Source: Streptomyces sp. B93 (lineage in GTDB: Bacteria; Actinomycetota; Actinomycetes; Streptomycetales; Streptomycetaceae). Taken from it: a DNA stretch of 64,000 bases. Below, piece by piece: positions 1 through 64,000 of this stretch. The DNA lies in contig NZ_JAGPXL010000038.1 of assembly GCF_018070565.1 (NCBI RefSeq), forward strand, positions 1-64,000, given 5' to 3'. The notes below the pieces were generated by a model. That model searched no databases. It was not told the DNA's origin and saw only the letters and a list, made by a program, of their open reading frames with translations. Both the position numbers and the translations under genes were made by a program. How positions within the stretch are numbered: position 1 is the stretch's first letter; each line of letters opens with the position of its first letter.

Positions 1-388
1 CTCTGCCCACAGCCCCGCCAGTCGCCAAGCCGACCCGGCGTGCCCCGACTGCCTGACGCGCATCCCCACCAGCCCGCAAGCCGCTAAGCCAGCCCGGCGT
101 GCTGGCGAGGCGCCAACGCGCTCCCAACCCGCCCTCACCATGCAGCCGACCGAAGGGGCCGACATGGCTCGGCCACCCGTCTTTCCGGGCCGCCCGCTCG
201 CTTCTCACCCGTGCCGGAGCGAGCCGGGGTCAAGGGGCGGCCGCAGGCCGATCGGCGCAGCCGACGCGGAGCGTAGCGGAGCGCCCTTGAGGCCGGGTCG
301 CGGAAGCACGACACTGGCCAAGAAGCGGGCGGCCCCCACGGCAACTTGAGCACTCCGGGTGGTGACAGGTCGGCTCGGTGGCGGCTGT
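1..388. other. Non-coding left edge
   Basis: I see no convincing gene here. The open frames on both strands are arginine- and proline-rich readings typical of GC-rich non-coding DNA. Two imperfect direct repeats occur at 27-43 and 85-101, sharing AAGCC..CCCGGCGTGC. The stretch lies downstream of the minus-strand operon that ends at 389, so it may hold that operon's 3' end or the edge of another gene outside the window. Confidence 0.5.
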
Positions 389-871
389 TCAGTCCCAGGT
401 GTTGAAGAGGGCTCCTCCCAGCGTTGTCGTGTCGTGGTGGTGGGCTTGGCGCCACTCGAATTCGGACAGCAGCGATGAGTCGAGGGCGGAGAGGGGCGTG
501 TTGAGCTGGGTGTGATCGAGTACCTCGAAACCGAAGCCCGCCTGGCTGAGAACGCGGGCCCACTGCGGCGGGGCGGTGAAGTCCTCGGCATGCCCGTCCC
601 GGCGGTCTGCGGTGAAGGCGATCCATGGGTGGTGGGCGTGGCACAGCACGACATGCTTCTCCAGGCCCTGGATGACCGACGCGGTGTGGAAGGTGCGGGG
701 ATAGGACCGTTCCTCCACTTCCCCCACCACGCCTTTGGCGGCGTGGGCGGCTGCGTGGAGTGCGGTGCGGAAGGCTCGGAGGTCAGTGTCGGGCAGCGGG
801 CCGTCCTCCGGCTGGAAGAAGCCCGTCGCTCCTCGTCGCAAGAAGCGACCCAGGTTCTCGTCATTGCCCAT
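389..871 (-). CDS. Hypothetical protein, last gene of the polysaccharide operon
   Basis: I do not recognise the family of this 160-residue soluble protein. No signal peptide or membrane segment is visible. It is rich in His and aromatic residues, with an HAHHPWIAF stretch in the middle and a QAHHHD stretch near the end. I chose the ATG at 871 because it overlaps the stop of the upstream gene (861-863) by the usual coupling arrangement; a further upstream start would run deep into that gene. Coupling suggests the two proteins are made together, and that they belong with the exopolysaccharide genes upstream. Function unknown. Confidence 0.7.
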   Translation of the reverse strand: MGNDENLGRFLRRGATGFFQPEDGPLPDTDLRAFRTALHAAAHAAKGVVGEVEERSYPRTFHTASVIQGLEKHVVLCHAHHPWIAFTADRRDGHAEDFTAPPQWARVLSQAGFGFEVLDHTQLNTPLSALDSSLLSEFEWRQAHHHDTTTLGGALFNTWD

Positions 872-1532
872 CCGCGTGCTCCTGGCGCATGTGGTCGTCA
901 ACGGCGTGCAGTAGGTGACGTAGTGCCTGGGGGGATGCCCAGCCGACGGCGGGGGTCAGGTTGTCCCGCATCGTGGGTTCCGTCGGGAAGAGCACGAGGG
1001 CGGACTGGGCCTCGGCGGCCAGCGGGGCCAGGGACGCGCCGCAGTAGGGGTGCTCGGAGTCGATCGCGGCCTGGGTGGAGTCCTGGAGGGTCGCGTGTTC
1101 ACCGTCGAAGACCCAGTTGACCCCGAAACCGGTGAGCAGAGGGAACCTCACCTCGATTTCCCAGCGGGACAACGGAAGGTCCTCGTAGTCGTCCTGCGGG
1201 TCCTGCTCCAGCGCCCGCAGTCGCTGAGCCAGGAAGTGCAAGTACGCACTGGCGTCCCCACCAGCGTCGGCCTGTTCCACGAGCTGCCAGAAGTCCTGCG
1301 GCACGCCCTTCGCGTTCTCCGCGCAGAGGATGGCGACATGGTCGAGCAGCGCCGTCACGGTGGCGAGCGGGCACGTCCACTCCGCCGCGGCGGTCGTGCG
1401 CGTCGTACGGATGAAGCGCCTCAACTCAGTGTCGAGCGACAGTGCTCCTCCGGACTCCCGCACCGCGGCGGCGCGCTCCAGGACCCTCCGGAGGGGACCG
1501 CCGGCGAAGAGGCGGGCGGTGTGCGACAGCAT
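861..1532 (-). CDS. Hypothetical protein, coupled to acyltransferase gene
   Basis: This is a 223-residue soluble protein with no recognised domain. The N-terminal half looks helical (repeated Ala/Leu/Arg stretches). The centre contains the acidic DPQDDYEDLPLSRWEIE segment, and the C-terminal half contains GFGVNWVFDGEH. The start lies 6 bp after the stop of the acyltransferase gene, and the stop overlaps the start of the next gene by 11 bp, so it is the fourth member of a five-gene minus-strand unit. No secretion signal is visible, so a cytoplasmic accessory role is an inference from context only. Confidence 0.7.
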   Translation of the reverse strand: MLSHTARLFAGGPLRRVLERAAAVRESGGALSLDTELRRFIRTTRTTAAAEWTCPLATVTALLDHVAILCAENAKGVPQDFWQLVEQADAGGDASAYLHFLAQRLRALEQDPQDDYEDLPLSRWEIEVRFPLLTGFGVNWVFDGEHATLQDSTQAAIDSEHPYCGASLAPLAAEAQSALVLFPTEPTMRDNLTPAVGWASPQALRHLLHAVDDHMRQEHADGQ

Positions 1533-1538
1533 GCCGAC

Positions 1539-2852
1539 TCAGTTCCTGCGTCGAGAGCCTCCGCCACCCCCGCGCCGTACCCCGTTCGGCCAGAAGCGTG
1601 GTCTGCGTTTCGCCGCGAGGTCCTCGACCCAGCCGAAGGTCAGGATCGCGAGGCCGATCAGGGGCCAGACGAGGCAGAACATCCACAGGCTGTAGGTGGT
1701 GTCCAGGGCGGACGAGGCGCTGGGGTCTTCCATGAAGGGCAGGCTGTAGGCCAGGTCTATCAGCGGGACCGTGGCCATGATGAGCATGTTGTGCCACAGG
1801 TAGATGGTGACCGCGCGGTTGTTGGACAGGGTCACCAGCTTGTCCCACTTGGCCAGGCGGCCCGGGAGTTCCTGCCAGGACGGGGAGTACTGGAGGAGGA
1901 TCACGACGAATCCGAAGGACCAGGTGGCCTGGGCCAGCGGTATGTCGTTCAGGTCCCAGCCGTCGGGGCCCAGGTGGCCGGACGCCCACCACAGGCCGAA
2001 GGCCATCACCAGGGCGGCGCAGGAGACCGCGATGTAGCGGGGGATCTCCTTCAGCAGGCCCTCGTGATGGGCGAAGCCCAGGATCCAGCAGCCGCCGTAG
2101 ACGGCGAAGTCGGTGACCGCGTTGCCCGTCTCGCCGGGGATCGTCACCAGGCCCGTGCCCACCACGGCCGTCAGGGCCAGTGGGGCCAGCAACGTCGGCC
2201 ACGGGAAGCGGCGGAAGGCCCAGAGGAGGAGCGGGGACGCGATCACGAACCACAGGTACGCGCGGAGGTACCACAGCGGGCCCGCGGCCTGTACCGCCCA
2301 GGTCTGTTCCAGCCAGCCCGACTTCGAACCGATGCTCCACGGGTAGGGCGGGGCGCCGATCGGAACCAGGTAGTTGAACAGCTTCAGCAGGGCCCAGAGC
2401 GGGCCGTCGTCCGTGTTCTTCGTCGGGTTCCAGCCACCCATGAACAGCAGCGTCAGCACCACCACGCCGAACGCCCACATCGGCGGCAGCAGGCGGCGGA
2501 CGCGGCCCCTGATGACGCCCAGGGCGGGGCGGCTGAGCGAGCGCGCCATCAGCGAGCCCGCCAGCGCGAACATCACGCCCATGGAGGGGAACAGCACCGT
2601 CAGCCAGGCCCAGCCGAAGATGTGGTAGACGACCACGCGGACCAAGGCGATCGAGCGCAGGAGGTCCAGGTAGCGGTCGCGGCCGGGTGCCTTCTTCGTC
2701 TCCGGCGCCGGGGTGGGCGCGGGGGCGGGTGGTTCCGGGTCCATGTCCATCGTCCGCTGCTGCGGGACGCCATACGCGTCGTACGTCCCGGCCCCGTAGG
2801 TCCCGTAGGCGGATGCCGGTTCCGGACCGCCCGTCGTATAGCCCTGGGTCAT
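1539..2852 (-). CDS. Acyltransferase family membrane protein
   Basis: The product (437 residues) resembles acyltransferase-3 family integral membrane enzymes, which O-acylate surface polysaccharides or lipids. About 65 Pro/Ala-rich cytoplasmic residues come first. They are followed by the family signature RYLDLLRSIALVRVVVYH, with the catalytic-type His at its end, then about ten hydrophobic segments. The C-terminus is Arg/Gly-rich and cytoplasmic. The start overlaps the stop of the deacetylase/glycosyltransferase gene in an ATGA, so the two are translationally coupled. A role in acetylating or otherwise acylating the polymer made by that enzyme is inferred from this linkage. Confidence 0.85.
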   Translation of the reverse strand: MTQGYTTGGPEPASAYGTYGAGTYDAYGVPQQRTMDMDPEPPAPAPTPAPETKKAPGRDRYLDLLRSIALVRVVVYHIFGWAWLTVLFPSMGVMFALAGSLMARSLSRPALGVIRGRVRRLLPPMWAFGVVVLTLLFMGGWNPTKNTDDGPLWALLKLFNYLVPIGAPPYPWSIGSKSGWLEQTWAVQAAGPLWYLRAYLWFVIASPLLLWAFRRFPWPTLLAPLALTAVVGTGLVTIPGETGNAVTDFAVYGGCWILGFAHHEGLLKEIPRYIAVSCAALVMAFGLWWASGHLGPDGWDLNDIPLAQATWSFGFVVILLQYSPSWQELPGRLAKWDKLVTLSNNRAVTIYLWHNMLIMATVPLIDLAYSLPFMEDPSASSALDTTYSLWMFCLVWPLIGLAILTFGWVEDLAAKRRPRFWPNGVRRGGGGGSRRRN

Positions 2853-5041
2853 CCCACCGGCCTCCCGTCCAGCGCCGGTTCATGGGTCGTCGAACCCGGG
2901 GGTGGCGCGCCCACGACTCCCGTGCGGCGGAGCTTCTGCCAGCGGAGGCGGCCGCCGGTCAGGGCGGTGATCCAGGACTGGAGGAGGACGACGTACATCA
3001 GCTGGCGGTAGAGGATCTGCTGGAGGGGGAGGGAGATCAGGTGGGTCATCTTCTCCCGGTCCAGGCGGAAGGCGTAGGCCGCGCAGACCGCCTGGATGAG
3101 GAGGACGCCCAGCCAGGCCATGATCGTCTTCTCGGTCGGGCCGAAGATGAGGCCGTAGAGCAGGAAGACGTCGATCAGCGGGGCCAGGAGCGGGGCCAGG
3201 ACCATGAACAGCGACACCAGGGGGAGGCCCACGCGGCCGAAGCGGCCCGACGGGCCCCGGTCGACGAGGGCGCGGCGGTGCTTCCAGATGGCCTGCATGG
3301 TGCCGTAGGACCAGCGGTAGCGCTGGGACCAGAGCTGTTGGACGGTCTCCGGGGCCTCGGTCCAGGCGCGGGCGTTCTCGGCGTAGACCACGCGCCAGCC
3401 GTCGCGGTGCAGGGCCATGGTGACGTCGGTGTCCTCGGCGAGGGTGTCCTCGCTCATGCCGCCGATGCGCTGCAACGCCGAGCGGCGGAAGGCTCCCACC
3501 GCGCCCGGGATCGTCGGCATGCAGCGCAGGATGTCGTACATGCGGCGGTCGAGGTTGAAGCCCATCACGTACTCGATGTGCTGCCAGGCGCCGATGAGGG
3601 TGTCGCGGTTGCCGACCTTGGCGTTGCCCGCGACGGCGCCGACGCGCGGGTCGCCGAAGGGCTGAACGAGTTCGCGGACGGTGGCGGGCTCGAAGACGGT
3701 GTCGCCGTCCATCATCACGACGATGTCGTGGCTGGCGTTGGCGAGGCCCCGGTTGAGGGCGGCGGGCTTGCCCGCGTTGAGCTGGCGGACGACGCGGACG
3801 TTGGGGACGCCCATCGCCTCGACGATGCGTGCCGTGCCGTCGGTCGAGCCGTCGTCGATGACGATGATCTCGATGGGGTGTTCGCTCGCCATCAGGGAGC
3901 GGACGGTGTTCTCGATGCACTTGGCCTCGTTGTACGCGGGCACGAGGACCGACACCGGTTCGGTGATGGGCGGGCCCCAGCGGAAGCCCTTGCGGCGGAC
4001 GCGGCGGGCGTGCGCGGCCGAGAGGAGGAGCATCAGCACGAAGCGGCCGATGACCAGGGAGCCGATGACCGCCAAGCCGACGACGAGGCCGCTGGTGATG
4101 TTCTCGGAGGCCTGGACCAGGAAGATCCACGCCTTGCCCTTCCACTGGTCGAGGCCGGTGACCGGACTGTGCGCGCTGGGCGCGTCCAGGGCCTCGGTGA
4201 GGTTCTGGAACCGGTAGCCCTCGGCCTTCAGGTCGGGCAGCATCCGGTCCAGCGCGGCCACGGTCTGGGAGCGGTCGCCGCCGGAGTCGTGCATCAGGAC
4301 GATGGCGCCCTCGCCGTTCTTGGGCGTGGCCTTCTCGATGATCTTCGCGACGCCGGGCCTGCGCCAGTCCTCGCTGTCGGTGTTGTTGACGACGGTGATG
4401 TAGCCGCGTGAGCCGATGTACTCGGTGACCGGCCAGGACTTGTTGTCCATGGCGCCGGAGAACGAGGAGTACGGCGGCCTGAAGAGCGAGGTGCGGATGC
4501 CCGCCGCGCCGGAGATGGCGAGCTGGTTCTGCGACAGCTCCCAGTCGATGCGGCGCTGGGACTGGTAGGAGAGGTCGGGGTGGTTGAAGGTGTGCAGGCC
4601 GATCTCGTGGCCGTCGGCCACCATCTGCCGGACCAGGTCGGGGTAGCGCGAGGCCATGGTGCCGGTGACGAAGAAGACCGCGTGGGCGTCGTGCTTGCGC
4701 AGGACCTCTAGGACCTTCGGGGTCCACTCCGGGTCGGGACCGTCGTCGAAGGTCAGGACCAGGCGGTGGTCGGGCACGGTGAGGCTGTCGGTCCGGCCGC
4801 CGCGGGTGTCGAGGACGGGGCCGCCGCTGAGGATCTCGGTGGGGACCTTGTCGTTGGCGGCGGGCGGGCGGACGCGGTGGTCGGCGAGGATCTCGCTGTG
4901 GACGTAGCCGCGCAGCATCAGCATCGCCATCAGGGCGACCAGGACGAGCGAGGGGAGCAGGAAGCGCAGGGGCAGGCGTCGGCGGGAGCCGTCGGAGGCT
5001 CCTGATCGCGAGGCCCCTCGACGGCGTGTGCGGGTTGCCAT
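2849..5041 (-). CDS. matB: Bifunctional polysaccharide deacetylase / family 2 glycosyltransferase, MatB-like
   Basis: A 730-residue membrane protein. After a basic N-terminus and one membrane segment (about 25-45) comes a NodB-type deacetylase domain (about 95-290) with TFDDGPDPEWT, HTFNHPD and the later RPPYSSF motif. Two further membrane segments follow, around a GT2 domain with PAYNEAKCIENT, DDGSTDGT, DGDTVF, EDTD and the QRYRW motif of processive synthases. C-terminal membrane helices follow. This architecture matches MatB of the Streptomyces mat locus, which makes a poly-N-acetylglucosamine-like adhesin; the assignment is from memory of domain order and neighbourhood. The start ATG shares its A with the TGA of the gene before. 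The reaction would be beta-linked GlcNAc polymerisation and partial de-N-acetylation. Confidence 0.85.
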   Translation of the reverse strand: MATRTRRRGASRSGASDGSRRRLPLRFLLPSLVLVALMAMLMLRGYVHSEILADHRVRPPAANDKVPTEILSGGPVLDTRGGRTDSLTVPDHRLVLTFDDGPDPEWTPKVLEVLRKHDAHAVFFVTGTMASRYPDLVRQMVADGHEIGLHTFNHPDLSYQSQRRIDWELSQNQLAISGAAGIRTSLFRPPYSSFSGAMDNKSWPVTEYIGSRGYITVVNNTDSEDWRRPGVAKIIEKATPKNGEGAIVLMHDSGGDRSQTVAALDRMLPDLKAEGYRFQNLTEALDAPSAHSPVTGLDQWKGKAWIFLVQASENITSGLVVGLAVIGSLVIGRFVLMLLLSAAHARRVRRKGFRWGPPITEPVSVLVPAYNEAKCIENTVRSLMASEHPIEIIVIDDGSTDGTARIVEAMGVPNVRVVRQLNAGKPAALNRGLANASHDIVVMMDGDTVFEPATVRELVQPFGDPRVGAVAGNAKVGNRDTLIGAWQHIEYVMGFNLDRRMYDILRCMPTIPGAVGAFRRSALQRIGGMSEDTLAEDTDVTMALHRDGWRVVYAENARAWTEAPETVQQLWSQRYRWSYGTMQAIWKHRRALVDRGPSGRFGRVGLPLVSLFMVLAPLLAPLIDVFLLYGLIFGPTEKTIMAWLGVLLIQAVCAAYAFRLDREKMTHLISLPLQQILYRQLMYVVLLQSWITALTGGRLRWQKLRRTGVVGAPPPGSTTHEPALDGRPVG

Positions 5042-6330
5042 CAGAGGACGTACTCCGGGGACGACGGGGAGTGAGCGGGGTGGGTGGAGGAGGCGGGGGA
5101 AGCGGGGGAAGCCGCGAGGGCGACGGTCACGGTGGGGGCCGTGGGGGCCGTTCCCGCGTCGTCCGCGATCGGGTCCGGGTCGGCCGGTGCGCCCGCGACG
5201 GTGTCGGCGCCGGCCCCGGTGGTGTCGCCGCCGCCGGTGTCCTCGCCCGAGGTCTGGGTCGGGTCGGGGTCGGTGGTGGCGGTGTCGGTGGGCTCCGGGT
5301 CGGCGGGGCCGTCCGTGGTGGAGGGGGCGGTCGCGGTGGAGCCGCCGCCCGGCTTGGTCGCTCCGCTGCCGGAGCCGGTGGCTCCGGTGGCCGTCGGGTC
5401 CGGGCCGGTGGTGACGGTGGTGCCGCCCGGGTTGGTCCCGGAGCCGGTGGTGTCGGGCGCGGGGCCGGAGGCGCCGGGCGTCACCGACGGGTCGGCGCTG
5501 GCGTCGGGGCCGGCGCCGGGGTCGGCGCTGCCGGGGTCGGAGGGCAGCGTGGACTCGGTGGGCCGCACGGGGCTGTCGACCTGGCCGGCGGGCTGGTCGC
5601 CGTTCTGCTCCGGTACGGGCAGCCAGGGCGCGTTGGAGTTGCCGGAGAGCAGTGTGGCGAGGATCACCACGGCGTAGACGGCGCAGGCGAGGCCGACGAG
5701 CATGCCGATGCGGCGGAAGCGGCGGCTGCGGCGGCCCGTCTCGTCGACGAAGACCGGGCCCGCGGCGTCGGGTTCGGTGGTGTCGGGGACGCCCGCGGCG
5801 GGGCTCAGCCGCCCGGCGCCGAACTGTACGGCGTCGAGTTGGACGGTCACCTCGTGGGGATCGTGGGTGACTCCGTCGTCGGGCGCCTGGGGCGCCGGCC
5901 GGGTGTGCGGTTCCGGCTCCGCTTCCGCCCATGGGTCACGTACGACAGCACCCGCGCCCGAGCCGGGCACAGGCACAGCACCCGCGGCCGGACCGGGCAC
6001 AGGCACGACACCCGAGACCGGACCGGGCACAGGCACAGCACCTGAGACCGGACCGGGCACAGCCGCCGAACCGGTCCTCGCGCCGGGGACACCGCCCACC
6101 GCGTCCGCACCCAGCTGCGGCAACACGGCGGTCTCCGCCGCGTCACCCGCCTCGGCCCCGGCGGCCGACTGGAACCGGTCACGCCGACTGAAGGCATCGA
6201 AACCGGACGTCTGCGGGACGGCCCTGGTGTCGCCACCACCGGCACCGACCCCGGCGCCGGCAGCTGTCGAACCCGTGGGGGATGCCACCTCGGGCCACTC
6301 AGGTTGGGCGTCTTCTCGCCACTTGTTCAC
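5041..6330 (-). CDS. Single-pass membrane protein with Pro/Thr/Asp-rich flanks, first gene of polysaccharide operon
   Basis: A 429-residue protein with about 205 cytoplasmic Pro/Ala-rich residues, a basic RRSRRFRRIG stop signal, one membrane helix (about 210-230) and about 195 extracellular residues dominated by Thr, Pro, Asp and Gly. It resembles a wall-spanning stalk. A 30-bp tandem repeat (5963-6075) codes for repeated V-P-V-P-G-P units in the cytoplasmic part. I chose the GTG at 6330 because a good GGGGGAAG ribosome site precedes it by 6-7 bases; an ATG at 6408 would lack one. It holds the matA position upstream of matB, but I cannot confirm matA from sequence alone. Confidence 0.75.
   Translation of the reverse strand: MNKWREDAQPEWPEVASPTGSTAAGAGVGAGGGDTRAVPQTSGFDAFSRRDRFQSAAGAEAGDAAETAVLPQLGADAVGGVPGARTGSAAVPGPVSGAVPVPGPVSGVVPVPGPAAGAVPVPGSGAGAVVRDPWAEAEPEPHTRPAPQAPDDGVTHDPHEVTVQLDAVQFGAGRLSPAAGVPDTTEPDAAGPVFVDETGRRSRRFRRIGMLVGLACAVYAVVILATLLSGNSNAPWLPVPEQNGDQPAGQVDSPVRPTESTLPSDPGSADPGAGPDASADPSVTPGASGPAPDTTGSGTNPGGTTVTTGPDPTATGATGSGSGATKPGGGSTATAPSTTDGPADPEPTDTATTDPDPTQTSGEDTGGGDTTGAGADTVAGAPADPDPIADDAGTAPTAPTVTVALAASPASPASSTHPAHSPSSPEYVL
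5963..6075 (-). repeat. 30-bp tandem repeat, about 3.8 copies
   Basis: Units begin at 5963, 5993, 6023 and 6053 (the last partial). They share the core CCGGGCACAGGCAC and differ at a few bases. Because 30 is a multiple of three, copy-number change would keep the reading frame and alter the length of the cytoplasmic proline-rich arm of the protein encoded at 5041-6330. Confidence 0.85.
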
Positions 6331-6487
6331 GCGCGCACTTCCCCCCACGGGACAGTTTGCGGGTGCGCATACGACTCCGAGCACCCGTCGTTCGAACCAG
6401 GCCCCCACCTAGCCCGAGCGCCCCGTTTACCACACCGTGCTCAGGCCAAGAATGTAGCGCACGTGAGGGTTCCGTGTTCGCCGCGTC

Positions 6488-7453
6488 TCAGTTATGGACG
6501 CTCATCAGATCTTCGTCGATGGCTGGAATCCATCCATCGGCGGGTGGCTGAAGCCAGCCCTCCTCTGCCGCGAGCTGGGCCGCTGCCCGGCGAAGAGCGT
6601 GGAAACCGGGGTGCACCAGCCCCTTTCGCCACACCAGCGACACTGGTGACAGCGGCACCGGATCGATCAAGGGCCGCACCACCGTGCCGGGCATGGCCGG
6701 AAAGCCCACCACGGCGAGCACCGGGCTCCGCGTCTTGGTCATCAGCCGCTGGAACTCCTCCTCGCCGACCGCCAGCGGAAAGGGTGGCGCCAGTCCGATC
6801 CCCCGTCCCTCGAAGAGGTGGCGTGCGAGGTCGGTCCACTCCGGCGTACGGGGATTCCCGGCGCCCGCGTACACCTCCTCGCCCGCCAGCGCGGCCAGCG
6901 GCACCGCGTCCAGCGCGGCCAGCCGGTGGTCCTCCGGCAGCATGATCGCCATCGGCTCCAGACGGACCGGCTGGTGGTCCAGCTGTGCCCGCAGCGCCGG
7001 GCCGAGCCCCGCGAACCGGCCGAACGACGCGTCGAGGCGCCCGGCGATCAACTCCGCCGCCGCCCCCGTCAGCCCGCTCTCGAAGCGGGCCATCAGCTCC
7101 ACCTCGGGGGCGAGTTCACGGGCCAGGTGCAGCACACGGCGGTGGGTGTGCAGGCCCGGGGAGTTCAGGTCGACGAGCAGGGGGCGGGCCTGCCCGAAGG
7201 CGGTCAGCAGGTCGTCGTGGGCCTGGAGGACACGGCGCGCGTACGGCAGCAGCCGCTCCCCGTCGGCGGTCAGCGTCACCTGCCGGGTGGTCCGCAGGAA
7301 CAGCTCGGCGCGCAGTTCCCGCTCCAGCCGCCGTACGTCCCTGCTGAGCGCCTGCTGGGCGATGAAGAGCCGGGCGGCGGCCCGGGTGAAGTGCAGCTCC
7401 TCGGCGACGGCGACGAAGGCGCGCAGCAGCCGGGGGTCTATGGGGGCGGGCAT
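6488..7453 (-). CDS. LysR-family transcriptional regulator
   Basis: A 321-residue LTTR. The N-terminal winged helix-turn-helix (about 1-65) carries LRAFVAVAEELHFTRAAARL and SRDVRRLEREL, followed by the linker helix and a periplasmic-binding-protein-like effector domain (about 95-300). It is divergent from the MFS gene at 7640, with a 186-bp intergenic region that holds a 40-bp tandem duplication. The usual arrangement for LTTRs is control of the divergent neighbour, so a role in regulating that transporter is likely but inferred. The effector is unknown. Confidence 0.9.
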   Translation of the reverse strand: MPAPIDPRLLRAFVAVAEELHFTRAAARLFIAQQALSRDVRRLERELRAELFLRTTRQVTLTADGERLLPYARRVLQAHDDLLTAFGQARPLLVDLNSPGLHTHRRVLHLARELAPEVELMARFESGLTGAAAELIAGRLDASFGRFAGLGPALRAQLDHQPVRLEPMAIMLPEDHRLAALDAVPLAALAGEEVYAGAGNPRTPEWTDLARHLFEGRGIGLAPPFPLAVGEEEFQRLMTKTRSPVLAVVGFPAMPGTVVRPLIDPVPLSPVSLVWRKGLVHPGFHALRRAAAQLAAEEGWLQPPADGWIPAIDEDLMSVHN

Positions 7454-7486
7454 CCGGCGAATCTACAACGCGGGGCCATCGGCGCT

Positions 7487-7566
7487 CACCCCACCGGCGG
7501 TCACCGCACGGACAATCACCGTCACCCACCCCACCGACGGTCACCGCACAGACGATCACCGTCATT
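7487..7566. repeat. 40-bp tandem duplication in LysR/MFS intergenic region
   Basis: Two adjacent units, 7487-7526 and 7527-7566, match at 35 of 40 positions. Each unit contains the near-palindrome CGGTCACCG. The location between divergent LysR and MFS genes suggests duplicated operator sites, which is inferred and not shown. Confidence 0.75.
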
Positions 7567-7639
7567 CACAACCAGGGTGCGTGAATCCGCGCTCACCAGG
7601 TGTTGGACCCCTTGATCGGGCACGGGCGACGGTAGGCGC

Positions 7640-8881
7640 ATGCCGCAACCGACCCTCGCCGAGCGCACCCACGTCCGCAAGCCCGCCAACCCCTACCTCC
7701 GCCTCTTCACCATCCCCGGCACCCGGGCGTTCACGACCGGGAACCTGATAGCCCGCCTGCCGATGGGCATGTTCAGCGTCAGCGCGGTCGTGATGATCGC
7801 CGGTTCGAGGGGTTCGTACGCCCTCGCCGGAGCCGTCACCGCGACCGGCCTCGGCGCCACCGCGCTGGTCGCCCCCTGGGTCGCGCGGCTCGTCGACCGG
7901 TACGGGCAGGCCCGGATCGCCGTACCGGCGACGCTGTGCGCGGCGCTGGGGAGCCTGGCGCTGGTGCTGTGCGTGCGCTACGGCGCCCCCAACTGGACGC
8001 TGTTCGCCGCGTACGCCGCCACCGCGACCACCCCGAACACCGGCGGGATGTCCCGTGCCCGCTGGTCGCACCTGCTGCGGGACGACGCCGAGGGGCTGCA
8101 CACCGCCAACGCCTTCGAGCAGGCGGCGGACGAGCTGTGCTTCATGCTGGGGCCGGTGCTGGCGGCGTTCCTGTGCGCGACGTTCTTCCCGGAGGCGGGC
8201 ACGCTCACCGGTGTCGTCCTGCTGGTGGGCGGGGTGCTGCTGTTCGCGGCGCAGCGGTCGACCGAGCCGCCGGTCACCCCCGGCGTACGCCCCGAGGGCA
8301 AGGCGCCGTTGCGCGCCCCCGGGATGCGGCCGCTGCTCGTCGTATGCCTGGCGACGGGGGCGGTGTTCGGGGCGATGGAGGTCGTCACGATCGCGTTCGC
8401 GGACGCACAGGGACACAAGTCGGCGGCCGGGGTGGTGCTGGCGCTCCAGGCGGCCGGTTCGTGCGCGGCGGGTCTGGTGTACGGGGCGGTGAAGCCGGGG
8501 AACCGGGTGACGGCCCGGCTGTCGTGGTGCATCGCGGCGATGACGGCGCTGCTGACGCTGCCGCTGCTGGCGGCGTCGCTGTCCGGCTCGCTGGTGCTGC
8601 TCGGGGGCGCGCTGCTGGTCGCCGGGATGGCGACCGCGCCGACGATGGTGACCAACATGACGCTGGTCCAGCGGATCACGCCCGAGGGCCGGCTGAACGA
8701 GGGCATGACGCTGGCGGTGACGGGGCTGCTGGGCGGTATCGCCTGCGGCAGCGCGACCGGCGGCTGGGTAGTCGAGCACGTCTCCGCGACGGCGGGCTAC
8801 GCGGTGCCGGTATCGGCGGCCGGGGCGGCGCTGCTGATCTCCCTCGTCGCGTTCGCGCGATCGAACCGCTTCAACAATTGA
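7640..8881 (+). CDS. MFS transporter
   Basis: A 413-residue integral membrane protein with about 12 hydrophobic segments. A basic cytoplasmic N-terminus is followed by paired six-helix halves separated near residues 205-235 by a polar loop (RSTEPPVTPGVRPEGK). GNLIARLPMGM near the start and the helix-2/3 region AWVARLVDRYGQARIAV resemble the drug/proton-antiporter-like MFS group common in actinobacteria. The substrate cannot be told from sequence. The divergent LysR gene at 6488-7453 is the likely regulator. Its 3' end lies 150 bp before the alpha-xyloside operon, with no clear terminator between them. Confidence 0.9.
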   Translation: MPQPTLAERTHVRKPANPYLRLFTIPGTRAFTTGNLIARLPMGMFSVSAVVMIAGSRGSYALAGAVTATGLGATALVAPWVARLVDRYGQARIAVPATLCAALGSLALVLCVRYGAPNWTLFAAYAATATTPNTGGMSRARWSHLLRDDAEGLHTANAFEQAADELCFMLGPVLAAFLCATFFPEAGTLTGVVLLVGGVLLFAAQRSTEPPVTPGVRPEGKAPLRAPGMRPLLVVCLATGAVFGAMEVVTIAFADAQGHKSAAGVVLALQAAGSCAAGLVYGAVKPGNRVTARLSWCIAAMTALLTLPLLAASLSGSLVLLGGALLVAGMATAPTMVTNMTLVQRITPEGRLNEGMTLAVTGLLGGIACGSATGGWVVEHVSATAGYAVPVSAAGAALLISLVAFARSNRFNN

Positions 8882-8892
8882 CGCCCAACGTA

Positions 8893-8920
8893 TTGACGCC
8901 CTCCCCGCACCCACATAACT
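8893..8920 (+). promoter_or_regulatory. Promoter candidate for the alpha-xyloside operon
   Basis: TTGACG (8893-8898) stands 16 bases before ATAACT (8915-8920), a fair match to a housekeeping promoter. A second TTGACGCCC lies at 8878-8886, giving a short direct repeat. The palindromic operator begins six bases downstream of the -10, where a bound repressor would cover the transcription start. Confidence 0.5.
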
Positions 8921-8925
8921 TCGCC

Positions 8926-8943
8926 CGTCGAAGCGCTTCGACG
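8926..8943. promoter_or_regulatory. LacI-family operator, perfect 18-bp palindrome
   Basis: CGTCGAAGCGCTTCGACG is a perfect palindrome with the central CG expected of LacI/GalR operators. It sits just downstream of the promoter candidate and 88 bp before the binding-protein start. The last gene of the operon (14392-15399) encodes a LacI-family protein, so autoregulated repression of the operon is the simplest reading. Confidence 0.75.
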
Positions 8944-9031
8944 CTTCGGGCGCCACGCATCGAACCCCGTTCGACAGCCGGGTGTGACGCCTGACCCACC
9001 CATCCGACTCCGGCTCCCCGGGAGGCGCGGG

Positions 9032-10327
9032 ATGTTGAGAACACGAAGGCGTGCGGCGGCGACGGCGGTGATCCTTGCCGGATCACTGCTGCTGACCTCC
9101 TGCGGAGGCTCGGAGGACGGCGGCGGCTCCGACGGCCAGACGCTCCGTCTCTGGCACTACGAGGCCCCGAACAGCGCCATGGGCGTCGCCTGGACGGAGG
9201 CGATCAAGGAGTTCGAGGCGAAGCACCCGGGCGTGAAGGTGAAGTTCGAGGAGAAGAGCTTCGAGCAGATCCAGAAGACCGCGCCCATGGTGCTGAACTC
9301 CTCCGACGCGCCCGACCTCATGGAGTACAACAAGGGCAACGCGACCGCGGGCCTGCTCTCCAAGCAGGGCCTGCTCACCGACCTCAGCGCGGAGGCCGAG
9401 AAGCGCGGCTGGGACGACAAGCTGAGCGAGGGCGTCCGCACGACCAGCGTGTACGACGAGAACGGCGTGATGGGCTCCGGCAACTGGTACGGGGTCCCCA
9501 ACTACGCCGAGTACACGATGGTCTTCTACAACAAGGACCTGTTCGAGAAGTACGGCATCGCCGAGCCCACCACCTTCGGTGAACTCACCGCCGCGATGGA
9601 CGCGTTCGTCGACGAGGGCATCACCCCGCTCGCCAACGCGGGCGCCGAGTACATCGCCCACCAGTACCTCTACCAGCTCGCCCTCTCCAAGGCGGACCGC
9701 TCCTGGGTCGACGCCTACGAGCTGTACCAGGGCGAGACCGACTTCCACGACGCGGCCTGGACGTACGCCGCCGAGACCTTCGCCGACTGGGTCGACAAGG
9801 GCTACATCGCCAAGACGTCCAGCGGTGCGAAGGCGGAGGCGGCCGGGGTCTCCTTCCTCCAGGGCAACGCGCCGATCCTGTTCTCCGGCTCCTGGTGGTA
9901 CGGCCGCTTCCAGGACGAGGCGGGCTTCGACTGGGGCACCTTCCTGTGGCCCGGCTCCGACCTCACCCTCGGCTCGGGCGGCAACCTGTGGGTGGTCCCG
10001 AAGAACGCGCCGAACAAGGAACTCGCCTACGACTTCATCGACATCACGCTCACCAAGCGCATCCAGAACCTCCTCGGCAACAACGGCGGCGTGCCCGTCG
10101 CGGCCGACGCGGACGCGATCACCGACCCGCAGTCGAAGAAGCTGATCGAGGACTTCAACACCCTCTCCGGCCGCGACGGACTCGCCTTCTACCCGGACTG
10201 GCCGGTCACCGGCTTCTACGACGTCCTGGTCTCCGAGACCCAGAAGCTGATCACCGGCAGCGCGTCGACGGACGAGTACCTGGACGCCCTGCAGGACGCG
10301 TACGACAAGGGCGTACCGAAGCGATGA
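9032..10327 (+). CDS. Sugar ABC transporter substrate-binding lipoprotein
   Basis: A 431-residue family 1 extracellular solute-binding lipoprotein. The basic n-region MLRTRRR, hydrophobic core and lipobox LLTSC place the lipidated Cys at residue 24. The body shows family motifs: LRLWHYEAP, AIKEFEAKHPGVKV, and the conserved Y-N-K region around YTMVFYNKDLFEKYGI. I chose the ATG at 9032 because GGAGG lies six bases upstream and it gives a normal signal peptide; the upstream GTG at 8984 would not. The stop overlaps the first permease start (ATGA). It probably binds an alpha-xylosylated sugar, judged by the downstream xylosidase. Confidence 0.92.
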   Translation: MLRTRRRAAATAVILAGSLLLTSCGGSEDGGGSDGQTLRLWHYEAPNSAMGVAWTEAIKEFEAKHPGVKVKFEEKSFEQIQKTAPMVLNSSDAPDLMEYNKGNATAGLLSKQGLLTDLSAEAEKRGWDDKLSEGVRTTSVYDENGVMGSGNWYGVPNYAEYTMVFYNKDLFEKYGIAEPTTFGELTAAMDAFVDEGITPLANAGAEYIAHQYLYQLALSKADRSWVDAYELYQGETDFHDAAWTYAAETFADWVDKGYIAKTSSGAKAEAAGVSFLQGNAPILFSGSWWYGRFQDEAGFDWGTFLWPGSDLTLGSGGNLWVVPKNAPNKELAYDFIDITLTKRIQNLLGNNGGVPVAADADAITDPQSKKLIEDFNTLSGRDGLAFYPDWPVTGFYDVLVSETQKLITGSASTDEYLDALQDAYDKGVPKR

Positions 10328-11295
10328 CGGTCACCGTCGAGAAGCGGCGGGCGGCGCCCCACCGGCAGGCCGGCAGGGCCCGCCCCCGCCCCCGGGACTC
10401 CTACGCCCTGTTCCTGCTCCCCGGCGCCCTCGCCTTCCTCGCCGTGATCGTGCTGCCGTTCCTGATGAACACGGGCGTCAGCTTCACCGACTGGCAGGGC
10501 GTGGGCGCCCCCGGCGCCGACGACTTCACCGGCCTGGAGAACTACCGGGAGCTGCTGGACGACAGCGAGTTCTGGGCGTCGTTCCGGCACAGCCTCTTCA
10601 TGGTGCTGGCGATGGCGGCCGTACCGACCCTGCTGGGTCTGGTGCTGGCGGCGGCGCTGTTCGACTACGTCGGCAAGCACTTCGGCACGAAGACGGTCGC
10701 GGTGCTGCGGGCCTGCTTCTACCTCCCGCAGGTGCTGCCGATCGCGGTCGCGGGCATCGTGTGGAGCTGGATCCTGGCGCCCGAGAACGGCTCACTCAAC
10801 GAGCTGCTGAAGGCGGTCGGCCTCGGCTCCTGGCAGCAGGACTGGCTGGGCGATCCGGATCTCGCGCTGTACACCGTGATGGGCGTCCTGGTGTGGGTGC
10901 AGCTCGGCTTCCCGCTGGTCGTCTTCATGGCGGGCCTCCAGCGCGTCGACCCGCAGCTGTACGAGGCGGCCGAGCTGGACGGGGCGGGCTGGTGGCGCCG
11001 TTTCTGGCACATCACGCTGCCGCAGATCCGGCCGGAGACGTATGTCGTGCTGACGTGGTGCACGATCGCCGCCCTGAAGGTGTTCGGCGCGGTGTACGTG
11101 CTGACGAAGGGCGGGCCCGGCGGCGCCACGAACGTGCCGTCGTACTTCTCCTTCACCACGTTCTTCGAGAAGACCCAGGTCGGCTACGGCGCGGCGATCT
11201 CGACGGTGCTGACCGTCGTCATCCTCGCCCTGTCGCTGGTCGGGCTGAAGCTCCAGACCCGCGCGGAGGACGCCGAGATGGGGAGCAGAACATGA
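10324..11295 (+). CDS. Sugar ABC transporter permease (MalF-type)
   Basis: A 323-residue inner-membrane permease with six predicted helices after a basic cytoplasmic N-terminus. The EAA loop, YEAAELDGAGWWRRFWHITLPQI, docks the ATPase. It overlaps the binding-protein stop and the second permease start by ATGA junctions, so the three transporter genes are translated as a coupled set. No ATPase gene lies in the operon; other streptomycetes use the shared MsiK ATPase for such importers, which I infer here. Confidence 0.93.
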   Translation: MTVTVEKRRAAPHRQAGRARPRPRDSYALFLLPGALAFLAVIVLPFLMNTGVSFTDWQGVGAPGADDFTGLENYRELLDDSEFWASFRHSLFMVLAMAAVPTLLGLVLAAALFDYVGKHFGTKTVAVLRACFYLPQVLPIAVAGIVWSWILAPENGSLNELLKAVGLGSWQQDWLGDPDLALYTVMGVLVWVQLGFPLVVFMAGLQRVDPQLYEAAELDGAGWWRRFWHITLPQIRPETYVVLTWCTIAALKVFGAVYVLTKGGPGGATNVPSYFSFTTFFEKTQVGYGAAISTVLTVVILALSLVGLKLQTRAEDAEMGSRT

Positions 11296-12116
11296 CCCGG
11301 GCCCTGCGCCGCTACCCGGTGCTGGTCGCGCTGGCCATCGCCGCCCTCTTCATGATCGTGCCGTTCCTGATCGTCGCCGTGAACGCGGCGAAGTCACCGG
11401 CCGAGTACTCCCAGAACGGCCCGCTCAGCCTCCCCGAGGGCCTGTACCTCGACGGCCTGAAGGACTTCTGGGAGCGCGTCGACTACGGCCAGAAGCTGTT
11501 CAACTCCGTGCTGATCAGCGGCTCGGTGGCGGTCCTCGCCGCGGTGATCTCCGTCCTGAACGCGTACGCCATCGGCATCGGCCGGGTGAAGGGGCGGGCC
11601 TGGGTGCTGGCGTTCTTCGTGCTGGCCAACATGCTGCCGCAGGAGGCGCTGGTCTACCCGGTGTACTACCTCAGCAAGGAAGTCGGCCTGTACGACACCA
11701 GGCTGAGCGTGATCATCGTGTTCACGGTGATCCAGGCGGCCTTCGGGACGTATCTGCTGGCCTCCGTGCTCGGCCAGTTCCCGCGGGAGGTCATCGAGGC
11801 GGCCCGCATCGACGGGGCGAACAAGTGGCAGGTGCTGTGGCGGATCGTCGTCCCGGTCAGCCGCCCGACCCTCGGTGTGCTGCTGGTGTTCTTCTTCATC
11901 TGGACGTGGAACGAGTTCCTGCTGCCGCTGGTGATGCTGATCTCCAACGACAACCAGACGGTGTCGGTGGCCCTCGGTGTCCTCCAGGGCCAGCGTCTGA
12001 TGGACGCCACCATGACCAACGCCGCCGCCCTGCTCGGCGTGCTCCCCGCGCTCGTCTTCTTCCTCGTCTTCCAGCGGACCCTCACCCGTGGCATCGCCGT
12101 GGGCGCGGTCAAATAA
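11292..12116 (+). CDS. Sugar ABC transporter permease (MalG-type)
   Basis: A 274-residue permease with six predicted helices and an EAA loop EVIEAARIDGANKWQVLWRI. The short N-terminus and the C-terminal FQRTLTRGIAVGAVK are typical of the MalG/carbohydrate uptake-1 class. It overlaps the MalF-type gene by four bases and is followed after 26 bp by the GH31 gene. Confidence 0.93.
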   Translation: MTRALRRYPVLVALAIAALFMIVPFLIVAVNAAKSPAEYSQNGPLSLPEGLYLDGLKDFWERVDYGQKLFNSVLISGSVAVLAAVISVLNAYAIGIGRVKGRAWVLAFFVLANMLPQEALVYPVYYLSKEVGLYDTRLSVIIVFTVIQAAFGTYLLASVLGQFPREVIEAARIDGANKWQVLWRIVVPVSRPTLGVLLVFFFIWTWNEFLLPLVMLISNDNQTVSVALGVLQGQRLMDATMTNAAALLGVLPALVFFLVFQRTLTRGIAVGAVK

Positions 12117-12142
12117 CGGTCAAGTGAAGGGGGACCCCCCAC

Positions 12143-14392
12143 GTGAAGTTCACCGACGGCTACTGGCTGCTCCGCGACGGTGTCACCGCGGCCCATCCGG
12201 TCGAGGTACTCGATGTCGCGGACCGGGACGGCGCGCTGGAGGTCCACGCGCCGACCCAGCCCATCCGCCACCGCGGCGACCTGCTGAAGGGACCGGTCGT
12301 GACGATCACCGCGCACGCCCCGATGCCCGACGTCATCGGCGTCACCGTCACCCACTTCGAGGGCGAGCAGTCGCGCGGCCCCGAGTTCGACCTGAGCCGC
12401 ACCGACTTCACGCCCCAGCTGTCGTACGACGACGAGCACGCCACCCTCACCTCCGGCGACCTGTCGGTGCGGATCTCCCGCGGCGGGCCCTGGCACGTCG
12501 ACTTCCTCGCCGGCGGCCGCACCCTCACCACCAGCGGCCCCAAGGGCATCGGCATCATGCGGGACGCGAGCGGCGCCCACTACCTGCGCGAGCAGCTGGG
12601 CCTGGGCGTCGGCACCTCCGTGTACGGCCTCGGGGAACGCTTCGGCCCGCTGGTGAAGAACGGGCAGGTCGTCGACATCTGGAACGCCGACGGCGGCACC
12701 GCCACCGAACAGGCGTACAAGAACGTGCCGTTCTATCTGACGGACGCGGGCTACGGCGTCTTCGTCGACCACCCGGGCAAGGTGTCCTTCGAGGTCGGCT
12801 CGGAGACGGTGTCCCGGGTGCAGTTCAGCGTGGAGGCGCAGGAGCTGACGTACTACGTCATCCACGGCCCGAGCCCGAAGGAGATCCTGCGCAAGTACAC
12901 CGCCCTGACCGGCCGTCCGGCGCTGCCGCCCGCCTGGTCGTTCGGGCTGTGGCTGTCGACGTCGTTCACCACGTCGTACGACGAGGAGACCGTCACCTCC
13001 TTCATCGAGGGCATGCGGGAGCGCGAACTGCCCCTCTCGGTGTTCCACTTCGACTGCTTCTGGATGCGGGAGTTCCACTGGTGCGACTTCCAGTGGGACC
13101 CGCGGGTCTTCCCCGACCCGGAGGGCATGCTGGCCCGGCTGAAGGAGCGTGGGCTGCACGTCTCGGTGTGGATCAACCCGTACATCGCCCAGCGCTCCCC
13201 CCTGTTCGCGGAGGGCAAGGCGCTCGGGCACCTGCTGAGGCGGCCGGACGGCGGTGTCTGGCAGTGGGACCTGTGGCAGCCGGGGATGGCGCTGGTGGAC
13301 TTCACCAGCCCGGCCGCCCGCGACTGGTACGCGGCCAAGCTGGAGGCGGTGCTCGCGCAGGGCGTGGACTGCTTCAAGACCGACTTCGGCGAGCGGGTGC
13401 CCACGGACGTGGTCTGGGCGGACGGCTCCGACCCGGAGCGGATGCACAACTACTACACCTACCTGTACAACCGCACCGTCTTCGAGGTGCTGCGCAAGCA
13501 CCGCGGGGAGGGCGAGGCGGTGGTGTTCGCCCGGTCGGCGACCGCCGGGAGCCAGAAGTTCCCGGTGCACTGGGGCGGCGACTGCGAGGCGACGTACGAG
13601 TCCATGGCGGAGTCGCTGCGCGGCGGACTCTCGCTCGGGCTCTCCGGGTTCGGCTACTGGAGCCATGACATCGGCGGCTTCGAGGGCACCCCGACGGCCG
13701 CCCTGTTCAAACGGTGGCTGGCCTTCGGGATGCTGTCCTCGCACAGCCGGCTGCACGGCAGCTCCTCCTACCGGGTGCCGTGGCTGTTCGACGAGGAGTC
13801 GGTGGACGTGCTGCGGCACTTCACCCGGCTGAAGCTGAGCCTGATGCCGTACCTGTACGAGGCCGCCCGCACCGCCCACGCCCAGGGCACGCCGATCATG
13901 CGGGCGATGGTCCTGGAGTTCCCGGACGACCCCGGGTGCGCGCACCTGGAACGGCAGTACATGCTCGGGTCGGACCTGCTGGTCGCGCCCGTCTTCAGCG
14001 ACGAGGGCGACGTCACCTACTACGTCCCCGAGGGCACCTGGACCCACTTCGTGACCGGGGAGACGGTGACCGGGCCGCGCTGGGTGCGTGAGCGGCACGG
14101 GTTCGACAGCGTGCCGCTGCTGGTGCGGCCGGGCGCGGTGATCCCGGTGGGCGCGGTGGCCGACCGGCCCGACTATCCGCACGCCGACGGGGTGACGCTG
14201 CGGGCGTACGGCCTTGAGCGGGGCGCCCAGGTGACGGTTCCCGTCGGTGACGTCACCTTCACCGTCGTACGCGAGGGCGACATGCTGCGGGCCTCGTGCA
14301 GTGATCCGGCGGCCCCGTGGGCGCTGGCCGCCGGGGAGCGGGAGGCGCGGGCCGCGGCCGGGACCGGGTTCCTCACCCTGGAGCTGGGCTGA
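12143..14392 (+). CDS. GH31 alpha-xylosidase
   Basis: A 749-residue intracellular glycoside hydrolase close in size to E. coli YicI. The nucleophile motif CFKTDFGERVP places Asp414 and the acid/base motif WGGDCEATY places Asp480. Both are two residues before YicI D416 and D482, and the KTDFGER context is that of alpha-xylosidases rather than alpha-glucosidases. No signal peptide is present, so it would act on oligosaccharides after import, releasing alpha-linked xylose from fragments such as those of xyloglucan. The GTG start follows a GAAGGGGG ribosome site. The stop shares its A with the start of the repressor gene (TGATG). Confidence 0.93.
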   Translation: MKFTDGYWLLRDGVTAAHPVEVLDVADRDGALEVHAPTQPIRHRGDLLKGPVVTITAHAPMPDVIGVTVTHFEGEQSRGPEFDLSRTDFTPQLSYDDEHATLTSGDLSVRISRGGPWHVDFLAGGRTLTTSGPKGIGIMRDASGAHYLREQLGLGVGTSVYGLGERFGPLVKNGQVVDIWNADGGTATEQAYKNVPFYLTDAGYGVFVDHPGKVSFEVGSETVSRVQFSVEAQELTYYVIHGPSPKEILRKYTALTGRPALPPAWSFGLWLSTSFTTSYDEETVTSFIEGMRERELPLSVFHFDCFWMREFHWCDFQWDPRVFPDPEGMLARLKERGLHVSVWINPYIAQRSPLFAEGKALGHLLRRPDGGVWQWDLWQPGMALVDFTSPAARDWYAAKLEAVLAQGVDCFKTDFGERVPTDVVWADGSDPERMHNYYTYLYNRTVFEVLRKHRGEGEAVVFARSATAGSQKFPVHWGGDCEATYESMAESLRGGLSLGLSGFGYWSHDIGGFEGTPTAALFKRWLAFGMLSSHSRLHGSSSYRVPWLFDEESVDVLRHFTRLKLSLMPYLYEAARTAHAQGTPIMRAMVLEFPDDPGCAHLERQYMLGSDLLVAPVFSDEGDVTYYVPEGTWTHFVTGETVTGPRWVRERHGFDSVPLLVRPGAVIPVGAVADRPDYPHADGVTLRAYGLERGAQVTVPVGDVTFTVVREGDMLRASCSDPAAPWALAAGEREARAAAGTGFLTLELG

Positions 14393-15399
14393 TGGTGAAG
14401 ATCACGGATGTGGCCCGGCACGCCGGGGTCTCCCCCAGCACCGTGTCCTACGCGCTCAGCGGCAAGCGCCCGATCTCCGAGGAGACCCGGCGCCGCGTCG
14501 AGGACTCCATCCGCGCCCTCGGCTACCGCCCGCACGCCGGTGCCCGCGCCCTGGCCAGCAGCAAGTCGAACGTGCTGGCCCTGGTGGTGCCCTTACGCGC
14601 CGGTATCCACGTCCCGGTCGTGATGGAGTTCGCGGTGTCCGTGGTGACCACCGCCCGCGCCCACGACCACGACGTACTGCTGCTCACCCAGGAGGAGGGC
14701 GAGGACGGGCTGCGCCGGGTCGCGGACACGGCCCTCGTCGACGCCCTGATCCTGATGGACGTCCAGCTCGACGACCCCCGGCTGCCGCTGCTGCGCTCGC
14801 TGGAGCGGCCGTCGGTGATGATCGGCTTTCCGGCCGAGGCCGAGGGGCTGACCTGCATCGACCTCGACTTCAGGGCGGCCGGGGAGCTGTGCGTGGACCA
14901 TCTGGCGGCCCTCGGGCACCGGGTGGTGGGGCTGGTGGGGTCGCCGCCGGAGGTGTACGTGCGCGGGACGGCGTTCGCGCAGCGCGTGCTGCAGGGGTTC
15001 ACCGCGGCCGCCGACCGGCACCGGCTGTCGTCCGTCGTGCACCCCTGCGAGGCCTCGCCCGCCGCGGCCCGGGCCGCCGCCGAACGGCTGCTGCGTGAGC
15101 AGCCCGCGCTGACCGGTGTCGTCGTCCACAACGAGCCGGTCCTCGAACCGCTCATCGACACCTTCGAGCAGCTCGGTCTGCGGGTGCCCGGCGATCTGTC
15201 GGTGACCGCGATCTGCCCGCGCGAGCAGGCCGAGTCGGTGCGGGTGCCCGTCACCTCGGTCGCCCTGCCGTCCACGGAGATCGGTACGCGGGCGGTGGAG
15301 CTGCTGATGGGGAAGCTGGGCGGCGAGCCCGTCGACGAGGCGACGCTGCTCCCGGCCCGGCTGACGGTGCGGGCGAGCACGGCACCGCGCACGGCCTGA
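14392..15399 (+). CDS. LacI-family transcriptional repressor
   Basis: A 335-residue regulator. The N-terminal helix-turn-helix reads VKITDVARHAGVSPSTVSYALSG, with hinge helix ARALASSKSNVLALVVP, followed by a periplasmic-binding-protein-like ligand domain. It starts at the A of the GH31 stop codon. It is therefore part of the operon it probably represses through the palindrome at 8926-8943, with the transported sugar or its product as likely inducer. A terminator follows at 15419. Confidence 0.92.
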   Translation: MVKITDVARHAGVSPSTVSYALSGKRPISEETRRRVEDSIRALGYRPHAGARALASSKSNVLALVVPLRAGIHVPVVMEFAVSVVTTARAHDHDVLLLTQEEGEDGLRRVADTALVDALILMDVQLDDPRLPLLRSLERPSVMIGFPAEAEGLTCIDLDFRAAGELCVDHLAALGHRVVGLVGSPPEVYVRGTAFAQRVLQGFTAAADRHRLSSVVHPCEASPAAARAAAERLLREQPALTGVVVHNEPVLEPLIDTFEQLGLRVPGDLSVTAICPREQAESVRVPVTSVALPSTEIGTRAVELLMGKLGGEPVDEATLLPARLTVRASTAPRTA

Positions 15400-15418
15400 C
15401 ACCGGGTTCCGGGAACAC

Positions 15419-15461
15419 GACGAGGGCCCGGTGGCTGGCTGGCAGCCTCCGGGCCCTCGTC
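15419..15461. terminator. Bidirectional terminator between lacI-type gene and ssrA
   Basis: Arms 15419-15431 and 15449-15461 pair perfectly (GACGAGGGCCCGG) around a 17-base loop. Convergent transcription ends on both sides. There is no U-run, as is usual in streptomycetes. Confidence 0.8.
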
Positions 15462-15473
15462 ACATGGAGATAG

Positions 15474-15870
15474 TGGAGATGGCGGGAATCGAACCCGCGT
15501 CCAACGGTGCGGAACCAGGGCTTCTCCGTGTGCAGTCCGCTGCGCTTTTCTCGGCCCCGGAGATCACGCGGACAAGTCTCCGACGGGCTCAGTCACTGTT
15601 TGGTTTCCCTCTACACCCCGTGACCGGGTTTAGAGGTTTAGTCCCCTAGTCGATGCCAGGATCCGGGTCGGGAACATCCCCGGGCTGACACTCCCTTTAG
15701 TAGGAGGCTCGCTCGCGCTGCCTATCAGGCAGCGAGGGCGAAGGCCTGCTGGGAGGAATCGCGCTTGGTGTTGGCGATTATTTTTTTCGGCCTGTGGTTT
15801 ACGAGATCATGGCCGCTTCCTCGACACGCTTCCCCTGCTTCGACAGCCGCTGTCGAAACCGATCATCCCC
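15474..15870 (-). ncRNA. ssrA: tmRNA (transfer-messenger RNA)
   Basis: The RNA begins GGGGATGATCGG and ends with a TPsiC arm (GGTTCGATTCC) and ATCTCC, which pairs with the 5' GGGGAT to form the acceptor stem. CCA is not encoded after the discriminator A at 15474. The reading frame inside encodes the tag ANTKRDSSQQAFALAA followed by TGA, ending in the ALAA degron recognised by ClpP-linked proteases. It rescues ribosomes stalled on broken mRNAs, acting with SmpB, whose gene lies just upstream on the same strand. Confidence 0.97.
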
Positions 15871-15970
15871 ATGTTGATTTTTCAATCTGCGACCCGCTGT
15901 GAGGCCGGGTGCCATCGTACGTGAACAACGCGGGCGGATGCCAGCGTATTCCCGGCGCCCCGGCCGGGGC

Positions 15971-16450
15971 TCAGGCCCGCTGCTTGCGGCGCACCGCGGA
16001 CATCGCCCGCTCCGCCTCACGGCGGTCCTGCTTCTCGCGGAGTGTCTGCCGCTTGTCGTACTCCTTCTTGCCCTTCGCCAGGGCGATCTCGACCTTCGCG
16101 CGGCCGTCCTTGAAGTACAGGGCGAGCGGCACGATGGTGTGCCCCGTCTCCTGGGACTTGGACTCCAGCTTCTCGATCTCCGCGCGGTGCAGCAGCAGCT
16201 TCCGCTTGCGGCGGGCGCTGTGGTTGGTCCAGGTGCCCTGGCTGTACTCGGGCACGTGCACGTTGTGCAGCCAGGCCTCGTGCCCGTCGAGCTGCACGAA
16301 CCCGTCCGCGAGCGAGGCCCGTCCCTGGCGCAGCGACTTCACCTCGGTGCCGGTGAGGACCATGCCGGCCTCGTAGGTGTCGATGATGAGGTAGTCGTGC
16401 CGCGCCTTCTTGTTCTGCGCGATCAGCTTGCGCCCTTTTTCCTTAGCCAT
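15971..16450 (-). CDS. smpB: SsrA-binding protein SmpB
   Basis: A 159-residue RNA-binding protein with the SmpB beta-barrel signatures [13 protein letters not shown] and [12 protein letters not shown], followed by the basic C-terminal tail [20 protein letters not shown] that enters the empty mRNA channel of the stalled ribosome. Length matches the family. It is encoded 100 bp before ssrA on the same strand, a frequent arrangement, and 56 bp after the S41 peptidase gene. Confidence 0.97.
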
Positions 16451-16506
16451 AGTCAGGCCATTTTCGCACCATGGAGGGGGTGCGCGGGAAGCCGTTTACG
16501 CGCGGG

Positions 16507-17697
16507 TCACCCGGGGTCCTGCTGACCGAGGCCGCCCAGCACCGTCTCCGCCCGGCTGAGGGCCTCCCGCCCCGCCTCCAGGTCGGGGGTGATGCCCTCG
16601 CCGTCGACGCCGCGCCCGGCCGGGGTGCGGTAGTGGCCGACGGTCAGCTCGGCGACCGAGCCGTCGGGCAGCTGGCGGGGCATCTGCACGGAACCCTTGC
16701 CGAAGGTGCGCGAGCCCACGACCACCGCCCGGCCCCGGTCCTGGAGGGCACCGGTGAGCAGCTCGGCCGCGCTCATCGTGCCCCCGTCGACGAGCGTGAC
16801 CAGGGGCCTGGTGGTGTCGCCGTCGGGTTCGGCGTGCAGGGCCTGCTGCTCGCCCTCGACGTCGTAGGTGGCGACCAGGCCGCCGTCGAGGAAGGCGGAG
16901 GCGGCGGTGACGGCCTCGGTGACCAGACCGCCGGGGTTGCCGCGCAGGTCGAGGATGACGCCGTCGTCGGAGGGCGCCTGCCGCACGGCGGCGCGTACGG
17001 CGTCGCCGGAGCCCTTGGTGAAGGCGGCGACCTTGATCACGGTGGCGCCGTCGGCGAGCCGCCGTACGGTGACCGAGTCGGTGGAGAGCCGGGCGCGGCG
17101 CAGGGTGAGGCTCCACGCACGCGTGCCGCGTTCCACGCCGAGCCGGACGGTGGACCCGGCGGAGGCGTCCGGGGCGTCGGCGTCCCCTGCGTCGCCGCGC
17201 AGCAGGGCGACGACCTCGGTGACCGGCAGCCCGTCGACGCTGCGTCCGTCGATGCTGCGCAGCCGGTCCCCGGCGCGGATGCCGGCGTCGGCGGCGGGCG
17301 ACCCGGAGCGCACCTCGGTCACCTCGACCCGGCCGGACCGCTCACGCCGCGCCCACAGGCCGACGCCGGTGTACTCGCCGTCCAGGGCGTCCTCGAACTC
17401 CTCGTACTCGCCCTTGGAGTAGACGGCGCCCCAGCGGTCCCCGCTGCGGCTGACGGCGCGCTGGGCGGCCTCCACGGGGGACTGCCCGGACTCCATGGCC
17501 TCGGCGGCGGCCCGCGCCACCTCGTCGGGGCGGCTGGCGGCGGCCGCCGTACGCGCGGCGTCGGGTTCCCGCTCGCCGTCGGAGCCGGGCAGCGAGCCGG
17601 TCGCGGCACCGGCCACCAGGACGCTCGCGAAGACCAATGTCAGGGCGGCCCCGCGGCGGATGCGGCGGGGCGGACAGAACAGGTCGCGGCCTGACAT
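16507..17697 (-). CDS. S41 family carboxy-terminal processing peptidase
   Basis: A 396-residue secreted or membrane-tethered protease. A basic N-terminus and one hydrophobic segment (about 18-35) are followed by a PDZ domain (about 108-190, GVGLWARRE to RLRSIDGRSV) and the S41 catalytic domain. The Ser-Lys dyad is visible as GGTMSAAEL (Ser309) and TFGKGSVQ (Lys334), with the usual 25-residue spacing. RGNPGG forms part of the oxyanion region. It probably cleaves C-terminal tails of envelope proteins. It lies downstream of ftsEX with a terminator between. Confidence 0.93.
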   Translation of the reverse strand: MSGRDLFCPPRRIRRGAALTLVFASVLVAGAATGSLPGSDGEREPDAARTAAAASRPDEVARAAAEAMESGQSPVEAAQRAVSRSGDRWGAVYSKGEYEEFEDALDGEYTGVGLWARRERSGRVEVTEVRSGSPAADAGIRAGDRLRSIDGRSVDGLPVTEVVALLRGDAGDADAPDASAGSTVRLGVERGTRAWSLTLRRARLSTDSVTVRRLADGATVIKVAAFTKGSGDAVRAAVRQAPSDDGVILDLRGNPGGLVTEAVTAASAFLDGGLVATYDVEGEQQALHAEPDGDTTRPLVTLVDGGTMSAAELLTGALQDRGRAVVVGSRTFGKGSVQMPRQLPDGSVAELTVGHYRTPAGRGVDGEGITPDLEAGREALSRAETVLGGLGQQDPG

Positions 17698-17721
17698 GGC
17701 GGTGAGTCTAGGACAACGCGG

Positions 17722-17753
17722 AGGGCCGCACGGTCCGTTGACCGCACGGCCCT
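17722..17753 (-). terminator. Terminator after ftsX
   Basis: Fourteen-base arms (17722-17735 and 17740-17753) pair at 12 of 14 positions around a four-base loop. It lies just beyond the ftsX stop and before the S41 peptidase gene, so that gene probably has its own promoter. Confidence 0.7.
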
Positions 17754-17764
17754 GTTGGGGTACG

Positions 17765-18682
17765 TCACACCTTCAGGTACTTGCGCAGCGCGAAGAACGC
17801 TGCCAATGCGGGCATCAGCACACTGGTCGCGAGGATCAGCGGGAGTTTCGTCAACACCGCGTCCCAGCCGATGAAGTTGATCAGGTTCAGCTTCTCGGAG
17901 AGGGCGAGTCCGTTGTCGATGATGAAGTACCGCCCCACGAGCAGGAATCCGCACGCGAGCCCGCCGCCGATGAGACCGGCGACGGCGGCCTCCATGATGA
18001 ACGGCGCCTGGATGTAGAAGCCGGAGGCGCCGACGAGGCGCATGATGCCGGTCTCCCGGCGGCGGCTGAACGCCGAGACGCGCACCGTGTTGACGATCAG
18101 CATCAGCGCGACCACCAGCATCAGCGCCATGATCGCGCGTGCCGCCCAGTTCATGCCGTTCAGCAGCCCGAAGAGGTTGTCCAGGATGCCCTTCTGGTCC
18201 TGCACCGACTGCACGCCGTCACGCCCGTCGAAGGCGGTCGCGATGACCTGGTACTTCTCCGGGTCCGTCAGCTTGATCCGGTAGGACTCCTGCATCTGGT
18301 CCGGGGTGAGGGAGCTGGCCAGCGGCGAGTCGCCGAACTGCTCCTTGTAGTGCTTGTACGCCTCGTCCTGCGACTCGTACGTCACCGAGTCGACGACCGA
18401 CATCTTCTCCAGGTCGGTCTGGATCTGTTCCTTCTGATCCTTGGTGACCGCGCCCTTGGCGCAGTTGGGGTCGGACTCGGCGTCGCTCTTGTTGCACAGG
18501 AACACCGAGACGTTGACCTTGTCGTACCAGTAGCCCTTCATGGTGTTCACCTGGTCGCTCATCAGGAGCGACCCGCCGAACAGGGCGAGCGACAGGGCCA
18601 CGGAGACGACGACGGCGAACGTCATCGTCAGGTTGCGGCGGAGACCGACACCGATCTCGGACAGAACGAACTGGGCGCGCAT
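17765..18682 (-). CDS. ftsX: Cell-division ABC transporter permease-like protein FtsX
   Basis: A 305-residue, four-helix membrane protein of the FtsX fold. An N-terminal helix (about 22-42) is followed by a large extracellular domain (about 45-175) containing CNKSDAESDPNC, whose two Cys residues may form a disulphide. Three C-terminal helices complete the permease-like part. FtsEX does not transport; it controls peptidoglycan hydrolases at division and growth sites. The gene starts 60 bp after ftsE on the same strand, so the two form an operon. Confidence 0.96.
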   Translation of the reverse strand: MRAQFVLSEIGVGLRRNLTMTFAVVVSVALSLALFGGSLLMSDQVNTMKGYWYDKVNVSVFLCNKSDAESDPNCAKGAVTKDQKEQIQTDLEKMSVVDSVTYESQDEAYKHYKEQFGDSPLASSLTPDQMQESYRIKLTDPEKYQVIATAFDGRDGVQSVQDQKGILDNLFGLLNGMNWAARAIMALMLVVALMLIVNTVRVSAFSRRRETGIMRLVGASGFYIQAPFIMEAAVAGLIGGGLACGFLLVGRYFIIDNGLALSEKLNLINFIGWDAVLTKLPLILATSVLMPALAAFFALRKYLKV

Positions 18683-18742
18683 GGCGTCTTCTTCAGGCCT
18701 TTCCGGGGACGTCTGCGATGTCTGCGGCGGACAGGGGCGGCA

Positions 18743-19432
18743 TCAGTGCTGGTAGCCGTAGACGCCGCGTGCCTGGTCGCGGACGAGGCGGCCCTTCTCC
18801 AGCTCGATGACGCGCTTGCGCATCTGGTCCACGATGTTCTGGTCGTGGGTCGCCATCACCACGGTGGTGCCCGTGCGGTTGATGCGGTCGAGCAGCTTCA
18901 TGATGCCGACGGACGTCTGCGGGTCCAGGTTGCCGGTGGGTTCGTCGCAGATGAGCAGTTTGGGCCGGTTCACGAAGGCCCGTGCGATGGCGACGCGCTG
19001 CTGCTCACCACCGGACAGCTCGCCCGGCATCCGGTCCTCCTTGCCGCCGAGCCCGACCAGCTCGAGCACCTGCGGCACGGACTTGCGGATCTCGCCACGG
19101 GACTTGCCGATGACCTCCTGGGCGAAGGCCACGTTCTCGGCGACCGTCTTGTTGGGCAGCAGCCGGAAGTCCTGGAAGACCGTCCCCAGCTGGCGCCGGA
19201 TCTGCGGCACCTTCCAGTTGGAGACGCGGGCGAGGTCCTTGCCCAGAACGTGCACCTGGCCGTGGCTGCACCGCTCCTCGCGGAGGATCAGCCGCAGGAA
19301 GGTGGACTTTCCGGAGCCGGAGGACCCCACGAGGAACACGAACTCGCCCTTCTCGACCTCAAGGGAGACATCCCTGAGGGCTGGACGGGTCTGCTTGGGG
19401 TAGACCTTGGAGACATTGTCGAATCGGATCAC
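18743..19432 (-). CDS. ftsE: Cell-division ATP-binding protein FtsE
   Basis: A 229-residue ABC ATPase with Walker [10 protein letters not shown], signature [14 protein letters not shown], Walker [13 protein letters not shown] and the switch His in ATHD. The GTG at 19432 gives exactly the family length and begins with [11 protein letters not shown]; longer frames upstream have no homologous sequence. It partners FtsX, encoded directly downstream, to regulate cell-wall hydrolysis. Confidence 0.97.
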
Positions 19433-19655
19433 GGATGCACCACGGGTCGCCGGGGGTAGATGAGCGTGACCATACGCGAACCGGGCGCACCAGCGCAGGC
19501 ACCGGTAGGGGTTGTGAGGGGCTTGTGCGCTTTTGTGCAGGGCAGCCTTTCCGAGCGCCCGCGCCCTTCCCGGGGGAACCTGGCACAGTGGGAGGGGAAC
19601 GTTCGGGTTCCCGCGGGCGTTGTCACGGTGTAACCGGCACGAGGAGGGCGAGCGC

Positions 19656-19850
19656 ATGACGTACGACCGGCTGGTGTGCGCGAACTGCGCCGCACCCGTG
19701 AGCGAGGGCCGTTGCCCCGTGTGCCGGGCCAACCGCGAGCGACTCCAGCAGGGCAACCCCTTCGCGGCCCTGACCCCCGCGGCGCTGATCGCCCTGCTGG
19801 CGGTCCTGGTCGCCGCGCTGGCGCTGCTGGCGGCCCACCAGACCGCGTAG
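19656..19850 (+). CDS. Small zinc-ribbon membrane protein
   Basis: A 64-residue protein with a C8-x2-C11-x8-C20-x2-C23 zinc-ribbon knuckle, a polar helix, and one hydrophobic segment (about 38-60) ending in AAHQTA. GGAGG lies 9-10 bases before the ATG. It stands alone on the plus strand, divergent from ftsE (223 bp away), and is followed by a strong bidirectional terminator. Function is unknown; a membrane-tethered zinc ribbon beside ftsEX could be an assembly or sensing factor, which is speculation. Confidence 0.8.
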
Positions 19851-19873
19851 GACCGGACCGCGTAAGAACCCGG

Positions 19874-19905
19874 CAAGGGCCCGGAGCATCCGCTCCGGGC
19901 CCTTG
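19874..19905. terminator. Bidirectional terminator
   Basis: Arms 19874-19887 and 19892-19905 (CAAGGGCCCGGAGC) are perfectly complementary with the four-base loop ATCC. They separate the plus-strand zinc-ribbon gene from the convergent sortase-substrate gene. Confidence 0.9.
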
Positions 19906-19933
19906 TCCTGCGTACGGTTACCTCCGGCTACCC

Positions 19934-20542
19934 TCAGGCAGCCGCGCCGCCACGGCCGCCCATCAGGCGCGGCAGCACCCGGAAGCCGACACCACCGGCG
20001 ATCATCGTCGCGGCGCCGACCAGCAGGAACGTGGTCTGCGCGGCACCCGTCTCGGCCAGCTCGTCGCCGCCGCCCTGGGCGGAAGGCTCGACGGAGGGCT
20101 CGGAACCGGTGTCCGTCAGCGCGGAGGAACCCTCGCTCTGCGCGGAGTCACCGGAGCCGCCGTCGGGGTCGGTGTTGTTGCCACCACCGTTGCCGTTGCC
20201 GTTTCCGTTCCCATTGCCGTTGTCGTTCCCGTTGCCCGGGTTGCTCGGGCTCGGGTCCTCCTCGACCGGGTTCTCGGGCTCGGTGGGCTCAGGGTCCTCC
20301 GTCTCGGACTCGGTCGGGTCCGGGCTGTCGGGGATGCTGGGGTCCGGGTCCGGGTCCGGCTCCGTGGTGGAGGGGTCCGGGTCGGGCGTCTCGGTCTCGC
20401 ACTCGATCTCGATGCCGATGTCACAGGTGGGCGGCTCATCGCCCTCGGCCTGCGCGACACCCGTCCACAGCAGCGACGCACCCGCCGCCACGACGGCACC
20501 GGCTGCGATACGCGCGACGCGCATCCGCGTCTTGTTGGTCAT
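19934..20542 (-). CDS. LAETG-anchored cell-wall surface protein
   Basis: A 202-residue protein with a Sec signal peptide (about 1-32, cleavage after GVAQA) and a short Cys-containing segment PPTCDIGIEIEC. A long Pro/Asp/Glu/Thr stalk and Asn-Gly repeats follow. It ends with a sorting signal: LAETG at 162-166, a hydrophobic helix, and the basic tail RVLPRLMGGRGG. LAxTG is the class E sortase motif used for streptomycete wall proteins such as long chaplins. Sortase would link the Thr to peptidoglycan. No ligand-binding domain is visible; it may be a spacer or adhesin. Confidence 0.85.
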   Translation of the reverse strand: MTNKTRMRVARIAAGAVVAAGASLLWTGVAQAEGDEPPTCDIGIEIECETETPDPDPSTTEPDPDPDPSIPDSPDPTESETEDPEPTEPENPVEEDPSPSNPGNGNDNGNGNGNGNGNGGGNNTDPDGGSGDSAQSEGSSALTDTGSEPSVEPSAQGGGDELAETGAAQTTFLLVGAATMIAGGVGFRVLPRLMGGRGGAAA

Positions 20543-20553
20543 TGGTTGCTACC

Positions 20554-20569
20554 CCCAGTAGCTAATCGT
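20554..20569 (-). promoter_or_regulatory. 16-base motif shared with the mtrA leader
   Basis: On the minus strand ACGATTAGCTACTGGG ends 11 bases before the start of the LAETG gene. The mtrA leader has ACGATTAGCTAATGGG (61966-61981), a 15/16 match. Its role is unknown; it could be a regulator site or a promoter/leader element. Confidence 0.4.
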
Positions 20570-20764
20570 CATGAGGCGGCGCTCGGGGCCGTGATCGACG
20601 GAGGTAGCTGTAGCCGAAACCCCCCGGTTCACATGCGCCCCGCAGATACGCATGCCGCGCCTCACCTTTCCGACTTTTCAAAGAAGCGTCAAGGCCGTTG
20701 CGTACGCAATGTCCTATTGCTGCTTGTTTGACGGGGGGTTGAAGTGTGTAGGTGTGATGTAAAA

Positions 20765-20795
20765 GGCAACTGCCGCCTCAAGGGCGGCAGTTGCC
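20765..20795 (-). terminator. Intrinsic terminator of prfB
   Basis: Thirteen-base perfectly paired arms (20765-20777 and 20783-20795, GGCAACTGCCGCC) surround a five-base loop. On the minus strand a TTTT run follows. It lies 20 bp after the prfB stop. Confidence 0.92.
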
Positions 20796-20814
20796 ATGTC
20801 GACAAAGCGTCGCG

Positions 20815-21921
20815 TTACTTCTCCCGCTGCTTGCGCCAGCGAATCCCGGCCTCCAGGAACCCGTCGATCTCACCGTTGAACACGGCCTCGGGGTTGCCGA
20901 CCTCGAACTCGGTGCGCAGGTCCTTGACCATCTGGTACGGGTGCAGGACGTACGAACGCATCTGGTTGCCCCAGGAGTTGCCGCCGTCGCCCTTCAGGGC
21001 GTCCATCTTGGCCTGCTCCTCCTGGCGGCGCCGCTCCAGCAGCTTGGCCTGGAGGACGTTCATCGCGGTCGCCTTGTTCTGGATCTGCGAGCGCTCGTTC
21101 TGGCAGGAGACGACGATGCCGGTGGGCAGGTGGGTGATGCGCACCGCCGAGTCGGTGGTGTTCACGCCCTGACCGCCGGGGCCCGAGGACCGGTAGACGT
21201 CGATGCGCAGCTCGGACTCGTCGATGTCGACGTGGTCGGACTGCTCGACGACGGGGAGGACCTCGACGCCCGCGAAGGACGTCTGGCGGCGCCCCTGGTT
21301 GTCGAAGGGCGAGATCCGCACCAGGCGGTGGGTGCCCTGCTCGACGGAGAGGGTGCCGTAGGCGTACGGCACCTGCACGGCGAAGGTGGTGGACTTGATG
21401 CCCGCCTCCTCCGCGTACGACGTCTCGTAGACCTCGGTCTTGTAGCCGTGCTGCTCGGCCCAGCGCAGGTACATGCGCTGGAGCCGCTCGGCGAAGTCGG
21501 CCGCGTCGACGCCACCGGCCTCGGCGCGGATGTTCACCAGCGCCTCACGGGCGTCGTACTCGCCGCTGAGGAGGGTGCGGACCTCCATCTCGTCCAGCGC
21601 CTTGCGGACGGCGGACAGCTCGGTCTCGGCCTCGGCGCGGGTGTCCGGGTCGTCCTCCTCCTCGGCCATCTCGAACAGCACGGAGAGATCGTCGATCCGT
21701 CCGCGCAGCGCCTCGGCCTTCCTGACCTCGGCCTGGAGGTGGGAGAGACGGCTGGTGATCTTCTGCGCCTCGTCCGGGTTGTCCCACAGGGACGGCGCGG
21801 CCGCCTGCTCCTCGAGCACGGCGATGTCTGCCCTCATCCTGTCGAGGTCCAGGACGGCCTCGATCGACTCCATGGTCGAGGAGAGGGACTTCAGCTCTTC
21901 GGATACATCGACGACTGCCAC
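20815..21921 (-). CDS. prfB: Peptide chain release factor 2
   Basis: A 368-residue class I release factor that reads UGA and UAA. The SPF anticodon-like tripeptide is at 204-206 and the peptidyl-hydrolysis motif GGQ at 249-251, in the conserved context [21 protein letters not shown]. The frame is continuous from the start: the +1 programmed frameshift at codon 26 known in E. coli prfB is absent here, as expected for actinobacteria. It lies 81 bp downstream of pkaB on the same strand. Confidence 0.97.
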
Positions 21922-22002
21922 GCCTCCAGCGTAACGGCTCCGCCAGGCGGTCCATGCCGGACCGTCCCGGCCGGGTCCGTGGGGTCACGGCGGGGAGCCG
22001 GG

Positions 22003-23250
22003 TCAGGGCGACTCGGGCGCCGAGTGCCGGGTCTCGCGCGGGGGCGCGGAGGCGTCGTCGTCCGCCGTGGCCAGCCAGGTGCCGACGCCCGCCGCCGTAA
22101 CGAGGACCACGGCCGCCACGGTCAGCGTCACCCGGCGGCGCCGGGCCGCGACACGGTGCCGGGCCGAGCCGGGGCGGGGGGCACCGGCGGGGCGGGGGGC
22201 GCGGGCGGTGCCCCGGGCGCCCCCGGCCAGCTCGTCGGGGCCGGGGACCCTCATCGACGTATGGGTGTCACGGTTGGAGTCCGGCTTGGCGCCGGGGACC
22301 AGGGGGACCGCGCCGCGCCGTATCCGCGCCGGGGCCGGGGGCTCGCCCGGGGCCGTGACGGTGGCGGGCTCCTCGGCGTCGGGGTCGGTGTCGGCGTCCG
22401 GCTCGTCGACGTCCAGCGGCGGCAGCCCGGCCAGCAGCGGCAGCTGTTCCCGCAGCCGGGCGGCCAGCTCGGAGGCGCGCAGCCGGGACGCGGGCGCCTT
22501 GGCGAGGCACTGCACGAGCAGCTGCCACAGCTCCTCGGGGATGCCGGGCAGCGGGACGACGGTCTCGGTGACATGGCGGCGCAGTACGGCGCCGGGGTGG
22601 CCGCCGCCGAACGGGGTGAACCCGGCGAGCAGCTCGTAGAGGACGGTGGCCAGCGCGTAGATGTCGACGGAGGCGCGCGGCGGCAGGCCCTCCACGATCT
22701 CCGGGGCGAGGTAGTCCGGCGTGCCGATGATCTTCGTGGCGCGGGTCCGCTTCGGGGAGTCGATCAGCTTGGCCACGCCGAAGTCGGTGAGCAGCGCCCG
22801 GTGCGAGCCGCCGGGCCCGAGCGGGCCCTGCATGTCGAGCAGGATGTTCTCCGGCTTGACGTCCCGGTGCACGACCCCCTTCGCGTGCGCCGCGGCCAGC
22901 CCGTCCGCCACGTCGGCCACGATCGCCACCGCCGCCTCGGGCGCGAGCCGCCGTTCGCGCTCCAGCCGGGTGCGCAGATCGGTGCCGCGGACGAGGTCCA
23001 TGACGAGCGCGAGGTCGTTGCCGTCCACGACGAGGTCGCGGACGGAGACCACGTTCGGGTGGTCGAGGCCGAGCAGGGCCGTGCGCTCCTGGACGAAGCG
23101 TCCGACGAGTTCCTGGTCGGACGCGAGATCCTCGCGCAGCAGCTTGATGGCGACGGGTCCCTCGGGTCCCTCGCCCAGCCACACCGTGCCGGCGCTGCCC
23201 CGTCCCAGGATCTGGTTCGCGGTGTACCGGCTGCCGATCTTCCGTGCCAA
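22003..23250 (-). CDS. pkaB: Transmembrane Ser/Thr protein kinase, PkaB-like
   Basis: A 415-residue eukaryotic-type kinase. The catalytic domain (about 8-270) has the glycine loop LGRGSAGTV, ATP lysine Lys36, HRDVKPEN with catalytic Asp130, and DFG at 156-158. A proline- and acid-rich linker, a basic stretch, one membrane helix (about 375-393) and a short extracellular tail follow. The length matches PkaB of S. coelicolor (about 417). No PASTA repeats are present. It is encoded 204 bp downstream of pkaA, with an inverted-repeat element between them. Confidence 0.92.
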   Translation of the reverse strand: MARKIGSRYTANQILGRGSAGTVWLGEGPEGPVAIKLLREDLASDQELVGRFVQERTALLGLDHPNVVSVRDLVVDGNDLALVMDLVRGTDLRTRLERERRLAPEAAVAIVADVADGLAAAHAKGVVHRDVKPENILLDMQGPLGPGGSHRALLTDFGVAKLIDSPKRTRATKIIGTPDYLAPEIVEGLPPRASVDIYALATVLYELLAGFTPFGGGHPGAVLRRHVTETVVPLPGIPEELWQLLVQCLAKAPASRLRASELAARLREQLPLLAGLPPLDVDEPDADTDPDAEEPATVTAPGEPPAPARIRRGAVPLVPGAKPDSNRDTHTSMRVPGPDELAGGARGTARAPRPAGAPRPGSARHRVAARRRRVTLTVAAVVLVTAAGVGTWLATADDDASAPPRETRHSAPESP

Positions 23251-23360
23251 GACTGCTCCTACAGACGCGTGTTGTCGCTAAAACTACGCGTCCGAGGAGC
23301 CAACCTTCACCGCGGAGCCCGAAATCACCCGCTGGGTGTCGACAAATCCACAGACTGGGC

Positions 23361-23458
23361 CTAGGGCCTGTCGTTGGGATCATGTCGGCGTCGCGGGGTC
23401 GGGTCGGCCGGAAAGCGCAGTCCGTTTCAGCCGACCTGATCCCAACGACAGGCCCTAG
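23361..23458. mobile_element. Putative 98-bp MITE between pkaA and pkaB
   Basis: Arms 23361-23389 and 23430-23458 are inverted repeats matching at 28 of 29 bases, separated by 40 bp. Both ends are CTAG, which fits a duplicated target of the YTAR type used by IS5-group elements, with inner ends GGCCTGTCGTTGGGATCA. The pkaA stop codon TAG (23457-23455, minus) is part of the right CTAG. The same structure could fold into a 29-bp hairpin and act as a terminator. No second copy is visible in this window. Confidence 0.55.
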
Positions 23459-25140
23459 CCCGACGAGCCGCCGCCCAGGTCCTCGATCCAGCCGGTCACG
23501 GTGGAGAACCAGTCGGTGAGCTGCTCCCAGTAGCCCTTGCCGGTGCCGATCCACTCCTGCAACGGGCTCAGCTCCCAGACCAGCCAGCCCGCCACGAACA
23601 GGATGACGACCGTGACCAGGCAGCCCTTCAGACAGCCGAGACCGGGGATCCGCATCGGGTTGGCGCTGCGCTGGCGGGGCTGGCGCGGCTCGCGCACCGG
23701 CCGCTGGGGCTGCTGCGGCTGGGGCGTGGGCGGCGGGGCGTACCGCTGGGGCTGCTGGGGCTGCGGAGTCGCGTAATGCTGGGGGCGCTGCTGCGGATAG
23801 CCGTAGCCGGGCGGCGGGCCCTGCGGCGGGCGCTGCTGCGGCTGGGGCCGCTGCGGGGCGCGCGGGGGCTGCTGGGGCGGCTGCTGCGGGCGGGCGACCT
23901 GCCGCTGGGGGCGGCGGCGCAGCGGGTCCTCGTCGGGGTCGAGGTACTGGATCTGGGTCTGCTCGTTGCGGTCGCGCGCGGCCCGCAGCTGGGTCTGCCA
24001 GGGGTGCGGCTGGTCGGGCCCCGGCCCGCCCTGCTGCCCCTGCGGGAGCACCTGCGTCGGGTCGGCGTTCGGGCCGCCCGGGGTGTGCGGCAGTACGGCG
24101 GTGGGGTCGGCGGCGCCCGCGGGGCCGCCGGTGTGCGGCAGCACGCTGGTCGCGGCGTTCGGGTCGTAGGCGCCCGCGCCGTGCGGCAGCACCTGTGTGG
24201 CGTCGGCGGCGCCGGGCACGGCCGTCGGGGACGGGTCGGGGGCGAGGAGCGCGCCGACGCCCTCGGCCGCGGCGATCTGCGCGGCGTTGGCGTGCACGCC
24301 AACGCCCTCGGCGACGACGCGCAGGCCGCGCGCGAGGTTCTCGGCGCTGGGGCGGTCGTCGGGGTTCTTGCGCAGGCAGCGCTCTATCACCGTCCACAGC
24401 GGCTCGGGCACGGTGGAGGGGCGGCGCGGCTCGGCGCTCAGGTGCTGGTGCAGGACCTCCAGGGCGGAGCTGCCGGAGAACGGCGGACGCCCGGTGACCA
24501 GCTCGTACAGCAGGATCCCGGCGCCGTAGATGTCGACGGCGGAGGTCTGCGGGCGGCCCTCGGCGGACTCCGGCGCGACGTACGCGGGCGTGCCGACGAA
24601 CTCCTGGGTGCGGGTCAGCCCCGGGGAGTCGGCGAGGCGGGCGATGCCGAAGTCGGTCAGCAGCGGGTGCATCTGGCCGCCGTTCTGCTGGAGCAGGACG
24701 TTGGCCGGCTTGAGGTCGCGGTGCACCACGCCGTCGGAGTGGCTGGCGGCGAGCGCGTCGGCGATCTGCGCGGTCATGAGGGCCGCGGCGACCGGGGTCA
24801 AGGGCCCGTTCTCGCGGAGGTAGCGGTGCAGGTCGGGGCCCTCGACGAGATCCATGACCAGGGCCAGCAGCTCGCCCTCCACGACCAGGTCACGGACCCG
24901 GACGATGTTCGGGTGGGTCAGGCGGAGCAGCACCGAGCGCTCCCGCAGGAACCGCATCACGATGTCCGGGTCGCTCGCCAGCTCCTCCTTGAGGACCTTG
25001 ATCGCGACGGTCTCGCCGGGCTGTCCGGGAACGGCTGCCTCGGCACCGGCGGTCTCACGCTGGCGGGCACGCCAGACGGTTCCCGTGGCACCGCGTCCGA
25101 GCGGCTCCTCGAGGAAGTACTTGCTGCCTACCGGCCGCAC
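23455..25140 (-). CDS. pkaA: Transmembrane Ser/Thr protein kinase, PkaA-like
   Basis: A 561-residue kinase. The catalytic domain (about 7-270) has LGRGATGTV, ATP lysine Lys48, HRDLKPAN and DFG. A long cytoplasmic linker follows, first with four T-x-V-L-P motifs (about 310-367), then a Gln/Pro-rich segment (about 400-490). One membrane helix near 508-530 leads to a roughly 30-residue Trp-rich extracellular tail. S. coelicolor PkaA is about 543 residues, so it is slightly long. Translation starts at the GTG at 25140. The T-x-V-L-P repeats are likely autophosphorylation and FHA docking sites; an FHA protein is encoded divergently next door. The stop codon lies inside the inverted-repeat element. 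Confidence 0.92.
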   Translation of the reverse strand: MRPVGSKYFLEEPLGRGATGTVWRARQRETAGAEAAVPGQPGETVAIKVLKEELASDPDIVMRFLRERSVLLRLTHPNIVRVRDLVVEGELLALVMDLVEGPDLHRYLRENGPLTPVAAALMTAQIADALAASHSDGVVHRDLKPANVLLQQNGGQMHPLLTDFGIARLADSPGLTRTQEFVGTPAYVAPESAEGRPQTSAVDIYGAGILLYELVTGRPPFSGSSALEVLHQHLSAEPRRPSTVPEPLWTVIERCLRKNPDDRPSAENLARGLRVVAEGVGVHANAAQIAAAEGVGALLAPDPSPTAVPGAADATQVLPHGAGAYDPNAATSVLPHTGGPAGAADPTAVLPHTPGGPNADPTQVLPQGQQGGPGPDQPHPWQTQLRAARDRNEQTQIQYLDPDEDPLRRRPQRQVARPQQPPQQPPRAPQRPQPQQRPPQGPPPGYGYPQQRPQHYATPQPQQPQRYAPPPTPQPQQPQRPVREPRQPRQRSANPMRIPGLGCLKGCLVTVVILFVAGWLVWELSPLQEWIGTGKGYWEQLTDWFSTVTGWIEDLGGGSSG

Positions 25141-25536
25141 GTCATGCGCTCCCTGCTGCTTGCGTGGTTGTTCCGGTCCACTGTAGTGGCGTGGCCGCCG
25201 CTACCCGCCGGTCCGCGGTCATACCGATTCGGTAGCTGGTTCCCGTACGCGTTTCGGTTCCCGAAGTTGTTCGGTTCCCGTACGTGTTCGAAGGAAAGAC
25301 GCTCGCCCCGGTCTCCCGGTTGCCCGACCCGGACGTGACCGATCTCAAGCCGTCGCCGCTGGGGCATTGTTCAGGCACTTTTGCGGGCAGAGCCGACCAA
25401 TCAAGATCACTTGCCGGTGGGCGGCGGGCGCGTTGTCAGTGGCAGGTGCGAGGATGCGTGCAGTACTGGCCGATGTGCTCGTGCGGGGTGGGGGGACGTC
25501 CATGCCCGCGCGGCGCGGAAGGGACCGCTGACGGCG
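25141..25536. promoter_or_regulatory. Divergent intergenic region pkaA / FHA-FtsK
   Basis: This 396-bp region separates two divergent genes. It has no convincing coding frame. It holds three tandem 17-18-bp repeats (25238-25290) and a relatively AT-rich patch at about 25370-25410 (TTGTTCAGGCACTTTTGCG and ACCAATCAAGATCACTT) that could contain the promoter for the rightward gene. Confidence 0.5.
25238..25290. repeat. Three tandem 17-18-bp repeats, GGTTCCCG-type
   Basis: Units start at 25238, 25256 and 25273. Each begins GGTTCCCG and ends near GTTTC or GTTC, with a variable centre (TACGC, AAGTT, TACGT). On the minus strand each shows CGGGAACC. The helical phasing (18 then 17 bp) and location suggest a cooperative regulator site. 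Confidence 0.75.
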
Positions 25537-28500
25537 ATGCAGATCCGGCTGACCGTCGTAGACCCGCAGGGGCCGCCCCCCGAGGCGCGGGGCCGTGCCG
25601 CGAGCTGCGACGTGCTGGTCACCGCGCCCGCCGGCACCGCCCTGGCCGCCGTGGCGTCCGCCCTCGCCGCGACGGTCTCCGACGGCCCCGCGGTGCTGTA
25701 CGCCGGTGCCGAGCGGCTCGACGCCCAGCGCCGCACCCTCGGCGAGCCGCCGCTGGTCGACGGCGCGGTGCTGGCGGTCGGCGCCCCCGCCGAGCCCGAG
25801 CCGCACCCCGAGATGGACGACGCCCCGGCCCGCCTCGACATCGTCGCGGGCCCCGACGCGGGCGGCGTCCACCTGCTGCACGGCGGCGAGGTCCGCATAG
25901 GCCGCTCGGCTGACGCCGACGTCCCCCTCGACGACCCCGACGTCTCCCGGCTGCACTGCGCCGTCACCCTCAGCGCCGACGGCCAGGTCACCGTCGCCGA
26001 CCTGAACTCCACCAACGGCACCACCCTGGACGGCACCCGCGTCACCACCCGCCCGGTCCGCTTCACCCCGGGCGCCCTCCTCAGGATCGGCGAGTCGACA
26101 CTCCGGCTCGCTCCCGCCGGGGGGCTGGGGGCGCGCGTGGGGACCGTGCCTGACGGGGAGGGGTGTGTGCGGGTGGCTGTTGGGGGGGATGGGGGGGCTT
26201 CCGTGGGCGCCGTGGCGGGCGGGCGGGACTCCGACGGGCGGAGGCCGGCCGGTGACGCCGGGTCGTCCGTCCAGGCGTCCGACGTGCGCGGGACCTCCCG
26301 GGGCTCGGGCAAGGGGAGCACTGGGGCATCCGGTGGCGCCGGAGCGCCCGACCAGGGGCCGGACACACGCGGAGCCTCCCCGGGCTCGGGCAGGGGGGGT
26401 ACGCAGGCGCCCGGTGACGCCGGGGTGCCCACCCAAGGGCCGGACACCCACGGAGCCGCCCCCGGCACCGGGCCGTCCACCACGGGCGCGGACACCCACG
26501 GAGCCTCCCGGGACGGCGGGACGTGGTCCCGGACCTCGGACACGCCCGCGCGCTCTCAGACCTCGGGCGCGCCCTCGCCCTCCCATGACGGCGCCGCGCG
26601 CTCTCAGACCTCGGGCACGTCCGCGCCCTCCCACGGCACCGGGACGGGCTTCCGGTCCTCAGGGGAACCCGCATCCTCCCGTGACGCCGCCACCCGTTCC
26701 CGGACCTCGGGCGCACCCGCGTCCCCCCGTGACGCCGGGACGCGCTCCCCCGCCACCGACGCCCCCGGCACCGGCACCGGAACACGCCCCCGCGCCTCCG
26801 ACGCGCCCGGCGAGCCGCCGATCAGTCACGGTCCCGTGGGGTGGGACACCGCCGGGGCACCGGTGGCGCAGGAGCATGATCGGGGCGAGGCGCCGGTGGT
26901 GCCGGGACAGGGCAGGGCACCCTGGGTCGAGAGCCGGGGCGAGGGGCCCGCGGGGCCGGGGTCCGGCGGCGACACGCACGCCGGACGCCAGGGCATAGGC
27001 CCGCTGGACCGCAACGCCCCCCACGAAGCCCACGAAGCCCACGACCCCCCGGTCGGCGGCCCGACGTCCAGCCGCAAGGGCACCCCCCTGCGCGGCACCG
27101 ACGTACCGCCCGGCGTGCGCAGGCGCGGCGGGATAGGCGCCTGGGCGCGGCGGCTGACCGGAGGCCGCGGCGGCGAGCAGGGCGGCGGCGTGGAGCACGA
27201 CGGCCGTGGCGCCGCGGCGGGCGCCCCGCCCACCGCCCCGTCGGCCGTCGCCACGCACCAGCCGGAGACCTGGCCGGACCCGGCGGCGCTGCTGCTGACC
27301 GCCCTGGGCCCCGGCCCCCGGCTGTGGGAGCGCGGGCCGGGCCACCCGGAGGCGCTCACCGTGCGGCTGGGCACCGCCGACCGGACGCTGCCGGACGGCT
27401 CCGGTCTGCTGCCCGCGGTGCCGGTGACGGCGGATCTGCGGGAGGCCGGTGCCCTGGGCCTGGCCGGGCCGCGCCCCCGGCTGGCCGGACTGGCGCGCGC
27501 GGTGCTCGCCCAGCTCGCCGCGCTGCACTCCCCGGACGCCCTGGAGATCGTCCTGATCAGCGCGGACCGCTCCCGCCCCGAGCCGGAGCGCACCGCCGAG
27601 TGGTCCTGGCTCGGCTGGCTCCCGCAGCTGCGGCCCGGGCACGGCCAGGACTGCCGTCTCCTCCTCGCCCATGACCGCGAGCAGGCCATGGCCCGCGCCG
27701 ACGAGCTGCTGCGCCGCCTGGACGACCACCTCACCACCGCCCCGGTGCCCGCCCCCCGGGCGGCCGACGCCACCGCCCGGCCCCGCCCGTCCTGGGCCCG
27801 GGAGGAGGACGCCCCGGACACCTTCGCCGGTCCGCACACGGTGGTCGTCGTCGACGGCGACCCCGGCGGCGCCGATCTGCGGGAGGCGATGACGCGGCTT
27901 GCGGTGGCCGGACCACGGGCCGGAATCCATGTGGTGTGCCTCGCCGAGACCCCGCCCGCCTCGCCGTCGTCACCGGTGACGGAGACGTACGAGGCGGCCT
28001 GCGCGGTGTCGCCGGTCTTCCGCGAGTGCGGGGCGGTCGCGCTGCTCAGCGGCGATGTGGCGACGGCGCTCCGGCTGCTGCGGGTGCCGCGCGCGAGCAC
28101 CGGCGCCGCCTCCGGCCCGGTCGGGCACGGCACGGTCGGCACGGTCGACGCGGTGTCCCTCGCCTGGGCGGAGCGCTTCGCGCGGGCGCTGGCCCCGCTG
28201 CGGCCGGACGGCCCGCCCGGTGAGCGGCACGCGCGCGTGTCGGCACCGCTGCCGCAGGCGGCCCGGCTCCTCGACGAGTTGGGCCTGGCCCGGGCCACCC
28301 CCGCGTCCCTGATGGCGCGGTGGGCGGACGCGGCCGACGACACGGACGCCCTCGGTGGCCGTGCCTGGGCGGTGCTCGGCGCCGGTCCGCGCGGCCCGGT
28401 CCACGCGGATCTCGTAAGTGACGGCCCGCATCTGCTGGTCGAGGGCCCGCCGGGCAGCGGTCGTACGGAGTCGCTGCGGGCGGTCGTGGCGTCGCTGGCC

Positions 28501-29433
28501 GCCGCCGAACGCCCCGACCGGCTCGGCGTCGTCCTGATCGACGGCCGGGACGGCGTGGGCACGGGCGCCGCCCACGGCGAGGGCCTGCGGGTGTGCGCGG
28601 ACGTCCCGCATGTGACGACGCACCTGACCGCCAACGACCCGGTGCGGATGCGGGAGTTCGCCCAGTCCCTGACCGCGGAGCTGAAGCGGCGCGCCGAGTT
28701 GCTGGGGCGCCTGGACTTCGCGGAGTGGCACGAGAGCCGCGCACTGTCCGGCCGTATGGTCGCGCAGCGCACGGCGACGGCGGGCGGCGCCGCACCGGTC
28801 CCGGCCCCCGCCCCCGCGGCCGGTGCCGGTGCCGGTGCCGGGGATCTCGACACCCCGCCCAGTTCGACGCTGCGGCTGCGGCCGGGCGGCGCCCGTCGGC
28901 GGGAGACGGCGGAGACTCCGCCGCTGCCGCGTCTCGTCGTGGTGGTGGACGACCTGGACGCGCTGGTGTCGCCCGCCCTGGGTTCGCCGGGGCGGCCCGC
29001 CGCCGGTTCGGTCGTGCGGGCGCTGGAGGCGGTGGCCCGGGAGGGCCAGCGGCTGGGCGTGCACCTGGTCGCGGCGACCGGGCCCTGTGCCCGTACGGCG
29101 GAGACGGAATTGGCGCGCCGGGCCACCCTCCGCGTGCTGCTCGACCCGCCCCCGGCCGGCCCGGACGAACCGGCGCCGGGACGCGGCCGTCTGGTCACCG
29201 CCGACGGCCGGGCCACGCCGTTCCAGGGCGGCCGGGTGACGGGCCGTATCCCCCGGACCGCGACCCTGCGCCCCACCGTCGTACCGCTGGAGTGGCAGCG
29301 CATGGGCGACCCGCCGACCCGGCGCCCGGTCCGTGAACTGGGCAACGGGCCCACGGACCTGGCCCTGCTGGCGAGCGCCCTGGAGCGGGCGGCCCGACAG
29401 GTGGCGGCGGCTGAGGTGCCGTCACTTCTCTAG
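25537..29433 (+). CDS. FHA domain - FtsK/SpoIIIE ATPase-like fusion protein
   Basis: A 1298-residue cytoplasmic protein. Residues 1-95 resemble the beta-rich N-terminal module of EssC-type secretion ATPases. A canonical FHA domain (about 100-185) has RIGRS, SRLHC and NSTNGT, the residues that read phosphothreonine. A roughly 390-residue low-complexity linker of degenerate Gly/Pro/Ser/Thr repeats follows (about 195-590). The C-terminal FtsK-like region has the P-loop GPPGSGRT near 970, with Arg where the Walker A Lys should be, and Walker B LVVVVDDLD. I chose the ATG at 25537 because GGAAGGGA precedes it and homology-like sequence starts there. It is divergent from pkaA, suggesting a kinase-reader pair. 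No T7SS genes are adjacent. Confidence 0.85.
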   Translation: MQIRLTVVDPQGPPPEARGRAASCDVLVTAPAGTALAAVASALAATVSDGPAVLYAGAERLDAQRRTLGEPPLVDGAVLAVGAPAEPEPHPEMDDAPARLDIVAGPDAGGVHLLHGGEVRIGRSADADVPLDDPDVSRLHCAVTLSADGQVTVADLNSTNGTTLDGTRVTTRPVRFTPGALLRIGESTLRLAPAGGLGARVGTVPDGEGCVRVAVGGDGGASVGAVAGGRDSDGRRPAGDAGSSVQASDVRGTSRGSGKGSTGASGGAGAPDQGPDTRGASPGSGRGGTQAPGDAGVPTQGPDTHGAAPGTGPSTTGADTHGASRDGGTWSRTSDTPARSQTSGAPSPSHDGAARSQTSGTSAPSHGTGTGFRSSGEPASSRDAATRSRTSGAPASPRDAGTRSPATDAPGTGTGTRPRASDAPGEPPISHGPVGWDTAGAPVAQEHDRGEAPVVPGQGRAPWVESRGEGPAGPGSGGDTHAGRQGIGPLDRNAPHEAHEAHDPPVGGPTSSRKGTPLRGTDVPPGVRRRGGIGAWARRLTGGRGGEQGGGVEHDGRGAAAGAPPTAPSAVATHQPETWPDPAALLLTALGPGPRLWERGPGHPEALTVRLGTADRTLPDGSGLLPAVPVTADLREAGALGLAGPRPRLAGLARAVLAQLAALHSPDALEIVLISADRSRPEPERTAEWSWLGWLPQLRPGHGQDCRLLLAHDREQAMARADELLRRLDDHLTTAPVPAPRAADATARPRPSWAREEDAPDTFAGPHTVVVVDGDPGGADLREAMTRLAVAGPRAGIHVVCLAETPPASPSSPVTETYEAACAVSPVFRECGAVALLSGDVATALRLLRVPRASTGAASGPVGHGTVGTVDAVSLAWAERFARALAPLRPDGPPGERHARVSAPLPQAARLLDELGLARATPASLMARWADAADDTDALGGRAWAVLGAGPRGPVHADLVSDGPHLLVEGPPGSGRTESLRAVVASLAAAERPDRLGVVLIDGRDGVGTGAAHGEGLRVCADVPHVTTHLTANDPVRMREFAQSLTAELKRRAELLGRLDFAEWHESRALSGRMVAQRTATAGGAAPVPAPAPAAGAGAGAGDLDTPPSSTLRLRPGGARRRETAETPPLPRLVVVVDDLDALVSPALGSPGRPAAGSVVRALEAVAREGQRLGVHLVAATGPCARTAETELARRATLRVLLDPPPAGPDEPAPGRGRLVTADGRATPFQGGRVTGRIPRTATLRPTVVPLEWQRMGDPPTRRPVRELGNGPTDLALLASALERAARQVAAAEVPSLL

Positions 29434-29596
29434 GCGCGGGCGCGCCCTTTCACGTTCCCGCCTGCCGAGTCACGACGCGGTCACGATCTCCCGGTTGACA
29501 CGGCAGGCGCACTTGCCGACCCCGGGCCCGCGGCGTAGACCAGAGCGCACGGGACAACGTTCGGGCGTTCGACGAGGAACGAAGAACGGGGCAGTG

Positions 29597-31018
29597 ATGC
29601 GCACCACGAGCAGCACCATCCGTACGATCAGCAGCCGCACCGGCAACCCCAACTCCATGAGACGGCGCCGCGGTTTCACGCGGGCCGCGGCCGCGCTCGC
29701 CGCCGGCACCCTAGCCCTCACCCTCACCGCCTGCGGCGGCGATGACGACGACGGCGGCGACGACAAGAGCACCGGCGCCGACGAGACCACCAACACCGTC
29801 ACCCTGCCCAAGCTGGACGGCGAGAGCCTGTCGGTCGCCGCGGTCTGGACCGGCGCGGAGCAGAAGAACTTCAAGGCGGTCCTGGACGAGTTCGAGAAAC
29901 GCACCGGCGCGGAGGTCACCTTCGTGCCCGCGCAGGACCCGATCATCAACTTCCTCGGTTCGAAGATCGCGGGCGGTCAGCCCCCGGACGTCGCGATGCT
30001 CCCGCAGCCCGGCGCCATCAAGCAGGCCGTGGAGAAGGGCTGGGCCACACCGCTCGGCGCCGAGGCGCAGGCGGAGCTGAGCAAGAACTACTCGCAGGGC
30101 TGGCAGGACATCGGCTCCGTCGACGGCAAGCCGTACGGCGTGTACTACAAGGCCGCCAACAAGTCGCTGATCTGGTACAACACCCAGGTCTTCGAGAACG
30201 CGGGCGCCTCGGAGCCGAAGACCTGGGACGAACTCCTCGACACCGCGCAGATGGTGTACGACTCCGGCGTCACCCCGTTCTCCATCGGCGGCGCCGACGG
30301 CTGGACCCTGACGGACTGGTTCGAGAACGTGTACCTCTCCCAGGCGGGCCCGGAGAAGTACGACCAGCTCGCGGCCCACGAGATCAAGTGGACGGACCCG
30401 TCGGTGGCGGAGGCGCTGACGACGCTCGCGGAGATATGGGGCAAGCAGGACTATGTCGCGGGCGGCGCGCAGGGCGCCCTCCAGACCGAGTTCCCGGCCT
30501 CCGTCACCCAGACGTTCACCGGCGGCGACCAGCCGAAGGCGGGCATGGTCTACGAGGGCGACTTCGTGCAGGTCAACATCGGTGAGACGAAGGCGAAGGT
30601 GGGCACGGACGCGAAGGTGTTCCCGTTCCCGGCGGTCGGTGACGAGGCGCCGGTGGTGTCCGGCGGTGACGCGGCGGTGATCCTGAAGGACTCCGAGGCC
30701 GCGCAGGCGCTGGCGACCTTCCTCGCCTCCCCGGACGCGGCGACCATCCACGCCGGACTCGGCGGCTACCTCTCGCCGAACAAGAACGTGGAGGCGTCGG
30801 CGTACCCGAACGAGGTCCAGCAGAAGATGGCCGAGGCGCTCGTCGCGGCCGGGGACGACTTCCGCTTCGACATGTCCGACCAGGCCCCGCAGGCCTTCGG
30901 CGGCACGCCCGGCAAGGGCGAGTGGAAGGCGTTGCAGGACTTCCTGAAGAACCCGAAGGACGTCGCGGGCGCCCAGCAGCGGCTGGAGGCCGACGCGGCG
31001 GCGGCGTACGGGAACTGA
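29597..31018 (+). CDS. Sugar ABC transporter substrate-binding lipoprotein
   Basis: A 473-residue extracellular solute-binding protein resembling alpha-glucoside (AglE) binding proteins. The lipobox LTLTAC gives a lipidated Cys46. The first 20 residues (Ser/Thr-rich) are unusually long for a signal peptide; an ATG at 29657 would give a normal n-region, MRRRRGF, but lacks a ribosome site, whereas GAACGGGG precedes 29597. Both starts remain possible. Motifs include KAVLDEFEKRTGAEVTFVP and SLIWYNTQVFENAG. It leads a three-gene importer without regulator or ATPase. Confidence 0.9.
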   Translation: MRTTSSTIRTISSRTGNPNSMRRRRGFTRAAAALAAGTLALTLTACGGDDDDGGDDKSTGADETTNTVTLPKLDGESLSVAAVWTGAEQKNFKAVLDEFEKRTGAEVTFVPAQDPIINFLGSKIAGGQPPDVAMLPQPGAIKQAVEKGWATPLGAEAQAELSKNYSQGWQDIGSVDGKPYGVYYKAANKSLIWYNTQVFENAGASEPKTWDELLDTAQMVYDSGVTPFSIGGADGWTLTDWFENVYLSQAGPEKYDQLAAHEIKWTDPSVAEALTTLAEIWGKQDYVAGGAQGALQTEFPASVTQTFTGGDQPKAGMVYEGDFVQVNIGETKAKVGTDAKVFPFPAVGDEAPVVSGGDAAVILKDSEAAQALATFLASPDAATIHAGLGGYLSPNKNVEASAYPNEVQQKMAEALVAAGDDFRFDMSDQAPQAFGGTPGKGEWKALQDFLKNPKDVAGAQQRLEADAAAAYGN

Positions 31019-31025
31019 GCCGACG

Positions 31026-32384
31026 ATGACGTCGTCGGCGCCGACGGCAGGGGTCCCGGAACCGAAGCAGTCCGGGACCCCTGCCCGTGAGAGAAAGAGC
31101 GTGACCGGCACCCGGGGGACCGTCGCGGCGCTGTTCCTGCTGCCCGCCCTGGTGCTGCTCGGCGCGCTCGTGGTCTACCCGATCGGGTACTCGGTCTTCC
31201 GCAGTTTCTTCGACCAGTCCGGCGACGGCTTCGCCGGGTTCGACAACTACGAGGCGCTGTTCACGGACGACGGCATCCGTACGGCGCTGAAGAACAACGT
31301 CATCTGGGTGGTGTTCGCGCCGACGGTCGCCACCGCGCTGGGTCTGATCTTCGCGGTGCTGACCGAACGGGTGCGCTGGGGCACGGCGTTCAAGCTGGTC
31401 GTCTTCATGCCGATGGCGATCTCGATGCTGGCGGCGGGCATCATCTTCCGCCTCGTCTACGACCAGGACCCGGACAAGGGCATCGCCAACGCGGTGTGGG
31501 TGGGCGTGCACGACACCTTCGCCCAGTCGTCGGCGTTCCCGAAGGCGCATCCGGGCCGGGAGTCGCCGCTCGAGGCGGCGGGCGGCGGCGCCTTCGTCAC
31601 CACGCAGCCGGTGCGCGCCGGGGAGCCGGTGACGCTGCCGCTGGTGGGTGTCGCCCCCGATCTGCTGCCCGACGACGCCAAGCCCGCGCGGCAGGCGTCG
31701 GCCGACCCGGGCAAGGTCACCGGCACCACCTGGCAGGACTTCACCCGCGGCAAGGGCGTCGGCACCCTCAACGCCCCGGACGCCTCGGAGCTGGGCTACC
31801 CGGGCATGCGGATCGAGGCGGTGAAGGACGGCAAGGTCGTCGCCTCCACGACGGCCGCCGACGACGGCACGTTCACGCTGCCCGCCGACGCCGACGGGGC
31901 CCTGCTGCGGCTGCCCGCGAGCAACTTCGAGGAGCCGTACAACGGTCTCGACTGGCTCGGCCCGTCGCTGGTGACCCCGGCCATCATCGGGTCGTACATC
32001 TGGATGTGGGCGGGCTTCGCGATGGTGCTGATCGCGGCCGGGCTCGCGGGTGTGCCCCGGGAGCTGCTGGAGGCGGCGCGCGTCGACGGCGCCAACGAGT
32101 GGCAGGTGTTCAGACGGGTCACCGTGCCGCTGCTCGCGCCCGTCCTCGCCGTCGTCACCGTCACCCTGATGATCAACGTGCTGAAGGTGTTCGACCTGGT
32201 CTTCATCATCGCCCCGGGCTCCTCCCAGGACGACGCCAACGTGCTCGCGCTGGAGCTGTACCGCAAGGGCTTCTCCGAGGACCAGCCGGGCATCGCCAGC
32301 GCCATCGCGGTGTTCCTGCTGCTCCTGGTGATCCCGGTGATGTGGTTCAACATCCGCAGGCTCAGGCGGGAGGTCAGGCGATGA
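31026..32384 (+). CDS. Sugar ABC permease with inserted extracellular domain
   Basis: A 452-residue MalF-type permease, about 130 residues longer than the first-cluster counterpart. Helices at about 32-57, 92-112 and 122-145 precede an extracellular insertion (about 152-308), and the EAA loop LLEAARVDGANEWQVF lies near 347-363. Within the insertion, residues 241-300 (GYPGMRIEAVKDGKVV, then DDGTFTLP) look like a carboxypeptidase-regulatory/transthyretin-type beta-sandwich. E. coli MalF has a functionally analogous P2 loop that touches the binding protein, but its fold differs. The gene starts seven bases after the binding-protein stop and overlaps the next permease by ATGA. Confidence 0.9.
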   Translation: MTSSAPTAGVPEPKQSGTPARERKSVTGTRGTVAALFLLPALVLLGALVVYPIGYSVFRSFFDQSGDGFAGFDNYEALFTDDGIRTALKNNVIWVVFAPTVATALGLIFAVLTERVRWGTAFKLVVFMPMAISMLAAGIIFRLVYDQDPDKGIANAVWVGVHDTFAQSSAFPKAHPGRESPLEAAGGGAFVTTQPVRAGEPVTLPLVGVAPDLLPDDAKPARQASADPGKVTGTTWQDFTRGKGVGTLNAPDASELGYPGMRIEAVKDGKVVASTTAADDGTFTLPADADGALLRLPASNFEEPYNGLDWLGPSLVTPAIIGSYIWMWAGFAMVLIAAGLAGVPRELLEAARVDGANEWQVFRRVTVPLLAPVLAVVTVTLMINVLKVFDLVFIIAPGSSQDDANVLALELYRKGFSEDQPGIASAIAVFLLLLVIPVMWFNIRRLRREVRR

Positions 32385-33295
32385 CGACGACGGACGCCCA
32401 GGGCGTCACCAAGACCGCCCCCGGGGGCGACGGGAGTCCGCGCCCGGAGTCGCTGGCGTCCCGGCTGGTCGCGGGTGTCAGCGGCGGGCTGGTACGGGTG
32501 TTCCTGATCGTCGTGGGCCTGTTCTGGCTGGTGCCGACGATCGGGCTGCTGCTGTCCTCGCTGCGCACCCCGGAGGACATGAACGCCAGCGGCTGGTGGA
32601 CGGTGTTCACGGAACCGGCCCAGCTGACCGTCGACAGCTACCGGACGCTGCTGGAGAACGACGACATCACCACCTCCCTGGTGAACACCGTCCTGATCAC
32701 GGTCCCGGCGACCGTCCTCGTCGTGGTGATCGGCGCGCTGGCGGGCTACGCCTTCGCGTGGATGGAGTTCCCGGGCCGCGACTGGTGGTTCCTCGCCGTC
32801 GTGGGGCTGCTGGTGGTACCGGTGCAGGTGGCGCTGATCCCGATCGCCGAACTCTTCGGCAACATCGGACTGTTCGGCTCCATCCTGGGCGTGGTCCTCT
32901 TCCACGTCGGCTTCGGTCTGCCGTTCGCGGTGTTCCTGCTGCGGAACTTCTTCGCGGAGATCCCGCGCGAGCTGCTGGAGGCCGCCCGCCTCGACGGGGC
33001 CGGTGAACTGCGGCTGTTCGCACGGGTCGTGATGCCGCTGGGCGGTCCGGCGATCGCGAGCCTGGGCATCTTCCAGTTCCTGTGGGTGTGGAACGACATG
33101 CTGGTCGCGCTGGTCTTCTCCGACGCGGGCAGCCAGCCGATCACGGTCGCCCTCCAGACGCAGGTGCGGCAGTTCGGCAACAACATCGACGTGCTGGCGC
33201 CGGGCGCGTTCATCTCGATGGTGATCCCGCTGGTGGTGTTCTTCGCGTTCCAGCGGCAGTTCGTGTCGGGTGTGATGGCGGGTGCGGTGAAGTAG
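32381..33295 (+). CDS. Sugar ABC transporter permease (MalG-type)
   Basis: A 304-residue permease with six helices after a roughly 35-residue polar N-terminus. The EAA loop is ELLEAARLDGAGELRLFARVV. The C-terminal FQRQFVSGVMAGAVK is typical. The start overlaps the preceding permease stop by four bases. A GC-rich hairpin at 33314 ends the operon. As in the first importer, an external ATPase is required. Confidence 0.92.
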   Translation: MTTTDAQGVTKTAPGGDGSPRPESLASRLVAGVSGGLVRVFLIVVGLFWLVPTIGLLLSSLRTPEDMNASGWWTVFTEPAQLTVDSYRTLLENDDITTSLVNTVLITVPATVLVVVIGALAGYAFAWMEFPGRDWWFLAVVGLLVVPVQVALIPIAELFGNIGLFGSILGVVLFHVGFGLPFAVFLLRNFFAEIPRELLEAARLDGAGELRLFARVVMPLGGPAIASLGIFQFLWVWNDMLVALVFSDAGSQPITVALQTQVRQFGNNIDVLAPGAFISMVIPLVVFFAFQRQFVSGVMAGAVK

Positions 33296-33313
33296 CCGTA
33301 CGCGTGCGGCGGC

Positions 33314-33340
33314 GGGGGCGGGCCTTCACGGTCCGCCCCC
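33314..33340 (+). terminator. Terminator of the second sugar ABC operon
   Basis: GGGGGCGG (33314-33321) pairs with CCGCCCCC (33333-33340) around an 11-base loop, 19 bp after the last permease stop. Confidence 0.65.
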
Positions 33341-33450
33341 GGGCGTTCGGGCGTTCCCCCGGCGTTCCCCCACATGGCGCACACGGCGTAACCCGGTCGG
33401 CGTACCGGGCGTTCCCGGGCAGAACGCCCGCGCCGACCCATGGATGTCCC

Positions 33451-35659
33451 GTGCCCAGGTTCAGTGTCATCGTCCCCGCGTTTCAGGTTCAGGCGTACCT
33501 CACCGAGTGTGTGGAGTCCGTGCTCTCCCAGTCCTGCTCCGACCTCGAACTGATCGTCGTCGACGACTGCTCACCGGACGCGTGCGGAGACCTCGTCGAC
33601 GAGTTCGCGGCCCGCGACCCCCGTGTCCGCCCCGTCCACCTGCCCGAGCACTCCGGCCCCGGCCCTGCCCGCAATGTCGCCCTCGCCCTGGCGAGGGGCG
33701 ACCACCTGCTGTTCCTGGACGGCGACGACGTCCTCGTCCCGGGCGCCCTGCGCGCCGTCGCCGACCGGCTGAAGGAGACCGGCGAGCCTGATCTGCTGGT
33801 CTTCGGCGCCACGACGGCCGACTGGCGTGGCGAGCCGGTCGCCGACGCCCCCGGCGGGACCTCCTGGTCCGGCTGGAACCGGGCCTACCGGCGGGAGTTC
33901 GTCCAACGCGAGGGCCTGACCTTCCCGCCGGGACGGCACGAGGGGCTGCCGTGGGCGGCGGCGGCCCTGCTGACGGCCGGGTCGGCGGCGACGCTGGACC
34001 GGGTGTGCGTACGGCGCCGGGCGCCGCTGCCGTCGGCTCCCTCGGAGTGGACCGCCGAGGACGTCGCGGACCTCTTCGAGCAGTACGACCGCGTCTTCGC
34101 GTTCGTCGGCACGCGACCCGGCCTCGCGGACCGGCGGCCCTGGCTGTACCGCCGGATGGTGGAGCACCTGGCGCAGGTGTGCGGCGCACCGGGGCCGCTG
34201 CCGCGCGGCGCGCGCGCCGCCTTCCTGCGCCGGGCCCGCGCCCACTGCCGCCGCCACTACGCGCCGGGCGCCCCGGCGCCGTTGCGCGCCCGGTTCCGGC
34301 ACGCCCTGGTGCGCCACGGCGCCCACCGTGTGCTGCGCGCGCTGCTGCTGACCGCCGCCCTGCGCCGCCGTACCGCCCGCCGTGCCCTACGGCTGGCCCG
34401 CGCCCTGCGCTCGGCCGCCCTGCGGCTGCACTACCGCGTCCAGCGGTGCCTGCCCCTGCGCGCCGACCGCGCGGTGTTCGCGGCGTCCTGGGGGCACGGC
34501 GGCTACGGCTGCCACCCGGCGGCGCTGGAGGAGGCGTTCCGCACGCACGCCCCGCACGTCCGCACGGCGTGGGTCGCCCGACCCGAGCAGCACCACACCC
34601 TGCCGACGGCGACCCGTCGGCTGACACCGGGCACGGCCGCGTACTGGACGGCGCTCGCCCGCTCCACGTACCTCGTCGACAACACCGGCTTCGACCGCCG
34701 CCTGGTCAAACGCCCGGGTCAGGTCCTCATCCAGACGCAGCACGGCACACCGCTGAAGCACATGGGCCTCGACCTCCAGGAACGCCCGGCCGCCGCCCGC
34801 GGCACGGACTTCGCCGAGCTGGTCAGGGACTGCGCGCGGTGGGACCACGTCGTCTCCGGCAACCGTCTGTCCACCCTCACCTGGGAACGCGTCCACCCCG
34901 GCGGCTGGACCACCCTGGAGTACGGTTCCCCGCGCAACGACGTCCTCCAGCGGGCGAGCGCGGCTGACGTGGCCCGGCTGCGCGAGTGCCTCGGCGTCCC
35001 CCGCGGCACGGTCGCCATCCTCTACGCGCCCACCTACCGCGACCACCGGCGCACCCAGCAGCCGGTCCTGGACCTCGACCGGGTCGCCCGCCGGCTGGGT
35101 CCGCGCTTCGTGATCCTGGCCCGCGCCCACCACCGCCACGGTGGCCCCCTCACGGAGACCGCCGACGGCCGGGTGATCGACGTGACCGGGCATCCGCGCG
35201 TCGAGTCGCTGTGCCTGGCCGCGGACGCCCTGGTCACCGACTACTCGTCGATCATGTTCGACTACGCCGGTCTGGACCGCCCGATCGTCCTGCACCTCCC
35301 CGACCGGGAGGCCTTCGAGGCGGCCCGCGGCACCTACTTCGACCTGCGTTCCTTCCCGCCGGGCGCGCTGGCCCGCACCGAGGACGAGCTGATCGACATC
35401 TTCGCCACGGGCCACTGGCACGGCTCCCGCTCCACCCAGCTGCGGTCGGCGTTCAGGGCGCGGTTCTGTCCGTACGACGACGGGCACGCCGCCGAGCGGG
35501 TGGTACGCCGCGTGGTGCTGGGACAGCGGGACGAGACGCAGGGGCTGCCCGCCGTCGTACCGCTGGCGGAGCGCCGTCCGGTGCCGTCGGCGGTCTCGGC
35601 TCCCGGCCCGGGGCCACTGCCCGGCGGTACGGGACGGGTCCGGCCGCCCTCCGTGAGGG

Positions 35660-35670
<11 letters not shown>
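33451..35670 (+). CDS. Bifunctional GT2 glycosyltransferase / CDP-glycerol glycerophosphotransferase (TagF-like)
   Basis: A 739-residue protein with two enzymes. The N-terminal GT2 domain (about 1-220) has FSVIVPAFQVQAYL, LIVVDDCSPDAC and LFLDGDD. An Arg/Ala-rich linker (about 250-340) follows. The C-terminal domain (about 345-690) has TagF-type motifs: TQHGTPLKHMG, YAPTYRDH, and DALVTDYSSIMFDYAGLDRPIV. TagF enzymes add glycerol-phosphate from CDP-glycerol to teichoic-acid chains on the cytoplasmic face of the membrane. The GTG at 33451 starts exactly at the GT2 fold; its ribosome site is weak. The gene ends convergently with ohr, overlapping by 11 bp. The GalE and exporter genes nearby support a teichoic-acid role. 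Confidence 0.88.
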
Positions 35671-36073
<403 letters not shown>

Positions 36074-36124
36074 GGAGAGACCTTCCCTCTCGGAGAGCCG
36101 AAGCGAACAGCCGTAAGTAGAGCA

Positions 36125-36139
36125 CACAATTCAGTTGTG
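36125..36139. promoter_or_regulatory. OhrR operator
   Basis: CACAATTCAGTTGTG is a near palindrome (six of seven pairs) close to the OhrR box known from Bacillus, TACAATTnAATTGTA. It lies between divergent ohr and ohrR, 52 bp before ohr and 36 bp before ohrR. A second related half-site, TTGTGCGCAA, overlaps its right side at 36135-36144. Confidence 0.75.
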
Positions 36140-36174
36140 CGCAATTAGATGGGGCGGAGGGCTACCCTGGAGGC

Positions 36175-36669
36175 ATGACCACGCCCGCAGCGGACTCCCC
36201 CACCGAGTGGCTCCGCCTCGACCACCAGATCTGCTTCTCCCTGCACGCCGCCTCGCGCGCCTTCGGCGGCGTCTACCGCGTCATCCTCAAGGACCTCGGC
36301 CTCACCTACCCGCAGTACCTGGCGATGCTCGTGCTGTGGGAGCACCACGACCGCCCGGTGCCGGTGAAGGAGCTGGGCGAACACCTGCGCCTCGACTCCG
36401 GCACCCTCTCCCCGCTGCTCAAGCGCCTGGAGACGGCCGGACACGTGGTGCGCGAGCGCAGCGCCCGCGACGAGCGCTCGGTGGAGGTACGGCTCACCGA
36501 GGAGGGGGTCGCCCTGCGCGAACGGGCGCTTGAGGTGCCGCGCCGGATCGCCGCCGCGACCGGCTTCGACGTGGACGAGATCCGCGCCCTGCACGCCCGT
36601 CTCGACCAGCTCACCACCGCCCTCGACGCCGCCACGGAGGCGGAGGCCCGGCGGGTCGCGGCGAGGTAG
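36175..36669 (+). CDS. ohrR: MarR-family peroxide sensor OhrR
   Basis: A 164-residue MarR protein. The sensor Cys20 sits in [13 protein letters not shown], the OhrR hallmark whose oxidation by organic peroxides releases DNA. The winged helix reads [24 protein letters not shown] and [14 protein letters not shown]. It would repress divergent ohr and itself through the operator at 36125. The ATG is preceded by CTGGAGG. Confidence 0.93.
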
Positions 36670-36763
36670 CCGGGGCACGGCGGTCGTGAGGAGGTCGGCC
36701 GGGCGCCTGCTTCACTGTGAGGCGCGGGAGCGACCAGCCGACCGATTGGGGAGACGGCCGACC

Positions 36764-37795
36764 ATGACCTGGCTGATCACCGGTGGCGCCGGATACATCG
36801 GCGCCCACGTCGTACGGGCGATGACGTCGGCGGGCGAGCGGGCCGTCGTCTACGACGACCTGTCCACGGGCCTCGCCGAGCGCGTCCCCGACGACGTGCC
36901 GCTCGTCGTCGGCTCCACCCTGGACGCCGGCCTCGTACGCCGCACCCTCGCCGCGCACCCCGTCACCGGCGTCGTCCACCTGGCGGCGAAGAAGCAGGTC
37001 GGCGAGTCGGTGGCTCAGCCCCTGCGCTACTACCGGGAGAACGTCGAGGGCCTGCGCGTCCTGCTGGAGGCCGTCACCGCGGCCCGGGTCCCCGCCTTCG
37101 TGTTCTCCTCCTCGGCGGCCGTGTACGGCATGCCCGACGTGGAGCTGGTCACCGAGGACACCCCGTGCGCGCCCATGAGCCCGTACGGCGAGACCAAGCT
37201 GGCCGGTGAGTGGCTGGTCCGCGCGACGGGCCGGGCGAGCGGGCTGGCCACCGCCTGCCTGCGCTACTTCAACGTGGCGGGCGCGGCGGCCCCCGAACTG
37301 GCCGACGTGGGCGTGTTCAACCTGGTGCCCATGGTCTTCGAGAGGCTCACCGCGGACGCCGCCCCGCGCATCTTCGGCGACGACCATCCCACACCCGACG
37401 GCACCTGCGTCCGGGACTACATCCACGTGGTGGACCTGGCCGAGGCCCATGTCGCCGCCGCCCGCGCCCTGACCGCCGCCCCCGGCCGCGACCTCACCCT
37501 GAACATCGGGCGGGGCGAGGGGGTCTCCGTCCGCGAGATGACCGACCGCATCGCCGCCGTCACCGGCCACCACCGGGCTCCCACGGTCACCGCCCGCCGC
37601 CCCGGCGACCCCGCCCGCGTCGTCGCCTCCGCCGACCGCGCCGCCGCCGAGCTGGGGTGGCAGGCCCGGCACGACGTGGACGACATGATCAGGTCGGCGT
37701 GGGAGGGGTGGCTGCGGACGCGTCCCGGCGCGCATCCGGGACCGGCGGCGCGCCCCGGCGCAGACCCGGGACCGGCGCGGCTCACAGCGCCTTGA
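36764..37795 (+). CDS. galE: UDP-glucose 4-epimerase-type NAD-dependent sugar epimerase (GalE)
   Basis: A 343-residue SDR-family epimerase. The NAD-binding motif is TGGAGYIG at the N-terminus, the catalytic triad is Ser in FSSSAAVYG and Tyr-x3-Lys in SPYGETK, and LRYFNVAGA and [12 protein letters not shown] are GalE signatures. The C-terminus ends in a roughly 20-residue Pro/Gly/Ala tail ([17 protein letters not shown]). GGGGAGA precedes the ATG. It may supply UDP-galactose or a related sugar for the neighbouring wall-polymer enzymes. The 3' end overlaps the convergent TetR gene by 14 bp. Confidence 0.9.
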
Positions 37796-38411
37796 TCGCC
37801 TCCGCGGTGGCACGGGCCAGCGAGGGCAGATAGCCCTTGGGGAGCTTCTGGGTGCGGATGACGACGGAACGCCAGTACAGCGGGCCGGAGATCAGGTCCA
37901 GCGCCAGCTCGTCGTCGAAGCCCTGACGCACCTCACCGCGCCGCTCGGCCGCCGCCACGATCCTGCTCGCCACGCCCTCCTGACCGTCCCGCAACGCCTT
38001 CTGCATGGCCTCGGCGATCTCGGGGTTGCGGGCGGCCTCCGCCTGGAGGTCCGGGATGATCTGCGAGGCCACCGGGTGCCGCAGCGCCCGGGACGTCACC
38101 TCGAACAGCAGCCGCAGATCACCCTCGAGAGTGCCGGTGTCGGGCACCGGCAGCCCCTGCACGGCCAGCGCCGAGACGACGTCCAGCACCAGGTGCAACT
38201 TGGACCGCCAGCGCCGGTACACCGCGGTCTTGCCCACGCCCGCGCGGCGCGCGATGCCCTCGATCGACATCCGCGCGTAGCCCACGGCCGCGAGTTCCTC
38301 GAAGACCGCCGCGCGGATCGCCTCCGTCACATCCTCGCGGAGTACGGCGGCGCCCGCGGGGGTGCGGCGGCGCGGTCGGGGCTGCTGGGGCCCGTCGGCG
38401 TTCGTCGTCAT
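37782..38411 (-). CDS. TetR-family transcriptional regulator
   Basis: A 209-residue regulator. The helix-turn-helix (about 30-75) has ELAAVGYARMSIEGIARRAGVGKTAVYRRW. The C-terminal ligand domain resembles the TetR_C group with RSVVIRTQKLPKGYL. I chose the ATG at 38411 over the ATG at 38423, since the first repeat of the operator array (from 38429) lies only a few bases upstream of the latter. It is divergent from the ABC exporter genes, with three repeated operator-like sites between, so it probably represses itself and the exporter. Confidence 0.9.
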   Translation of the reverse strand: MTTNADGPQQPRPRRRTPAGAAVLREDVTEAIRAAVFEELAAVGYARMSIEGIARRAGVGKTAVYRRWRSKLHLVLDVVSALAVQGLPVPDTGTLEGDLRLLFEVTSRALRHPVASQIIPDLQAEAARNPEIAEAMQKALRDGQEGVASRIVAAAERRGEVRQGFDDELALDLISGPLYWRSVVIRTQKLPKGYLPSLARATAEAIKAL

Positions 38412-38428
38412 GCGGGACAGCATAGGGC

Positions 38429-38560
38429 GTTGCGACGAAACGGTTACGTTCTGACGTCAACGCGGCCCGTCCCCGCGGGCGCGTGACGACGAAACGGTTG
38501 CGTCCTGACGTCCCTTCGGCCTACGCTCACGTTGCGACGATACGGTCCCGTCCCGACGTA
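38429..38560. promoter_or_regulatory. Three operator-like direct repeats between TetR gene and ABC exporter
   Basis: Thirty-base units at 38429-38458, 38483-38512 and 38531-38560 share the core CGACGAAACGGTT-x-CGT-x-CTGACGT; the third is the most diverged. Each core contains an imperfect palindrome, best in the second unit as GACGAAACGGTTGCGTC. Offsets are 54 and 48 bp, about five helical turns each. They fill the divergent promoter region. Confidence 0.85.
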
Positions 38561-38658
38561 AGGAAACATCCGGTGAAGTCCCGGCGAACACCCGGGACCC
38601 CACCCGCCGACCACCGTCGACACCCTCACCCCCCACCCCCCGACCGAAAGCAGCGGAT

Positions 38659-39585
38659 GTGAGCCAGGTCCTCGACGCACCGCCCAGAACACCCTCCGCG
38701 GGCACCGCCCCCGACGACCTCGCGGCGCTCGCCGCCCGCCACGGCCTCACCGTCAGCGGCGCCCGCCCCTCCCTGCCCCAGTACGTCCGCCAGCTCTGGG
38801 ACCGGCGTCACTTCATCCTCGCCTTCTCCCGGGCGAAGCTGACCGCCCAGTACAGCCAGGCCAAGCTCGGCCAGCTGTGGCAGGTGGCGACGCCGCTGCT
38901 GAACGCCGCGGTCTACTTCTTCATCTTCGGTCTGCTGCTCGGGGCGCGCCGGGGCATCCCGCACGAGATCTATGTGCCGTTCCTGGTGACCGGGGTGTTC
39001 GTGTTCACGTTCACCCAGAGTTCGGTGCTGGCCGGGGTGCGCGCGATCTCCGGCAACCTGGGCCTGGTGCGGGCGCTGCACTTCCCGCGGGCCTCGCTGC
39101 CCGTCTCCTTCGCGCTCCAGCAGCTCCAGCAGCTGCTGTACTCGCTGATCGTGCTGGTCGCGGTGATGATCGGCTTCGGCAGCTACCCCAGCCCCGCCTG
39201 GCTGCTGGTGATCCCGGCGCTGGTGCTCCAGTTCGTGTTCAACACCGGCCTGGCGCTGGCCTTCGCCCGGATGGGCAGCAAGACGCCCGACCTGGCCCAG
39301 CTGATGCCGTTCGTGCTGCGCACCTGGATGTACGCCTCGGGTGTGATGTTCAGCATCCCGGCGATGCTCGCCGACAAGGACGCCCCCGGCTGGCTCGCCG
39401 ACGTGCTCCAGTGGAACCCGGCGGCGATCTACATGGACCTGGTCCGCTTCGCGCTGATCGACGGCTACGGCTCGTCGTACCTGCCGCCGCACGTGTGGGC
39501 CTTCGCGCTGGGCTGGGCCGTCCTCGTCGGCGCGTTCGGCTTCATCTACTTCTGGAAGGCTGAGGAGACGTACGGCCGTGGCTGA
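38659..39585 (+). CDS. ABC-2 type polysaccharide/teichoic-acid exporter permease (TagG-like)
   Basis: A 308-residue permease with six hydrophobic segments after a roughly 60-residue cytoplasmic N-terminus. The coupling region RQLWDRRHFILAFSRAKLTAQYSQ is of the TagG/Wzm type. Translation starts at the GTG at 38659, and the gene overlaps the ATPase gene by eight bases. Paired with the TagH-like ATPase it would flip undecaprenyl-linked polymer across the membrane, plausibly the product of the TagF-like enzyme at 33451-35670. Confidence 0.88.
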   Translation: MSQVLDAPPRTPSAGTAPDDLAALAARHGLTVSGARPSLPQYVRQLWDRRHFILAFSRAKLTAQYSQAKLGQLWQVATPLLNAAVYFFIFGLLLGARRGIPHEIYVPFLVTGVFVFTFTQSSVLAGVRAISGNLGLVRALHFPRASLPVSFALQQLQQLLYSLIVLVAVMIGFGSYPSPAWLLVIPALVLQFVFNTGLALAFARMGSKTPDLAQLMPFVLRTWMYASGVMFSIPAMLADKDAPGWLADVLQWNPAAIYMDLVRFALIDGYGSSYLPPHVWAFALGWAVLVGAFGFIYFWKAEETYGRG

Positions 39586-40510
39586 GAACCCGCAGAGCGC
39601 CCCGCACCACACCGGCGTCGGCTCCGGCGCCGACGACAGGACCCCCACCGTCATCGTCGACGACGTCGACATCGTCTACCGCGTCAACGGCACCGGCGGC
39701 GGCCGCGGCACCGCGACCGCCGCGCTCAACCGGATGCTGCGCCGCAAGCAGACCGAGAAGGCGTCGGGCGTACGCAAGGTGCACGCCGTCAAGAAGGTGT
39801 CGTTCGTCGCGTACAAGGGCGAGGCGATCGGCCTGATCGGCACCAACGGCTCCGGCAAGTCCACCCTGCTCAAGGCGATCGCGGGCCTGCTCCCGGTGGA
39901 GAACGGCCGGATCTACACCGGCGGCCAGCCCTCCCTCCTCGGCGTCAACGCGGCCCTGATGAACGACCTCACCGGCGAGCGCAACATCCACCTCGGCGGC
40001 CTCGCGATGGGCATGTCCCGCGAGCAGGTCAAGGAGCGCTACCAGCAGATCGTCGACTTCTCCGGCATCAACGAGAAGGGCGACTTCATCACCCTCCCCA
40101 TGCGCACCTACTCCTCCGGCATGGCCGCCCGGCTGCGGTTCTCCATCGCCGCCGCCAAGGACCACGACGTCCTCCTCATCGACGAGGCACTGGCCACCGG
40201 CGACGGCCGCTTCCGCAAGCGCTCCGAGGCCCGCATCCGCGAGCTGCGCAAGGAAGCGGGCACGGTCTTCCTGGTCAGCCACACCAACAAGTCCATTCGC
40301 GACACCTGCGACCGGGTGCTGTGGCTGGAGCGCGGCGAACTGCGCATGGACGGCCCCACCGACGAGGTCCTCAAGGAGTACGAGGCCTTCACCGGCGACA
40401 AGCCGCGCAAGCCGGTGAAGCCGAAGCCCAAGGAGACGAAGTCGCGGGAGCTGAAGCCGCAGGAGACGGGGCCACAACAGACGAGGCCGCAGGAGACGGC
40501 GGCCCGCTGA
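39578..40510 (+). CDS. ABC exporter ATPase (TagH-like)
   Basis: A 310-residue ATPase with Walker A GTNGSGKST, the family variant signature YSSGMAARLRFSIA, Walker B LLIDEALATGD and switch His VSHTN. A roughly 30-residue interruption, GGGRGTATAALNRMLRRKQTEKASGV, precedes the P-loop, as in TagH/Wzt proteins. The C-terminal roughly 45 residues are a Lys/Pro/Gln-rich tail. The GTG start lies inside the permease gene. A terminator follows at 40530. Confidence 0.9.
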   Translation: MAENPQSAPHHTGVGSGADDRTPTVIVDDVDIVYRVNGTGGGRGTATAALNRMLRRKQTEKASGVRKVHAVKKVSFVAYKGEAIGLIGTNGSGKSTLLKAIAGLLPVENGRIYTGGQPSLLGVNAALMNDLTGERNIHLGGLAMGMSREQVKERYQQIVDFSGINEKGDFITLPMRTYSSGMAARLRFSIAAAKDHDVLLIDEALATGDGRFRKRSEARIRELRKEAGTVFLVSHTNKSIRDTCDRVLWLERGELRMDGPTDEVLKEYEAFTGDKPRKPVKPKPKETKSRELKPQETGPQQTRPQETAAR

Positions 40511-40529
40511 CGACGGCCCCCGGCAACAC

Positions 40530-40565
40530 CAGGGCGCCCGAGCCGACCACGGCCCGGGCGCCCTG
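40530..40565. terminator. Bidirectional terminator, exporter / glutamate dehydrogenase
   Basis: CAGGGCGCCCG (40530-40540) pairs perfectly with CGGGCGCCCTG (40555-40565) around a 14-base loop, between convergent genes. Confidence 0.85.
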
Positions 40566-40585
40566 TCCGTCGTGGAAAACCGGGA

Positions 40586-43500
40586 CTACGTGTGCGTCCG
40601 CAGCAGCGTCCGCATCGTGCGCATCGCCACCGACAGGTTCGCCAGGTCGAACGCGTCCGAGCCCTGGATCTCCTCCAGCGTGGTCCGCGCCCGGCCGAGG
40701 ATCGCCGCGTTCTTCTGCTCCCACACCTTGAACCGCTGCTCCGGCGTCGAGGTGCCGTTGCCCGCGGCCAGCACGTCCGCCGTGAGCGCCGCGTGGGCGG
40801 CGTACAGGTCCTCACGGATGGCGGCACGGGCCATGGACTGCCAGCGGTCGGCGCGGGGCAGCTCGATGATGCGGTCCATGAGCTGGGTGATGCCGAGCCG
40901 GTCGCCCAGGTCGTAGTAGACCACCGCGACGTCCATCGGGTCCTTGCCCATGCGGTCGGCCACCGAGACGATGTCGAGCGCCGGGAAGGCGGAGGAGAAC
41001 CCGGCGACCCGGGTGGCCAGCTCGTCGGGGACACCTGCGCCGGTCAGCTCGTCGTAGATCTTCTGCCACCACTCGGCGTCCGCGCCGCGCAGCAGCTTCG
41101 GCAGCTCGGCCCAGACCTGGGCGACCCGCTCGGCGAAGAAGTCCACGGTCTCGGCCAGCTGAAGCGGCTGCGGCCGGTTGTTGAGCAGCCAGCGCGTGCC
41201 GCGCTCCACCAGACGGCGGGAGTGCAGCCGAATCCGGGTCTGCACGGCGGCGTCGACCTGGTTGTCGAGCGCCTCCACCCCGTCCCACACCACGGCCGAG
41301 CGGAAGATCACGCGGGCCGCGGTCTGCGCCCGGACGATCTCCTCCAGCGACGCCCCGGTCTCCTCGCGCAGCCGGTGCAGATACGTCGTACCGCCGGTGT
41401 TGACGGTGTCGTTCACCAGCACCGTCGTGGTGATCTCGCGGCGCAGCGGGTGGCTGTCGATGTGCTCGGGGAACTGCTCGCGCAACTCGCTCGGGAAGTA
41501 CGCGTGCAGCAGACCGCGCAGATACGGGTCGTCCGGCAGCGAGGTGTGCAGCAGTTCCTCGGCGACCGTGATCTTCGTGTACGCCAGCAGGACCGCCGTC
41601 TCCGGCCCGGTCAGGCCCTGCCCGGAGCTGAGGAGTTCGCGGATCTGCCGGTCCGTCGGCAGGAACTCCAGCGCCCGGTCGAGATGCCCCTCGCGCACCA
41701 GGTGGCGCAGGAAGCGCTGCTGGGCATGGAGCATGTCCTTGGACTGGGCGAGGGCGTTGGCGATGGCGGTGTTCTGCGCGTAGTTGTTGCGCAGGACGAG
41801 ACGGCCGACCTCGTCGGTCATCTCGGCGAGCAGCTTGTTGCGCTGCTTGACGGTCATGTCGCCGTCCGCGACCAGGCCGTTGAGCAGGATCTTGATGTTC
41901 ACCTCGTGGTCGGAGGTGTCCACGCCCGCGCTGTTGTCGATGGCGTCGGTGTTGACCTTGCCGCCCGCCTGCGCGAACTCGATCCGGCCGAGCTGGGTCA
42001 GCCCCAGGTTGCCGCCCTCACCGACGACCTTGACGCGCAGGTCGCGGCCGTCGACGCGGATGGCGTCGTTGGCCTTGTCGCCGACGTCGGCGTTGGATTC
42101 GCTGGCCGCCTTGACGTACGTACCGATGCCGCCGTTCCACAGCAGGTCCACCGGCGCCTTGAGGATCGCACGCATCAGGTCGGCCGGTGTCAGCTTGGTG
42201 ACGCCGTGCTCGATGCCGAGGGCCTCACGGATGTGCGCGTTGACCGGGATCGACTTGGCGGAGCGGGGGAAGACGCCGCCGCCCGTGGAGATCAGGTCGG
42301 TGTCGTAGTCGGCCCAGGAGCTGCGCGGCAGTTCGAACAGGCGGCGCCGCTCGGCGTACGAGACCGCCGCGTCCGGGTCGGGGTCGATGAAGATGTGCCG
42401 GTGGTCGAAGGCGGCGACCAGCCGGATGTGCTCGCTGAGCAGCATGCCGTTGCCGAACACGTCACCGGACATGTCACCGATGCCGACGACCGTGAAGTCC
42501 TCGTTCTGGGTGTCCAGGTCCAGCTCGCGGAAGTGCCGCTTGACGGACTCCCAGGCGCCGCGGGCGGTGATGCCCATGCCCTTGTGGTCGTAGCCCGCGG
42601 AGCCGCCGGAGGCGAAGGCGTCCCCGAGCCAGAAGTTGTACGCCTGCGCGACCTCGTTGGCGAGGTCCGAGAACGTCGCCGTGCCCTTGTCGGCGGCGAC
42701 GACGAGGTAGGTGTCGTCCTCGTCGTGCCGGACGACGTCCGCGGGCGGCACGACCTGGCCCGCGACCATGTTGTCGGTGATGTCGAGCAGCGCCGAGATG
42801 AACGTCTTGTACGCCGCCACGCCCTCCGCCAGCCAGGCGTCCCGGTCGACGGCCGGGTCCGGCAGGTGCTTGGCGACGAAGCCGCCCTTGGCGCCGACCG
42901 GCACGATGACGGTGTTCTTCACCATCTGCGCCTTGACCAGGCCGAGGATCTCGGTGCGGAAGTCCTCCCGGCGGTCCGACCAGCGCAGACCACCGCGCGC
43001 GACCTTCCCGAACCTGAGGTGCACGCCCTCCACGCGCGGCGAGTACACCCAGATCTCGAACGCCGGGCGCGGCGCGGGCAGGTCCGGGATGGCCTGCGGG
43101 TCGAACTTCATGGAGACGTAGTCGTGCGGCCTGCCGCCGCTGGCCTCCTGGAAGAAGTTGGTGCGCAGGGTCGCCTTGATGACGGTGAGGAACGAGCGCA
43201 GGATGCGGTCCTCGTCCAGCGAGGCGACCTGGTCCAGCGCGGCGTCGAGTTCCTCCAGCAGCGCGTCGACGATCTCGTGCCCGGCGCGCTGCCGGTCCGG
43301 CGACATCCGCGCCTCGAACAGGGAGACGAGCAGCCGGGTGGTGTGGACGTTGTTGCGGAGGGTGTCCTCCATGTAGTCCTGGCTGAACGTGGAGCCCGCC
43401 TGCCGCAGGTACTTCGCGTACGCCCGCAGCACCATCGCCTGCCGCCAGTTCAGCCCGGCGCTCAGCACGAGGGAGTTGAAGCCGTCGTTCTCCGCCTTGC

Positions 43501-45523
43501 CGGTCCAGGTCGCGGCGAAGGCGTCCTGGAACCGCTCACGCGCGTCGTCGGCGAGGTAGTCGGTGACGGCGCCGCTCTTCGTCTTCGGCAGCCGCAGCCC
43601 GAAGTCGTAGATCCAGGCGTTGCTGCGGTCGGCGCAGCGCAGCTCGTACGGCCGCTCGTCGACGACCTCGACGCCGAGCCGGTTGAGGACCGGCAGCACC
43701 GCGGAGAGCGAGATCGCCTCACCCTTGCGGTAGATCTTGAAGCGGCGCTCCTCGGGTGCGGCGCCCACCGGCTCGTACAGGCTGAGCGAGAAGTCCTTGC
43801 CGTCGCCGAGCTGTTCGATCTGGCCGAGGTCGGCGACCGCGGATCGCGGGCTGTGGTCGGCCTTGTAGCCCTCGGTGAAGGCGTTGTTGTAACGGCGCAG
43901 CAGCTCCGCCGCGCGCTCCTCGCCGAACTCGGCGTTCAGCGCCTCCCCGAACCCGTCCGACCAGGAACGGGCGGCCTCGACGAGACGTGCCTCGATGCGT
44001 TCCTTGTCGGAGTCGGACAGCTCCGGCAGGACGGTGCCCTGCGGCACGCGGACCACGAAGTGCAGCCGGGACAGGATCGACTCGGTGTTCCAGGCGGTGA
44101 AGTCGACGCTGATGCCGCCGAGTTCTTCCTTCAGGATGTCGATGATCCGCAGCCGGACACCGGTGGTGTAGCGGTCGCGCGGGAGGTAGACGAGGGCGGA
44201 GTAGTAGCGCCCGTACTCGTCCTGGCGCAGGTACAGCCGCAGCCGCCGCCGCTCCTGGAGGTAGAGCACGGAGGTGACGATGGCCTGGAGTTCGTCGACG
44301 GGCGTCTGGAACAGCTCGTCACGCGGGTAGGTCTCCAGGATCTGGAGCAGGTCGCGCCCGTCGTGGCTGTGCGGCGAGAACCCGGCGCGCTCCAGGACCT
44401 CCTCGACCTTCCGCCGGATGACGGGCACCCGGCGCACCGACTCGGTGTACGCGGCCGACGAGAACAGGCCCAGGAAGCGCCGCTCCCCGACCACGTTCCC
44501 GTCCTGGTCGAACTTCTTCACGCCGACGTAGTCGAGGTACGACGGCCGGTGCACGGTCGCCCGGCTGTTGGCCTTGGTCAGCACCAGCAGCTTGTGCTCG
44601 CGCGCCTTGGCGCGGGCGTCGGCGGGCAGCCGTTCGAAGGAGTGGCTGACGGGGTGGCTGTCGTCCCCGGCGTGGTGCGGGTCGGAGCGCAGGATGCCGA
44701 GCCCGGTGCCCGGCACAGCCGCCAGGGAGTCGTCGTCGCGGAGCTGGTACTCGCGGTAGCCGAGGAAGGTGAAGTGGTCGTCGGCGAGCCAGCGCAGCAG
44801 CTCGCGGGCCTCCTCCACCTCGGGGCGGCGCAGATCCGCGGGCGCGGGCTCGTCGGGCAGCCCGTCCGCCAGCCGTACGGCGGCGTCGCGCATCTTGCCC
44901 CAGTCCTCGACGGCCTCCCGTACGTCCGACAGGACCCGCAGCAGATCGGCGGTGATCTGCTTCAGGTCGGCCCGGTCGGTCTCCCGGTCGATCTCGACAT
45001 GGATCCAGGACTCGATGTGCCCGTCGTGCGGCAGCTCGGTCTCGTGCGGGGCGGTGGTGAGAAGTTCGATCAGCCGCCCGGTCACATCCCGCCGGACGAC
45101 GACCTGCGGGTGGATGACGACATGGATGCCGCGTCCCTGCCGGGTCAGCTCATTGGTGACGGAGTCGACGAGAAAGGGCATGTCGTCCGTGACCACCTCG
45201 ACGACGGAGTGGCTGCACGTCCAGCCGTTCTCCTCCACGGTCGGGGTGTGCACGCGCACGTTGGCCGTGCCCTGGGGGCGGTTCTCGGCCAGTCGGTAGT
45301 GGGAGTAGGCGGCACCGAAGACATCGACCGGGTCACGGTCGGTGAGGTCCTCGGGTGCGGTGTGCAGGTAGTAGCGCTGGAGGAACGCGAGTACGGCATC
45401 CGGGTCCGGATCGCCGTTCTGCGTCGTCCCAGTCGGTAGATACCCCCCGACCGGGCTGTTCTCAGCTACCCGGGCGGCCCGATCGAGCAGCTCGGCCTTG
45501 GCTTCGTCCAGCTTGGTCTGCAT
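40586..45523 (-). CDS. NAD-specific glutamate dehydrogenase, large (180-kDa class)
   Basis: A 1645-residue enzyme converting glutamate to 2-oxoglutarate and ammonia with NAD+. The length matches the large GDH class first described in Streptomyces clavuligerus. N-terminal ACT-like regulatory modules occupy roughly the first 700 residues, with the catalytic domain around 780-1250. Motifs include KVARGGLRWSDRREDFRTE, VPVGAKGGFVAKHLP with the catalytic-type Lys, and the Rossmann region VVGIGDMSGDVFGNGML. It has no operon partner; a terminator closes its 3' side and 660 bp of non-coding DNA lies upstream. Confidence 0.96.
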   Translation of the reverse strand: MQTKLDEAKAELLDRAARVAENSPVGGYLPTGTTQNGDPDPDAVLAFLQRYYLHTAPEDLTDRDPVDVFGAAYSHYRLAENRPQGTANVRVHTPTVEENGWTCSHSVVEVVTDDMPFLVDSVTNELTRQGRGIHVVIHPQVVVRRDVTGRLIELLTTAPHETELPHDGHIESWIHVEIDRETDRADLKQITADLLRVLSDVREAVEDWGKMRDAAVRLADGLPDEPAPADLRRPEVEEARELLRWLADDHFTFLGYREYQLRDDDSLAAVPGTGLGILRSDPHHAGDDSHPVSHSFERLPADARAKAREHKLLVLTKANSRATVHRPSYLDYVGVKKFDQDGNVVGERRFLGLFSSAAYTESVRRVPVIRRKVEEVLERAGFSPHSHDGRDLLQILETYPRDELFQTPVDELQAIVTSVLYLQERRRLRLYLRQDEYGRYYSALVYLPRDRYTTGVRLRIIDILKEELGGISVDFTAWNTESILSRLHFVVRVPQGTVLPELSDSDKERIEARLVEAARSWSDGFGEALNAEFGEERAAELLRRYNNAFTEGYKADHSPRSAVADLGQIEQLGDGKDFSLSLYEPVGAAPEERRFKIYRKGEAISLSAVLPVLNRLGVEVVDERPYELRCADRSNAWIYDFGLRLPKTKSGAVTDYLADDARERFQDAFAATWTGKAENDGFNSLVLSAGLNWRQAMVLRAYAKYLRQAGSTFSQDYMEDTLRNNVHTTRLLVSLFEARMSPDRQRAGHEIVDALLEELDAALDQVASLDEDRILRSFLTVIKATLRTNFFQEASGGRPHDYVSMKFDPQAIPDLPAPRPAFEIWVYSPRVEGVHLRFGKVARGGLRWSDRREDFRTEILGLVKAQMVKNTVIVPVGAKGGFVAKHLPDPAVDRDAWLAEGVAAYKTFISALLDITDNMVAGQVVPPADVVRHDEDDTYLVVAADKGTATFSDLANEVAQAYNFWLGDAFASGGSAGYDHKGMGITARGAWESVKRHFRELDLDTQNEDFTVVGIGDMSGDVFGNGMLLSEHIRLVAAFDHRHIFIDPDPDAAVSYAERRRLFELPRSSWADYDTDLISTGGGVFPRSAKSIPVNAHIREALGIEHGVTKLTPADLMRAILKAPVDLLWNGGIGTYVKAASESNADVGDKANDAIRVDGRDLRVKVVGEGGNLGLTQLGRIEFAQAGGKVNTDAIDNSAGVDTSDHEVNIKILLNGLVADGDMTVKQRNKLLAEMTDEVGRLVLRNNYAQNTAIANALAQSKDMLHAQQRFLRHLVREGHLDRALEFLPTDRQIRELLSSGQGLTGPETAVLLAYTKITVAEELLHTSLPDDPYLRGLLHAYFPSELREQFPEHIDSHPLRREITTTVLVNDTVNTGGTTYLHRLREETGASLEEIVRAQTAARVIFRSAVVWDGVEALDNQVDAAVQTRIRLHSRRLVERGTRWLLNNRPQPLQLAETVDFFAERVAQVWAELPKLLRGADAEWWQKIYDELTGAGVPDELATRVAGFSSAFPALDIVSVADRMGKDPMDVAVVYYDLGDRLGITQLMDRIIELPRADRWQSMARAAIREDLYAAHAALTADVLAAGNGTSTPEQRFKVWEQKNAAILGRARTTLEEIQGSDAFDLANLSVAMRTMRTLLRTHT

Positions 45524-46183
45524 TGTCCTCTGGCTCCTGTCGCGCGCCGTTGCGTGACGTAGAAGGAAGTACGGTCTCTGCCCTTCCGACGCGACGCCGT
45601 GACGCGGGGTCTCCGGTCCGTACCGACGCTATGCCGCAAGGGGAGAAGAGCGGGGGAATATCGGCCATCCTCGGCCACTTCACCACGGGCGACGCCTTCG
45701 TGTACGACGCCACCGGGGCCCCACCCCGCCCGCGAAGACCAGCGACCGCCACCCGGTCACGGACACCGTCCGCACACTCCGGGCGCAGGGCAGAGGCACC
45801 GTCGCCCCCGCGAACTATCGCGCTGATCACGCCACCAAGGCTATCGCCCCCCACCTCCCCCTCGTCATGAGCCGTATGTGTACAAAACAAGCCCCGGAAC
45901 TTTGACGTTCTGCACAGAGAAAACCGACCTTTGGGGGCCCGGGGCAACTTGTTACGGGCCTCCGGCAGGCCCCCGCCACAGCGGCCACTCCCCGAGCCGC
46001 AGCGGCTGCGGGCGCCCGCCGGGCCGCGCGACCCACCCCCACAGCACCCCCACGCACCCGCACCCGCCCAGAACCGGAACCCACCCCACCCCGGCGCGTC
46101 CCCTTGGCAACCCCCCGCCCCCGAGGCACGTTGCCAGAGACGCACCCACACAAGGACCCCGCCCCACCCCCACGGGAGCCCTC
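45524..46183. other. 660-bp intergenic region upstream of NAD-GDH and DJ-1/PfpI genes
   Basis: No convincing gene is visible; open frames are Pro/Arg-rich. The part nearest 45860-45920 is less GC-rich, with TGTACAAAACAAG and a TTGACG at 45903-45908 (plus strand), so promoters for the divergent flanking genes may lie there. The right 250 bp is extremely C-rich on the plus strand. Confidence 0.45.
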
Positions 46184-46750
46184 ATGCCCACCAAGATCCT
46201 CATCCTCACCGGCGACGCAGCAGAATCCCTCGAAGTCCTCTACCCCTACCAACGCCTCCAGGAGGAGGGCTACGAGGTCCACCTCGCCGCCCCCACCCGC
46301 AAGAAACTCCAGTTCGTCGTCCACGACTTCGAACCCGGCTTCGACACCTACACCGAAAAGCCCGGCTACACCTGGCCCGCGGACCTCGCCTTCGCCGACG
46401 TGGACCCCGGCCAGTACGCCGCCGTAGTCATCCCCGGCGGCCGAGCCCCCGAGTACCTCCGCAACGACCCCGAACTCCGCAAGATCCTCAAGTCGTTCTT
46501 CGACGCCGACAAACCCGTGGCCCAGATCTGCCACGGCCCCCTCCTCACCGCCGCGATCGACGGCCTGCGCGGCCGCCGCGTCACCGCCTACCCGGCGCTG
46601 GAACTCGACATGCAGACGGCCGGCGCCACCTTCCAGGACACGGAAACCGTCGTGGACGGCACCCTCGTCTCGGCGAGGGCCTGGCCGGACCACCCCACCT
46701 GGATGCGAGAGTTCCTGACCGTCCTCAGGTCCAAGGCCCCGACGACCTGA
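46184..46750 (+). CDS. DJ-1/PfpI family protein
   Basis: A 188-residue protein of the class I glutamine-amidotransferase-like fold. The nucleophile elbow is AQICHGPLL with Cys116-His117, and the conserved acidic residue lies near the N-terminus (GDAAESLE). VVIPGGRAPEYLR is the DJ-1/PfpI strand. Members are glyoxalases, deglycases or proteases; the activity cannot be fixed from sequence. GGGAG precedes the ATG. It is a single gene ending at a convergent hairpin. Confidence 0.92.
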   Translation: MPTKILILTGDAAESLEVLYPYQRLQEEGYEVHLAAPTRKKLQFVVHDFEPGFDTYTEKPGYTWPADLAFADVDPGQYAAVVIPGGRAPEYLRNDPELRKILKSFFDADKPVAQICHGPLLTAAIDGLRGRRVTAYPALELDMQTAGATFQDTETVVDGTLVSARAWPDHPTWMREFLTVLRSKAPTT

Positions 46751-46784
46751 CGACCACTACCCCGGCGCCCCACGTCACCGCCCC

Positions 46785-46814
46785 GGCGCCCCACGTCCCC
46801 ACACGAGGGGCGCC
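46785..46814. terminator. Bidirectional hairpin between DJ-1/PfpI and HAD genes
   Basis: GGCGCCCC (46785-46792) pairs with GGGGCGCC (46807-46814). A second copy of the left arm at 46764-46771, inside a CCCCGGCGCCCCACGTC direct repeat, could pair alternatively. Confidence 0.6.
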
Positions 46815-46831
46815 CCACCTCACACCACGCC

Positions 46832-47512
46832 TCACGCCGCCGCCACTATCCGCTCCGCCTCCACCACGGCCTCCTCCAGCGTGTCCACGACGGGCACCCC
46901 TACCGCCTCCAGGCTGGCCCGGCCGTGCGACCCCCCGGTGTACAGCACGGCCCGCGCCCCCACGTGCGACGCCGCCACCGCATCGTCCGCCGCGTCCCCG
47001 ATCACCACGGTCCGCCCGGGCGACACCCCCTCCAGCGCCCCGAGATGCCGCACCATGTGCTCGGCCTTGCTGCCACCCGACGGCCCGGTCCGCCCGTCGA
47101 CCCGCACGAAGTGCGTCTCGATCCCGAACCCCCGGACCAGCGGCACCAGCTCCTCGTGCCCGTACATGCTCAGGATCGACTGACTGCGCCCCGCCGACCC
47201 CCACTCCGCCAGCAGCTCCACGGCGCCCTCGGTGAGCCCGCACCGCACCCGGTGCCGCGTGTAGTACCGGTGGAAGGTCGCGTCCATGACCTCCCACTCG
47301 GCGTCCGTCGGCAGCCGCCCCATCAACCGCTCGTAGAACTTGGGCACCGGCACGCAGTACAGCGCCCGGTACTGCTCCATCGTGATCGGCTTCAGCCCCA
47401 GCTCGGCGAAGGCCGCGTTCGTCGCCCCGATGATCGCGTCATTGTCGTGGAACAGCGTGCCGTTCCAGTCCCACACGATGTGCGCGCCATCCTTCTTCCC
47501 GTGCATCCCCAT
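46832..47512 (-). CDS. HAD-family hydrolase
   Basis: A 226-residue HAD phosphatase. Motif I is VWDWNGTLFHDN, where the usual second Asp is Asn; motif II is SILSMYG; motif III/IV is VIGDAADDAVAA. A helical cap (about 20-95) places it with phosphoglycolate-phosphatase-like enzymes. The substrate is unknown. I chose the ATG at 47512, 10 codons into the longest frame, because conserved sequence starts there; 47542 is possible. Confidence 0.88.
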   Translation of the reverse strand: MGMHGKKDGAHIVWDWNGTLFHDNDAIIGATNAAFAELGLKPITMEQYRALYCVPVPKFYERLMGRLPTDAEWEVMDATFHRYYTRHRVRCGLTEGAVELLAEWGSAGRSQSILSMYGHEELVPLVRGFGIETHFVRVDGRTGPSGGSKAEHMVRHLGALEGVSPGRTVVIGDAADDAVAASHVGARAVLYTGGSHGRASLEAVGVPVVDTLEEAVVEAERIVAAA

Positions 47513-47554
47513 GCCCAAAAACGTACCCGCCCCCACTGACAATCCAGAGACGGG

Positions 47555-48070
47555 TCACTCCACGGGACCGACCAGGTTCCCGATCTCCTGCGTGGCGTAC
47601 CACAACAGCTCGTGGTCCTCGGCCCCGTCCACCACGAACTGCGCGTCGTCGTCCCCACCGTCCGCCGCCTCGAGCGCCGCCGCGGCCGCGGCCACGTCCG
47701 CCTCCGCGTCGTCCGAGTCGACATGCACCGACGCCGCCTTCGCCAGCGCCACGCTCCCCGCGACCCGTACCTCCCCGAGCGCCTCGGGATCGAGCCCCCG
47801 GTCGGGATCGGACGTCGCGGCACCGTCGGAGACGTCCACGGCGACCACGACCCGCCGCCGCGGTGCCCCCGCGTCGGCCGCGAGCAGCCGCAGCGAGGCG
47901 AGCGCGGCCCGGCTCAGCGCGGCGTACTCCAGTTCCTCGATGTCCTCGGAGAGGTACCACTCCCGCAGCGCCGGCGTGACGGCGTAGGCGACGAACGGCC
48001 CGGCGCCCAGTTCACCCGTCCTGTACGCCTCGGCGAGACCGGGGAGGGTCAGGGGGACGTAGACGCGCAT
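47555..48070 (-). CDS. DUF6912-like actinobacterial protein
   Basis: A 171-residue cytoplasmic protein starting MRVYVPLTLPGLAEAYRTGELG, which I recognise as the DUF6912 type, restricted to actinobacteria and without assigned function. The C-terminal half is Ala/Asp-rich and ends in YATQEIGNLV. It stands 42 bp upstream of the HAD gene on the same strand, so the two may be co-transcribed. Confidence 0.8.
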   Translation of the reverse strand: MRVYVPLTLPGLAEAYRTGELGAGPFVAYAVTPALREWYLSEDIEELEYAALSRAALASLRLLAADAGAPRRRVVVAVDVSDGAATSDPDRGLDPEALGEVRVAGSVALAKAASVHVDSDDAEADVAAAAAALEAADGGDDDAQFVVDGAEDHELLWYATQEIGNLVGPVE

Positions 48071-48277
48071 GGCGGGCCGCTTTCCTGGTCGGGATCAGCT
48101 CGGAGGGCCTTCAGGATACGTGCGCGTGTCCTCTTTCGAGTCCATACCAGGCGCCCCGAAAGCGTCCACCCCGCTCCCGGAAAGTCACCCGGCACACCCC
48201 CACGACCTCCCACTTCCCCCGCACGACCACCCAGATAGGTGAACCTCGTCCCGGCCCGGACACGGCCGCGCACCGCC

Positions 48278-48344
48278 TTGCCGACGCACCCCATACCCCG
48301 TACAAGATCACCAGCAACAAGTTACTGCCCGGTATTCACCGGGC
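48278..48344 (+). promoter_or_regulatory. Promoter candidate and leader hairpin before Rv3235-like gene
   Basis: TTGCCG (48278-48283) and TACAAG (48301-48306) are 17 bases apart. Downstream, GCCCGGT-ATTC-ACCGGGC (48327-48344) forms a perfect seven-base-pair hairpin in the leader, ending 17 bases before the start codon. Confidence 0.4.
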
Positions 48345-48361
48345 CGTCGAAACGGGGACCC

Positions 48362-48985
48362 ATGTACAAGATCACAACCAGGACCACGGCCTCTCCCCCA
48401 CGCCCCGCGACCACCCCACGACCCCACCCCCCCGGCACCACCCCCCCCCCCCCCGCCAACCCCACCACAAGCCACCACCCCCCCCGCACCACCACCACCA
48501 CCCCCACCGCGACCCGTCCACCAGGCCGCCGCGACCCCCGCCGCCCCTCCGGCCCCTCACGCACCGCCCCGACCGACGGCCGCCCGCCCACACCCCCACG
48601 CCGCACCACCCAGCGCCGCTCCGCACCACGGCGCCCCCGCCCCACCGATGTCTTCGCCGACCGCCTGCTGGCCGTGCTCAGCGGCAGGCGCCCCGTCCAC
48701 TGGATGCTCGGCCAGACCGCGGGCCGCGCCTACGACGAACTCGCCCACCTCGCCGAACACGGCCCCCTGCGCCCCCACCAGGGCACCCGCACCATCCACC
48801 CGGTGATCCGCGACATCGGCTACTTCGAACCCCGCCCCGGCGCCTTGGAGGCCTTCGCCCGCATCCTCACCGGCAGCCGTCTGCGCGCCATGGCCTTCCG
48901 CCTGGAACTGGGCGACGACCTGCGCTGGCGCTGCACGGCCGTAGAACTGGACGGCCCCCGCCCACCCCGGCGGGACGACACCTGA
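48362..48985 (+). CDS. Rv3235-like protein
   Basis: A 207-residue protein. The first half (to about 100) is an extreme Pro/Thr/Arg-rich disordered region that includes a run of 14 C at 48441-48454. The second half is a compact domain, ADRLLAVLSGRRPVHWMLGQ to RWRCTAVEL, which matches the Rv3235 family found next to secA in actinobacteria. Function is unknown. It is convergent with secA, with a terminator between. A slip in the C tract would destroy the conserved domain. Confidence 0.8.
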   Translation: MYKITTRTTASPPRPATTPRPHPPGTTPPPPANPTTSHHPPRTTTTTPTATRPPGRRDPRRPSGPSRTAPTDGRPPTPPRRTTQRRSAPRRPRPTDVFADRLLAVLSGRRPVHWMLGQTAGRAYDELAHLAEHGPLRPHQGTRTIHPVIRDIGYFEPRPGALEAFARILTGSRLRAMAFRLELGDDLRWRCTAVELDGPRPPRRDDT

Positions 48986-49011
48986 GCCACCCACGGACGG
49001 CACACAGAACC

Positions 49012-49046
49012 GTGGGGCCGGGCACCCTCAGGATGCCCGGCCCCAC
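49012..49046. terminator. Bidirectional terminator of secA and Rv3235-like gene
   Basis: Thirteen-base perfect arms, GTGGGGCCGGGCA at 49012-49024 and its complement at 49034-49046, surround a nine-base loop between convergent genes. Confidence 0.9.
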
Positions 49047-49092
49047 CGGCTCAACGCTCGGCGCTCACCACTCAGCGCTCACCGTTCGACGT

Positions 49093-51906
49093 TCACTTCT
49101 TCCGGCGACGCCCGCCCCGGGACTGCTTACGCCGCTCCGCGCGCGTGAGACCGTCGGCCGAGGAGCGGACCGGCTCCTCGTCGCTGGGCAGATCGCCCTC
49201 GACGACACCGCCCTCACCGTCCACGGTCGGCGCGGAGAAGTGCAGCCGCTCCCGCCGCTGCGGAGCCTCCAGGCCCTTGGCACGGATCTCCGGACGCCCG
49301 CCCGCCTGCGCGGGCACCGCGTCCTGCTTCTCCAGCGACGGCGCGGCGTCCTCGACGGGGACCTCCTCGACCTGCTGCTCGACCTGGACCTCCAGGTTGA
49401 ACAGATAGCCGACGGACTCCTCCTTGATGCCCTCCATCATCGCGGTGAACATGTCGAAGCCCTCGCGCTGGTACTCCACCAGCGGGTCCTTCTGCGCCAT
49501 CGCGCGCAGACCGATGCCCTCCTGGAGGTAGTCCATCTCGTAGAGGTGCTCGCGCCACTTGCGGTCCAGGACCGACAGCACGACCCGGCGCTCCAGCTCA
49601 CGCATGATCTCGGAGCCGAGCTGCGCCTCACGGGCCTCGTACTGCTCGCGGATGTCGTCCTTGATGGACTCCGCGATGTACTCGGCGGTGAGACCCGCCC
49701 GGTCCCCGGCCGCCTCCTCCAGCTCCTCGATGGTGATCTTCACCGGGTAGAGCTGCTTGAACGCCCCCCACAGCCGGTCGAGGTCCCACTCCTCCGCGAA
49801 GCCCTCCGCGGTTTCCGCGGCGACATAGGCGTCGATCGTGTCGTCCATGAAGTGCTGCACCTGCTCGTGCAGGTCCTCGCCCTCCAGGACGCGGCGCCGC
49901 TCGCCGTAGATGACCTCACGCTGACGGTTGAGGACCTCGTCGTACTTCAGGACGTTCTTACGGGTCTCGAAGTTCTGCTGCTCGACCTGCGACTGGGCGG
50001 ACGCGATCGCGCGGGTAACCATCTTGTTCTCGATCGGCACGTCGTCGGGGACGTTCGCCATCGACATCACGCGCTCGACCATCTGCGCCTTGAACAGACG
50101 CATCAGGTCGTCGCCGAGCGAGAGGTAGAAGCGGGACTCGCCCGGGTCGCCCTGACGGCCGGAACGACCGCGCAGCTGGTTGTCGATACGACGCGACTCG
50201 TGCCGCTCGGTGCCGAGCACATAGAGGCCGCCGAGCGCCTCGACCTCGTCCTTCTCGGCCTTCACCGCCAGCTCGGCGCGCTCCAGGGCGGCGGGCAGGG
50301 CGGCCGCCCACTCCTCGATGTGCTCCTCGGGGTCGAGACCGCGCTGACGCAGCTCCGCCTCGGCCAGGTCCTCGGGGTTGCCGCCGAGCTTGATGTCCGT
50401 ACCACGGCCGGCCATGTTCGTGGCGACCGTGACAGCGCCCTTGCGTCCGGCCTGGGCGACGATGGTCGCCTCCCGGTCGTGCTGCTTGGCGTTGAGCACC
50501 TCGTGCTGGATGCCGCGCTTGCTGAGCTGCTGCGAGAGGTACTCGGACTTCTCGACCGAGGTGGTGCCGACGAGGATCGGCTGCCCCTTCTCGTGCTTCT
50601 CGGCGATGTCGTCGACGACCGCGTCGAACTTGGCGACCTCGGTGCGGTAGATCAGGTCCGACTGGTCCTTGCGGACCATCGGCCGGTTGGTCGGGATGGG
50701 GACCACACCGAGCTTGTAGATCTGGTGGAACTCGGCCGCCTCGGTCATCGCCGTACCGGTCATGCCGGAGAGCTTGTTGTAGAGGCGGAAGAAGTTCTGG
50801 AGGGTGATCGTGGCGAGCGTCTGGTTCTCGTCCTTGATCGGCACACCTTCCTTGGCCTCGATGGCCTGGTGCATGCCCTCGTTGTAACGGCGACCGGCGA
50901 GGATACGGCCGGTGTGCTCGTCGACGATCATGACCTCGTCGTCGATGACGACGTAGTCCTTGTCCTTCTTGAAGAGTTCCTTCGCCTTGATGGCGTTGTT
51001 CAGGTAGCCCACGAGCGGGGTGTTCACCGACTCGTACAGGTTGTCGATGCCCAGCCAGTCCTCGACCTTGCTGACACCGGACTCGTGGATGGCGACCGTG
51101 CGCTTCTTCTCGTCGACGTCGTAGTCGCCGGTCTCCTCGATGCCCTTGAGGGGCTGCCCGGCCTCACCGCGCTTGAGTCGCCTGACCAGCTTGGCGAAGT
51201 CGCCGTACCACTTCGTGGCCTGGTCGGCGGGACCCGAGATGATCAGCGGCGTACGGGCCTCGTCGACGAGGATGGAGTCGACCTCGTCGACGATGGCGAA
51301 GTTGTGGCCGCGCTGGACGAGTTCGTCCTTCGACCAGGCCATGTTGTCGCGGAGGTAGTCGAAGCCGAACTCGTTGTTCGTGCCGTAGGTGATGTCGCAG
51401 CCGTACTGCTCACGGCGCTGGGCCGGAGTCATGTTGGCGAGGATGCAGCCGACCTCGAGACCGAGGAACTTGTGGACGCGGCCCATCATCTCGGAGTCGC
51501 GCTCGGCCAGGTAGTCGTTGACCGTGACGATGTGGACGCCCTCTCCGGAGAGAGCGTTCAGATACGCGGGCAGGGTGCCGACCAGGGTCTTGCCCTCACC
51601 GGTCTTCATCTCCGCCACATAACCCATGTGCAGCGCCGCGCCGCCCATCAGCTGCACGTCGTAGTGCCGCTGGCCGAGGACGCGCTTGGCGGCCTCCCGC
51701 ACCGTGGCGAACGCCTCCGGCAGCAGGTCGTCGAGGCTCTCGCCGTCGGCGTACCGCTGCTTGTACTCGTCCGTGAGGGCCCGCAGCTCGGCGTCGGAGA
51801 GGTCGACGAAGTCCTCTTCGATGGAGTTGACCTGGTCCGCGATGCGGTGCAGCTTGCGCAGGATCTTGCCTTCGCCTGCACGCATGATTCTCGAGAGGAC
51901 GGACAC
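49093..51906 (-). CDS. secA: Preprotein translocase ATPase SecA
   Basis: A 937-residue SecA. Walker A is MKTGEGKTL, the DEAD-type motif is [18 protein letters not shown], and [16 protein letters not shown] and [13 protein letters not shown] mark the second nucleotide-binding domain. It drives post-translational export through SecYEG. The C-terminus ends basic ([12 protein letters not shown]) and lacks the CxCx8CH zinc motif of E. coli SecA, as is common in actinobacteria. The GTG at 51906 has AGGAG ten bases upstream and starts with SVLSRIM; longer frames have no homologous sequence. Confidence 0.97.
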
Positions 51907-52174
51907 GGGGGTTGGTCTCCTTGCCGGTCGGGCCTGGGACGGTCGGTTTCCGTTTTGACTTACTGAGCAACGGCCATCGTATGCGAGGACCCGGCCGCGC
52001 CGGGAGGGCTGCCGCGACGACCGTGACAACGCGATGCGCTGTTTCAAAGGGGACAACGTCCGGGCGTCCCCGATGGTGCCGCGCCGCACCCCCGATTTCC
52101 GCGAAAAGTAATCACACGATCACGCACCGCCCCGCACATGGCGTCCCGGCGCGACCCCGACCACAATCGGCGCG

Positions 52175-52747
52175 ATGGAACCCGTCAGGCTCACCACCCC
52201 ACGCCTCCTCCTCCGCACGGTGGACTCCGACGACACCGACGCCGTGTACACCGCCGCCCAGGACCCGGACATCCAGCGCTGGACGACCATCCCCTCCCCC
52301 TACCTCCGCGAGCACGCCGAGAGCTTCACGGAACAGTTCGTCCCCGAGGGCTGGGCCAACGCCTCCATGTTCACCTTCGGCGTCTTCCTCCCCCACGGAG
52401 CCCTGACGGGCATGCTCAGCCTCACCATGCGCTCCCTCGGCGTCGCCGAGATCGGCTTCTGGGCCGCCAAGGAACACCGCGGCCACGGCTACACCACCGA
52501 GGCCACCCTCGCCGCCTCCCACTGGGCCTTCACCCAGCTCGCCGTCGACCGCGTCGAATGGCGCGCCGAGGTGGGCAACCACGCCTCCCGCGCGGTCGCC
52601 GAACAGGCGGGCTTCACCCTGGAAGGCACCCTCCGCTCCGCCATCAACAACAAGGGCGTACGCCGCGACTGCTGGCTGGCCTCCCTACTCCCCTCAGACC
52701 TCAACCTCCCCTCAACGTCCCCCTACCTCCCCCACCCCACCCCATAA
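52175..52747 (+). CDS. GNAT-family N-acetyltransferase (RimJ/RimL type)
   Basis: A 190-residue acetyltransferase starting LTTPRLLLRTVDSDDTDAVY, typical of RimJ/RimL-like enzymes that acetylate protein N-termini or small amines. The acetyl-CoA loop reads KEHRGHGYTTEA, and NHASRAVAEQAGFTLEGTLR forms the C-terminal strand region. It is a single gene between the secA promoter region and a non-coding gap; the last 20 residues (from about 170) are Pro/Ser-rich. Confidence 0.9.
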   Translation: MEPVRLTTPRLLLRTVDSDDTDAVYTAAQDPDIQRWTTIPSPYLREHAESFTEQFVPEGWANASMFTFGVFLPHGALTGMLSLTMRSLGVAEIGFWAAKEHRGHGYTTEATLAASHWAFTQLAVDRVEWRAEVGNHASRAVAEQAGFTLEGTLRSAINNKGVRRDCWLASLLPSDLNLPSTSPYLPHPTP

Positions 52748-52965
52748 CGGCACCCACCTCGCCCACATCCGCGGACAGTCGTGCCGCTGGGGCGCTGGGG
52801 CCCCCTGCTCGGCGCTGGGGGTCCCCCTGCTCGAAGAGCTTGGGGGAGGCACCCTGCCCCGCCGGGCCGCGCAACCCACTCCACAGCAACCCAACCCCCC
52901 GGTCGCCCGCCCGCAAACCCCCAGCTCACCCCCCACTGTCAGTCCCGCCCTCTATCGTGCGACCC

Positions 52966-54138
52966 ATGACCACCCCGCGCCCGGCCACATCCCTCACCGC
53001 ATCCGAGGCCCGCCGAATCGCCCTCAAGGCCCAGGGCTTCCTGGGCACCCCCAACCGCCGAGCCGGCGTCCGCGGCACCCTCCGCCACCTGGGCGCGGTC
53101 CAGCTGGACACCATCTCCGTCCTGGCCCGCTCCCACGAACTCGTCCCCTACGCCCGCCTCGGCCCCGTAGGCCGCACAACCGTCGAGCACGCCTACTGGC
53201 GCGACACCCACGCCTTCGAGTACTGGTCCCACGCCGCCTGCATCCTCCCCATCGAGGAATGGCCCCACTTCGCCTTCCGCCGCCGCGCCTACCGCAACCG
53301 CCCGCACTGGAACCACGAACTCCCCGACGGCGCCTACGACCAGGTCATCAAACAGCTCCGCGCGGAAGGCCCCCTCACCGCGACGGAACTCGGCGGCGCC
53401 AAACGCACCAGCGACTGGTGGGACTGGTCCGGCTCCAAGGTCGCCGTGGAACGCGCGCTGATGTACGGCGAGGTCGTCTGCGTGGAACGCCGAGGCTGGA
53501 AGCGCGTCTACGACCTCGCCGAACGCGCCGTCCCCAGCGCCCTGCTCCATGACGACCTGGACGACACGGAGTGCCTGCGCCGCCTGGTCCGCCTGGCGGG
53601 CGAGTCCCTCGGCGTCGGCACCCGCGCCGACATCGCCGACTACCACCGCCTCAAGGCGGAGCAGGTCGACGCGGTGATCGCGGACTCGGGCCTGGTCCCG
53701 GTCACGGTCGAGGGCTGGGGCAAGCCCGCCTGGGCGGACCCGGCGGCCCTGGAGGCCCCACCGCGCGGCCGCCACCGTACGACCCTGCTGTCCCCGTTCG
53801 ACTCCCTGATCTGGGAACGCGCCCGCACCGAACGCATCTTCGGCTTCACGCACCGCCTGGAGGCCTACGTCCCCAAGCCCAAGCGCATACACGGCTACTT
53901 CGCGATGCCCGTCCTCGCGGGCGGCCACCTGGTGGGCCGCGTAGACCCGGCCCGCGAGGGCCGCACCCTGGTGGCCAAGCAGGTCACCCTGGACGGCGCG
54001 AAGGCGGCTCCGGCGGTCGCCCAGGCGCTGGTCGAGGCGGCCACATGGGTCGACTGCACCGACGTACGCGTGGAGCGGGTGACCACCCCGGAGCTACGCG
54101 AACCCCTGCTCCGCGAACTGACCCGAGCCCTGGCCTGA
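52966..54138 (+). CDS. Winged-helix DNA glycosylase-like protein, YcaQ family
   Basis: A 390-residue protein of the HTH_42 fold. The active-site strand AVQLDTISVLARSHEL gives Gln46-Leu47-Asp48, the Q-x-D form of YcaQ-like enzymes, in contrast to the Q-x-Q form of AlkZ. YcaQ of E. coli unhooks interstrand DNA crosslinks, so a repair role for alkylated or crosslinked DNA is likely. Later motifs include FEYWSHAACILP and LLSPFDSLIWERARTERIFGF. It is monocistronic and ends 13 bp from the convergent response regulator gene. Confidence 0.88.
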   Translation: MTTPRPATSLTASEARRIALKAQGFLGTPNRRAGVRGTLRHLGAVQLDTISVLARSHELVPYARLGPVGRTTVEHAYWRDTHAFEYWSHAACILPIEEWPHFAFRRRAYRNRPHWNHELPDGAYDQVIKQLRAEGPLTATELGGAKRTSDWWDWSGSKVAVERALMYGEVVCVERRGWKRVYDLAERAVPSALLHDDLDDTECLRRLVRLAGESLGVGTRADIADYHRLKAEQVDAVIADSGLVPVTVEGWGKPAWADPAALEAPPRGRHRTTLLSPFDSLIWERARTERIFGFTHRLEAYVPKPKRIHGYFAMPVLAGGHLVGRVDPAREGRTLVAKQVTLDGAKAAPAVAQALVEAATWVDCTDVRVERVTTPELREPLLRELTRALA

Positions 54139-54151
54139 CCGGGGCCCGGAC

Positions 54152-54898
54152 TCACCGGATCTCGAGGATCTTCTCCCGCATCGCGTACACCACGGCCTCC
54201 ATCCTGGAGTGCAGCTGAAGCTTCTCCAGGATGTTCCGGACGTGGTTCTTCACGGTGTTCTCGGAAATGAACAGCTCCTTGGCGATATCCCGGTTGTTCA
54301 TCCCCGTGGCGACCAGCTTCAGCACCTCCAGCTCACGGTCCGTGAGCCGCGGCGCCGGCACGAGCCTGCGCTCGTCGGTCCGCTGGATCATCGACTTGAA
54401 CTCGGTGAGCAGTTTCGACGCCATGGACGGGCTGATCTGCGACTGCCCGTCGGCCACCGCGCGAATGGCCGTGGCCACCTCGTCCGTGGAGATCTCCTTC
54501 AGGAGATAACCGGTGGCGCCCGCCTTGATCGCGTCGTACAGGTCGGCTTCCTCATCGCTGATCGTCAGCATGATGATCTTGGCGCTGGGCGCGACCTCCT
54601 TGATGGAGGTGCACGCCTCGATCCCGCCCCGCTTGGGCATCCGCACGTCCATCAGCACGATGTCGGGAAGCAGGTCCGCGGCCTTCTCCACCGCCTCGGC
54701 GCCGTCCCCCGCCTCGCCGACGACCTGGATGTCCTCCTCGGCCGCCAGCACGATCTCCAGCCCGCGACGGAAGAGCGCGTGGTCGTCCACGACCAGGACA
54801 CGGATGGGCTCCGTGCGTGAAGAGCCCGCGTCCGGGCCCATGCCCGCGGCGCCGTCGTCGGCGTCCCCGTCATGCATCGGTCCGAAGGTGTCCGCCAT
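54152..54898 (-). CDS. LuxR/NarL-type response regulator
   Basis: A 248-residue regulator. An acidic N-terminal extension of about 30 residues precedes the receiver domain (VLVVDDHALFRRGLE, phosphoacceptor Asp in DIVLMDVRMP, Lys in YLLKE). The C-terminal LuxR helix-turn-helix is LTDRELEVLKLVATGMNNRDIAKELFISENTVKNHV. No sensor kinase gene lies nearby, so it is an orphan. GGGGGAGGAACG precedes the ATG at 54898. A long hairpin separates it from hpf upstream. Confidence 0.94.
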   Translation of the reverse strand: MADTFGPMHDGDADDGAAGMGPDAGSSRTEPIRVLVVDDHALFRRGLEIVLAAEEDIQVVGEAGDGAEAVEKAADLLPDIVLMDVRMPKRGGIEACTSIKEVAPSAKIIMLTISDEEADLYDAIKAGATGYLLKEISTDEVATAIRAVADGQSQISPSMASKLLTEFKSMIQRTDERRLVPAPRLTDRELEVLKLVATGMNNRDIAKELFISENTVKNHVRNILEKLQLHSRMEAVVYAMREKILEIR

Positions 54899-55043
54899 CG
54901 TTCCTCCCCCTGAAGGCTGTGGCCTGCGGTCCTGTGCCATCGCCAACCCAAGGCAACGGCCCACCGGTTGGGCCGTTGCCGCCATGATTTCATGCCCGGA
55001 CGACATCGCGGTCACCACGCCGTGGGCGAACTGGTCGCACACT

Positions 55044-55083
55044 GGTGCCCCTGGGGGGCGTACACGTACGCTCCAGGGGCACC
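55044..55083 (-). terminator. Terminator after hpf
   Basis: GGTGCCCCTGG (55044-55054) pairs with CCAGGGGCACC (55073-55083). Inner arms GCGTAC/GTACGC (55058-55063, 55066-55071) extend the stem past a small bulge. It lies 23 bp after the hpf stop. Confidence 0.8.
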
Positions 55084-55106
55084 GGATCGGCTGTCACCCG
55101 GCGTGG

Positions 55107-55799
55107 TCAGCCGCCGAGCGCACCGCCCGTGGCCGGCGGCTGGCCCTGGGCCACCATCGGGTCCGTGTTGAGGTGGATGACGCCGTAGTCGTAAGCGTGC
55201 CGCCGGTAGACGACACTCGGTTCCTTGGTCTCGGAGTCGACGAACAGATAGAAGTCGTGCCCCACCAGCTCCATCTCGTAGAGAGCCTGGTCCAGGGTCA
55301 TGGGGGCAGCGACGTGGGTCTTCTCGCGGACGACGAGGGGCCCTTCGCCCTTCACCTCCAGCGAGCCGATCCTCTTGGTCGGCACCGCGTCCGGCTCCTC
55401 CTCGCGGACGGCGGCACCATTGCCGTTCAGCGTGGCCACGCCCGGGACGTGGTCCGCGACCTCGGCCGCTGTGAGCCGACCTGCGCCTCGGCGGGTGTAC
55501 CGCTTGTCGTGCTGCTTGCGAAGCCGGGCCTCCAGCTTGTCCGCCGCCAGGTCGAGCGCCGCATACGGATCGCTGGCCGACGCCTCCGCCCGGATCACGG
55601 GACCGCGGGAGCGGAGCGTGATCTCCACTCGGTCGGAACGGTCCGCCTGTCGGGGGTTGGGCTCCTTGGACACCTCGACGTCGAGGCTGATCACCTTGCC
55701 GTCGAGCTTCTGGATCTTCTCCAGCTTCAGCTTCTCGGCCACGTGCTTGCGGAACCGCTCGGGCACCTCGGTCTTGCGGCCCTTGACGACGATGTCCAC
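55107..55799 (-). CDS. hpf: Long-form ribosome hibernation promoting factor
   Basis: A 230-residue HPF-long protein. The N-terminal ribosome-binding domain (about 1-105) begins with DIVVKGRKTEVPERFRKHV. A variable linker follows. The C-terminal dimerisation domain (about 165-220) contains DQALYEMELVGHDFYLFVD and YRRHAYDYGVIHLN. It dimerises 70S ribosomes into inactive 100S particles in stationary phase. The GTG at 55799 has GGAACGGAG six bases upstream and is where homology starts. An in-frame extension back to a GTG at 56057, also with a GGAGG, is discussed as a finding. Confidence 0.95.
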   Translation of the reverse strand: MDIVVKGRKTEVPERFRKHVAEKLKLEKIQKLDGKVISLDVEVSKEPNPRQADRSDRVEITLRSRGPVIRAEASASDPYAALDLAADKLEARLRKQHDKRYTRRGAGRLTAAEVADHVPGVATLNGNGAAVREEEPDAVPTKRIGSLEVKGEGPLVVREKTHVAAPMTLDQALYEMELVGHDFYLFVDSETKEPSVVYRRHAYDYGVIHLNTDPMVAQGQPPATGGALGG

Positions 55800-56114
55800 G
55801 CAGAACTCCGTTCCCGGATCGCTCCGCTCCAGTGGCGGAGCATCTCCCTTGTGCACCAGGTCCCGGTGGGCCCCGGAACCTCGGACTCGGTGACGTCCAC
55901 CTCCTCCTCCCCCGCGGGCAGGATCTCCACCCCACCGGCCCGGGTGATTCGAGAAAACCCGCGGCACGGCATTCGGATATGTGAGGTGTGGCCTGCGCCT
56001 TTCCCTCACAACCGAACATATCTCGCCCGGCCGGATGTCGTCACCCTCTACTGCCACGTACCTCCGTTCCAGCGAATTGACCCTCTCATTACCTGCAACG
56101 ACGCAAGTTCGCGG
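55800..56114. other. Intergenic leader between comF-type gene and hpf
   Basis: This 315-bp region contains the hpf promoter and leader. The arm GATATGTGAGG (55976-55986) can pair with either CCTCACA (56004-56010) or ACATATC (56016-56022), giving two exclusive hairpins in the presumed leader. On the minus strand it is open in frame with hpf from a GTG at 56057. No other gene is evident. Confidence 0.45.
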
Positions 56115-57203
56115 TCAGTTCCGGTTTATTTCGAAAGCATCGGGCGACGCCGCGACCACCGCCGCGCAAACCACGCCGACCAGGCCGTCCGCACCCGCCT
56201 TTCGCCCCCCGGTACCCGACTGCCCGGTACTCCCTTCCACCGCCTCCGCGATCCGTGCCTCAGTCCTATCCCGACCAGCCGCCGAGTACACCGCCGGATT
56301 CACCCCTGTCTCGGCCGCCGGAAGGACTCGCGACGGGGCCGGGACTCGCGATGGCGCCGGAGTCCTCGATGCCGCCGGAGTCCGCGACGGGGTCGGGGTT
56401 CGCGACGGCGCCGGGACTCGCGACGGACTCGGCGGACCGACGTCCGGAACCGGTGCCCTGCGCCCCGCCTCGAACACGGCCGCCGTCCCCGCTCCGGGGA
56501 GGGGCCCCACCCCCACCCCTCCCCCCACCGCCGCCCCCACAGCCCGCGCCCCCTCCGCCAACGAAGCCCCGGTCGTCATCAGGTCGTCCACCAGCACAAC
56601 CGACCGCCCCCGCAGCAACCTCTCCCCACCCGGCACCACAGCCAACGCGCCCGCCAGGTTCTCCAGCCGCTGCCGCGAATCCAGCACCGACTGGTCGACG
56701 ACCACCCTCCGCTGCCGCAGCACCGCCAGCACCCGCGCCGGAGTCCCCGTCCGCCGCAACTCCCGCGCCGCGCCGAGCGCGATCCGCCGCACCGGGTCGT
56801 GCCCGCGTGCCCGCACCGCCGCCCGCGCCGACGGCACAGGCACCAGCAGCACCTCCCCCGCGACGGCTCCTTCACCGCCGTACTCCGCATCCCCCCGTCC
56901 GTCGAACACACCCGCGAGCCCCGCCCGCACGGCCCCCGCCAGCGCCGCTCCGAGCGGCCGGGCGAGCGCCAGCGCGCCCCGCTCCTTGTGGGCCAGCAAC
57001 ACCGCACGCACCTCGTCCGAGTACCCCGCCGCCGCATGCACCACCGGCAACCCGGGTGGCTCCGGTGTCGGCCGTACCCGGCGCGGCGCGGAGCCGCTCA
57101 GGGCCGCACGGCACTCCGGGCAGAGCACCGTGCGCGGCCGCCCGCAGCCACCGCAGTCGGCCGGCAGCACAAGGTCGGTGAGGTCTTGCCACCACCCCCG
57201 CAT
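56115..57203 (-). CDS. ComF-like phosphoribosyltransferase-fold protein with repeat insert
   Basis: A 362-residue ComF-family protein. The N-terminal zinc motif CGGCGRPRTVLCPEC (about 17-31) is followed by the PRTase fold ending in the PRPP loop VVLVDDLMTTGAS (about 210-225). ComF proteins act in DNA uptake or processing in competent bacteria; the role in streptomycetes is unclear. The C-terminal about 120 residues are unusual: an 18-bp tandem repeat inserts a Ser-Arg-x-Pro-x-Pro series, then a non-conserved tail. GGTGG is the only ribosome-site-like sequence before the ATG. Confidence 0.85.
   Translation of the reverse strand: MRGWWQDLTDLVLPADCGGCGRPRTVLCPECRAALSGSAPRRVRPTPEPPGLPVVHAAAGYSDEVRAVLLAHKERGALALARPLGAALAGAVRAGLAGVFDGRGDAEYGGEGAVAGEVLLVPVPSARAAVRARGHDPVRRIALGAARELRRTGTPARVLAVLRQRRVVVDQSVLDSRQRLENLAGALAVVPGGERLLRGRSVVLVDDLMTTGASLAEGARAVGAAVGGGVGVGPLPGAGTAAVFEAGRRAPVPDVGPPSPSRVPAPSRTPTPSRTPAASRTPAPSRVPAPSRVLPAAETGVNPAVYSAAGRDRTEARIAEAVEGSTGQSGTGGRKAGADGLVGVVCAAVVAASPDAFEINRN
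56323..56430 (-). repeat. 18-bp tandem repeat, six copies, in comF-type gene
   Basis: Six consecutive 18-bp units (from 56323, 56341, 56359, 56377, 56395, 56413) are close to GGGACTCGCGACGGCGCC. On the minus strand they encode hexapeptides such as PAPSRV and PTPSRT. The frame is kept whatever the copy number. Confidence 0.88.
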
Positions 57204-57243
57204 GACGACCACTCTGCCAACACCCGCCGCATCGGGCCACCCC

Positions 57244-57265
57244 TGTGGATAACTTCTGTGGATAA
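57244..57265 (-). promoter_or_regulatory. Two tandem DnaA boxes upstream of comF-type gene
   Basis: TGTGGATAA occurs at 57244-57252 and 57257-57265, so TTATCCACA, the strict consensus DnaA box, appears twice in the same orientation 13 bp apart. They lie 41-62 bp before the comF-type start. DnaA-dependent control or titration is possible; no dnaA or dnaN gene is near. Confidence 0.6.
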
Positions 57266-57308
57266 CCCAACAGCCAGCGAAAACACCCTCAAAAAGTACC
57301 CGCCGAAG

Positions 57309-57329
57309 AAAAAACGGCCGCCCCGGCCG
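57309..57329 (-). terminator. Intrinsic terminator of the mtnA-mtrA-mtrB-lpqB operon
   Basis: On the minus strand CGGCC-GGGGC-GGCCG (57329-57315) is followed by TTTTTT (57314-57309), a classic terminator 57 bp after the lpqB stop. It separates lpqB from the comF-type gene. Confidence 0.88.
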
Positions 57330-57385
57330 GACCCCCGACCGAAAACGACCGTTCCCCCACCAAGGAAACCAAGGAGCCAAGCCCC

Positions 57386-59227
57386 TCACCCGGGATAAAC
57401 CGGCCCCGCCCCCTCCTTGACCACCTTCTGCCACGCCGTCCCCGACGGCATCCGCACGATCCCGTCCTCCGACGAGTACGCGACCAGCGGCAGCCGGTCG
57501 CCCTCGGACGCGGCGATGTCCTTCACGCCCGTCAGCGCGTCGGGTGCCGGGCCCTCCGGGGTGGAGCCGTCGACCTGGACGTAGCGCATGTGCTGCACGC
57601 CGTCCTCCTCGCGCCCGACGACCACGAGGCGGCTGTCACCGGCCCACGACATGGCGGTGACCTCGGTCAGTCCGGGCGTGGCGGAACGGAGTTCCCGGAT
57701 CGACACCGTCGACTCCTCGCCGACCCGCTCCCATTCGATCCGCCCGACGAGCAGTGACTGCTGGTCGTCCTTCTCGACGACTAGGGCGATCCGCACCCCG
57801 TCCGCGGCCACCCGCAGGGACCTGATCCGGCCGTCCAGCCCGGGGGTGCGCACCTGGAGCGGTTCGCCCTTGCCGTCACGCAACAGCAGCAGCCGCGCCT
57901 TGGCCGGATCGCGGTCGGCGACCCAGAGGTCGCCGCGCGTGTCCCAGCTGGGCGCGGTCAGCCGGTCCGCCTCGGTCTTGCCTTCGCTGAGCAGCACGGG
58001 CTCCCCGAGCGAGCCGCCCGACACCAGCGAACCGACGTACAGCGCCTTGCCGTCGAGGCCGACCCCGGCCGCGGTGTGCTCGTCCCGCGCGACCGCCGCC
58101 GACCGCAGCGGGGTCACTCCCTCGCCGAGCGCCCCGGGTACGGTCTCGGCGCTCGTCGTGCCGCTCTCCGCGGGGATCCGTACGAGCCGGTGCTCCCCGT
58201 CGAGGAAGTACAGGTAGTCGGCCTGCTGTGCCGAGCCGACGGACGCGACGGCCGGGGCCCGGTCCTCCGTCAGGTCGCACAGTTTCCGGTCGCCCGCGCG
58301 GAGTTCGACCTCGTCCACCGCGGGGGTGAGGTTCTGGAGGGTGAACAGCAGCTGGGTGGCCATCTCGTTGCACTTGGCGGTGCCGACCCGCGCGGCCTTG
58401 CCGTTCAGCGGCACGGTGAGCCGGTTCTGCTCGTCCGGCGCCAGCACGGCCCCCTTCCGCAGCGCGGTACCGGTCGGGAAGCTCGACCGGGCGACGGGCC
58501 CGAGCCAGCTCGTGGGCCCGTTGAGCAGGGAGCGCACCACCTGCGTCATGGGCTCGACCCGCCGCCGTACGAACACGGGGTCGGCGACGGCGGCGGGCTG
58601 CGACGCGGCGCCCGCCTCGGCGTCGGCCGCGTTGGAGGCGAAGTAGTACTTGTTGACGGACATGTAGTTGCGCTGGAAGTCCGACTCACCGATGACGACG
58701 CCCTGCGGCAGTCCGTCGATGCGCCACTGCCCGCTCTTCTTCTCCTTCACGAGGTGCACCTGTCGGCTGTAGGTCCCGTCGGCGGGCGCGTACGACTGCT
58801 GCGCGTCCACCAGGGCGACCCTCGTGCCGGTCAGGGTGAAGGAGTAGTCGTCGGCCTCGGGGTCGCTGTTGCCGCTGAGGTCGGTGGCGGTGTCGGGCCC
58901 GTTGGCGAGCACGGTCGTGGACAGCTCGGGCCGCCACTTCTGCGCCGCGTTCTCCGTCAGGTACTGGCGGGCCGTCTCGTACTGCGGCTCGTCGCTGGTG
59001 AGCGCTTCCAGGAAGCCCTGCATGATCTCGGGAGGTTCGGCGTCCTCCCGCGGGGGCATCGCGAAGACCCGTACCTGGGTGTCCTGCCGCGGCGTGGATT
59101 CCACGTCCCGCAGATCCCCGTGGTCCGGCATGGAGGCGCACCCGGTCAGCAGTACGGCCCCACAGACGGCGTACGTCACCGCGCGCCCGTACGTCCGCCG
59201 AGCGCCCCCCGCGCGGTCAGCGCCCAC
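57386..59227 (-). CDS. lpqB: Lipoprotein LpqB
   Basis: A 613-residue secreted lipoprotein that interacts with the sensor MtrB in actinobacteria. The lipobox LLTGC gives lipidated Cys30. GerMN-like domain sequence (about 60-330) and a C-terminal beta-propeller-like domain (about 330-610) follow. I chose the GTG at 59227 over an ATG at 59248 because AAGGGGAGG lies six bases before it. The start overlaps the mtrB stop by 11 bp, so the two genes are coupled. It may modulate MtrB signalling and thereby cell-wall or developmental genes. Confidence 0.94.
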   Translation of the reverse strand: MGADRAGGARRTYGRAVTYAVCGAVLLTGCASMPDHGDLRDVESTPRQDTQVRVFAMPPREDAEPPEIMQGFLEALTSDEPQYETARQYLTENAAQKWRPELSTTVLANGPDTATDLSGNSDPEADDYSFTLTGTRVALVDAQQSYAPADGTYSRQVHLVKEKKSGQWRIDGLPQGVVIGESDFQRNYMSVNKYYFASNAADAEAGAASQPAAVADPVFVRRRVEPMTQVVRSLLNGPTSWLGPVARSSFPTGTALRKGAVLAPDEQNRLTVPLNGKAARVGTAKCNEMATQLLFTLQNLTPAVDEVELRAGDRKLCDLTEDRAPAVASVGSAQQADYLYFLDGEHRLVRIPAESGTTSAETVPGALGEGVTPLRSAAVARDEHTAAGVGLDGKALYVGSLVSGGSLGEPVLLSEGKTEADRLTAPSWDTRGDLWVADRDPAKARLLLLRDGKGEPLQVRTPGLDGRIRSLRVAADGVRIALVVEKDDQQSLLVGRIEWERVGEESTVSIRELRSATPGLTEVTAMSWAGDSRLVVVGREEDGVQHMRYVQVDGSTPEGPAPDALTGVKDIAASEGDRLPLVAYSSEDGIVRMPSGTAWQKVVKEGAGPVYPG

Positions 59228-61274
59228 GAAATGCCTCCCCTTGTCCATTCAGCTGCTCGGCCCCGTCGGGTCTCTCACCGGCCGCCGGGCTGTCCTGTGC
59301 CGCGCCGTGCGGCTGCTGCGCGGTGCCCGGCCGGGCGACCACGCGCGCGCCGTTGCCGGGCAGTGCCGTCGGGTCTGCCGCCGGAGCGACGGCCGCGAGG
59401 CGGGCCGCCGCTATCGGGTCGCGCGTCGGCACCTGGCCACTGCCGGTGGTCTGCGCCGGGACGGTGGCGGTCTTCTCCCCGCCGCGCGGCCGACCGGTGT
59501 CGGTGGCGCGGCCGTGGCGTGCGTCCTTGGGTTCCAGCGGTATGGGTGAGCCTCGTAGTGGCTCGTCCGCGGTGCGCGGCAGGGTCAGCCGGAACTGGGA
59601 GCCGCCGCCGGGTTCGCCCCACGCCTGGAGCCAGCCGCCGTGCAGCCGCGCGTCCTCCAGGGCGATGGACAGCCCGAGGCCGGTTCCGCCGGTGGTACGC
59701 GCGCGTGCCGGGTCGGCCCGCCAGAAGCGGCTGAAGACCCGGGTGGCCTCGCCGGGCTTCAGGCCGACGCCGTAGTCACGTACGGCGACGGCGACGGCCC
59801 CGCCCGCGGCGGCGAGCTTGACGACGACGTCGCGGCCCTCGCCGTGCTCGACGGCGTTGACGACGAGGTTGCGCAGGACCCGCTCCACGCGCCGGGCGTC
59901 GGCCTCGGCGACGACGGGCTGCTGGTCACCCATGACCCGTATGTGGGTGCCCTTGCGCTCGGCGAGCGGTTCGGCGCCGCTGACGACGCGGCGGACGACC
60001 TCCCTGAGGTCTATCGGCTCGGCCTCCAGCGCGGCGGCGCCCGCGTCGAAGCGGCTGATCTCCAGCAGGTCGGCGAGCAGCGACTCGAAGCGGTCCAGCT
60101 GGTCGGCGAGCAGCTCCGCGGACCGCGCGGTCACGGGATCGAAGTCCTCCCGCGCCTCATGGATGACGTCGGCGGCCATCCGTACGGTCGTCAGCGGCGT
60201 CCGCAGCTCGTGCGACACGTCGGAGACGAACCGCCGCTGCATCCGCGAGAGGTCCTCCAGCTGCTGGATCTTCAGCTGGAGGTTCTGCGCCATCTTGTTG
60301 AAGGCCTCGCCGAGCCGCGCGATGTCGTCCTCGCCGGTGACCTTCATACGTTCCTGGAGGCGCCCGGCGGACAGCCGTTCGGCGATCCCGGCCGCCATCC
60401 GCACCGGCGTGACGACCTGCCGTACGACCAGCCAGGCGATCGCTCCGAGCAGTACGACGACGAAGAGCCCGGCGGTCGCCAGGGTGCCCTTGACCAGGCT
60501 GAGCGACTTCTCCTCCTGGGTGAGCGGGAAGAGGTAGTACAGCTCGTACGGGTCGCCGTTGGGGTCGTCGACCTGCTTGCCGATGACGAGGGCGGGCTGG
60601 GAGGCCTTGCCGCCGTCGAGGTAGGCGATGCGGGTGTAGCTCTGGGCGGCGACCTTGTTGGCGTTGACCCGCGCGCGCAGGTCGGCGGGCACGCTCTCGT
60701 TGGGGTCCACGCCGCCGGAGGCGCGCGGGCCGCGCCCGCCGCCGCTGTTGTCGCCGGTGGGCAGGCTGACCACGTCGAAGGCGCCCTGTCCGCCGCTGGA
60801 GAGCGAGGAGACGAGGTCGCTCATCCACTGGATGACGTTCTGCGGGGACTGGCCGTCCACGGTGGCCGGTTTGTCACCGGCCCCGCCGCCCGCCTCCTCG
60901 GCCCGCTGTTTGGCCACGGCGAACCCGCCGGTGGCCTGGCTCTGTGACGCCTTCACCTTGGCGTCCAGCAGGCCGTTGCGCACCTGCCCGATCACGACGA
61001 AGCCGAGCAGCAGCACCACGCCGAGCGACATCAGCAGTGTGGTGACGACGACCTTGAGCTGGATGTTGCGCCGCCACAGCCGCATCATGGGCAGCAGCGG
61101 CCGCCGTATCCAGCGCATGAAGAGCCTGAGGACGGGGCTGCCCTGCACACCACCGTGCAGCAGCCCGCCCTCCAGGAAGCGTGCCCAGCGGGAACCCGCC
61201 GTGTCCCGGCCGACAGGCCGCTCCGCACGGGTCCCGGACCGGCCGGGCGCCGAAGCGGCGCTGTCCCCGGGCAT
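59217..61274 (-). CDS. mtrB: Two-component sensor histidine kinase MtrB
   Basis: A 685-residue membrane kinase. Two helices (about 95-117 and 275-300) flank an extracellular sensor domain of about 155 residues. A HAMP linker, phospho-acceptor His in SDVSHELRTPLTTVR, and ATPase boxes NLVVNAVEHGEGR, DYGVGLKPGEATRVF and GTGLGLSIALEDA follow. The C-terminal about 110 residues are a disordered Ala/Pro/Arg tail, longer than in mycobacterial MtrB. I prefer the ATG at 61274, which follows the mtrA stop by one base; an upstream start would overlap mtrA. It phosphorylates MtrA. Confidence 0.95.
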   Translation of the reverse strand: MPGDSAASAPGRSGTRAERPVGRDTAGSRWARFLEGGLLHGGVQGSPVLRLFMRWIRRPLLPMMRLWRRNIQLKVVVTTLLMSLGVVLLLGFVVIGQVRNGLLDAKVKASQSQATGGFAVAKQRAEEAGGGAGDKPATVDGQSPQNVIQWMSDLVSSLSSGGQGAFDVVSLPTGDNSGGGRGPRASGGVDPNESVPADLRARVNANKVAAQSYTRIAYLDGGKASQPALVIGKQVDDPNGDPYELYYLFPLTQEEKSLSLVKGTLATAGLFVVVLLGAIAWLVVRQVVTPVRMAAGIAERLSAGRLQERMKVTGEDDIARLGEAFNKMAQNLQLKIQQLEDLSRMQRRFVSDVSHELRTPLTTVRMAADVIHEAREDFDPVTARSAELLADQLDRFESLLADLLEISRFDAGAAALEAEPIDLREVVRRVVSGAEPLAERKGTHIRVMGDQQPVVAEADARRVERVLRNLVVNAVEHGEGRDVVVKLAAAGGAVAVAVRDYGVGLKPGEATRVFSRFWRADPARARTTGGTGLGLSIALEDARLHGGWLQAWGEPGGGSQFRLTLPRTADEPLRGSPIPLEPKDARHGRATDTGRPRGGEKTATVPAQTTGSGQVPTRDPIAAARLAAVAPAADPTALPGNGARVVARPGTAQQPHGAAQDSPAAGERPDGAEQLNGQGEAFRGR

Positions 61275-61275
61275 G

Positions 61276-61965
61276 TCAGCTCGGCCCGGCCTTGTAACCG
61301 ACACCACGCACAGTCACCACGATCTCCGGCCGCTCCGGGTCCTTCTCGACCTTGGAGCGCAGCCGCTGCACATGCACGTTCACCAGCCGGGTGTCGGCGG
61401 CGTGCCGGTAGCCCCAGACCTGCTCCAGCAGCACCTCACGCGTGAACACCTGCCACGGCTTGCGCGCGAGCGCCACCAGCAGGTCGAACTCCAGCGGCGT
61501 CAGCGCGATCGACTGCCCGTCCCGCTTCACGGAGTGCCCGGCCACGTCGATGACGAGGTCACCGATGGCCAGCTGCTCGGGAGCCGGTTCCTCAGACCTC
61601 CTCAGCCTGGCCCGGATACGGGCCACCAGCTCCTTCGGCTTGAACGGCTTGACGATGTAGTCGTCGGCGCCGGACTCCAGGCCCACTACCACGTCGACGG
61701 TGTCGCTCTTGGCCGTGAGCATCACGATCGGCACCCCGGACTCCGCCCTGATCAGACGGCACACCTCGATCCCGTCCCGCCCCGGCAGCATCAGATCGAG
61801 CAGCACCAGGTCGGGTTTGGTCTCACGGAAAGCGGCCAGCGCCTTGTCGCCATCGGCTACGAAAGACGGCTCAAAACCCTCACCACGCAGCACAATGCCG
61901 AGCATCTCGGCCAGTGCGGTGTCGTCGTCGACGACAAGGACTCGTCCCTTCATAAACGACATCAT
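61276..61965 (-). CDS. mtrA: Two-component response regulator MtrA
   Basis: A 229-residue OmpR-class regulator. The receiver has VLVVDDDTALAEML, phosphoacceptor Asp in LVLLDLMLPG, and Lys in DYIVKPFKPKEL. The winged helix has LTPLEFDLLVALARKPWQVFTRE and VNVHVQRLRSKVEKDP. In streptomycetes MtrA controls chaplin, cell-wall and antibiotic genes. Three in-frame ATGs (61965, 61962, 61953) are available; the first matches my recollection of the annotated protein. It starts four bases after the mtnA stop. Confidence 0.96.
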   Translation of the reverse strand: MMSFMKGRVLVVDDDTALAEMLGIVLRGEGFEPSFVADGDKALAAFRETKPDLVLLDLMLPGRDGIEVCRLIRAESGVPIVMLTAKSDTVDVVVGLESGADDYIVKPFKPKELVARIRARLRRSEEPAPEQLAIGDLVIDVAGHSVKRDGQSIALTPLEFDLLVALARKPWQVFTREVLLEQVWGYRHAADTRLVNVHVQRLRSKVEKDPERPEIVVTVRGVGYKAGPS

Positions 61966-61981
61966 CCCATTAGCTAATCGT
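61966..61981 (-). promoter_or_regulatory. 16-base motif at the mtrA start, shared with the LAETG gene leader
   Basis: ACGATTAGCTAATGGG on the minus strand directly precedes the mtrA ATG and covers the mtnA stop codon. It contains the perfect palindrome ATTAGCTAAT. A 15/16 copy lies before the wall-protein gene at 20554-20569. Confidence 0.4.
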
Positions 61982-63112
61982 TACCTGGCGTGACCTGGCA
62001 CACAGCTCGGCGAGCGCCTCGCCCGTCACGGGTGAGACGACGCCCTCTTCGGTGACGATCGCCGTCACCAGTTCGGGCGGTGTCACGTCGAACGCCGGGT
62101 TGTACGCCTGGGTCCCCAGGGGTGCCACCGGAATCCCGCCTCCCGCTCCGGCCACCGGCACCTGCGGTGCTGTGACCTCGGTCACTTCGAACCCGGGGCG
62201 CTGTTCGACCTCGATGGCCGCCCCGTCCGGCGTGTCCGCGTCCACGGTCGTCACCGGCGCCACGACGATGAACGGCACATGGTGATACCGCGCGAGCACC
62301 GCGAGCGGATAGCTCCCCACCTTGTTCGCCACCGACCCGTCGGCCGCGATCCGGTCCGCCCCGATCAGCACCGCGTCCACCTCCCCCGCCGCGAACAGCG
62401 ACCCCGCCGCGTTGTCGGTGAGCAAGGTGTACGCCATGTCGTTGCGCGCCGCCTCGTACGCCGTCAGGCGAGCACCTTGCAGCAACGGACGCGTTTCGTC
62501 CACCCACAGGCGCCGCAGCCGCCCCTGCCGGTGTGCCGCGAGCGCCACCGCGAACGCCGTGCCCTCCCCGCCCGACACCAGCGCCCCGGTGTTGCAGTGC
62601 GTGAGGATACGGTGCCCGCCGCCGGGCAGCAGTTCGTCCAGCAGCGCCAGCCCGTGCCCCGCCATCCGGGCGCTGGCCTCGGCGTCCTCCCGGTGCAGCT
62701 GCCGCGCGGCCGCCAGCGCCGCCCCGGCGGCCTCCTCGGCGCCGCCACCGGCCGCGAGCGCGGCGTGATAGGCGGCCTGCGCCCGGCGCACCCCCACGGA
62801 GAGGTTCACCGCCGTGGGACGGGCACCCGCCAGCGCCGTCGCCGCGTCGTCCACGTCGAAGCCGCGCGCGGCGGCGAGCGCGACACCGTAGGCGCCCGCG
62901 ATGCCGAGCACCGGCGCCCCGCGCACCGCGAGCGAACGGATCGCCTCCACCAGGACGGGCGCGTCCGTACAGACCAGCTCGACCTCCTCGGCCGGCAGCC
63001 GTGTCTGGTCCAGGAGCACCAGAACGGGGCCTTCAGGTGGTTCTTCCCAACGGAGTACCGGTATTCCGGTCGGCCGCTTGTCCTCGCCGGATTGCGCGTG
63101 CTGATCAGCCAT
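61970..63112 (-). CDS. mtnA: S-methyl-5-thioribose-1-phosphate isomerase
   Basis: A 380-residue isomerase of the methionine-salvage pathway, converting methylthioribose-1-phosphate to methylthioribulose-1-phosphate. It belongs to the eIF2B-like family, with RGAPVLGIAGAYGVAL, the catalytic Cys in LTHCNTGALVSGG, and the catalytic Asp in VLIGADRIAADGSVANKVGSY. About 20 extra residues precede the fold. It is the first gene of the mtrA-mtrB-lpqB transcription unit, four bases from mtrA, so methionine-salvage and signalling genes are probably co-transcribed. Confidence 0.94.
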   Translation of the reverse strand: MADQHAQSGEDKRPTGIPVLRWEEPPEGPVLVLLDQTRLPAEEVELVCTDAPVLVEAIRSLAVRGAPVLGIAGAYGVALAAARGFDVDDAATALAGARPTAVNLSVGVRRAQAAYHAALAAGGGAEEAAGAALAAARQLHREDAEASARMAGHGLALLDELLPGGGHRILTHCNTGALVSGGEGTAFAVALAAHRQGRLRRLWVDETRPLLQGARLTAYEAARNDMAYTLLTDNAAGSLFAAGEVDAVLIGADRIAADGSVANKVGSYPLAVLARYHHVPFIVVAPVTTVDADTPDGAAIEVEQRPGFEVTEVTAPQVPVAGAGGGIPVAPLGTQAYNPAFDVTPPELVTAIVTEEGVVSPVTGEALAELCARSRQVTIS

Positions 63113-63252
63113 GTGGTCAGTCTGCCCGCTGACGGGCGGACAATTGAAGGTGCGCAGCCCCTACCTCGGCCGGTCCCTCCCCGACCGGCCCATGGCACGA
63201 TGTCTGCCAAACTGCCGCCGCACCCGCGGACGGGCACCGTGAAGGAGCGACG

Positions 63253-64000
63253 ATGAACGACACTCCGGGCTGGGCCTCGCCCGGATCCGCCCCGTCGGAC
63301 GGGCAGCAGCCGGGCAATCCGGCCCCGTCCGACCGCCCCGACCCCGCGCAGCAGCCTGCGCCCGCGGAGCAGCCGGGCGCGGATCCACAGGGCCCCGGCT
63401 CGAAGTGGTCGAAGGAGCAGCCGCCGCCCGCGCAGTGGTCCGCACCCACCGGCCCGCAGACTCCTCCCCAGGCGCCCCCGCCGCCGCCCCCGGGCCCCGG
63501 CTGGGGCAGCCCGCCCTCCGGCGGCCAAGGCGGCGGCCAAGGCGGCTGGGGCGGTCCTGGCGGCCCCAGCAGCGGCTACGGCGGCTGGAACGCGGGCGGC
63601 TGGGGCGGCCCGCCGCCCGCGGCCAAGCCCGGCGTCATCCCGCTGCGCCCGCTCGGCGTCGGCGAGATCCTCGACGGCGCCGTTTCCACCATGCGCACCT
63701 ACTGGCGCACCGTGCTCGGCATCTCGCTGACCGTCGCCGTCGTCACCGAGATCGTCGTCATCCTCGTCCAGGGCTTCCTGCTCAACGACTACGCCGACAC
63801 CGAGGCCCTCGAGGACCCCAGCGCCACCCTGAGCGAACTCATGAGCGCCCTGGGCAGCGCCATGCTGGGCTCCGCCGTCCTCTTCGCGATCTCCCTGGTC
63901 GGCACCGTCGTCGCCACCGCCCTGCTCACCACCGTCACCAGCCGCGCCGTCCTCGGCCGCCCGGTGACCACCGGCGAGGCCTGGCGCGACGCCCGCCCGA
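63253..64000 (+). CDS. Glycine/proline-rich membrane protein, 3' end outside the window
   Basis: The ATG at 63253 follows GAAGGAG by five bases, and the frame stays open to the window edge (249 codons visible). The first about 125 residues are Pro/Gln/Gly-rich, with repeats GGQGGGQGG and GGWNAGGWGG. From about residue 134 the sequence LRPLGVGEILDGAVSTMRTYWRTVLGISL begins a multi-helix membrane domain, like the glycerophosphodiester-phosphodiesterase membrane-domain family. A second helix begins near 200. Divergent from mtnA by 140 bp. Function unknown. Confidence 0.88.
   Translation, partial: MNDTPGWASPGSAPSDGQQPGNPAPSDRPDPAQQPAPAEQPGADPQGPGSKWSKEQPPPAQWSAPTGPQTPPQAPPPPPPGPGWGSPPSGGQGGGQGGWGGPGGPSSGYGGWNAGGWGGPPPAAKPGVIPLRPLGVGEILDGAVSTMRTYWRTVLGISLTVAVVTEIVVILVQGFLLNDYADTEALEDPSATLSELMSALGSAMLGSAVLFAISLVGTVVATALLTTVTSRAVLGRPVTTGEAWRDARP

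Follow-up and report, generated by a model that had tools for sequence, protein, structure and literature searches.

A putative phosphothreonine-reading pseudo-ATPase encoded beside the PkaA and PkaB kinases of Streptomyces

The locus and its features

The window analysed here, a stretch of 64,000 nucleotides from Streptomyces sp. B93, carries a forward-strand gene for a protein of 1298 amino acids next to two reverse-strand genes for Ser/Thr kinases. Its counterpart in S. coelicolor, matched by position, is SCO2975, a 'hypothetical protein' for which the literature we searched held no functional or domain analysis. The relevant features are as follows.

22003-23250, - strand: PkaB-like Ser/Thr kinase with a tail anchor (PF00069, E 6e-48)
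22252-22266, - strand: THTSM(R) motif in the PkaB tail, candidate phosphosite (THTSMR in 87 of 88 tails)
23455-25140, - strand: PkaA-like Ser/Thr kinase, the divergent neighbour, with a C-terminal membrane anchor (PF00069, E 4e-54)
23953-23964, - strand: EQTQ site in the PkaA tail ([E/D]QTQ in 85 of 90 tails)
24046-24198, - strand: four T-x-V-L sites in the PkaA tail, proposed FHA ligands (24187-24198, 24139-24150, 24091-24102 and 24046-24057)
25297-25321, - strand: sigma-E-like promoter directed at pkaA, with AAC-N17-CGTCT (present in 88 of 92 loci and in 2.8% of shuffled controls)
25334-25349, + strand: 16 bases identical to the published sigma-E site upstream of sco2975
25537-29433, + strand: predicted FHA/EccC-like pseudo-ATPase gene
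25537-25800, + strand: N-terminal beta-grasp-like domain, residues 1-88 (AlphaFold secondary structure, pLDDT about 45-70)
25825-26121, + strand: FHA domain, residues 97-195 (Pfam PF00498, E 2e-17; alignment; fold match)
26122-27261, + strand: low-complexity linker of 380 residues (196-575), length not conserved
27262-28206, + strand: EccC-type DUF domain with a degenerate ATPase fold, core residues 1-315 (VIA-align; TIGR03924)
28210-29430, + strand: single FtsK/EccC-type ATPase domain (VIA-align Z 25-27; PF01580)
28444-28467, + strand: degenerate Walker A, GPPGSGRT, residues 970-977 (sequence; family tally)
28936-28965, + strand: Walker B, VVVVDDLDAL, with Asp in place of the catalytic Glu (family tally; EccC control)
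29341-29382, + strand: C-terminal motif GNGPTDLALLASAL, GPTDL invariant across the family

The reading frame is real: its MQIRLTV start is kept in the orthologue alignment. We rejected a pseudogene, as the frame is intact and the core is conserved in nearly all orthologues; a single genome (L055) has a broken frame. An overlapping antisense frame of 842 codons (26826-29354, - strand) was taken as a mechanical product of high GC content.

Pfam places the FHA domain at residues 119-185 and FtsK_SpoIIIE at 953-1182. The N-terminal domain runs strand-strand-helix-strand-strand-strand in the AlphaFold secondary structure, with low confidence in the fold. It contains the most hydrophobic 19-residue window (residues 26-44, hydropathy 1.8); no transmembrane segment was found in the 1298 residues, and none before the DUF. 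The linker is disordered and rich in G, A, P, S and T, and orthologues have linkers of anything between 99 and 1150 residues. A sequence-only reading of this DNA had described a repeat linker of roughly 390 residues. The length was close, but tandem repeats are only partial (81 bp x 2.2 and 27 bp x 3.9). The same reading counted a single FtsK core; there is indeed one FtsK domain, but the DUF that precedes it is itself a degenerate ATPase fold.

An EccC-like core outside the secretion locus

The core is built like that of EccC, a DUF followed by an FtsK-type ATPase fold. In VIA-align comparisons the DUF matches that of EccC5 (7b9s/8rin) at Z about 22, and the ATPase domain matches those of EccC, EssC and FtsK (4lya, 4n1a and 6t8b) at Z 25-27. 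Several features set the protein apart. It scores 140.7 bits against TIGR03924 (EccCa), under the curated cut-off of 509.15, and lacks a transmembrane anchor before the DUF. Where EccC has GxxGxGK[S/T] and hhhhDE in D1, the B93 protein has GPPGSGRT and VVVVDD. Its neighbours are kinases rather than esx, EccB or EccD genes. It also departs from the T7SSb protein EssC, which combines two FHA domains with two transmembrane helices and has three ATPase domains; the B93 protein has one FHA domain, no transmembrane segment, and one FtsK domain plus the DUF. The earlier label 'EssC-like' calls for correction: the core is nearest to actinobacterial EccCa, without transmembrane helices, D2 or D3, and the FHA domain is unlike those of EssC.

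The claim that no secretion genes lie nearby was borne out. All WXG100 genes and the EccB gene of the B93 genome, its ESX locus, are on contig C89, and the FHA/FtsK gene is on C67; we found no linkage to esx genes in the loci examined. Three genomes that are 93-99% complete also have the gene but gave no match to EccB. One of them, G009, is a single contig; the other two, G010 and G011, yielded no EccC D1 match at 1e-60 either. We consequently rejected a type VII secretion component as the primary reading, given the absence of esx linkage and transmembrane helices, the sub-threshold score and the presence of the gene without EccB. A subtler version holds that a soluble DUF-FtsK unit joins or blocks the true EccC ring encoded elsewhere, modulating secretion under phospho-control. 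Homology to EccCa, the fold matches and an ESX locus in the same genome speak for it. The score, the linkage to kinases and the genomes without EccB or EccC D1 matches count against it, and we consider it improbable.

The P-loop and Walker B are altered across the family

The feature that first drew attention is an arginine in place of the Walker A lysine, and it is there. Could it be an accident of one strain? At this position 133 orthologues have Arg (81), Lys (45) or Val (7) and no other residue. Every member of the main Streptomyces clade has Arg (77/77, at 75% mean identity), and CGT, CGC and CGG codons are all used for it among 80 named loci. Lys is kept in Streptoverticillium-type species and in most sister genera, and the orthologues of S. 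cinnamoneus and S. pathocidini bear it; Val is found in the Streptosporangiales, together with DN or DG in Walker B. The orthologue phylogeny has three separate changes from Lys to Arg and one to Val. In these sequences Lys is the ancestral state, seen in sister lineages, and Arg a fixed derived one. The sequence-only reading had held that Lys in orthologues would point to a sequencing error or strain mutation. Lys was found, yet Arg is not a chance event, because 81 orthologues from many assemblies share it, and an error or mutation private to B93 has next to no probability left.

That reading also called Walker B intact. VVVVD is present, but the catalytic Glu that follows in EccC (DE) is Asp here (DD). 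The second acidic position is D in 126, N in 5, G in 1 and E in none of the 132 family members with a residue there. As a control, EccC proteins from genomes of the same group have Lys in 30/30 and DE in 30/30. Both catalytic residues, Lys and Glu, are thus replaced and fixed in the clade (77/77 Arg; no Glu in 132 rows), as expected of a pseudo-ATPase. A literature search for FtsK-type pseudo-ATPases with a Lys-to-Arg change returned none.

A different explanation is that the protein is a working but slow motor, with Arg standing in for Lys in a permissive P-loop, the Pro after the first Gly compensating, and ATP hydrolysis gated by binding of the FHA domain to a kinase. The rest of the loop is mostly kept: the first Gly, the Gly before the Lys/Arg site and the S/T are each present in 133/133. 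Pro is found alongside Arg in all main-clade sequences (77/77), a pattern that would fit a retuned loop, and 45 orthologues keep Lys. On the other side, Walker A Lys-to-Arg changes usually block hydrolysis in RecA-fold ATPases. The catalytic Glu is missing family-wide, the middle Gly is replaced by A or S in some Arg and some Lys members, and the Streptosporangiales combine Val with DN or DG. We regard a slow motor as unlikely.

Could the arginine instead be a passive relic in a decaying ATPase part, with only the FHA domain mattering, for kinase docking or as a decoy? The degeneracy of both motifs and the freely drifting linker would fit. Arg, however, never varies among 77 sequences, and Arg and Lys are the only two residues seen at this site in the Streptomycetaceae. 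Across that family the DUF and ATPase domains are 46-82% identical to the B93 protein, and GPTDL is invariant, which is unexpected of a decaying domain. We give this explanation little credence.

An intact FHA domain paired with two kinases

The FHA domain has the full phosphothreonine-binding set, GR / SR.H / NG. G122, R123, S137, R138, H140, N160 and G161 are invariant from Streptomyces to the Streptosporangiales, and the fold matches phosphothreonine-binding FHA domains at Z about 13 (up to 13.5). Conserved GR / S..H / NG residues on an FHA fold mark the protein as a predicted phosphothreonine-binding FHA protein.

The gene's partners are equally constant. pkaA is divergent from it in 92/92 loci, Streptosporangiales included, and pkaB and prfB lie beyond pkaA wherever the contig extends far enough, again including that order. 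The order matches S. coelicolor SCO2973 (PkaB), SCO2974 (PkaA) and SCO2975, compared by name; tail anchoring has been shown for SCO2973 (PMC3087755). PkaA tails contain 3-4 T-x-V-L/M sites. T-x-V-[LMI] occurs on average 3.08 times per PkaA tail against 0.026 after shuffling (118x), and 0.03 times in PkaB tails. Sites of this kind are typical of FHA ligands, and we propose the repeats as candidate ligands here. In Streptosporangiales PkaA tails the T-x-V-L sites are absent or weaker, though the FHA domain and synteny are kept there. Both pkaA and sco2975 are listed as sigma-E targets in S. coelicolor, the published site for sco2975 being a weak one (PMC6767563).

A signalling scaffold made from a motor?

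With moderate confidence, we read the B93 protein as a phosphothreonine-reading pseudo-ATPase scaffold of the Streptomyces PkaA/PkaB kinase module, acting in envelope-stress signalling and not as a secretion ATPase. The comparisons suggest that what was once a motor now serves as a scaffold in the signalling of envelope stress. The sequence-only reading, which was largely right, had suggested a degenerate ATPase used as a phospho-dependent scaffold. This interpretation is partly supported and still the best one, strengthened by the clade-wide Arg, the Glu-to-Asp change in Walker B, the intact FHA domain, the invariant two-kinase pairing and the ligand-like tail sites. The kinase pairing, the phylogeny and the DUF are what this analysis adds to it.

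In the mechanism we envisage, envelope stress would induce pkaA through sigma-E, as its target status in S. coelicolor and the promoter conserved here suggest. Membrane-anchored PkaA would autophosphorylate the T-x-V-L/M repeats of its cytoplasmic tail, with THTSMR as a possible site in PkaB. The FHA domain would then bind the phosphorylated sites, bringing the protein to the membrane, where several tail sites and a long flexible linker would permit clusters. The DUF and FtsK domain may form a ring like their relatives. They would bind nucleotide weakly or statically, probably without turnover because of the Lys-to-Arg and Glu-to-Asp changes, and the invariant GPTDL segment would be presented to a partner. 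The ancestor was probably an EccC-like protein with an active motor, and in the Streptosporangiales (Val, DN/DG) the loss of that activity looks complete. Some points count against the scaffold. Slow hydrolysis could still occur with Arg, and Asp at times substitutes for Glu. Not every lineage has lost the motor, since 45 orthologues keep Lys in a P-loop that looks complete. The missing or weaker T-x-V-L sites in Streptosporangiales and the weakness of the published sco2975 site weigh on the same side.

More tentatively, Ser/Thr kinase signalling may have taken over a secretion-type ring motor, which was then disarmed more than once (by Arg at least three times and by Val once). The product would be an ATP-locked FHA scaffold, gathering membrane-anchored kinases with multiple phosphorylations into clusters during envelope stress in Streptomyces. 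If true, this would be a receptor-cluster-like signalling assembly made from a type VII secretion ATPase. The literature searched gave no readout for PkaA and PkaB, Streptomyces kinases known by name; a strictly linked, conserved FHA partner with candidate docking sites offers them a direct, testable downstream component and links that component to the sigma-E response to envelope stress. Within one orthologous protein, the P-loops with Lys, Arg or Val also provide a natural series for how a motor ATPase becomes a pseudo-ATPase.

Comparison with known systems

EccC and EccCa (T. curvata EccC 4nh0; M. tuberculosis EccC5 7b9f, 7np7 and 8rin) share the order of a DUF and then an FtsK-type ATPase domain. 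They too include degenerate ATPase domains: the DUF binds no ATP, and D2 and D3 are poor (PMC11154593). The third ATPase domain of EccC5 likewise has Arg at the P-loop Lys (GRRECGRTT). In the B93 protein, however, the degenerate domain is the counterpart of D1, EccC's catalytic domain; D2/D3, transmembrane helices and esx neighbours are missing, and an FHA domain and long linker are added.

EssC/YukBA of Firmicutes T7SSb shares N-terminal FHA modules and C-terminal FtsK-type domains. EssC has three ATPase domains, two transmembrane helices and a pair of FHA domains in which the phosphothreonine-binding residues are lacking (PMC4925161), whereas the B93 protein has a single ATPase domain and a single FHA domain, the latter with its binding residues complete.

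Rv1747 with PknF in M. tuberculosis, and kinase-FHA pairs such as PknB-GarA, offer a likeness in FHA domain, disordered linker, ATPase domain and Ser/Thr kinase partner. Phosphorylation-driven clustering has been reported for Rv1747 with PknF (PMC9312465). Rv1747 differs in being an ABC exporter, which combines an ABC ATPase with two FHA domains; the B93 protein has a degenerate ATPase of the EccC/FtsK kind, and it is the tail of the kinase that bears the multiple candidate sites.

Architecture of the protein

The open reading frame at 25537-29433 (+) encodes 1298 residues, in which an FHA domain is separated from an EccC-like core by 380 residues of low complexity. The sequence-only reading had described this stretch as a repeat linker; the linker is there, with repeats that are only partial.

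aa 119-185, +, FHA domain (Pfam, E 2e-17)
aa 953-1182, +, FtsK_SpoIIIE domain (Pfam, E 1e-15)
28444-28467, +, P-loop GPPGSGRT (sequence)
28936-28965, +, Walker B VVVVDDLDAL (sequence)

Positions 178-541 of the NCBIfam model TIGR03924 (EccCa) align with aa 624-1060, scoring 140.7 bits against a cut-off of 509; the core is therefore EccC-like, not EccC. Scanned in windows of 19 residues, the full-length protein peaks at a hydropathy of 1.8, within the N-terminal domain (aa 26-44), so that no transmembrane segment is apparent. A C-terminal GPTDL motif (29341-29382, +) is invariant across the family, its conservation above that of the P-loop.

An AlphaFold model of the core (723 residues; 32 family sequences as input) has a mean pLDDT of 79. 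In the predicted structures, core residues 1-315 superpose on the EccC DUF (Z about 22; 7b9s, 8rin) and residues 317-723 on the ATPase domains of EssC, EccC and FtsK (Z 24-27); the N-terminal 196 residues include an FHA domain fold (Z up to 13.5), preceded with low confidence by a beta-grasp-like domain. In EccC5 the DUF is an ATPase that has degenerated and does not bind ATP (PMC11154593). The protein would therefore carry two ATPase-like domains in succession, the first degenerate in EccC as well and the second degenerating.

Loss of the catalytic residues

The arginine first read at the Walker A lysine position (GPPGSGRT, 28444-28467) is confirmed. In the first 41 genomes, nearly all Streptomyces orthologues have Arg and Streptosporangiales have Val; a same-family sample has Lys in most sister genera. 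On a 55-row tree, Lys is retained in sister genera and two early-branching Streptomyces, Arg was gained twice, on the branch leading to all other Streptomyces and in another genus (g8), and Val characterises Streptosporangiales. A scan of named species places Lys in the Streptoverticillium-type group, including S. cinnamoneus, S. abikoensis and S. mashuensis, in S. pathocidini, and in several more species (S. chattanoogensis, S. sioyaensis, S. niger, S. violens).

The orthologue alignment that had been suggested as a check on the arginine came to 133 rows (Arg 81, Lys 45, Val 7), in which Lys is over-represented because similarity to a Lys-bearing query set the ranking of the 80 named loci. 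Lys thus does occur among orthologues, yet Arg is fixed in the main clade (77/77 at 75% mean identity), invariably paired with Pro after the first Gly (77/77). In a tree built with the P-loop columns left out, Arg arose three separate times, once by AAG-to-AGG in Streptomyces sp. I05A-00742. Judged from these alignments, the arginine is derived and has become fixed.

Walker B had been called intact, which does not hold: its second acid is D in 126 family members, N in 5, G in 1 and E in none. As a control, D1, the catalytic ATPase domain of EccC, keeps both Lys (30/30) and DE (30/30) in genomes of the same group. Thus both catalytic residues are replaced in the Arg clade. Since Lys-bearing members also lack the Glu, its loss probably preceded that of Lys.

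The protein is probably not a type VII secretion component. As the sequence-only reading had it, no secretion genes lie nearby: WXG100 and EccB are on contig C89 of this genome and the gene is on C67. Three gene-carrying genomes, G009 (single contig, 99% complete), G010 and G011, yielded no EccB match, and the last two no EccC D1 match at 1e-60.

The kinase locus

The FHA domain is intact: G122, R123, S137, R138, H140, N160 and G161 are invariant across the aligned orthologues, those of Streptosporangiales as well as Streptomyces. EssC shows the opposite, with FHA domains in which the residues that bind phosphothreonine are missing (PMC4925161).

On the opposite strand lie two Ser/Thr kinase genes (23455-25140 and 22003-23250) and prfB, then ftsE, ftsX, a C-terminal processing peptidase gene and smpB. 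By position, this order fits PkaB (SCO2973), PkaA (SCO2974) and SCO2975 of S. coelicolor. A PkaA-like kinase is the divergent neighbour in 92/92 loci where both genes are readable, with PkaB and PrfB beyond it, also in Streptosporangiales. FHA domains prefer a phosphothreonine followed at +3 by a hydrophobic residue, as in T-x-V-L. PkaA tails hold a mean of 3.08 T-x-V-[LMI] sites versus 0.026 after shuffling (PkaB tails, 0.03), and [E/D]QTQ occurs in 85/90 PkaA tails; we infer that the T-x-V-L sites may be phosphorylated and bound by the FHA domain. In S. coelicolor, a tail anchor holds PkaB in the membrane (PMC3087755). Across the loci, the juxtamembrane PkaB motif THTSMR (22252-22266, - in the window) is almost invariant (87/88 tails) within an otherwise drifting tail.

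In S. coelicolor, the listed sigma-E targets include both pkaA and sco2975 (PMC6767563). The window repeats 16 bases of the site published for sco2975 at 25334-25349, and a sigma-E-like site toward pkaA is found in 88/92 intergenic regions versus 2.8% of shuffles.

25297-25321, -, sigma-E-like site toward pkaA (window sequence)

Directly downstream of the FHA gene are a sugar ABC transporter binding protein and permease (29600-32384, +). Where a Streptomyces locus has sufficient flank, the binding-protein gene nearly always adjoins the FHA gene; in Streptosporangiales it was not found. Shortly beyond (33082-35670, +), a glycosyltransferase family 2 domain is fused to a teichoic-acid-type CDP-glycerol glycerophosphotransferase. 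Two loci have broken genes: at L055:9001-10903 (genome G010) the FHA/EccC-like gene changes frame between core residues 469 and 554, and at L054:2825-4068 (genome G005) PkaB is split across two reading frames, a frameshift or assembly error.

Discussion

Architecture, residue states, phylogeny, synteny, motif enrichment and promoter conservation are observed in the sequences; the mechanism we propose is as follows. The kinases' tail sites would be phosphorylated and the FHA domain would dock on them; the ATPase ring may be ATP-locked or inactive; the protein would cluster, with output perhaps through the invariant C-terminal GPTDL segment.

The component parts (EccC fold, FHA domain, kinases) are already known. 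The papers searched gave no description of their combination, of the strict PkaA/PkaB linkage or of a P-loop Lys lost repeatedly. EccC5 offers a precedent for Arg in a degenerate EccC domain: its third ATPase domain reads GRRECGRTT. The closest functioning parallel is the pair of Rv1747 and PknF; Rv1747, an FHA protein whose linker is disordered, is reported to cluster upon phosphorylation (PMC9312465).
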